From contig JAFSNT010000034.1 of the NCBI GenBank assembly GCA_017443295.1, positions 1 through 32,061 on the forward strand: a stretch of DNA of 32,061 bases, in the 5' to 3' direction. The notes below the pieces were generated by a model that saw only the letters and a list, made by a program, of their open reading frames with translations, did not search any database and was not told the DNA's origin. Positions 1-32,061 of this stretch are shown here, in pieces. The DNA is from Clostridia bacterium. GTDB taxonomy: Bacteria > Bacillota > Clostridia > Christensenellales > Aristaeellaceae. How positions within the stretch are numbered: the stretch's first letter is position 1; each line of letters begins with the position of its first letter. The translations under genes and the position numbers were made by a program.

Positions 1-1680
1 CTGGAAAAGGCGCTGAACGATCTTCTCAATTCCCTCATGGATAAGCTGGGCCTGTCCCAGTACGACGCGGTGCTGGACGTGACCGGCGGCATCGCCAGCG
101 TGGTGGCGGGCATTGCAAAGGACATCGCCAGCGGCATGCTGACGGACGAACACGGCTTCGGCGAAGCGCTGCTCTCCGTGGGCAGCTTCAGCGAGATCAC
201 CGACCTGCTGACCAACAACATCAACGCCGCCGCCGACGTGTTCAACAACATTCCCAACGTGGTGAAGGACAGCCTGTACGAGATCCTGGAAGCGGCTGTG
301 GGCAAGGATACGCTGGAGCTGGTGAAGTCCATCGAAAGCGGCAGCCTGGCCGACGAGCTGCTGGATTTCTCCGAGCTGATGACTCCCATCGAGATCATCA
401 ATGCGGCGGTGGAACAGGTGGAAGCCACCGTGGGCCGGATCGACGACGTGATCGCCAAGCTGGAGGAAACGCTGCTTTCCGTCAAGGACATCAGCCTGGA
501 CATCAGCGAAGACATGCTGCCCGAGGACCTGCGGAAGGATTATCACGATCTGGTGGACGGCATCGCCCAGATCAAGGCGCTGGCCAACCTGTCCGAGCTG
601 GACGCCCTGTCCGACCTGACGGATATGTCCGCGATCACCGATATTTCCGCCCTGAAAGAGCATCTTGAAAAGCTCAAGCAGGTCAAGTCCGATATGGAAG
701 CCCTGGCCGGACGGCTGAGCGACGCCATCGACGCCGTGCTGGAAACGGATTTCGCTCAGATGGCCGCCGATTTGGGCAAGGATGTCGTGCTCAATTTGAA
801 GGATGAAATGGCCAGCCTGGTGCTGGAAACCATCAAGAACAGCGTGACCAGCCTGACCTTTGACGCCGAAGCCTTCCAGAACGGCGTGCAGGACGCCCTG
901 AAAAAGACCCTGAAAGAGGCCGCCGAAAAGGCGTCCGCGGACGCCCTGGCCGAAGTAAAAGCCATTTACAACGAAGCCAAGCGGATCATCGACGTGGTGA
1001 CCAGCACCGCCGACGTTGCGGAGCAATTCACCACCGGCAAGATCGAGTTGCTCAAAAACAAGCTGGAAACCCTGACCGGTCTGGCCGAATCCCTGGAAAC
1101 CAAGGCGGAGGGCATCATCAGCGCCGCCGAGAAGGTGACCACCGCCGCCGGGAATCTGCTGGAGAATCTGGATAAAATTACGGAACACGCCACGGAACAG
1201 GCCGCGGAACAGATCAAGAAGCAGATCGAAGAACGCATCGACAGCGTGACCAGCTTTATCAAGGAGAATATCGACGCCACTATTGGCGGCTTTACCACGC
1301 TTGTGGACGGTGTGGTGACGAACTACGCTCAGGTGATCGGCGGCAAGATCGACCTTGTCACCAACACGGTCAAGAAGGCGGAAGCCTCCGTGAGCCATAT
1401 GAAGGAAACCGTCCTGGACGGCGCCAAGTTCCGCGAGGCCATGAAGGAAAGCGTCATGAAGGCCGCCAACAACATCAAGGACAGCACCATCGGCGCGCTG
1501 ACCGACGGCATCGTGGACGTTGATAAGCTGTCCGCCTACATCAAGGGCGGCACCTTAGGCCAGGATTTGAAGAACAGCCTGATGGTGGCTGTGAAGAACG
1601 CCGGGATGGCACTGACCAACGGCGCGCTGGACGCCCTGACCGACTGGCTGGATCTGAAAGTCCAGGCCCCGGAAAGCAAT
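1..1680 (+). other. Helical N-terminal region of the giant protein (visible part)
   Basis: About 560 residues rich in Ala, Glu, Lys, Leu, Asp and Ile with heptad-like spacing of hydrophobics, for example LKKTLKEAAEKASADALAE and IKKQIEERIDSVTSFIKE. Few glycines or prolines occur, in sharp contrast to what follows. It reads as long amphipathic helices or coiled coil, ending near DWLDLKVQAPESNVDKH, after which the beta-repeat array starts. It may be a stalk, or a spacer after an anchor or signal peptide that lies outside the window. Confidence 0.7.
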
Positions 1681-4600
1681 GTCGATAAGCACGTGATCAC
1701 CACCGAAGCCATCGCGGGCGCGGGCGGCGGCAGCGTGGGTGTGGCTGGCAGCGTGGCGGTGGCCGTGCTGAACGGCACCACCAAGGCCATCATTGAGGGC
1801 TACGCCGGCGGCGACGCTTCCATCGAAGCGGGCGGAGAGGTCGCCATCTTAGCCGTCAACGACCAGAAGGTCACCACCACCGCCACCGGCTCCATGAACC
1901 CGGACGGCAGCGCCGATAAGAACGAGGGCGCCGGCGAAAGCGATGTGAACGATACCAAGTCCAAGGACGACGCGGGCGAAGAAGCGGAAGAAAAGACCCT
2001 CTATACCGTCGCCAATCCCAGCGGCGGCGGCGAACTGAGCGTCAGCGTCAAGGGAAGGGACAAGGAAGACGGCGCGGTCAAGGCCGCCTATGAGGATCTG
2101 GTGGAAGTTTCCGTCCGTCCGCCCCAGGGCAAGGAAGTCGACACCCTGACCTATACCTACACCGCGGACGGCAAAACCGTTACCAAGAAGATCATCGTGA
2201 AGGATCATTCCGCCGACGGCGAGACCACCTATGTGTTCTACATGCCCGAGGGGAACGTATCCAGTATTCAGGCTACTTATAAAGACGCCGATCCCAAAGC
2301 CAAAACTGGCAATGCGAACACTAACAGCAAGGGCAGCTCCGTCGGCGTGGGCGCGGCCTTCTCCTTCGTGTACGGCGAAGTGAACACCAGCGCGGCCTTA
2401 GGCGAAAACCGCGTGCTGGACGCCGACGCCCTGGCCATCCGCGCCAAGGCTGAGCGCGAGGTAGAAACCTCCTCCGTGTCCGGCACCGATCCGCTGGCGC
2501 GCGACGGCGGCAGCAGCGGCAGCAAGGATATTTCCATCGACGCTTCCGTGGCCCTGAATATCCTGGAGGGCAGCATCGAGGCTGGCGTGGGCAGGAACGC
2601 CCGCATCACCACCCACGGCGAGGACAGCATCCTGATCGACGAACCTGAAGAAACCGAAGAAGGTGAAGAGGGCGAAGAAGGCGAAGAGGGCGAGGAAGAA
2701 GCGGACGACGACGCGCCCAAGGCCAACTTCGTGCTGACCGCCGACGAAATCAGCAAAGCCATTTCCCGGGCCAGCGGCTTCTCCATGGGCCAGTCCACCG
2801 CGGTGGGTGCGGCGGTCGCCATCAATATCATTGATACCGACGTGAACGTGGGCTTCGCGGGCAGCGCCGAGCTGGAAAACGGCACGGCTTACATCGCGGG
2901 CACCAGCGTCAACGAGGATGAATCCAACGCCATGGCCACCGCCATGGGCGCGGACATGGAGCGGTATACCAACAAGTTCAAGAAAGCGGAGGAATCCGCC
3001 GAAGACGCCGTCAACGGCGTGAGCAGCGGCGAAGCGTTCAACGAAACCGAATCCGACAAAGAAAACAGCAATAAGACCGCGGGCGGCATCAACAAGAAGC
3101 TGGACGCGGAGAGCGATAAGGCGGAAGGGGACAAGACGGAGGCCGATAAGGCCAGCACCAAGGCCCCCCTGTCCACCAACGTGATGCGCACCCAGAGCGT
3201 CAGCGACAAGACCGATACCTCCAAGGCCAACAACGATGTTTCCGAGGCCGGAAGCGAAGCCGACAGCGCCACCGATCAGAACCTTCAGATGTCGGGCGAC
3301 AAGAATAAGAGCAGCATACAGGTAGCCGCGGCGGTGGGCCTGACTATCAGCAAGCATCAGGTGAACACCACCATGCAGGGTTCCATCAACGCGGCGGGCG
3401 GCGTCAGCGTGCTGGCGGGCAACGAAGGCAACTTCCGCACCCTGGGCACCGGCGCGGCCATGTCTCTGGCCAAGAACAGCAACGCCATCGCCGCGGGCGT
3501 GGCGGTGAGCGTGAACCGCAACGAGGCCAATACCGAAGTGGGCGACGGCGCTGAAATCGTAAGCGAGGACGGCGACGTGACCGTGGAAGCCAACCTGACC
3601 CAGAACACCACCGGCAAGTACAACGGCCTGCTGGCCGCGCAGTCGCTGGCAGGCGCGGTCAGCGGCAGCGGCGGCGGCGCTTCCGTGGCCGGGGCCATTT
3701 CCGTGCTGGTCAGCAGCGCCGAAACCAAAGCCCGGATCGGCGAAAACGCCAGCATCGAGGCGCACAAGATCGCCGTGCAGGCCGTGGACAAGAGCAAAAT
3801 GGCCATCCGCGCGGGCGGCATCAGCGTTTCCAAGGGCGCTTCCGTGGGCGTGGGCGCTTCCGTGGCCGTGATTGTGAGCAACAATGTGGTGGATACCTCC
3901 ATCGGCGACGGCGCTTCCATCACCGGCACCCGTCTGGACGTGCTGGCCGAAAAGACCATGGTCACCATGAAGGATTACCGCCTGCCCTACGGCATCAACG
4001 ACGCGATGACCAATTCCACCGGCGCGGACGAGAATGCCGAAACCGGCATGCTCGATATGAAGAAGGAAGGCGACAGCTACAAGGTCAGCATCAATATCAA
4101 GAGCGAGGATCTGCTCAAGGCGGTTGACCTGCTGAACTTCCTTTCCAGCACCAACTATTACGCCGAAGCCATCGGCGGCTCCGTCAATACCGGCGCGAAG
4201 AGTTCCGCTTCCGTAGCGGGTTCCATCGCCATGATTTACTTCAACAACAAGATCAACGCGGCTGTGGGCGCGGCGGATATCACCATTACCAGCAGCGAGG
4301 ACGAGGACGCGGACGAGGGCGAGGACGGCGGCGTGAGCATCAACGCCTACGGCGGCTCCAATACCCGCATCATCGCGGGCGCGGTCAGCGCTTCCGCTTC
4401 CAACAGCGTGGGCGCGGACGTGGCCCTGCTGATCAACAACGACGCGGTCAATACCAAGGTGGGCCTCACGGGCCAGGCCAACATCACTGCCGACGGCGAT
4501 TACGAGCAGACCGCGAAGGTGGATTCCTACACGCAGGTGTTCAGCATTGCGGCTTCGGCTGGTAAGAAGAATACTGTGGGCGGCACCATCAACGTGATCG

Positions 4601-7600
4601 TTTCCAACAACGAAGCCGTTTCCGAACTGGGCGCCAATGCCCGCGTCACCTCCGGCGGCAAGCTGGATGTGCTGGCGAATACGGCGGAGGATCTGCTGCT
4701 GGTAGCGGCGGCCGCCGCCGTGGCGCTCACCAAAGGCGCGGCTGTGGGCGGCAACGTGGATGTGATCGTCAACCGGGCGAAGACCAAGGCGATTGTCGGC
4801 GCGGGCGCTGAACTGCTGGCGGGAACGGATATAAAGATCCACGCTGACGACAGGGAGCAGCTCATCTCCGTCATCGCGGCGGTTTCCGCCTCCGGCGGCG
4901 GACACTCCATCGCGGGCGCGGCGGGTGTTTTGGTCACCAAGTCCGACACCCTGGTGGACGTCGGCAGCGGCGCGAAGCTGACCGCCGTGGAAGGCGCGCT
5001 TTCCCTGAAAGCCAAGTCTGACAGCCTGATGGCCAACGCCATCCTGTCCACGGCAATCTCTCTCAAGGGTATGGGCATCGGCGCCACTGTGAACGTGGAC
5101 GTGTTCAAGCGCAATGTGAAGGTGAACACCGCGAATGCCCAGCTGACGGCGGGCAAGAGCATCGCTTCCCAGGCTCTGGGCAAGGATAACACGGTGCTGA
5201 TCACCATGGCTGTGGGCGCCGCGAAGGATATAGCTGTAGCCGGCTCGATCCCCGTGACTGTGGCGAAAAATAACATCAAAAATACCAACAGCGGCGCTCT
5301 CCGGGCGACCGCAGGCGGCAGCATTGCCTTTGAATCCGATTACACTTACTCCCTGGTGGATGCCGCTGGCGGCATCGGCATTTCCCTGTCCGGCGTGGCT
5401 GTGGGCGCGACCCTGTCTACGGCGGTCATCAGCAATACCGTCGAAACGACCCTCGGCGACGCTTCCATTCTGAGGGCCGCCGCGAAGCATACCGTGAACA
5501 CCCGGGGCGCGGGCGACGCGACCGGCATTTATGTGGGCGCGACGGGTGATGAGCGCATCATCCTGGCGTCCCTCTCCGCTTCCGGCTCTCTGAGCAGCGC
5601 GGCGGTGGCGGGCGTGATCAACACCCTGGTAGCCAGCAACAAGATCAAGGCCGACGCGGGCAGCGCGACCATGATCGCTGGATATGATGAGGACATGACC
5701 CAGACCGCCCTGGCGGACGTGATCGTGAACGCCAAGGACGAAGCGGGCCTCTACAACTGCGCGGGCGCGCTCTCCGTTTCCGGCAGCACCGGCGTGGGCG
5801 CTACCATCGTCACCCTGGTCTTCGCGCAGAACGTGGCCGCGCGTGCGGTGGGCACCATCCAGGCCAGCCGCGACGTAACGGTGAAGGCCACCACGGATAA
5901 CGACGTGTGGCTGCTGGCTCTGACCTTCGCGGCGGGCGCTTCCAACGGCGTCGCGGGCGGCGCGAACGTGCTTGTGTTCCAGAGCGAAGCCAAGGCCGAC
6001 CTGGGCGGAACCATTCTGGCGGGCCGGAACGTGACCGCCGCCGCCAAGGGCGACAATATGCTGCTCAACATCGCGGCTTCCGCCGGCATCGGCGGCAGCG
6101 CGGGGGTGGGCGCTGTGGCGGTCGTTACCTACTTCCAGGGCAAGACCCTGGCCAACATCCTGGAAAATTCCGTGCTGGGCGCGGATGACAATAAGATCGG
6201 CGGCAAGGTGACCGTATCCGCCGAATCCACGGAGTTCGTATCCTCCGACGCCGCCGGTATTGCGGGCGGCGGCACGGCGGGCGTGGGCGGCACCATCGAC
6301 ATCATCATCACTAAGGTGCGCACTGAAGCCCGTACCGGCAGAAACGTGAAGACATACAGCGCGGGCGCGGTGGACGTGACCGCCACGGACAATTACGACC
6401 TGATGGCCATCGCGGCTTCTCTGGCCGTGGGCGGCACCGCGGGCGTGGGCGTTACGGCCCTGGTCAGCGTGGCCCTGGGCACGGTGGCGGCCGTGGTGGG
6501 CGAAGGCAACACCATCGTGGCCGACGGCGTGAAGGTTCAGGCCGATAACCAGCGCAAGATCCTTACCGCCGACGCGACAGTGGCGGGCGGCGGCACCGCC
6601 GGTGTGGGCGCGACCCTGACGGCCGTCGTCGCGGGCGCGAAGATGAGCCAGGACGCCCACGATACCCTGTACGGCGGCATGAAGCCCGAAACCCAGGTGG
6701 AGGGCGGCTTCGGCAACGCCAACAGCGCGGCCAGGGAATACAAGCCCACCGACACCGCCGCTGTTCTGGAGGGCGACGGCCAGCGGCCCGGCAGCAACAA
6801 CTACGGCAGTTACGGCCAGGGCGGCATGGTGTACGAATCCCCCAACGGCGAAATCCTGTATACCAAGGACAGCAATAACAATTATCACAGCACCGGCAAG
6901 ACCCGCGTGGCCGCCGGGAATGATCCCGTGTTCTATTACGACGCGGAATCCGGCCAGTATGTGGGCGCGGTGGAAGTGTACGACGAATCCTCCTTCTCCA
7001 ATACGGCCAACGGCGGCGACGGCACCTCCTTCACCGCCAAGACTGTGGGCGACCTGAGCGACGCGGTTTCCGCCGTCATCGGCGGCGGTGGCAGTGTGAC
7101 CGCCAACAAGAATATCGACGTTCTTTCCAATGATAAGTTAGAGACCCTCATCATCAGCGGCACCGTCGCGGTCGGCGGCACCGCGGGCGTGGGCGTGGGC
7201 CTCACGGTTGGCGTACTCAATTCCAACGTGCAGGCGCGCGTGGACGAGGGCACCGCCCTCAAAGCGGGCGGCAGCATCAACGTGAACGCCGCCACCGGCG
7301 CGAGCAAGGCCTCCGGCAGCGTGCAGAAGGCCGCGGGCAGCGTGAACCCCCTGAGCCAGGATCAGATCAACAGCAGCAACGCCAAGGCCAACGAGGACGC
7401 GGGCGGCAACGCGGGCGATTCCTCCGCGCGGCTGATCTCCGCCACCGCCGCGGGCGGCGTGGCTGGCATCGGCGTCAGCGGCGCTGTGCTGACCGTGTTC
7501 TCCAACGTAACCGCCAAGATGTCCGGTAACGTGAACGGCGCTTCCAGCCTGAACGTGACCTCGGGCATGAACTTCGGCAAGGTGCTTACCGCCAACTTAG

Positions 7601-10600
7601 CGGCGGCGGCCGGGGCCGTGGGCGTGAACGCCTCCGTCGGTATGGCTTACTTCGACGGCAAAGCCCACGCCATGATCGCGGGCGGCCAGGCGCAGACCAT
7701 TAAGAACGTAACCAATTCCATCAACGTGCAGACCACCGGCAGCACCAACGCCACCGTCGTTGCCGCTTCCATCGCGGCGGGCGCGACGGCGGTGAACGCC
7801 GGCGTGGTGCTGGCCCTCAACCGCAGCGAAGCGGGCAGCATCATCGGCAGGAACGTGACCATCGACGCGGAGAACGCGAACGTGTCCGTGGGCCACAGTT
7901 TCTCCAGCAACGCCATTACCGTGCCTATCTCCATCTCCGTGGGCGCGGTGGCTGTGAACGCCATGGCGACCGTGGCCATCAACAGCCTGAACGCCAAATC
8001 CTACATCGGCGCCGCCGAAGGGGAAGCCCAGGGCAGCGGCCGCATCAACGCCGCCAGCCTGGCCGTTACGGCGATTGCCAACGGCGACGTGGACGTGACC
8101 GGCGTCGCCGTCAGCGGCGGCGCGGCGGCTGTGAACGGCATCGTGGCCATCGGCCTGAACTTCGTCAAGAACGTGGCCGCCATGCGCAGGATGCCCGTCA
8201 CCCTGACCGGGGCCATGGACGTGTCCGCCAAGATGACCGGCGTGACCGACGTGTTCTCCACCTCCATCACCGTGGGCGGCGTGGCCGTGGGCGCCAGCGT
8301 CGACGCGGCTTATATCGGCAGCTCCAACGAAGCCATTGTGGAGCTGGGCGGCGACAGCACCGCTTCCCGCCTGACCGTTCTGGCTACGAACGATCCGCGC
8401 GCCACCGTCATGGGCATTACCGGCGGCGCGGGCGGCACGGCTGTGAACGTGAACGTGGGCCTTGCGCTGAACAAGGGCCTGAACCGGGCCGTGCTCGGCG
8501 GCAGCGGCAACCTGACCCTGACCGGCGAAGAAGACGACGACGGCCTGTTCGTCGAAGCGGTGGGCATCGGCCAGGCCCACACCGCGCTGTACAGCGCCGG
8601 TATCGGCGGCGTGTCCGTGAACGTTTCTCTGGCGTTCAGCTGGCTGAAAGCGCAGCAGGAAGCCAAGATTGACAATACCGGCACCATCGTCGTTGAAAAC
8701 AATAAGACCGTGCGCGTGGAAGCCATCCAGAGTACGCCCAATCCTCACGCGAACTATGTGTTCACCGATAAGAACGGCGGCAATGCCCAGACCGTTAAGT
8801 TCGGCGACAGCATGGCCAAGGCGTACCTGTTCTCCGCGGGCGCGGGTCTGGTAAGCGTGAACGCCAGCGCGGGCGTGGTCATTTCCGACAGCACCAACCG
8901 CGCCAGCCTCAAGGCGAAGAACCTCACCGCCGGCACGGTCTATGTGACCGGCGGCGGCAAGTCCGACTCCAACGTGAAGATCGACAACATCGGCGTGGGC
9001 GTGGTCAGCGTGGGCCTGATGGCGGGCGTATCCCTGACCAAGGGCACCTTCGACGCTGGTATTTCCGCCACGGGCGATTGGAACATCTACAGCCTGATCC
9101 TCAAGAACGACTACACCTCCACCTCTGTCAGCGACGTGACCCCGGCGGCGGGCGGCGTGAGCGCCAGCCTGGTCAACGCGGGCGTCAACGTGGGCATCGC
9201 CCTGAACGCCACTAAGGCCAACACCACTTTGAACGGCGGCGGCAGGGTGACGGTGCAGAAGGTGGTCAACATTTCCACCAATTCCTCCTACGTGGCGGGC
9301 GAACCCAACGCCCAGGCCATCATCACCAAGCCCGCCGTGGACGTGAGCATGGTGAAGGTGGTGGCCAACGTGGCCGTGGCGCAGAACCGCTTGTCCCAGA
9401 CCACCACCCTCAATAATATTTCCTTCCTGGGCGGCACGGCGAACGTGACCATCAGCTCCACCCTCAAGAACGCCGGGGCCAAGGCCGAAACCAAGCTGTC
9501 CGGCGGCAGCGGCGCCAGCGTCAGCATCGTGGGCATCGACCTGAACTTCGCCGTGGCTACCTCCAAGACCGTCAACACGGCCACCATTTCGGGCGGTACC
9601 ATCGACGTGAAGTCCCTGAGCATGAATTCTAACACCAAATCCCAGGTGAACGCCTTCGGCAAGACGCCGACGGCTGTGGGCCTGGTGCTGCTGGGCGCGC
9701 TGCTCACCGATGCGCGCACCGCCGACCGGGTGACCGCCACCGCGTCCAACGCCAACATCACCACGGCAAATGATCTGGACATCACCGCCGTGGGCGACGG
9801 CACCGCCGACGCCATGTCCGAAAACGGCATGAAGGTGAGCTTAGTGTCCGGCACAAGCAGCCGGGCCAGCGCCCAGGTAGGCGCGGGCAGCGGCGACCGG
9901 CAGAGCGTTACCGCCGGGATCAGCGGCGGCACGATCAATGTGGGCGGCAGCCTGGACGTGAGCGCGGAAAACACCGGCTCTGCCAAAGCCAATATCAAGA
10001 GCGGCCTTGAACTGGGCCTGGCCACGGTCAGCGTGTCCGTGCTGCCCACCACCAGTTATTATAAGACGGAAGCCTACGTCAAGGGCGGCGCCAACGTTAC
10101 CACCGGCCGCGACCTGACCGTACGCACCCAGGATTACACCAAGGCGGAAAGCCGGGCCAACAGCAACTCCATCGGCCTGGGCCTGAGCGCCGACGATACC
10201 AAGGGCACCAACACCATCGTGACGGACAGCGCCATTGATATCGGCGGCGTCCTGAAAGCCGGCAACAACCTGAACATCCAGATCAACTCCATCACCAGCA
10301 TGGACGCCCGCACGGTTTCCACCGGCGGCGGCTTCATCAAGGGTTCCGGCCTGCGCGCCGAAAACTACCTGACCCGCACGGGCAAGATCACCGTGGGCGA
10401 AAACTCCGAACTCGCCGCCAACTTCGGCGACGTGAACATCCTGAGCGTGCTGGGCCGCTCCTACGACGGCAAGAAGACCGACAGCATCAGCACCTACGCC
10501 AAGTCCGTGGGCGGCGGCGTGGTGACGCTCAGCACCATCCGCAACGATACCACCATCAGCAATACGGCGCAGATCGACGTCAATAACGGCGTTTCGATCT

Positions 10601-13600
10601 CCAACCGCTTCAACAATATCAACATCCGCACCGACGCCTCCCAGAACGGCCTGTCCGTGTACGGCTCCGCCGACGCTTCCGGCTTGGGCGCCGCGCCTGA
10701 TGTAAAGAACGATGTGCGGCTGACCCTGACCTCCAAGGTCAACCTGGGCCAGGGCGGCAAGAAGGTGGAGATCGAGGGCCGCAGGGTGTACGTGGGCGCC
10801 CGCATCGCCGAGCTGTCCGAGAACGTGTACGCTTACGCCAAGGGCGCCGCCGTGGGCGCGGACGTGGACGCCACCAACAATACCACCCATCATATCGACG
10901 CCATCACCAACGTAAGCTCCGTCACCATGATCGCCCATGACGACGCCAAGCTCTACGCTTCCACCGCTCCGGCGTATAAGAAGGAGAACATCCGCTCCGA
11001 ATCCCGCGTGCAGCTGAACGCCATCGGCGAAGCCATCGCCAAGACGGATATGCGCGACAGCTACGCCAAAGCCACCCTGAAGGTGAACAGCGGCTTCACC
11101 TTCTACGGCACCAACCTGAACGCCACCGTTGACCAGTACGATAAAAACCGCACCAGCGTGATCCAGAAGGTGGGCGGCTTCATCAGCAAGAAGAAGAAGG
11201 ACGAAGGCTCCTTCACCGTCAGCAAGGACGCCTCCTTCACCAATTCCGTCCTGTACCTGGGCGACGCCGCCGCGGGCATCTACATCGACATCAGCAACGA
11301 CCTGAACGGCAATGGCACGGTGCGCCAGGTGGGCATCAAGAACGAGGCCGAAATCTGGAGCATCACCAACAGCGTGGTGACCCTGGGCAACATCAGCAAC
11401 TTCATGCCCGGCACCGCCAACCTGACCGGCAATATCTCCGGCCTGACGGTGTACAACCAGGCCATGCTGCCCCAGATCACCATCACCAACAACACCGACC
11501 GCAGCCTGACGCTGGGCAACGTGATCTTCCGCAACGAAGGCTTCGTGAACCCCCGCGTCTATAAGGACGGCACCCGTTACAGCGTCAACATCCTGAACAC
11601 CCATTACGCGCCTGAACTGGTCGTCACCAACACTGGCGCGGGCGACATCACCCTGAATGGCATGATCCCGCTGTACGACGGCCGCGCCACCTTCCAGTGG
11701 ACGGGCGAAACGGGCGGCAGGCTGCTGAGCGCCGATACCGTAACGGTGATCACCATGGACGATACCACCGGCACGCAGAGCGTGCGCCCGCTGTGGACCC
11801 ACAGCCTGGTGGTAAAGAACGCGGCCCAGGTGGGCTATGACGAAGCGCATCCCTTCTACGCCTGGATCGTGTCCTCCGACACCGAACGGGATCCGGACGA
11901 CGTGCTCATCGCCTCCGAGGGCGACGTGTACTTCGACATGGCGGCTGTGCAGCTCTACGACGTGAACAGCCTGGACGACAGCAGCATCCACAACGAATCC
12001 CGGCCCGCGCCTGTGGTGGACATCAACAGCATCACCTCCGCCCAGGGCAACGTGTATCTGGCGCTGGAGGAAGGCCGCAACCTCTACATGACCGACCCCA
12101 ACACCGTTACCATCCCGCTGCCCGGCACCCTGGAATATGATACCAGCTCCACCGTCACCCTGGCGGCGGAGTACACGGTCAGCGGCCTGGATATGCTGGC
12201 CTATTACGAGATCGCCTATGATCCCGAAAGCGGCATTTCCACCTACCAGCTGCCCAACGGCACCGTGTTCTACATGGACGGCCAGGGCAACGTGTCCCGC
12301 ATCGAGGAGGGCGGCGTTTCCACCGCCCTGACGGACTATACCTTCCACCAGAACGAGAACGGCAAGGTGGATATGATCACCATCGGCGAGGGCGTGTCCA
12401 TCAACCTGCTCACCGGCAAGCTGAACGTGGAAGACGGCACCTCCTTTGAAGTGCTGATGCAGGCCATCTCCGCCACCTGGATGAACGAGAAGGGCCTGTT
12501 CAACGGCGGCATCAAGGTGCGTATCTCCCTGGAGGATGGCTCCGATAAGGACTTCAAGGTCCTCAAGATGAACCGCGAATGGAACAACCTGGTCTGGTAC
12601 TACATGAACCAGCTCATGCCCGACGTGATGAAGGTTCAGACCGTGAACAACTTCATGATCGCCTGGGATAAGGCCAGCAACCAGCTCCACTTCTATCGCG
12701 TGGGCCAGGCGACTACCGATAACGGCGCCATCTCCAAGTTCAATGAAGACGTGTTCAAGAACCTGAGCGGTGAGGAAGAGGGCGGAAATTACCGCACCAC
12801 CTACAGCAAGACCGACGCTTTCTTCGGCGCGGGCGGCAAGAAGCTCAGCGTGGGCGAGATCCTGAACACCAACAACCGCACCAATAACTGGACCTACGTG
12901 TTCCCCGTTGGAACCAACGAGGACGGCGACGAGCTGCTGGGCTTCCTGGAGACCGGCTACTGGGTCAAGGCGACCAGCACCGACCGTGGCTATGGCAATA
13001 ACCATGCTTACACCTATGAATGGTCCGCGGACGGCGTACACTATCAGGAACTCCACATTGTGGATACCGGCTCCAACATGGGCGTTACAGTGGATGCCAA
13101 CTACTCCGGCGACATCTACGACGCGCTGAACGGTGTGTACTGGCTGCCCACCCATGAGACAGGCGTGCTGACCTCCGTGATGACGAACAAGGGCGAGCGG
13201 ATCGAAGCAAATGTGGACGATCACTTCCGCTTTACCGAACCCAGGCACCACGTCCGCGTGTGGACGCCCAAGCTGTGGTACAGCTGGCCCACCATCGATA
13301 TCACTGCCCATGAAGAACACCTGGTCATCCATAACCTGACGCTGGAAGAGGTTTCCGCTTTCTTCTCCAACGAAGGTTATGAGACGGTGAACTACTACGA
13401 GCCCTCCGTCTGGGACGAGGAAACCGGCAGCGAAAGCACGAAGCTGAACGCCGAATACAATGAGGACGGCACCATCAGGCGCGACGCCGGCGGCAACATC
13501 GTTGGCGAAGCACGCCGCGTGTACGTGAACTATGACGCCCAGGGCAACATCACCAGCCTGTATGAAATGGTGACGCGGACGGATGAGGAGGGCACTCCCA

Positions 13601-16600
13601 TCCTGGACGAATACGGCAAAGAGATCATTGATATCAAGCCTATCCAGCTCATCGGCGATAGCCTGCATGAGGACTACGGCCACACCGGCTTCTTCAAGCT
13701 GTCCGAAAACGGCGAAACCTATATCCTGGAGGAAGACAGCGAGAAGGCCGCCGCGGCGGGCATCGATACGGTGAACGATTTCACCGGCACCACCGGCGCT
13801 TACGATACCACCAAGGGCGGCATCAAGCAGGGCGATACTACGTATTACAAGTATCTCGTCGTGGATGCCAAGAACAACGAAACCGCCAGCTACACCTACG
13901 CCGGCGACTACTACGTGGCGGTCACGGGCGAAGAAGTGAAGGTGGTTGAGCATAAGGACGCCGAGCAGGCCGACCTGACCGGCGTCCAGAGCCAGGATAA
14001 GTTCCTGCTGGCCCTGGATCACGGCGATCTGGGCGACGCGGTTTACACCGCTTCCGACGCTACCATCACCGTGAACGGCGCAGCGAAGGCCGGTACCCGC
14101 TACAACAGCGACGGCTCCGCCGACGACGCGTTCTTCGCCATTCCCGGCGCGCTGTACCAGCGGGTGGAAACCACCGTCAAGGTCGTGAACGAACAGACCG
14201 GCAAGGAAGAAGAAAAGACCGTCGTGACCTGGACGCTGGTGGAAAATCCCGAGGAAATCGACCTGACGGACTACACCAGAACCAATACCCAGACCGTTGA
14301 GGACGAAGAAAACAAGACTGAACTGACGGGCGATCTGTACAGCTTCACCGAGGTCAGCGAAGAAGAAGGAGCAGAAGCAACCACCGTTACCTACCTCCGT
14401 GCCCCCGACACGGTTTATTCGCTGACCCGTACGCTCATCACCCACGACGTCTGGCATGAGGAAACCGAGGAAGTGACCTTCACCGAGGCGGAAACCCAGG
14501 CCGCGACCGCCAATCAGACGGTCACCGTGGACGGTGCGCAGATCACCGGCACCCTCTACACCAAGGACGGCCAGCAGTACCTTAAGACCGCCGGGGCGGA
14601 GGGCAGCGAAGGCAAGCTCTTCAAGCTGACCAACGAACCTGTGTACAGCGTGACCCTTGAGGAACAGGCGGAAGCCGTCGAATTCACCGAGAGCGAAACC
14701 GAGGCCGCCCAGGAAGGCGAAATCACTGACGACAGCGGCGAAACCTACACCGGCACCCTGTACGTCAAGGACGGCGTGACCTACATCTTAACGCCCGATA
14801 CCGTAGTCGACACGGGCGAAGTGGATGAAGAAAACAAGCCGATCATGGAAACCGTACCCGGTGTTCTGTACAAAATCAACAAAGAAAAGACCTATACCGA
14901 AGCCTGGAACAAGACGGCCACCGAACGCATCGACAGCGAAGAAATCCTGTGGCTCTATGCCGACGTGGAACGGTACGCCACCGACGAAAGCGGCAAATAC
15001 GTGATCAACGACGCCGGCGAATTCCAGACCGAAAAGGACGAGAACGGCAACCCGATCGTCGACTCCGTCGGCGTAGGCGGCTTTGGCAGCGTGGGCCGCT
15101 GGGTGCTCAAGAGCGCCTGGAACGCCCTGTCCGGGGCTGTGGACGCCGAGCTGACGGACGAAGACGCCATCGCTCTGGTAAACAGCGGCGCGACCTTCGA
15201 TTACTACCGCCTTGAAGGCGGCAAGCTGGTCAAACCCCAGGGCGATATCGCCGAATACGGCAGCCTCATGTGCCGCAACGTGCAGGACGAGGGCGGCAAC
15301 GTCGTATCCCGCGTGGTCACCCTCTACAAGCCGCCGCGCTATGAGGACGTTGACAGGAGCATCAAGACCTGGCAGACGGAAACCGTTGAGGAAGAAGAAG
15401 GCCAGGAAGGCGCCTTCATCGCCAGCATGACGGCGGAAAACGGCTACTCCATCCTGCAGAACCAGACCGTCACCGTGGACGGCCAGGAAATCACCGGCAC
15501 GCTCTGCGAAAAGGACGGCGTGCGTTACCTGGTGGCCGAGGAAACCGTGGAAGGCGAACCCGTTCAGACCCTGTATAAGATGCACAGCGATTCGCCGGAA
15601 GCCGGCAAGGACGAAGTGCTGATCGTCTATGTGCGCGACTGGTTCGACGTGGTGCTGTACGACGGCCTGACGGCCCGCCTGCGCTACGACGAGTTCAAGA
15701 GCGAAAGCCGTCCTGCCGGGGACGACAATCCCGTGTACGTGCTGCGCTTCGGCGACGCGAAGGATACCAAGGACGGCCCTGCGCAGACGCCCACCATGAC
15801 CATCACCGGAGCCGTCTCGGGCATCGAACTGAATCTGGTCAGCCTGCCCGATACGGCGGGGGTCAAGTCCATCACCACCGAAACTGACCGGAACGCCAGC
15901 TACCGCATCACCGAAACCCTGTACCTGACGGTCAGCGGCCTGGTGGTCAGCGTGAAGGACGCTTTTGCCGCCAAGTACGACGGGACGACCTATGAATCCA
16001 CCAAGATCATCGCCTCCCAGCTCACGGGCGCGACCAAGACCGAAAAGGACGCGGCTGGCAACGTCATCTCCACCGACAACGGCAAGCCTGTCCTCACCAT
16101 GAAGGCCAATGAGGCCATCTGGCGCGAGCTGCGCACCGACGTGATCTCCACCGACCGCAACGGCAACTACTGGTACAAGGGCGCCAACGATTCCGAATGG
16201 AAGCAGGCTTCCGCCACCGTGCGGCGCGATCCCACCAACGAAAACGTGAGCATCCGCAGGGACGGCTTTGCCACCGTGACCTATAACGGCAAGACCTACC
16301 TGGAAATCACCCTGGAAAAGCCCAAGGACGATTCCGGCCGCGTGCTGGAGAACGAAGACTACGTGCTGTACTTCCGCATGCCCGTGGGTTCCGGCGAAAT
16401 CAAGGCCGGTTCCGACGGCAAGGTGGACGTGGTTTCCGGCAAGCCCTATAACCAGAAGCTCGTGCGCGACGTGATCGGCACCTACTGCTACGTCACCACC
16501 ATCACCGCGGCGCAGAACGCGGACATCTGGATCTTCGGCGGCAGAGACAGCATGCTGGACGGCGATCCCGCGAATCGCGACAACGACGACGTGACAGCCG

Positions 16601-19600
16601 GCGGCCACCTGTACTTCTACTCCGAATCCAGGGGCAGCATCGGCTTGACCAGTGACACCCGTCTGGACGTCTCGTCGCCCGATATCCAATTCTTTGACCT
16701 GAATGTTGATCCTGTGATCCGCACCAACGTGTTCCTCTATAAACGCGCCGGTGAAGGCGATCTGCTGATCCCCCGCGATATGGTGGTGGACGGCGCCATC
16801 TGGAACGTGGCCACCGGCAACGGCAGCGTGATCTTCGGCGACAGCGCCGACAACGTGAACCATACGCTGACCCTCGTCAACGGCGGCAAGGCCATCATCA
16901 CCACCAACGTGCTGGATGACGGCAGCGCCAACCCCGCCGCCACCAACCCCAGCGACGTGCGCATCAAGGAAATCGCGGCCCAGGGCATCAAGAAAACCGA
17001 CGATACGCTGGATCCCAACTACCGCGAGGGTGATCTCATCATCCCCAAGGGCGATCAGTCCACCGTACTCATTCGTGCGACCCATGACGTGATCATCGAA
17101 AAGATCGATCTGGCCGACGTGGTCGGCGGCGACGACGTGGGCGGCCTGCTGATCGTTGAGGCGGGCGGCACGATGACCGTCGAAAAGACGTTCAATATGA
17201 AGAACAAGGGCGAAGCGCGTCTGACCTTGGGGGACGAAGGCGTATTTGAAGACGAAGTCACCCTGCTGGATCACAGCCTGATGATCGCCACCGCGAAGAA
17301 CGATATCACCTTTGAGAAACAGCTGAAAGCGGACGGCGGTTCCACCATGAACCTCACGTCCACGGACGGCGGCCTGATCGCTAAGGACGACGTGGTCATG
17401 ACCAATGGCAGCATCGCCAATATCGACCTGAAGAAGGACGCCGAGTTCAGGACCCACGCGGATCTCACCGGTTCCGATATGACCCTGGTCTCCCATGAAG
17501 GTGACGCGGTCATCACCGACTACCTGATTGCGAAGGACGGCTCCATGGTCAGCATGACCCTGGAGAAGGGCAGCTTCGTGCTGACCGACTATACAGGCGA
17601 AGACGGCAGCCGGGTGGAAACCTATCTGAATACCGTGGGTTCCGTGCTGAACCTGAACGCCTTGCAGGATATCCTGGTCAGCCACCACACCGCCGAGGGC
17701 AGCATCGAAAACATGATCGCGGGCAACCGATTCAACGCCAAGGATCTGACCCTCACCGGCACCTCTACCACCATCAACGCGGACAAGGGCGTGACCATTG
17801 TCAGCGACGAGAACGAAAACCTGACCGACGATCCCTACGTCGTCAAGGTGTATGACAGCCTGAGCAGCCGCACGGCCACCGTCACCGATCAGGCCACCGG
17901 CAACATCACCACCAGCGCCATGGGCCTGAAGATCATCAGCGCCAACGGCGGCCTGGACAGCGCGGGCGAGGATGACAACCGCTACGACAGCTGGTACCTG
18001 GAAAACGGTGATATGAACGCTCTGGTGAAGGAGGACATCGTCCTCCGCGACCACCTGAAGACGGTGGGCGGCACCGGCACCCTGCGCACCACCGCCGGTT
18101 CCTTCATTCTGAAGGATTACACCGTCGACGGCGCGCTCCGCACCGAAGGCATGCAGCTGACCGAAAACAGCGTGCTGGAGATCATCGCCAAGAAGAGCGT
18201 ACTGGTGGATCGCGTCGCGGCGTCCGCTTCCGCGCTGAGCATGACGGCGGAATCCGAAAATATCGAATCCAAGACCTGGACGGCGGACGCCAGCCGCGTG
18301 TTCGCGGACGCCGAAAAGAACGTGATCGTCCTCAATCCCAGCGACTTCACCGACGGCCCCGCGGTCACCGTCACCGGCTCCGAGTACGCGGATTCCTTCC
18401 GCCATCCCGATTCCACTGACGATACGGAAATCCCCGTGGAGCATATGGGCCTGTACGTGAACGCCCGCAACGGCAGCGTACTGTTCATGACCCGGCTGGC
18501 GGAGGACAACGACGTCAACTCCCTGGACTTCCAGGCGGTGAACAGCAACGTGGACGTGGACGCCCGCGACCATGTGACCATCCTGGAAGCCACCCTCACC
18601 GACGCGGACATGAACATCAAGTCCTCCGGCGTAAAGGTCACCCGCCGCGGCTTGGGCCTGATGAACGCTCTGCGCGACGGCGCGGAAAACGAACCCGAGA
18701 GCCTGGTCAGCCTGGCCAACTGGGTCGTCGGCGACCGCAGCAACCTGAACATTACGGCCCTGGGCGATATCAACATCCTGTACAACCTGAACGGCGTCAA
18801 CGAGGATGAACGCATCGCCGAACGCGAATTCACAATTATCAACGACAGCCATGCCACCGTGACCTCCACCGCCGGCGGCGTGTACATCCTGCGCGATTAC
18901 GATCTCGCCGATACGATGTCCACGCTGGCTTACGAGGCGGACGATTACGTGGGCGACAACATCTACGTGCCGGACGTGCTGGTGGTCGGCAACGAAACCG
19001 AACCCAGGACCCGGGACGACGCCTTCGGCGACCGTTCCTCCTTCACCGCCACCGGCGCCAAGACCGTGAAGGTGGCCAACATCCTTTCCGACTTCGCGGA
19101 CGTCAGCCTGCGTTCTACCGACGAAGATACGCTGTTTGACATCATCCGCGGTGAAGAAACCAACCTCCGCGTCGTGGCCGGACAGAACATCGACGTGCTG
19201 CACCCCTTCAATGCCGACGGCACGGTGCGCCAGACGATGATCAGCTACCACGACCGCGCCTATGACGGCGATACCACGCCCATCGATACCCCGAACAACG
19301 CCTCCGTTACCCTGAGCGCGGGCCTGGATATCGGCACGGAAGAGAGGAACCTGTACGTTGACGTGCCCGAAGAACTGACCGTGCGCATCGAACGCGTAAG
19401 GAACCTGTACCTCACCGCGCTCAAGGCCGACGCCATGGGCGATCCCGTGAAGCCCCTGACCTGGAGCAACGAATCCATCAGCTATGATCCGGAGAACGGC
19501 AAGCTCGTCCTGGACGGCGAAAACTACCGCTTGGGCTACAGCGAGAAGGACGGCATGCTCATCACCGGCGAAATGGAGAACGTGGACGGCGAAGAATACT

Positions 19601-22600
19601 ACGCCATCGTGATCCCCGAATTCCAGGAGGAGAACCTGGCCGACTGGCTGCTGGAGCGCAGCGACGCCCTCTACGGCAACGACGGCGCGGTGGCCTGGAC
19701 CTACCTCCTGTCCGACGCCGTGGACGTGGAAGCGTACGTGCTGTCGGCTTACGAGGATATGGCGGACAGCCAGATCGAGAATGCCATCCAGAAAGAATTC
19801 GGCCGCGACATGCTCACGGCGGCAAAGAAAGCTGTGAAGGATGAAACCTTCGCCACGGTGCAGGAATACCTGGTTGCGGCTGTGACAACGCCCACCGGCG
19901 CCATGGAAGACGAAGCGTATAAGACCCTGTGCGACGCGGCCAGCGAAATCGTGTACCGCAAGCTCTACGCCGAAGGCATGATCGATTCCTACACGGACGA
20001 AGCCGGCGAAAAGCAGCAGCTGGACCGCAAGGGCCAGATTCTCTCCATCATCGGCGATGACCGCGCGTGGGATTACGCGGTGGACTTCGCCGGTCAGCTC
20101 CGCGGCGCGATCAACAGCTTCACCGATACCACCCCCGTGGAAAACCAGAGCCTGAGCGACTGGCTGCTTGAACGCAGCGAAGCCGTGTACGGCGATGAAA
20201 ACACCGTGGGCTGGATGAACCTCGTGTCCGCCAGCGAAGAAGAAGTGAAAGCCTATATCGCCGCTCCCTACGAGGGAATGACCGATAAGGAAATCGAAAC
20301 CGCGCTCACGGCGGAATACGGCAAGGAATTTGTCGCCGCCGCCAAGACCGCCGTGAAGAACGGAACCAGCCAGAGCATGCAGGCGTTCATCGCCGACGCC
20401 GCCCTCACGCCCATCGGCAATGCCGCTGACGAAGCGCAGCAGGCCATCCTGGAAGCGGCCCGCTCCAGCGTGTTTGAAAAGCTGCTGGCCGCCGGTATGG
20501 CGGGCGCGTACACCGACGAAGACGGCAAGCGCGAAATCAGCCTGCAGGATCAGATCACCCTGCTCACTCAGCGCGATGAGGCATACGCCGCCGCGCTTGC
20601 GCAGCAGCGTCTGGAAGCCGCCGCCATGGACGACGCTTCCTACCAGAACGCGCCGGGTCACGAAAGAACGAGCAACTACCTGACGGCGGCCCAGCAGGCG
20701 CTGGCCGACGCCGATCAGAGCGTCAGCGACAGCACCGCCGCCCGCGATTCCCTGCAGAACGCCCTCCGCGTGCTGACCGAACAGGAAATCGCCCAGCAGC
20801 GCGAAAGCGAAAAGCTGGCCGCCCTGGAAGCGGACCTGGCCGCCCTCAAGGAGGAACAGAAGACCCTCAGGGAGCGCGAGGACCAGAACGCCAACAAGGC
20901 CGCCCAGCAGGCGCTGGAAGCGCAGATCAGGCAGCAGAAGACCAGGGTTGACAGCCAGCAGGCCGTCGACGCCCGCGCCGCTGAAATCGCCGAAAAGACC
21001 GCGCAGCTGGCCGAGGCCGAAAACGCGCTCCGCCTGGGCCGCATGGAACAGATCGCCGCCCAGATGAACCTGGACGAACTGAACGAGGCGGTCCTCCGCG
21101 CCAAGACCTTCCAGGCGGACTACACCCGCGAAGGCAGCGTCCGCGCCGAGACCGGCGACTGGACGGCCAAGGCGGACGAAGCCGCGTGGCTGACCGAAGC
21201 CGAAGCGGCTGCCGAGCAGGCCGAACAGGCCGTGCAGGCGGGCGACTACGCCAAGGCGAAGGAACTGGCTGATCAGGCCCTCGACAGCCTGAAGACCGCC
21301 GGAGCCTATTCCCAGATTTCTCTGGAGCAGGCCATCGCCCTGACCCAGCCCCTGCAGGCTGTGGCCGAGGCCGTAGCCAACTCCGACGCCGCCAAGACGG
21401 CGGCGGACGCCTACGACGCGTCCTACGAAGCCTACACCGCCGCTTACGAAGCCCTGCATGAAAAGCTGAAGGCCCAGGATAAGCTGGAATCCGAAGGCTT
21501 GTACCTCCAGGGCGCGAAGTTTGAAACCGAAGAACAGAAGCAGGCCGCCATCGAGGATTGGGAAGCCAGGCTGGCCGCCGCGGCGGATGAAACCGCCGCC
21601 GCCCAGCGCGAGGCCGACGGCCGCATGGCGGAACTGACCCAGGCGCAGGCGGAGCTTCGTGCCGCCGAACAGCTGCTCTCCGACGCCCGCGGCACGGCTG
21701 TGGAGGCTGAACGCTACGGCTATCAGCTGAGCAGCACGCGGATCGACGCCGAACAGCGCGACCTGAACATCCTGATGGGCGAAGCTGTGGAAGGCGGCGA
21801 AATCAACGTCCGCAACGAAGGCAGCATCACCATCGTCATCGACAAGGATATGGACACCCCGGACACCGTGGCCCTCAAGGACAGCGACGTGACCGTGGGC
21901 ACCGTGAACAGCGAGCGCGGAAACGTGAGCATCGAAAACCGTTCCGGCTCCCTGCTGGCGGGCGAGAACGAATACAAGGAAGTGGGCGACCACGTCTACC
22001 TGGAGGAGAACGTACACGGCCGCGACATCACCCTGGCCGCGCGTGACTCCGTCGGTTCCGCCGACAGCGCCTTCCTGGTGGAAGAAACCGCCCACGAGAA
22101 CACCCAGGTCGTGAACACCTACATGGTCAGCCTGTACGGTGAACCGGGCATGACCGACACGGGCATCCTGATGGATGCGGACAGCAACACCAAACGCACG
22201 GAAAACAAGCCCATCGGCAGCCTGTATACCAATAACGGCGAGGACATGACCCTGGCGGAGAAGGTGGCCAACACCTCCCTGACCTCGGAGCTTCCCACCG
22301 TGACCGCCGGTTCCGTCGCCGAAGGCGAGCTGGCCTCCATCATCGCCATCCGCAAGGATACGCTGCGCGCCTACAGCGAATCCGAGGCCACCAGCCTGAA
22401 CCTGAGCGCGCAGACCGGCAGCATCTTCGTCACCGAGCGCACCGGCAGCATCGGCGCGGGCGAGATCCGCGCGGCGGGTGACGTGGTGCTTACCGCCATC
22501 AACGGCGACGTGACCCAGCTTGCCACCGCCGACAACCGCTCCACCGTGACCGTGGGCGGCGAGATGACCGTGACCGTGAACGGCGACGTGAGCCTGATCA

Positions 22601-25600
22601 ATGAAGGCGATCTGACCCTGAACCTGAATACCCCCACCAACCATGTGGACATCACCGGCCGCGAAGCCAGCGAGGACGTGAAGAACACCTACGGCCTGTC
22701 GGACGAGGCGGCGGAGGGCAGCATCTCCGTGACCAGCGAAAGCGAAGATGCCCTCACCGGCACCGCGCTCTCCAACGGCAGCGTCACGCTGCTCAACGGC
22801 GGCGATATCGGAACCGCCGATGAGGCCTTCGAGATCCACAGCGTCCTGGAGACGGGCACCGTTACCCTCAAGGGCGACAACATCAACGTGAACAACGCCG
22901 AGGGCGGCATCACGGTGAACGAGATCGAAGCCCACGGCAACCTGACCCTGAACGTGGGCAGCGACATTGCCGACGCGGGGAACACCGGCCTGGGCGACAC
23001 CATGGACGGCCTGACCGACGCGCAGCAGGCCCTGACCGACGCGGAACGGGCGCTGACCGAAACGAACACCGCCGCCGGCTATGCCGAAAAGGCGAAGGAA
23101 GCCGCCGACAGCGCCCTGGCGGAAGCTATTGAAAACAAGCGGCTGGCCGAGGAAGCCCTTGAACAGGCGAACAGCGATTTGAACCAGGCCCGGACCGATC
23201 TGGACGCCGCGCAGCAGGCCCTGGACGAAGCCCTGGCGAACCTGAACGAGAACGACCGCGACTCCGTCAAGGCGGTGGAAGACGCCCGGAAGGCCGTCGA
23301 AGCCGCCCAGGCCGCCGAGACCGCGGCCACCGAGGCCGTGGAACACTGGCAGGCCGAAGTGGACGCCGCGCCCCAGGCCATCGAGAATGCCACGCAGGCT
23401 GTGACGGAAGCGCAGGCCGCCCTTGAACAGGCGCAGGCCACGCAGGAAGAAGCGCGGACGGTCCGCGATCACGCGAAGGAAACCCTGCAGTACGCCGAAG
23501 ATCTGCTGGACGCCCAGCGCGATTACGTGAACGCCCTGCACGACGAAGCGGCGACAGACCTTGAAAAGACTGCCCTGGCCAACCAGGTCGGGGCCGAAGA
23601 AGACCTGCGCGACGCGTACAGGGATTACGTGGCGCTGGCCGAAGATGAAAACGCCGATCCTCAGGCGCTGGCTCAGGCGGAAGAGGCCGTGAACGTGGCG
23701 CGTCAGGCCGTGGAAGAAACCCGCACGGCGGTTCAGGTCCTCCGCAATGAGACCGCCGCCGAACAGGCCCTGGCCGATGCCGTGGACGCCGCCGAAAACG
23801 CCGAAAACGAACGCGCCCAGGCGGAACAGAACAAGAACGACGCGACCGACGCCGTGGCCCAGGCCCAGGAGGCGCTGGACGCCGCCGTGACCGATAAGCA
23901 GATCAGAGAAGCGCAGGCCAAGCTGGACGAAGCCGTGGCGGCGGAAGCCGAAGCCCAGGAGGCGCTGGAAGCGGCGGAGAACGCCAAGGCCCAGGCCGAC
24001 CAGAACGTGGTGGACGCCGAAAACGCGCTGGAAAAGGCGAAGGCGGAAACCGAGCTGGTGAACCAGCTGGAGGACCGCATGAACCGCGCGGCCGACGAAA
24101 GCAACACGGAGGAATCCCTGCAGAAGGCTAACGACGCGCTGGCGGCCGCCAAGCAGCTTCTGGAAGCCCAGCTGGCGGAGGACGCCGCCGAGGCCGATGA
24201 AAAGGCCGCCTTGAAGGAACTGCAGGAAGCGACCGACGCCAAGACCGAAGCCGAGCAGCAATTGCAGACGGCGGAAGAAACGGCGAGAGCCGCCGAACAG
24301 ACCCTGGCCGACGCGGAAGCGGCGGCCCAGCAGGCCGAAGAAGCGCTGAACGCCCTGGGCGACAACGCCAGCGGCGCGCAGCGCAGAGAAGCGCAGAAGA
24401 ACCTGGACGACGCGAACGCGGCGCTGGAAGAAGCGCGGAACGCGGCGCAGCAGGCGAACGAAGAAAAAGACCAGGCCCAGAACACCTTCGACGCGGCGGA
24501 AACCAGGCTGGACAACGCCACCGCGGCGGAAGCCGAAGCCAGCCAGAATCTGGCGGACGCTCAGGAAGCGCGTGCGGAAGCCGAGGGCATCGCCCAGGCC
24601 GCCGCCGACGCCGCGGATAAGCAGACCGCCAAGGAAGCCGCGCAGAAGCAGCTGGCAGACGCCCAGGAAGAACAGAATCAGGTGACGAACCTGATCCAGG
24701 AGCTGGCCGACGCCAACGAGGAAATGGAACGCGAGCAGGCGCAGCGCGACAGCGACCGCGACAGCTACAACCGTTCCAACACCGGCAAGGATACGGCTCA
24801 GAAGGGCCTGGAGGATACCACCCGCAAGAGCGATACCCTGGATAAGCAGAACAACACCCTGGCCGACAAGCAGGCGGCGGTCAAGGCCCTCGAGGAACAG
24901 CTCGCCGCCCTCACCGGCACGTCCGATCCCGATCAGGCCAAAGAAGCGGCCCAGCAGAAAGTAGACCAGGCCCAGAACGACCTGAACGCCGCCGCCGCCG
25001 CCTCCCAGACGGCTGACGCGGCCGTGAACCATGACGCCATCAAGCCCGACGCCACCGGCTCCGGCGCTGTCCGCGCGGACGACGCTAAGAGCGGCGACGC
25101 GGCCATCCGCGTCAGCGGCAACGCGACCATCACCTCCGGCGGCAGCATCGGCGGCCAGAACGGCCAGGAGCTGACCATGAACGTGGACGGCGTCACGGAT
25201 ATCAAGGCCAAGGACGACGTCAAGCTCCAGTCCGGTCAGGACGTGACCCTCAATAACCTGACGGCGGGCGGCAGCGTCGGCGTGGCCGGCCACGGAGACA
25301 TCACCGGCGTCGGCGGCGATCCCGTCATCTCCGGCACAGACGTAACGCTCAACGCCGTTTCTACCGGCGACGAGAACGCCACCATCGGCAAAGCGGACGG
25401 CACAGCCCTCACCCTGGATACGGATGAAATCAGCCTCCGCGGCGACGACGTGGGCGTGGACGTGACCGGCGGCGTCACCCTGGGCGACATCGTAGCCAAG
25501 AACGCCGATATCACCGCCGACGGCGACGTGATCCGGAAGGAAGGCACGGAGGTCGACGCCAGCGACCTGACCATCCGCACCACCGGCAACATCGGTACGG

Positions 25601-26511
25601 AAGACAACCCCATCACCACCAACGTGGACACCATCACCGCCGTGGGCCAGGATGTGTACATCGACAACCGCTCCGACGAGCTGACCGTGAAGGAAATCTC
25701 CGGCAAGACGGTGGACATCGACACCGCCGGCAGCCTGGGACAGACGCCTGACGGCACTATCAACGCGCACGACCTGACGATCACCGCCGGGTACGACGTG
25801 GGTTCCGAGGACGATCCTCTCCGCGCCAACGTGTCCGGCAATATGGACGTGACCTCCATCTGGGGCAATGCGTACGTCGTTACCGCCCACGGCTGGCGGC
25901 TGCTGAAGGATGAAATCAGCCAGATCGCCGTACTGGGCGCGTTCACCGAAACAGCCAAGCTGAAGGTACTCAGCACCGCGCACTACGCCATGCAGACCTA
26001 TCCGGAGCTGCTGGAACAGTACGCCTGCGGCGAAGATACGACGGCCTACAGCGAACACTGCGCGGCCAACGGCAGCCCCGAAATCTATCAGGCTCTGATC
26101 GACGGCGCGAAGAACGACGCCAGCAAGACGCTTTGGGCGCTGGTTCGCGATCAGCACGCCATCGGCGACTTCGTCCTGGGCATCTTCTCCGAAGAAGACC
26201 ACGTGTGCGACAGCCTGATGCGCTTCGAGATCAGCCTGGCCGGCCTGAACAGCGCCTACGACGGGCAGCTGGAAGGCGAAATGGTGTATGTGCTGCTCTG
26301 CGTGGCGGGCAAGCTGGTCAGCGTTCCCGTGCAGGTGCAGGACGGCATGCTCCACTTTGACCTGGATCGTTTGGGCATGGACAAAGCGAATTTCGGCTTC
26401 ACGCCTTTCGTCATCGTCAGGAGCGACGTGTACGACAGCCTCATGACGGAAAAAGGCGAGGTCAGCACCGATTCAAAAGCCCAGGCCGACAACGGCACGG
26501 TGAACAACTGA
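1..26511 (+). CDS. Giant modular secreted/surface repeat protein (adhesin-like), 5' end missing
   Basis: The frame is open from base 1 (LEKALNDLLNSL precedes the first visible Met at 37) to TGA at 26509-26511, so at least 8,836 residues are present and the true start is upstream. I do not recognise a named gene. Residues below count from base 1. Order: helical 1-560; Gly/Ala/Val-rich beta repeats of about 54 residues, 561-3350; irregular beta-helix-like 3350-4030; aromatic-rich 4030-4480; TGTLY/KDG repeats 4680-5200; beta-helix-like to 6540; helical duplication 6545-6880; coiled coil 6880-7240; beta 7240-7665; coiled coil 7665-8345; beta 8345-8630; Cys-containing C-terminus. The beta repeats recall, from memory, fusobacterial LktA-type filamentous adhesins. 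There is no LPXTG, C-terminal membrane helix, dockerin or barrel. A long extracellular fibre or adhesin is inferred. Coding status is certain, function is not. Confidence 0.93.
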   Translation: MEKALNDLLNSLMDKLGLSQYDAVLDVTGGIASVVAGIAKDIASGMLTDEHGFGEALLSVGSFSEITDLLTNNINAAADVFNNIPNVVKDSLYEILEAAVGKDTLELVKSIESGSLADELLDFSELMTPIEIINAAVEQVEATVGRIDDVIAKLEETLLSVKDISLDISEDMLPEDLRKDYHDLVDGIAQIKALANLSELDALSDLTDMSAITDISALKEHLEKLKQVKSDMEALAGRLSDAIDAVLETDFAQMAADLGKDVVLNLKDEMASLVLETIKNSVTSLTFDAEAFQNGVQDALKKTLKEAAEKASADALAEVKAIYNEAKRIIDVVTSTADVAEQFTTGKIELLKNKLETLTGLAESLETKAEGIISAAEKVTTAAGNLLENLDKITEHATEQAAEQIKKQIEERIDSVTSFIKENIDATIGGFTTLVDGVVTNYAQVIGGKIDLVTNTVKKAEASVSHMKETVLDGAKFREAMKESVMKAANNIKDSTIGALTDGIVDVDKLSAYIKGGTLGQDLKNSLMVAVKNAGMALTNGALDALTDWLDLKVQAPESNVDKHVITTEAIAGAGGGSVGVAGSVAVAVLNGTTKAIIEGYAGGDASIEAGGEVAILAVNDQKVTTTATGSMNPDGSADKNEGAGESDVNDTKSKDDAGEEAEEKTLYTVANPSGGGELSVSVKGRDKEDGAVKAAYEDLVEVSVRPPQGKEVDTLTYTYTADGKTVTKKIIVKDHSADGETTYVFYMPEGNVSSIQATYKDADPKAKTGNANTNSKGSSVGVGAAFSFVYGEVNTSAALGENRVLDADALAIRAKAEREVETSSVSGTDPLARDGGSSGSKDISIDASVALNILEGSIEAGVGRNARITTHGEDSILIDEPEETEEGEEGEEGEEGEEEADDDAPKANFVLTADEISKAISRASGFSMGQSTAVGAAVAINIIDTDVNVGFAGSAELENGTAYIAGTSVNEDESNAMATAMGADMERYTNKFKKAEESAEDAVNGVSSGEAFNETESDKENSNKTAGGINKKLDAESDKAEGDKTEADKASTKAPLSTNVMRTQSVSDKTDTSKANNDVSEAGSEADSATDQNLQMSGDKNKSSIQVAAAVGLTISKHQVNTTMQGSINAAGGVSVLAGNEGNFRTLGTGAAMSLAKNSNAIAAGVAVSVNRNEANTEVGDGAEIVSEDGDVTVEANLTQNTTGKYNGLLAAQSLAGAVSGSGGGASVAGAISVLVSSAETKARIGENASIEAHKIAVQAVDKSKMAIRAGGISVSKGASVGVGASVAVIVSNNVVDTSIGDGASITGTRLDVLAEKTMVTMKDYRLPYGINDAMTNSTGADENAETGMLDMKKEGDSYKVSINIKSEDLLKAVDLLNFLSSTNYYAEAIGGSVNTGAKSSASVAGSIAMIYFNNKINAAVGAADITITSSEDEDADEGEDGGVSINAYGGSNTRIIAGAVSASASNSVGADVALLINNDAVNTKVGLTGQANITADGDYEQTAKVDSYTQVFSIAASAGKKNTVGGTINVIVSNNEAVSELGANARVTSGGKLDVLANTAEDLLLVAAAAAVALTKGAAVGGNVDVIVNRAKTKAIVGAGAELLAGTDIKIHADDREQLISVIAAVSASGGGHSIAGAAGVLVTKSDTLVDVGSGAKLTAVEGALSLKAKSDSLMANAILSTAISLKGMGIGATVNVDVFKRNVKVNTANAQLTAGKSIASQALGKDNTVLITMAVGAAKDIAVAGSIPVTVAKNNIKNTNSGALRATAGGSIAFESDYTYSLVDAAGGIGISLSGVAVGATLSTAVISNTVETTLGDASILRAAAKHTVNTRGAGDATGIYVGATGDERIILASLSASGSLSSAAVAGVINTLVASNKIKADAGSATMIAGYDEDMTQTALADVIVNAKDEAGLYNCAGALSVSGSTGVGATIVTLVFAQNVAARAVGTIQASRDVTVKATTDNDVWLLALTFAAGASNGVAGGANVLVFQSEAKADLGGTILAGRNVTAAAKGDNMLLNIAASAGIGGSAGVGAVAVVTYFQGKTLANILENSVLGADDNKIGGKVTVSAESTEFVSSDAAGIAGGGTAGVGGTIDIIITKVRTEARTGRNVKTYSAGAVDVTATDNYDLMAIAASLAVGGTAGVGVTALVSVALGTVAAVVGEGNTIVADGVKVQADNQRKILTADATVAGGGTAGVGATLTAVVAGAKMSQDAHDTLYGGMKPETQVEGGFGNANSAAREYKPTDTAAVLEGDGQRPGSNNYGSYGQGGMVYESPNGEILYTKDSNNNYHSTGKTRVAAGNDPVFYYDAESGQYVGAVEVYDESSFSNTANGGDGTSFTAKTVGDLSDAVSAVIGGGGSVTANKNIDVLSNDKLETLIISGTVAVGGTAGVGVGLTVGVLNSNVQARVDEGTALKAGGSINVNAATGASKASGSVQKAAGSVNPLSQDQINSSNAKANEDAGGNAGDSSARLISATAAGGVAGIGVSGAVLTVFSNVTAKMSGNVNGASSLNVTSGMNFGKVLTANLAAAAGAVGVNASVGMAYFDGKAHAMIAGGQAQTIKNVTNSINVQTTGSTNATVVAASIAAGATAVNAGVVLALNRSEAGSIIGRNVTIDAENANVSVGHSFSSNAITVPISISVGAVAVNAMATVAINSLNAKSYIGAAEGEAQGSGRINAASLAVTAIANGDVDVTGVAVSGGAAAVNGIVAIGLNFVKNVAAMRRMPVTLTGAMDVSAKMTGVTDVFSTSITVGGVAVGASVDAAYIGSSNEAIVELGGDSTASRLTVLATNDPRATVMGITGGAGGTAVNVNVGLALNKGLNRAVLGGSGNLTLTGEEDDDGLFVEAVGIGQAHTALYSAGIGGVSVNVSLAFSWLKAQQEAKIDNTGTIVVENNKTVRVEAIQSTPNPHANYVFTDKNGGNAQTVKFGDSMAKAYLFSAGAGLVSVNASAGVVISDSTNRASLKAKNLTAGTVYVTGGGKSDSNVKIDNIGVGVVSVGLMAGVSLTKGTFDAGISATGDWNIYSLILKNDYTSTSVSDVTPAAGGVSASLVNAGVNVGIALNATKANTTLNGGGRVTVQKVVNISTNSSYVAGEPNAQAIITKPAVDVSMVKVVANVAVAQNRLSQTTTLNNISFLGGTANVTISSTLKNAGAKAETKLSGGSGASVSIVGIDLNFAVATSKTVNTATISGGTIDVKSLSMNSNTKSQVNAFGKTPTAVGLVLLGALLTDARTADRVTATASNANITTANDLDITAVGDGTADAMSENGMKVSLVSGTSSRASAQVGAGSGDRQSVTAGISGGTINVGGSLDVSAENTGSAKANIKSGLELGLATVSVSVLPTTSYYKTEAYVKGGANVTTGRDLTVRTQDYTKAESRANSNSIGLGLSADDTKGTNTIVTDSAIDIGGVLKAGNNLNIQINSITSMDARTVSTGGGFIKGSGLRAENYLTRTGKITVGENSELAANFGDVNILSVLGRSYDGKKTDSISTYAKSVGGGVVTLSTIRNDTTISNTAQIDVNNGVSISNRFNNINIRTDASQNGLSVYGSADASGLGAAPDVKNDVRLTLTSKVNLGQGGKKVEIEGRRVYVGARIAELSENVYAYAKGAAVGADVDATNNTTHHIDAITNVSSVTMIAHDDAKLYASTAPAYKKENIRSESRVQLNAIGEAIAKTDMRDSYAKATLKVNSGFTFYGTNLNATVDQYDKNRTSVIQKVGGFISKKKKDEGSFTVSKDASFTNSVLYLGDAAAGIYIDISNDLNGNGTVRQVGIKNEAEIWSITNSVVTLGNISNFMPGTANLTGNISGLTVYNQAMLPQITITNNTDRSLTLGNVIFRNEGFVNPRVYKDGTRYSVNILNTHYAPELVVTNTGAGDITLNGMIPLYDGRATFQWTGETGGRLLSADTVTVITMDDTTGTQSVRPLWTHSLVVKNAAQVGYDEAHPFYAWIVSSDTERDPDDVLIASEGDVYFDMAAVQLYDVNSLDDSSIHNESRPAPVVDINSITSAQGNVYLALEEGRNLYMTDPNTVTIPLPGTLEYDTSSTVTLAAEYTVSGLDMLAYYEIAYDPESGISTYQLPNGTVFYMDGQGNVSRIEEGGVSTALTDYTFHQNENGKVDMITIGEGVSINLLTGKLNVEDGTSFEVLMQAISATWMNEKGLFNGGIKVRISLEDGSDKDFKVLKMNREWNNLVWYYMNQLMPDVMKVQTVNNFMIAWDKASNQLHFYRVGQATTDNGAISKFNEDVFKNLSGEEEGGNYRTTYSKTDAFFGAGGKKLSVGEILNTNNRTNNWTYVFPVGTNEDGDELLGFLETGYWVKATSTDRGYGNNHAYTYEWSADGVHYQELHIVDTGSNMGVTVDANYSGDIYDALNGVYWLPTHETGVLTSVMTNKGERIEANVDDHFRFTEPRHHVRVWTPKLWYSWPTIDITAHEEHLVIHNLTLEEVSAFFSNEGYETVNYYEPSVWDEETGSESTKLNAEYNEDGTIRRDAGGNIVGEARRVYVNYDAQGNITSLYEMVTRTDEEGTPILDEYGKEIIDIKPIQLIGDSLHEDYGHTGFFKLSENGETYILEEDSEKAAAAGIDTVNDFTGTTGAYDTTKGGIKQGDTTYYKYLVVDAKNNETASYTYAGDYYVAVTGEEVKVVEHKDAEQADLTGVQSQDKFLLALDHGDLGDAVYTASDATITVNGAAKAGTRYNSDGSADDAFFAIPGALYQRVETTVKVVNEQTGKEEEKTVVTWTLVENPEEIDLTDYTRTNTQTVEDEENKTELTGDLYSFTEVSEEEGAEATTVTYLRAPDTVYSLTRTLITHDVWHEETEEVTFTEAETQAATANQTVTVDGAQITGTLYTKDGQQYLKTAGAEGSEGKLFKLTNEPVYSVTLEEQAEAVEFTESETEAAQEGEITDDSGETYTGTLYVKDGVTYILTPDTVVDTGEVDEENKPIMETVPGVLYKINKEKTYTEAWNKTATERIDSEEILWLYADVERYATDESGKYVINDAGEFQTEKDENGNPIVDSVGVGGFGSVGRWVLKSAWNALSGAVDAELTDEDAIALVNSGATFDYYRLEGGKLVKPQGDIAEYGSLMCRNVQDEGGNVVSRVVTLYKPPRYEDVDRSIKTWQTETVEEEEGQEGAFIASMTAENGYSILQNQTVTVDGQEITGTLCEKDGVRYLVAEETVEGEPVQTLYKMHSDSPEAGKDEVLIVYVRDWFDVVLYDGLTARLRYDEFKSESRPAGDDNPVYVLRFGDAKDTKDGPAQTPTMTITGAVSGIELNLVSLPDTAGVKSITTETDRNASYRITETLYLTVSGLVVSVKDAFAAKYDGTTYESTKIIASQLTGATKTEKDAAGNVISTDNGKPVLTMKANEAIWRELRTDVISTDRNGNYWYKGANDSEWKQASATVRRDPTNENVSIRRDGFATVTYNGKTYLEITLEKPKDDSGRVLENEDYVLYFRMPVGSGEIKAGSDGKVDVVSGKPYNQKLVRDVIGTYCYVTTITAAQNADIWIFGGRDSMLDGDPANRDNDDVTAGGHLYFYSESRGSIGLTSDTRLDVSSPDIQFFDLNVDPVIRTNVFLYKRAGEGDLLIPRDMVVDGAIWNVATGNGSVIFGDSADNVNHTLTLVNGGKAIITTNVLDDGSANPAATNPSDVRIKEIAAQGIKKTDDTLDPNYREGDLIIPKGDQSTVLIRATHDVIIEKIDLADVVGGDDVGGLLIVEAGGTMTVEKTFNMKNKGEARLTLGDEGVFEDEVTLLDHSLMIATAKNDITFEKQLKADGGSTMNLTSTDGGLIAKDDVVMTNGSIANIDLKKDAEFRTHADLTGSDMTLVSHEGDAVITDYLIAKDGSMVSMTLEKGSFVLTDYTGEDGSRVETYLNTVGSVLNLNALQDILVSHHTAEGSIENMIAGNRFNAKDLTLTGTSTTINADKGVTIVSDENENLTDDPYVVKVYDSLSSRTATVTDQATGNITTSAMGLKIISANGGLDSAGEDDNRYDSWYLENGDMNALVKEDIVLRDHLKTVGGTGTLRTTAGSFILKDYTVDGALRTEGMQLTENSVLEIIAKKSVLVDRVAASASALSMTAESENIESKTWTADASRVFADAEKNVIVLNPSDFTDGPAVTVTGSEYADSFRHPDSTDDTEIPVEHMGLYVNARNGSVLFMTRLAEDNDVNSLDFQAVNSNVDVDARDHVTILEATLTDADMNIKSSGVKVTRRGLGLMNALRDGAENEPESLVSLANWVVGDRSNLNITALGDINILYNLNGVNEDERIAEREFTIINDSHATVTSTAGGVYILRDYDLADTMSTLAYEADDYVGDNIYVPDVLVVGNETEPRTRDDAFGDRSSFTATGAKTVKVANILSDFADVSLRSTDEDTLFDIIRGEETNLRVVAGQNIDVLHPFNADGTVRQTMISYHDRAYDGDTTPIDTPNNASVTLSAGLDIGTEERNLYVDVPEELTVRIERVRNLYLTALKADAMGDPVKPLTWSNESISYDPENGKLVLDGENYRLGYSEKDGMLITGEMENVDGEEYYAIVIPEFQEENLADWLLERSDALYGNDGAVAWTYLLSDAVDVEAYVLSAYEDMADSQIENAIQKEFGRDMLTAAKKAVKDETFATVQEYLVAAVTTPTGAMEDEAYKTLCDAASEIVYRKLYAEGMIDSYTDEAGEKQQLDRKGQILSIIGDDRAWDYAVDFAGQLRGAINSFTDTTPVENQSLSDWLLERSEAVYGDENTVGWMNLVSASEEEVKAYIAAPYEGMTDKEIETALTAEYGKEFVAAAKTAVKNGTSQSMQAFIADAALTPIGNAADEAQQAILEAARSSVFEKLLAAGMAGAYTDEDGKREISLQDQITLLTQRDEAYAAALAQQRLEAAAMDDASYQNAPGHERTSNYLTAAQQALADADQSVSDSTAARDSLQNALRVLTEQEIAQQRESEKLAALEADLAALKEEQKTLREREDQNANKAAQQALEAQIRQQKTRVDSQQAVDARAAEIAEKTAQLAEAENALRLGRMEQIAAQMNLDELNEAVLRAKTFQADYTREGSVRAETGDWTAKADEAAWLTEAEAAAEQAEQAVQAGDYAKAKELADQALDSLKTAGAYSQISLEQAIALTQPLQAVAEAVANSDAAKTAADAYDASYEAYTAAYEALHEKLKAQDKLESEGLYLQGAKFETEEQKQAAIEDWEARLAAAADETAAAQREADGRMAELTQAQAELRAAEQLLSDARGTAVEAERYGYQLSSTRIDAEQRDLNILMGEAVEGGEINVRNEGSITIVIDKDMDTPDTVALKDSDVTVGTVNSERGNVSIENRSGSLLAGENEYKEVGDHVYLEENVHGRDITLAARDSVGSADSAFLVEETAHENTQVVNTYMVSLYGEPGMTDTGILMDADSNTKRTENKPIGSLYTNNGEDMTLAEKVANTSLTSELPTVTAGSVAEGELASIIAIRKDTLRAYSESEATSLNLSAQTGSIFVTERTGSIGAGEIRAAGDVVLTAINGDVTQLATADNRSTVTVGGEMTVTVNGDVSLINEGDLTLNLNTPTNHVDITGREASEDVKNTYGLSDEAAEGSISVTSESEDALTGTALSNGSVTLLNGGDIGTADEAFEIHSVLETGTVTLKGDNINVNNAEGGITVNEIEAHGNLTLNVGSDIADAGNTGLGDTMDGLTDAQQALTDAERALTETNTAAGYAEKAKEAADSALAEAIENKRLAEEALEQANSDLNQARTDLDAAQQALDEALANLNENDRDSVKAVEDARKAVEAAQAAETAATEAVEHWQAEVDAAPQAIENATQAVTEAQAALEQAQATQEEARTVRDHAKETLQYAEDLLDAQRDYVNALHDEAATDLEKTALANQVGAEEDLRDAYRDYVALAEDENADPQALAQAEEAVNVARQAVEETRTAVQVLRNETAAEQALADAVDAAENAENERAQAEQNKNDATDAVAQAQEALDAAVTDKQIREAQAKLDEAVAAEAEAQEALEAAENAKAQADQNVVDAENALEKAKAETELVNQLEDRMNRAADESNTEESLQKANDALAAAKQLLEAQLAEDAAEADEKAALKELQEATDAKTEAEQQLQTAEETARAAEQTLADAEAAAQQAEEALNALGDNASGAQRREAQKNLDDANAALEEARNAAQQANEEKDQAQNTFDAAETRLDNATAAEAEASQNLADAQEARAEAEGIAQAAADAADKQTAKEAAQKQLADAQEEQNQVTNLIQELADANEEMEREQAQRDSDRDSYNRSNTGKDTAQKGLEDTTRKSDTLDKQNNTLADKQAAVKALEEQLAALTGTSDPDQAKEAAQQKVDQAQNDLNAAAAASQTADAAVNHDAIKPDATGSGAVRADDAKSGDAAIRVSGNATITSGGSIGGQNGQELTMNVDGVTDIKAKDDVKLQSGQDVTLNNLTAGGSVGVAGHGDITGVGGDPVISGTDVTLNAVSTGDENATIGKADGTALTLDTDEISLRGDDVGVDVTGGVTLGDIVAKNADITADGDVIRKEGTEVDASDLTIRTTGNIGTEDNPITTNVDTITAVGQDVYIDNRSDELTVKEISGKTVDIDTAGSLGQTPDGTINAHDLTITAGYDVGSEDDPLRANVSGNMDVTSIWGNAYVVTAHGWRLLKDEISQIAVLGAFTETAKLKVLSTAHYAMQTYPELLEQYACGEDTTAYSEHCAANGSPEIYQALIDGAKNDASKTLWALVRDQHAIGDFVLGIFSEEDHVCDSLMRFEISLAGLNSAYDGQLEGEMVYVLLCVAGKLVSVPVQVQDGMLHFDLDRLGMDKANFGFTPFVIVRSDVYDSLMTEKGEVSTDSKAQADNGTVNN
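1990..2292 (+). other. InlB-B-repeat-like domain inserted early in the beta array
   Basis: Residues about 664-764 read as GGGELSVSV, then EDLVEVSVRPPQGKEVDTL, then a strand pair, then TTYVFYMPEGNVSSIQATY. The pattern 'V.V.P..G..vd.l.....g........g...F.MP.gnv.v.a.y' is that of the divergent InlB B-repeat / bacterial repeat domain found in many Bacillota surface proteins. It is a single copy, flanked by low-complexity Asp/Glu/Lys/Gly linkers, and interrupts the solenoid. Assigned from pattern memory only. Confidence 0.6.
2656..2691 (+). repeat. (Glu-Glu-Gly)x4 coding microrepeat
   Basis: Four consecutive Glu-Glu-Gly triplets, coded by alternating GAAGAAGG(T/C) and GAAGAGGGC 9-mers and followed by EEEADDD, form an acidic spacer between two beta repeats. 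The 9-base period keeps frame if copies are gained or lost, so its length could vary between strains. Confidence 0.85.
2905..3315 (+). other. Charged, disordered linker inside the beta array
   Basis: About 135 residues dominated by Asp, Glu, Lys, Ser, Thr, Asn and Ala (for example KLDAESDKAEGDKTEADKA) with almost no hydrophobic periodicity. The beta repeats resume at SSIQVAAAVGLTISKHQ. It is probably an unstructured, solvent-exposed spacer that interrupts the solenoid. No cleavage or anchoring motif is recognisable. Confidence 0.65.
12100..13440 (+). other. Aromatic-rich island, candidate globular/ligand-binding domain
   Basis: Trp and Tyr, scarce elsewhere in the protein, are concentrated here: REWNNLVWYYMNQ, NNWTYVFPVG, GYWVKATS, YTYEWSADGVHYQELH, GVYWLPTH and VRVWTPKLWYSWPT. 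The segment lacks the Gly/Ala repeat pattern, and its strands alternate with turns such as DGQGNVSRI and TNEDGDELLG. It most resembles a folded domain of about 450 residues carried on the fibre. Carbohydrate or surface binding is a guess from aromatic content. I do not recognise the family. Confidence 0.5.
14041..15590 (+). repeat. Five degenerate 'TVDG..(x)TGTLY.KDG..YL' repeats
   Basis: The motif recurs with its Thr-Gly at about 14089 (AGTRYNSDG), 14326 (TGDLY), 14545 (TGTLYTKDG), 14749 (TGTLYVKDG) and 15493 (TGTLCEKDG). The first four are 68-79 residues apart and the last is 248 residues on. Several copies continue into a 'PG.LY.......' strand and an acidic 'VTFTEAET' tail. Copies 3 and 5 share the lead-in NQTVTVDG. 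This block is acidic and Thr-rich and differs clearly from the Gly/Ala repeats before it. Confidence 0.7.
19633..20640 (+). repeat. Tandem duplication of a 172-residue helical domain
   Basis: Copy 1 opens NLADWLLERSDALYG (Trp codon at 19645) and copy 2 opens SLSDWLLERSEAVYG (Trp codon at 20161), an offset of exactly 516 bases. Parallel landmarks follow in order: AYEDMADSQIE / PYEGMTDKEIE; EFGRDMLTAAKKAVK / EYGKEFVAAAKTAVK; VQEYLVAAVTTPTGAMEDEA / MQAFIADAALTPIGNAADEA; AEGMIDSYTDEAGEKQ / AAGMAGAYTDEDGKRE. The DNA has diverged while the protein pattern is kept, so the duplication is not recent. The family is unknown to me. It sits directly before coiled coil 1. Confidence 0.85.
20641..21720 (+). 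other. Coiled coil 1 of the giant protein
   Basis: About 360 residues of Ala/Glu/Gln/Leu/Asp heptads, for example SEKLAALEADLAALKEEQK and AEIAEKTAQLAEAENAL, broken by a short non-helical stretch near FQADYTREGSVRAETGDW. It ends near AEQRDLNILMGEA, where beta sequence resumes. It is probably a rigid rod or oligomerisation segment. Confidence 0.8.
23000..25030 (+). other. Coiled coil 2 of the giant protein
   Basis: About 680 residues of nearly uninterrupted Ala/Glu/Asp/Gln/Leu/Asn heptads, such as LTDAQQALTDAERALTE, EAQAALEQAQATQEEA and LADAQEEQNQVTNLIQELA. Glycine and aromatics are almost absent. This is the longest coiled coil in the window. It is flanked on both sides by similar beta-strand sequence ('NVNNAEGGITVNEIEA' before, 'AIRVSGNATITSGG' after), so a helical rod seems to have been inserted into, or bridges, a beta-helix. 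Confidence 0.85.
25890..26508 (+). other. C-terminal domain of the giant protein, Cys-containing, no visible anchor
   Basis: The last roughly 205 residues lose the beta-repeat pattern and look globular: TAHYAMQTYPELLEQYACG, AYSEHCAANG, LWALVRDQHAIGDFVLGIF, DHVCDSLMRFEISLAG, MVYVLLCVAGKLVSVPVQV. Four cysteines lie here, against about five in all the preceding visible residues. The tail STDSKAQADNGTVNN is polar, with no LPXTG, hydrophobic helix or basic end. It could be a folding cap or an export/anchoring determinant of unknown type. Confidence 0.55.
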
Positions 26512-26530
26512 ACAACTGAACCAAAAACAA

Positions 26531-26558
26531 CGGGCGTCGGAATTCATTCCGACGCCCG
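26531..26558. terminator. Rho-independent terminator between convergent genes
   Basis: A perfect 12-bp GC-rich stem (CGGGCGTCGGAA with TTCCGACGCCCG) closes a TTCA tetraloop. On the minus strand it is followed by TTGTTTTTGG, a good U-tract, about 60 bases after the ligase stop codon. On the plus strand it begins 19 bases past the giant gene's stop but is followed by AAGTTTATG, a poor U-tract. It therefore mainly terminates the minus gene and may act on both. Confidence 0.85.
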
Positions 26559-26618
26559 AAGTTTATGCAGAAGTTTATGCGGTTGTCCTTCAAAGAACGG
26601 TTTTTCCCGGAAAAGGCC

Positions 26619-28892
26619 TCACAGCAAAGCGCGCTGAATCTTGCCGCTGGTAGTCTTGGGCAGTTCATCCCGGAAAACCACGATGCGGGGGTATTTGTAG
26701 GGCGCGGTGCGCTGCTTTACGTAGCTTTGGATTTCTTTCTTGAGTTCCTCGCTGCCTTCCTTGCCCTTCACCAGCACGATGCTGGCCTTGACCACCTGGC
26801 CGCGGACGGGGTCCGGCGCGGCGCTGACGCCGCACTCCAGCACGTAGGGCAGCTCCATGATGACGCTTTCGATCTCGAAAGGCCCGATGCGGTAGCCGGA
26901 GGACTTGATCAGGTCGTCCACCCGGCCCACGTACCAGAAGTAGCCGTCCTCGTCCCGCCAGGCAGTGTCGCCGGTATGGTAGAGGCCGTCGTGCCAGTTG
27001 CCGTTCACGTTCTTGTCGTCGCTGCCGTAGTAGCCGGTCAGCAGGCCGCAGGGCGGGTTGTTTTCCCCGGTGTGAATGACGATTTCGCCCACCTCGCCAA
27101 CGGGCACGGGGTTGCCGCTGGGATCGACCAAATCAACGTCGTAGAGGGGCACGGGCTTGCCCATGGAGCCGGGCTTGGGGGTCATGCCGGTGAGGTTGCC
27201 GATGATGATGGCGCTTTCGCTCTGGCCGAAGCCCTCCATGATGGTGATGCCCGTGGCTTCCTTGAATTTCTGGAACACTTCGGGGTTCAGGGCCTCCCCC
27301 GCGATGGTGGCGTAACGGATGGAGCTTAGGTCGTACTTGCTCAAGTCCTCCTTGATCAGCATGCGGTACATGGTGGGCGGCGCGCAGAAGGTTTTGATGC
27401 CGTACTGCTTGAACAGGGGCAGGATATCGTCGGCGTGGAAGCGGTCGAAATCGTATACGAACAGGGCGGCTTCGCACATCCACTGGCCGAAAATCTTTCC
27501 CCAGCAGGCCTTGGCCCAGCCGGTGTCCGAGATGGTCAGGTGCAGCTGGCCCGGCAGGACGTTATGCCAGAACTTGGCGGTCATGTAATGGCCCAGGGGG
27601 TACTTGTGGCTGTGGCACACCAGCTTGGGATAGCCCGTGGTGCCGGAGGTAAAGAACATGAGCAGGGGATCGTCGCCGCAGGCGGAATCCTCCGTGCGGT
27701 CGAAGTGGGAGGAAAACACGCTGTATTCGCTGTCGAAATCGTGCCAGCCGTCCCGCTGACCGCCGCAGAATACCAGCGTCTTGATGCCGGGGCACTCCGG
27801 CAGGGCCTTTTCGATTTCGCCCGCCGCCTGACCGTGGCTGGTACACACCACGGCGCTGACCTCGCCGGTCTGGAAGCGGTAAATATAATCCTTGCAAAGC
27901 AATTGATCCGTGGCGGGGATCACCACCGCGCCAATCTTTTCCATGGCCAGCATAGTGATCCAGAAATGATACTGGCGGCGCAGCACCAGCATCACCCGGT
28001 CGCCCTTTTTGATGCCTAAGGACTTGTAGTAATTGGCGGCCCGGTTGCTCATCTTGTGGAAATCCAGGAAGGAGAAGCGGCGCTCCTTCTTGTTGATGTC
28101 CAAATGCACCATGGCAAGCTGATCGGGATGCTCCTTGGCCAGCTCGTCCATGATATCGAAGGCGAAATTGAAGCGCTCGATATCGTGGTAATGGACGGAA
28201 ACCGGCGTGCCCTTGTCGTTGACCTTGGCGTCCACGAACCGGTCGGCGATGATGGACTGGGCCTGCTGCGCCGGGGCGGCGGCGTCGTGGATGTGGGGAT
28301 TGTACTCCGTTTCCTCGCCGGGGATGACCACGGCTAAGAACACGCAGTCCTGCCCCTCGGCGGCGATGAGGCCGTGGGGGGTGGAGGAATCGAAGAACAC
28401 GGAATCGCCCGCCCGCAGGGTTTCCGTATGCTCGCCGATCTGGGCGCGCAGCACGCCGGACAGGATGTAGTCAAATTCCTGGCCGGGGTGGCTCACCGTT
28501 TCGATGGGGGCCGCCTGGAGGGCGGGGTCATAGGAATAGCGGGTGAGATACGGCTCCACGATGCGCTTGCGGAACATGGGGGCCAGGTTCAGCATCTTGA
28601 TGCCCTTGATGTCCGTGACCACCTCGCCTTCCCCGTGGCGGGTGACGGTGTAGTTGGACAGGCGGGGACTGGTGCCCTCGATCAGATCCACGATGTCCAC
28701 GCCGAAGGCGGCGGCGCACTTGTGGACAAAGGAAAAGGGCATTTCCACGCTGCCGGTTTCATACCAGGCGCAGTCCGCCTCGGAAAAGCCCGTCATGCGG
28801 GCCAGATCGGCGGTGGTATAGCCTGCGATATCTTTCAGTTCGCGGATACGGGCGGCCACGTCCCGCAGCATTTCGGGGGCCTGGGTTGGCAT
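26619..28892 (-). CDS. XRE-family HTH / cupin / AMP-forming acyl-CoA synthetase fusion
   Basis: 757 residues. Residues about 8-65 form an XRE helix-turn-helix (IRELKDIAGYTTADLARMTG, then a SVEMPFSFVHKCAAAFGV tail). About 120-195 form a cupin (HPGQEFDYILSG, then GDSVFFDSSTPHG). About 250-757 form an adenylate-forming ligase of the acetyl-/medium-chain acyl-CoA synthetase type: FTSGTTGYPK at 414-423, GFGQSES at 554-560, HTGD ending at Asp642, GRVDDLIKSSGYRIGP following, and PKTTSGKIQR with the catalytic Lys at 751. All core motifs are intact, so the enzyme should be active: acid + ATP + CoA to acyl-CoA + AMP + PPi. The start is supported by AGGAGGG at 28900-28906, 7 bases upstream. A T-box leader precedes it and an oxidoreductase operon diverges from it. 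The substrate is unknown; a branched-chain or aryl acid is inferred from context. Confidence 0.93.
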   Translation of the reverse strand: MPTQAPEMLRDVAARIRELKDIAGYTTADLARMTGFSEADCAWYETGSVEMPFSFVHKCAAAFGVDIVDLIEGTSPRLSNYTVTRHGEGEVVTDIKGIKMLNLAPMFRKRIVEPYLTRYSYDPALQAAPIETVSHPGQEFDYILSGVLRAQIGEHTETLRAGDSVFFDSSTPHGLIAAEGQDCVFLAVVIPGEETEYNPHIHDAAAPAQQAQSIIADRFVDAKVNDKGTPVSVHYHDIERFNFAFDIMDELAKEHPDQLAMVHLDINKKERRFSFLDFHKMSNRAANYYKSLGIKKGDRVMLVLRRQYHFWITMLAMEKIGAVVIPATDQLLCKDYIYRFQTGEVSAVVCTSHGQAAGEIEKALPECPGIKTLVFCGGQRDGWHDFDSEYSVFSSHFDRTEDSACGDDPLLMFFTSGTTGYPKLVCHSHKYPLGHYMTAKFWHNVLPGQLHLTISDTGWAKACWGKIFGQWMCEAALFVYDFDRFHADDILPLFKQYGIKTFCAPPTMYRMLIKEDLSKYDLSSIRYATIAGEALNPEVFQKFKEATGITIMEGFGQSESAIIIGNLTGMTPKPGSMGKPVPLYDVDLVDPSGNPVPVGEVGEIVIHTGENNPPCGLLTGYYGSDDKNVNGNWHDGLYHTGDTAWRDEDGYFWYVGRVDDLIKSSGYRIGPFEIESVIMELPYVLECGVSAAPDPVRGQVVKASIVLVKGKEGSEELKKEIQSYVKQRTAPYKYPRIVVFRDELPKTTSGKIQRALL

Positions 28893-28913
28893 TTTCGTTC
28901 CCTCCTATGAAAA

Positions 28914-29025
28914 GAGTTGAGAGTTGGGAGTTGAGAGTTGAGATTTTATATAGCTGAATACAGTGCGCGGAATGAGCAGACCCTATGATCTCAACGCTCC
29001 GCTCTCAACTCTCCACTCTCCCTCT
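28914..29025. repeat. Heptamer-armed inverted repeat, family A (GAGTTGA)
   Basis: The left arm (28914-28941) is four 7-base units: GAGTTGA, GAGTTGG, GAGTTGA, GAGTTGA. The right arm (28991-29025) is five units in the complementary sense: TCAACGC, TCCGCTC, TCAACTC, TCCACTC, TCCCTCT. The core is about 49 bases and AT-rich at its left end. It lies in the transcribed leader of the ligase gene, between the T-box terminator and the ribosome site, and could fold into one long hairpin. No target-site duplication or transposase is visible. Confidence 0.8.
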
Positions 29026-29032
29026 CGCGGGG

Positions 29033-29073
29033 CAGACAAAAGCCCGCCCCAAAGTGTTTCTTTGAGACGGGCT
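29033..29073 (-). terminator. T-box leader terminator
   Basis: On the minus strand AGCCCGTCTCAAAG (29073-29060) pairs over 14 bp, including G-U pairs, with CTTTGGGGCGGGCT (29054-29041) around AAACA, followed by TTTGTCT. It starts 15 bases after the T-box motif, the usual arrangement for a mutually exclusive antiterminator. Confidence 0.9.
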
Positions 29074-29322
29074 GAATAAGCATCAGCTCGCGGTACCACT
29101 CAAATTGCGCGGTGTGATCGCGCCCCTTATGGACTCCCATGAAGCCCTTCGCACTGACGCGGCGTTCGCGGAGCATCCTACTTGGGGGAACCGCCCCTGT
29201 TCAGAAGCCCGGCTCGGAAGCCACAGCCTGATGGATCCCCGCCGCCGGTTTTCAGCGCCCCCGGCTCTCTGTGGGTGGACATTCCATCCGCCTTCTTCGT
29301 CATCGCCTTTCGGTATGCGATT
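29033..29322 (-). promoter_or_regulatory. T-box riboswitch leader upstream of the acyl-CoA synthetase
   Basis: Read on the minus strand, the conserved T-box AGTGGTACCGCG lies at 29100-29089, followed by a complete terminator. Upstream, stem I can be folded by hand: GATGGA (29288-29283) with TCCATC (29235-29230), the AGAGA bulge, then GCCGG (29265-29261) with CCGGC (29248-29244) around a GGGCGCTGAAAA loop. The lower helix GAAG/CTTC is followed by the GAGC kink-turn element. The UGGU of the T-box predicts a tRNA with discriminator base A. Uncharged tRNA binding would favour the antiterminator and expression of the ligase. T-boxes normally control amino-acid synthesis, transport or tRNA charging genes. 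The specifier is tentatively GUG (29224-29222). Confidence 0.88.
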
Positions 29323-29328
29323 GGAAGT

Positions 29329-29357
29329 AGTTTAGCAGATCGAAAAAGAATTGTCAA
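29329..29357 (-). promoter_or_regulatory. Sigma-A-type promoter of the T-box/ligase transcript
   Basis: On the minus strand, -35 TTGACA (29357-29352), a 17-base spacer, and -10 TAAACT (29334-29329). Transcription would begin near 29322, just before stem I of the T-box. Confidence 0.8.
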
Positions 29358-29394
29358 CAGGCAAATGGACGGATTTATCGCCGCCATACAAAAG

Positions 29395-29407
29395 AAATAC
29401 AGTATTT
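29395..29407. promoter_or_regulatory. Palindrome between the divergent promoters, possible operator
   Basis: AAATAC-A-GTATTT is a perfect 6-bp inverted repeat around one base. It ends 5 bases before the plus-strand -35 box and lies about 38 bases upstream of the minus-strand -35. XRE-family regulators commonly bind short AT-rich palindromes, and such a domain is encoded by the adjacent gene, so autoregulation is possible but unproven. Confidence 0.4.
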
Positions 29408-29412
29408 AATGG

Positions 29413-29441
29413 TTGACATTTTCCGCGCACGGTTTCATAAT
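29413..29441 (+). promoter_or_regulatory. Sigma-A-type promoter of the P-loop ATPase/oxidoreductase unit
   Basis: -35 TTGACA (29413-29418), 17-base spacer, -10 CATAAT (29436-29441). The predicted start of transcription near 29448 leaves a short leader before the ribosome site at 29465. Reading the gene from the upstream in-frame TTG at 29413 would place the start codon on the -35 box, which argues against that start. Confidence 0.78.
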
Positions 29442-29464
29442 GACATGGTACCCTTTTGAACGGG

Positions 29465-29472
29465 AAGGAGGG
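29465..29472 (+). promoter_or_regulatory. Ribosome binding site that fixes the P-loop ATPase start
   Basis: AAGGAGGG lies 6 bases before ATG 29479. The in-frame upstream candidates (TTG 29413, ATG at 29440) lack such a site and lie within or right at the promoter. Confidence 0.8.
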
Positions 29473-29478
29473 AGAGCC

Positions 29479-30165
29479 ATGCGGCGCATGACCGTGATCG
29501 CGGGCCATTACGGCAGCGGGAAAACGGAATTGGCGGTGAGCTTAGCCATGGAATTGACCCAGGCAAAAACGAGGGATTATCCCCGGCTTGCCATTGTGGA
29601 CTTAGACGTGGCGAACCCCTATTTCCGTTCCAGGGAACGGATGGACATTTTGGAGGCCCACGGCGTTTCCGTCTACGGCGACTCCTTCCATTCCACCGGC
29701 GCGACGGCGGAGCTTCCCGCCCTGACCGCCGCCCTCCGCGCTCCTTTGGAGGACGAAGGCTGCCAGACCATCATCGACCTTGGCGGCAACGACGCCGGGG
29801 CGCGGGTGCTGCGCCAGTTCGGCAAGTATTTTGAGGGAAATGACCACGAGCTGTGGGCGGTGGTGAATTTCCGCCGGTACGAGACGCTGACGGTGGAAAC
29901 GGCCCGGGAGCATGTGGAAGCCATTCAGAATGAATTGCAGATACGGGTAACGGGGCTGGTAAACAATACCCACCTGCTCCGGGAAACCACTGCGGACATC
30001 ATCCGGGAAGGGTACGAAAAGGCCAAAGCCCTGTCGGAGGATATGCACATTCCTTTATTATTCACCTGTTATCCCGCGGGCATCGTTCAGCCAGAGGAAC
30101 TCAAGGGCATTGCGCCCCTGCATCCTCTGGGCCTGTACATGCGGCCCGCTTACCTGGATAAATAG
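29479..30165 (+). CDS. P-loop ATPase (ParA/MinD/CobB-like) of unknown role in an oxidoreductase operon
   Basis: 228 residues from ATG 29479. Walker A is GHYGSGKT at 9-16. A Walker-B-like strand IVDLDVANPYFRSRE at 39-53 follows, then IIDLGGNDAG near residue 100 and a VNNTHLL stretch that may contact the base. The fold class is a small P-loop NTPase annotated in databases as CobQ/CobB/MinD/ParA-like; the simple G-x4-GKT loop is not the deviant KGGxGKT of true ParA/MinD. From memory, close relatives with GHYGSGKTE and DLDxxNPYFRSRE recur beside 2-oxoacid:ferredoxin oxidoreductase genes in Clostridia, but their function is not known to me. A cofactor- or cluster-loading role is possible. The gene is separated from the next one by 197 bases containing a heptamer inverted repeat. 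Confidence 0.88.
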   Translation: MRRMTVIAGHYGSGKTELAVSLAMELTQAKTRDYPRLAIVDLDVANPYFRSRERMDILEAHGVSVYGDSFHSTGATAELPALTAALRAPLEDEGCQTIIDLGGNDAGARVLRQFGKYFEGNDHELWAVVNFRRYETLTVETAREHVEAIQNELQIRVTGLVNNTHLLRETTADIIREGYEKAKALSEDMHIPLLFTCYPAGIVQPEELKGIAPLHPLGLYMRPAYLDK

Positions 30166-30188
30166 TAACTGTTCAGCCGAAGGGGCAG

Positions 30189-30306
30189 AAAAAGTGGAAA
30201 TTGAAAAGTGAAAAGTGAAAATCAGGATAGATGACAATTTGTCCGGTCTCTGTTTGCACAGACTATAAAAATACCACTTTTCACTTTCCACTTTTCACTT
30301 TTATCA
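30189..30306. repeat. Heptamer-armed inverted repeat, family B (GAAAAGT)
   Basis: The left arm is a run of 7-base units AAAAAGT, GGAAATT, GAAAAGT, GAAAAGT, GAAAATC (30189-30223). The right arm is CCACTTT, TCACTTT, CCACTTT, TCACTTT (30274-30301), running on into TATCAC. The roughly 50-base core contains its own small hairpin (GTCTCTG...CACAGAC region, 30246-30263). It fills most of the 197-base gap between the ATPase and ferredoxin genes. A transcript hairpin could attenuate read-through or protect mRNA ends. It has the same architecture as the element at 28914-29025 but a different heptamer. Confidence 0.8.
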
Positions 30307-30362
30307 CTGCTTCCCTATGACTGAACGATTACCTATAGAAAAATTGGGAAGGAGAAATAAGT

Positions 30363-30590
30363 ATGCGGGCGTTTAAGCTGGTTTTCCGTCCGGAAAAGTG
30401 CAAGGGCTGCGAGCTGTGCCGTTCCGTATGCCCCAAGGGCGTCATCGGCATGGCGGCCACCGTCAATGCCAAGGGGTATCACCCCGCCTGCGCCGTGAAC
30501 CAGGAAGCGTGCATCGGCTGCCAAAGCTGCGCGCTGATGTGTCCTGACGGCGCGATAGCCATTTATCAGTTGGAGGAGGGCGACCAATGA
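30363..30590 (+). CDS. 2x[4Fe-4S] ferredoxin subunit (delta) of 2-oxoacid:ferredoxin oxidoreductase
   Basis: 75 residues. Two classic clusters are visible: CKGCELCRSVCP (Cys 13, 16, 19, 23) and CIGCQSCALMCP (Cys 50, 53, 56, 60), with an extra Cys43. Each C-x2-C-x2-C-x3-CP motif binds one [4Fe-4S] cluster, passing electrons between the catalytic subunits and external ferredoxin. Length and sequence match the small ferredoxin-like subunit of VOR/KOR enzymes. GGGAAGGAG at 30346-30354 lies 8 bases before ATG. Its stop overlaps the start of the alpha gene (ATGA), indicating translational coupling. No clear separate promoter was found in the preceding gap. Confidence 0.93.
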   Translation: MRAFKLVFRPEKCKGCELCRSVCPKGVIGMAATVNAKGYHPACAVNQEACIGCQSCALMCPDGAIAIYQLEEGDQ

Positions 30591-31681
30591 TCACCGATAA
30601 AGTGCTGATGAAGGGCAACGAGGCCTTTGCCGAGGCCGCCATCCGCGGCGGCGCGCGGCTGTATTTCGGTTATCCCATCACCCCCCAGAGCGAGGTTCCC
30701 GAGTATATGAGCCGGGAGCTGCCCAAGCACGGGGGCTGCTTCGTGCAGGCGGAAAGCGAGCTGGGGGCCATCAACATGGCGTATGGCGCGGGCAGCGCCG
30801 GCGGCACCGTGTTTATTTCCTCTTCCTCTCCCGGCATCGCCCTGATGCAGGAGGGCATGAGCTTCCTTTGCTCCGCCGAAGTGCCGCTGCTGGCCATGAA
30901 CGTCAGCCGCGGCGGCCCCGGCATCGGCGGCATTCAGCCCGCCCAGGCGGACTATTACCAGGTCACCCGGGGCGGCGGCAACGGCGACTATAAGATTCCC
31001 GTGTTCGCCCCCGCTTCCATCCAGGAAGCCGTGGATATGCTGTACGCGGGCACCGAAATGGCCCAGTACTGGCGCAATCCCATCATGATTTTGGCCGACG
31101 GCATGATCGGCCAGATGATGGAACCCGTGCGCCTGCCGGAATTCAAGCCTGTGCTTGCGCCCAATGAAATCGCGGGCAAGCGGGATTGGGCCTGCACCGG
31201 TTATGCCGACCGGGGCGGCGACCAGAACCGCCGGGTGGTGAAGTCCCTGCGCATGCAGCCCGAAAAGCTGGAAGAGCACGTGGAAAAGCTGTTCAAAAAA
31301 TACGCCCAGATGGAAAAAGAGCTGGCGAAGTACGAGACCGAAAACCTGAAGGGCGCGGAAGTCGTGTTCGTGGCCTTCGGCACCACCGCCCGCATCTGCC
31401 GGGAAGCCTGCGAAATCCTGGCCTCCCAGGGCATCAAGGCGGGCCTCATCCGGCCCATTTCCCTGTGGCCCTTCCCGGAAAAAGCCTTTGACGAGATCGA
31501 CTTCGGCACCACCAAGGCCGTCATTTCCGCCGAACTGTCCATGGGCCAGATGATCACCGACGTGAAGCTGGCGCTGAACGGCCGTCTGCCCGTATACCTG
31601 GCCCACCGCACCGGCGGCATGGTGCCCACTACGCCGGAAGTGGCGGCACGCGCAAAGGCTGTATTGGAGGGATTGAAATGA
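30587..31681 (+). CDS. vorB: 2-oxoacid:ferredoxin oxidoreductase alpha subunit (VorB-like)
   Basis: 364 residues, the usual length for the stand-alone alpha subunit. The N-terminus has the family signature MKGNEAFAEAAIRGGARLYFGYPITPQSE (key motif YPITP at 29-33), then AESELGAINMAYGAGSAGG, the pyrimidine-domain region. The C-terminal transketolase-like domain carries VVFVAFGTTARICREA and ENLKG/LIRPISLWPFP. This subunit with the beta subunit converts a 2-oxoacid + CoA to acyl-CoA + CO2 + reduced ferredoxin, reversibly. The sequence resembles 3-methyl-2-oxobutanoate (branched-chain) oxidoreductase VorB most in my memory; 2-oxoglutarate (KorA) is the main alternative. GGAGGAGG at 30572-30579 precedes the start by 7 bases. 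It overlaps the genes on both sides by 4 bases. Confidence 0.9.
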   Translation: MITDKVLMKGNEAFAEAAIRGGARLYFGYPITPQSEVPEYMSRELPKHGGCFVQAESELGAINMAYGAGSAGGTVFISSSSPGIALMQEGMSFLCSAEVPLLAMNVSRGGPGIGGIQPAQADYYQVTRGGGNGDYKIPVFAPASIQEAVDMLYAGTEMAQYWRNPIMILADGMIGQMMEPVRLPEFKPVLAPNEIAGKRDWACTGYADRGGDQNRRVVKSLRMQPEKLEEHVEKLFKKYAQMEKELAKYETENLKGAEVVFVAFGTTARICREACEILASQGIKAGLIRPISLWPFPEKAFDEIDFGTTKAVISAELSMGQMITDVKLALNGRLPVYLAHRTGGMVPTTPEVAARAKAVLEGLK

Positions 31682-32061
31682 AGCCCATCTTTGAATACAC
31701 CAAGGGCATGACCGAAATGCCCACCCATTACTGCCCCGGCTGCACCCACGGCATCGCCCACCGGCTGATCATGGAGGTGCTGGACGAAATGGGCATGCTG
31801 GGCAACACCGTCGGCGTGGCTCCCATCGGCTGCTCCGTCATGGCCCACCAGTACATGAACGTGGATATGTGCGAGGCCGCCCATGGCCGCGCGCCCGCCG
31901 TTGCCAGCGGCATCCGGCGCGTACACCCGGATAAGATCGTGTTCACCTACCAGGGCGACGGCGACCTGGCCTCCATCGGCACCGGCGAAATCATTCACGC
32001 CGCCGTGCGCGGGGAAAAGTTCACCACCTTCTTCATCAACAACGGCATTTACGGCATGACC
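31678..32061 (+). CDS. 2-oxoacid:ferredoxin oxidoreductase beta (TPP-binding) subunit, 3' end missing
   Basis: The first 128 residues are visible before the window ends. CPGC (Cys 19 and 22) and PIGCS (Cys 52) supply cluster-binding cysteines typical of VOR/KOR beta subunits. GDGD at 93-96 followed by NN at 121-122 is the thiamine diphosphate/Mg2+ motif. The ATG overlaps the alpha stop as ATGA, so the two are translationally coupled. A gamma subunit gene would be expected next, outside the window. Confidence 0.93.
   Translation, partial: MKPIFEYTKGMTEMPTHYCPGCTHGIAHRLIMEVLDEMGMLGNTVGVAPIGCSVMAHQYMNVDMCEAAHGRAPAVASGIRRVHPDKIVFTYQGDGDLASIGTGEIIHAAVRGEKFTTFFINNGIYGMT

Follow-up and report, generated by a model that had tools for sequence, protein, structure and literature searches.

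T-box leaders of the leuA and ilv operons (Rfam family RF00230) respond to the uncharged tRNA of the amino acid produced by the operon. They bear a specifier in Stem I, a UGGN bulge and alternative antiterminator and terminator structures, and the leader described here resembles them in these elements and in its predicted signal. Unlike them, it precedes a gene for an acyl-CoA ligase, the predicted role of which is to supply reductive carboxylation.

MbcS of Listeria takes branched short-chain acids and provides primers for branched-chain membrane fatty acids. Its model (NF047394) is the best NCBIfam match of our ligase, which probably shares its preference for branched short acids; however, the ligase reaches only half of the curated cut-off, and MbcS feeds fatty-acid synthesis. 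Among solved enzymes, the one nearest to the catalytic part is the medium-chain acyl-CoA synthetase MacsMa of Methanosarcina acetivorans (PDB 3ETC). Its matched chain leaves no room for the XRE-cupin part present in the enzyme studied here, and a Gly occupies its site equivalent to residue 460, which is Ala in our enzyme.

The carboxylation of branched-chain volatile fatty acids in the rumen was described by Allison and co-workers, and PMC7356843 presents the conversions of isobutyrate to valine and of 2-methylbutyrate to isoleucine as established. That work is physiology, whereas the present locus offers candidate genes, a regulator and a specificity marker.

Organization of the locus

The window, i.e. 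the whole stretch of 32,061 nucleotides that was analysed, belongs to the metagenome-assembled genome (MAG) of an uncultured clostridium (86% complete, 7% contamination), whose near relatives originate from ruminant guts. The T-box-led ligase gene is divergent from the genes of an ATPase, a ferredoxin, a VorB-type alpha subunit and a partial beta subunit (Table 1). This confirmed the back-to-back arrangement of ligase, P-loop ATPase and VOR-like subunits proposed in the initial annotation, with the alpha subunit scoring over the NF005507 cut-off. The window holds the delta, alpha and part of the beta subunit of a putative four-subunit VOR before the contig ends; in the relative L021, a gamma gene (PF01558) follows beta. 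No separate T-box accompanies the VOR genes in the window.

At E 0.001 the P-loop protein matched neither Pfam nor NCBIfam; its Pfam matches, with E up to 5, were all sub-threshold, and a comparison with the PDB gave nothing meaningful. An inverted repeat is located at 28919-29020, beside the T-box leader; the miRNA matches that a permissive Rfam scan placed next to the leader sit on this repeat and were set aside.

Table 1. Features of the T-box-ligase/VOR locus (positions in the window)
Feature	Position	Strand	Basis
XRE-HTH + cupin + AMP-forming acyl-CoA ligase fusion	26619..28892	-	757 aa; Pfam PF13560, PF07883, PF00501, PF13193
Residue 460 codon (Ala)	27513..27515	-	sole column tracking the T-box specifier perfectly; position checked
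Intrinsic terminator, alternative to the antiterminator	29036..29073	-	14-pair stem 29073-29041 + U tail
T-box leader RNA	29060..29312	-	RF00230, 76.1 bits, E 1.1e-16, model 1-219
Antiterminator whose UGGU bulge would receive the tRNA 3' end	29061..29104	-	sequence reading + RF00230 alignment
Specifier codon GUG (valine)	29222..29224	-	Stem I register; helix covariation in relatives
Promoter-like site, T-box transcript	29329..29357	-	TTGACA-17-TAAACT, 10/12 matches; consensus match only
Promoter-like site, divergent ATPase-VOR genes	29413..29441	+	TTGACA-17-CATAAT, 11/12 matches; consensus match only
P-loop NTPase, no curated family	29479..30165	+	sub-threshold ParA/CbiA-like matches only
2x[4Fe-4S] ferredoxin-like delta subunit	30363..30590	+	Fer4 matches; PorD/KorD, OorD models below cut-offs
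VorB-type alpha subunit, 2-oxoacid:ferredoxin oxidoreductase	30587..31681	+	NF005507, 461.7 bits vs cut-off 399; POR_N, PFOR_II
Beta (TPP) subunit, truncated by contig end	31678..32061	+	TPP_enzyme_C

The T-box leader and its specifier

A permissive covariance scan matched the leader over the complete RF00230 model (1-219), and both terminator and antiterminator are present, which bears out the earlier description of a complete T-box. As its score of 76.1 bits lies below the Rfam gathering score of 93, the default Rfam scan is empty at this locus. Rfam found 14 leaders in the loci of 10 relatives, six of them above 93 bits, and none in six loci that had been called T-box-less.

The UGGU bulge could be read directly from the window sequence, and the antiterminator has letters in common with the 5' arm of the terminator. 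Of the 160 leaders whose specifier was called by rule, 156 (97 Ile and 59 Val) show UGGU under a strict pattern; the four that lack the pattern are Ile leaders. The canonical AGUA/GAA loop letters are absent from Stem I of the window. The leader appears to be a transcriptional T-box for tRNA-Val.

The specifier was read from the Stem I register GUG-G-CUUC-C-GAGC opposite UGA-C-GAAG. In relatives the helix that sets this register covaries (GAAG/CUUC, GGAG/CUCC, GAGG/CCUC, GAAA/UUUC), and the bases flanking the triplet vary while the triplet itself is constant. Leaders were readable for 161 of 177 fused ligases (159 by rule and two Val by eye) and yielded 101 Ile (AUC) and 60 Val (GUA/GUG/GUC) specifiers. 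None of these 161 leaders carries any other specifier, so the wider list of products envisaged originally, which included Leu and Phe, was not upheld. The genome of the window encodes a second ligase elsewhere, whose leader reads AUC (Ile) and which has Gly at residue 460.

The rule, which was refined over four scripts, gives GCC, AUC, CUC and UGG before AlaRS, IleRS, LeuA-like and TrpB-like genes of the same genome. Among the 18 T-boxes of this genome it was right in four and not judgeable in six, whereas in another six (L005, L006, L009, L011, L012, L017) it either made no call or returned a codon that does not fit the gene; the other two belong to the ligases. An earlier form of the rule, applied to 119 ligase rows, returned other codons in four and no call in 15.

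GUG stands for valine, the 2-oxoacid of which is a VOR substrate, and the specifier fits an amino acid related to VOR, as had been anticipated. Valine is accordingly the predicted product.

The ligase fusion and residue 460

The protein combines HTH_31, Cupin_2, AMP-binding and AMP-binding_C domains. The initial annotation of an acyl-CoA synthetase holds as far as an AMP-forming ligase is concerned, but not for a plain fatty-acid ligase, since an N-terminal part resembling XRE-cupin regulators is fused to it. With 424.4 bits against the cut-off of 850, the protein was not filed as MbcS. The best PDB match is 3ETC (E 3e-178).

A single column of the 757, residue 460, separates the two groups of ligases: Gly in all 101 Ile rows and Ala in all 60 Val rows. 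The alignment with 3ETC is gap-free at this position, and this enzyme is described in PMC10455477 as preferring 2-methylbutyrate. In more distant ligases without a T-box, position 460 is Gly, Ala or Met. Isobutyrate or 2-methylbutyrate as the substrate would be consistent with residue 460 and with the nearest solved enzyme; the replacement of Gly460 (2-methylbutyrate) by Ala460 (isobutyrate) is likely a change of the pocket, and the window enzyme is probably an isobutyrate-CoA ligase.

Specifier readings follow the ligase clades as well as residue 460. Two specifier changes were seen on the tree of 177 ligases (FastTree) and again on the IQ-TREE phylogeny of 36 chosen rows, where a single joint Val clade was rejected (p-AU 3e-18). 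The clade of the window represents a separate switch on the ligase tree. The Gly/Ala argument is carried by only two independent specificity switches.

VOR genes and amino acid pathways in related genomes

Of the 80 loci closest to the window ligase, 47 have the ferredoxin and alpha genes beside the ligase, and 41 have the P-loop gene together with ferredoxin, alpha and beta. When only loci with about 6 kb on both sides were considered, ferredoxin and alpha adjoined the ligase in 25 of 34. In the class-wide sample, by contrast, VOR adjoins it in only 5 of 64 regions; the expected conservation of the layout holds among relatives and is not general across the class. For some ligases with no VOR in the vicinity the neighbours are mixed: 10 proteins from four loci included EutH, LeuA, DUF2935 and a beta-lactamase-type fold, and two of the 10 gave no match. 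Hence no second common partner of the ligase was seen.

The class-wide sample comprised 293 genomes, of which 45 contained a T-box ligase and 238 others were used for comparison. VorB was found in 45/45 T-box-ligase genomes versus 129/238 others; because of the latter, its presence is not specific. For ilvC the counts were 7/45 versus 154/238, and for ilvD over cut-off the same 7/45 versus 152/238. The marker leuA_bact (TIGR00973) proved uninformative, being detected at E 1e-100 in 97 of 293 genomes, with the window's own not among the 97.

In the window's own MAG, 86% complete, there was no ilvC, no ilvD at E 1e-100 and no acetolactate synthase over cut-off (best ilvB 196.5 bits versus 538). 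The same MAG encodes two aminotransferase-IV proteins and a LeuA-like protein (196 bits), whose gene is preceded by a CUC T-box.

Proposed mechanism and alternative explanations

We consider it likely that starvation for valine or isoleucine induces an isobutyrate- or 2-methylbutyrate-CoA ligase, the product of which is carboxylated by VOR to the 2-oxoacid. Upon valine shortage, uncharged tRNA-Val would pair at two points, the GUG specifier and the bulge (UGGU); no terminator would then form and the ligase would be made. The enzyme would convert gut isobutyrate to isobutyryl-CoA, VOR with reduced ferredoxin would carboxylate it to 2-oxoisovalerate, and an aminotransferase would yield valine. 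The Ile-reading paralogue would serve a parallel route from 2-methylbutyrate to isoleucine, the specificities of ligase and leader having presumably been altered together. Overall, the interpretation as reductive carboxylation is supported, with a predicted substrate and a predicted direction of flux. Such bacteria would accordingly obtain valine and isoleucine by way of branched short-chain acids and bypass the textbook route. The seven T-box-ligase genomes that retain both ilvC and ilvD count against this explanation, as do the lack of a T-box on the VOR genes of the window and the rarity of VOR beside the ligase in the class-wide sample.

The ligases might instead chiefly serve membrane lipid synthesis by priming branched-chain fatty acids, with Val or Ile starvation as a proxy for primer shortage and VOR serving other reactions. 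Isobutyryl-CoA and 2-methylbutyryl-CoA are indeed such primers, and MbcS is the best, if low-scoring, model; nevertheless, the proximity of VOR genes in 47/80 loci, the universal occurrence of VorB in the T-box-ligase genomes, the lack of detectable ilvC/ilvD in 38/45 of them and the fact that T-boxes as a rule serve amino-acid supply render this improbable. The acyl-CoA might also be put to both uses side by side.

VOR could also work oxidatively, with the ligase as part of amino-acid catabolism, given that enzymes of this type are reversible and in many cases catabolic. This is very unlikely, as an AMP-forming ligase pays ATP to activate the acid, a T-box answering to uncharged tRNA would switch catabolism on during starvation, and canonical biosynthetic genes were mostly not found in these genomes. 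A misreading of the specifier by a neighbouring register, which would make the T-box answer to another amino acid, could explain the failures of the rule within the genome, the deviating calls of its earlier form and the missing loop letters of Stem I. Against this stand the covarying helix around a constant triplet, the agreement of the rule with four aminoacyl-tRNA synthetase and biosynthetic genes, and the way in which the readings track ligase clades and residue 460, so that we give it hardly any probability. We retain the induction of acid activation and carboxylation by Val or Ile starvation as the best explanation.

Published work and possible evolutionary implications

In a T-box survey (PMC2494555), the terms acyl-CoA, CoA ligase, oxidoreductase and carboxylation are absent from the main text (word search only). 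Among the papers listed by our searches there was none on a T-box-ligase/VOR link or on the Gly/Ala rule, which is weak evidence of absence; one paper listed for T-boxes on acyl-CoA ligases or VOR concerns a T-box on leuA. The physiology, the formation of Val and Ile from isobutyrate and 2-methylbutyrate by rumen bacteria, has by contrast been on record for some fifty years.

On balance, we lean towards the view that riboswitch and enzyme shifted their specificity jointly on at least two occasions (AUC to GUR in the specifier, Gly460 to Ala460 in the ligase), turning an Ile/2-methylbutyrate module into a Val/isobutyrate module. These modules, together with VOR, would have replaced IlvBCD in many gut and rumen Clostridia, the growth of which would hence depend on the branched short-chain acids of their neighbours, and the T-box codon would predict the acid of each ligase.

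For the activation step the locus provides candidate genes; it also provides a regulator with a codon that indicates the product amino acid, and one residue that may determine which substrate is taken. If the proposal is true, dependence of gut bacteria on the branched short-chain acids of others could be read from genomes alone, with a bearing on rumen feeding and gut cross-feeding, and the ligases and their leaders would constitute a natural case of joint riboswitch-enzyme specificity evolution.

The T-box leader and the genes of the locus

The complete T-box proposed in front of the acyl-CoA ligase by the initial annotation was borne out by a covariance search, as RF00230 matched over its full length in a permissive Rfam scan (76.1 bits, E 1.1e-16). 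A default scan gave no T-box match, because the leader scores below the gathering score of 93. The leader keeps the expected order of sigma-70-like promoter, UGGU bulge, antiterminator and 14-pair terminator with a U tail, and the RF00230 alignment places GUG at the specifier position, i.e. the triplet expected to pair with the tRNA.

Features of the window, including two inverted repeats
Feature	Position	Strand	Remarks
Open frame, 8836 codons	1-26511	+	Open at the contig start; repetitive stretches; by eye resembles a giant surface protein
Open frame, 3855 codons	14788-26355	-	Antisense to the 8836-codon frame
Ligase	26619-28892	-	Single frame: XRE helix-turn-helix, cupin and AMP-forming acyl-CoA ligase
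Imperfect inverted repeat	28919-29020		Simple composition (GAGAGTTGAG-like); between T-box and ligase start
T-box leader	29312-29060	-	RF00230 match
P-loop NTPase	29479-30165	+	Outside curated families; accompanies VOR genes in dozens of loci
Second, different imperfect inverted repeat	30190-30302		Simple composition here too (AAAAGTGAAA-like); between ATPase and ferredoxin gene

Divergent from the ligase, on the plus strand, lie the P-loop protein and genes of a 2-oxoacid:ferredoxin oxidoreductase (VOR): a ferredoxin-like delta subunit, an alpha subunit above the cut-off of the VorB model (NF005507) and the first part of a beta subunit, which is cut by the contig end; in a related locus (L021) a gamma subunit comes after beta. 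The P-loop NTPase perhaps serves in metal-cluster or redox activation, and the XRE-cupin part of the ligase suggests additional control at the DNA level. In four loci with 43-46% identity (L183, L184, L189 and L190) stops separate the matching XRE-cupin and ligase parts, as if these were adjoining genes, and a motif search of the fetched regions found no T-box. Matches interrupted by stops, at 42-47% identity, probably have XRE-cupin and ligase encoded by adjacent genes.

Specifiers of the ligase leaders

Two sets of loci were surveyed. For the first, one genome per species was scanned and the best 80 of a longer list of loci nearest to the window's ligase were used; the second, class-wide, comprised 293 genomes (requested completeness at least 90%) plus the window's own and yielded 64 fused-ligase regions. 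Together with the window, both sets, which may have species in common, gave 177 full-length ligases free of internal stops, and these were kept. Their leaders read AUC (Ile) in 101 cases and GUA, GUG or GUC (Val) in 60, two of the Val calls being made by eye, one contrary to the rule's GGC. No other specifier occurred among the read leaders; a T-box was not found before 14 ligases, and a further two leaders were short or cut. The expected signal, starvation for an amino acid obtainable through VOR, agrees with these specifiers, that of the window being Val.

Tandem ligases are found in many loci, with an Ile leader on the first and a Val leader on the second (two ligase stretches in 43 of the 80 loci), and in the window's genome a different contig carries a paralogue that reads Ile (66% identity). 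When Rfam was compared with the motif calls, it placed 14 T-boxes in 10 loci, all preceding ligases, and had no T-box match in 6 loci called T-box-less. In L128 an Ile-reading T-box ligase has a LeuA-like gene with a LeuA_dimer domain (2744-4219, -) downstream in the same orientation.

The reading rule looks for a triplet and a single base, then a 4-nt helix arm, another single base and GAGC or similar; the partner arm follows UGA close to the 5' end. With its first version, 15 of 119 ligase rows had no call and 4 had other codons; it was refined afterwards. The control consisted of 18 T-boxes of the window's genome, of which two were the ligases themselves and six could not be judged. In front of AlaRS, IleRS, a LeuA-like gene and a TrpB-like gene the rule read GCC, AUC, CUC and UGG, respectively; for 6 of the 18 (L005, L006, L009, L011, L012, L017) there was no call or a codon conflicting with the gene, therefore the rule by itself is imperfect. 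One control T-box (L013, contig C88), which the rule assigns to UGG (Trp), precedes a short frame and a glycerol-dehydrogenase-like gene. Among the ligase leaders, the register helix covaries (GAAG/CUUC, GGAG/CUCC, GAGG/CCUC, GAAA/UUUC, GGAA/UUCC, AAAG/CUUU) and the bases flanking the triplet vary, which supports the chosen register as the probable one.

Residue 460 and changes of specifier

All 101 Ile rows have Gly and all 60 Val rows Ala at residue 460, which comes directly after the DTGW motif; no other of the 757 columns has a single residue on each side of the split. In a FastTree phylogeny of all 177 proteins, the Ile/Val label requires two changes. Leaving aside the window's group, the Val rows make up one clade (55 and one T-box-less row, support 100), and the window's clade (5 rows, Val) is nested among Ile-type ligases, with L023 and its own-genome paralogue as neighbours (support 99-100). 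A 36-row IQ-TREE was concordant, and a single Val clade was rejected (p-AU 3e-18). The majority residue of the main Val clade is not that of the Ile rows in 184 columns, of which only three (76, 460, 748) are shifted likewise in the window's clade. On this alignment the parallel Gly/Ala change at residue 460, with two switches only, is suggestive.

T-box-less ligases carry Gly (12) or Ala (2) at this position, and 13 more distant ligases carry Gly (6), Ala (6) or Met (1). One T-box-less fused ligase within an Ile-type clade (L154, 2310, +) has Ala, perhaps a third switch, without a riboswitch.

The closest solved enzyme, MacsMa of Methanosarcina acetivorans (3ETC; E 3e-178), has Gly at the matching position, as in the Ile rows, whereas the window's ligase has Ala. 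According to PMC10455477, MacsMa prefers 2-methylbutyrate. An extra methyl in the pocket wall for one methylene fewer in the substrate is the direction expected of Gly to Ala. Residue 460 may correspond to Val310 in the acetate pocket of Salmonella Acs; a literature search found nothing on this correspondence.

VOR adjacency and gene content

Among the best 80 loci, the flanking DNA covered includes ferredoxin and alpha genes beside the ligase in 47, and ATPase, ferredoxin, alpha and beta in 41; the divergent layout of the window recurs in seven (L019, L021, L022, L024, L025, L042, L043). Where the flanking sequence covered extends some 6 kb to either side of the ligase (34 loci), VOR is present in 25. 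Conservation of the layout thus held for near relatives, the nearest loci listed, but not class-wide, where VOR adjoins the ligase in only 5 of 64 regions; adjacency is therefore a trait of some lineages, and co-occurrence is general.

Genomes are not independent in the following counts. In the class sample, all 45 T-box-ligase genomes among the matches listed have VorB, and 7 have ilvC, with ilvD over the cut-off in the same 7. The other 238, which include one genome with the fused ligase in pieces (G081) and any genome matching outside the matches listed, have VorB in 129, ilvC in 154 and ilvD in 152. In the ten genomes whose fused ligase lacks a T-box, VorB is present in 9 and ilvC in 8, all eight from one family. 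Within ten families (f4, f6, f12, f15, f18, f28, f29, f48, f57, f61) ilvC occurs in some members without a T-box ligase and is missing in members with one; f62 shows the opposite pattern, and f19 and f40 are mixed among their T-box-ligase members. Across the window's genome and 41 from the best 80 loci, whose completeness is unstated, ilvC exceeded the cut-off in 3 of 42, with 9 more weak matches (30 bits or less). In the window's genome (86% complete) neither ilvC nor ilvD was found, nor an acetolactate synthase with a full score, and two aminotransferase-IV genes are present.

Proposed physiological role

The conversion of isobutyrate to Val and of 2-methylbutyrate to Ile is long-known rumen physiology, according to PMC7356843. 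Our literature search, covering open-licence papers, found no published report of a link between T-boxes and acyl-CoA ligases. New aspects are this link, the matching of Ile or Val leaders to their ligases, the Gly/Ala marker and the fact that ilvC and ilvD are scarce. We propose that starvation for Val or Ile would switch on the matching ligase, and that the resulting acyl-CoA would be carboxylated by VOR; the ligases may in addition serve fatty-acid priming.
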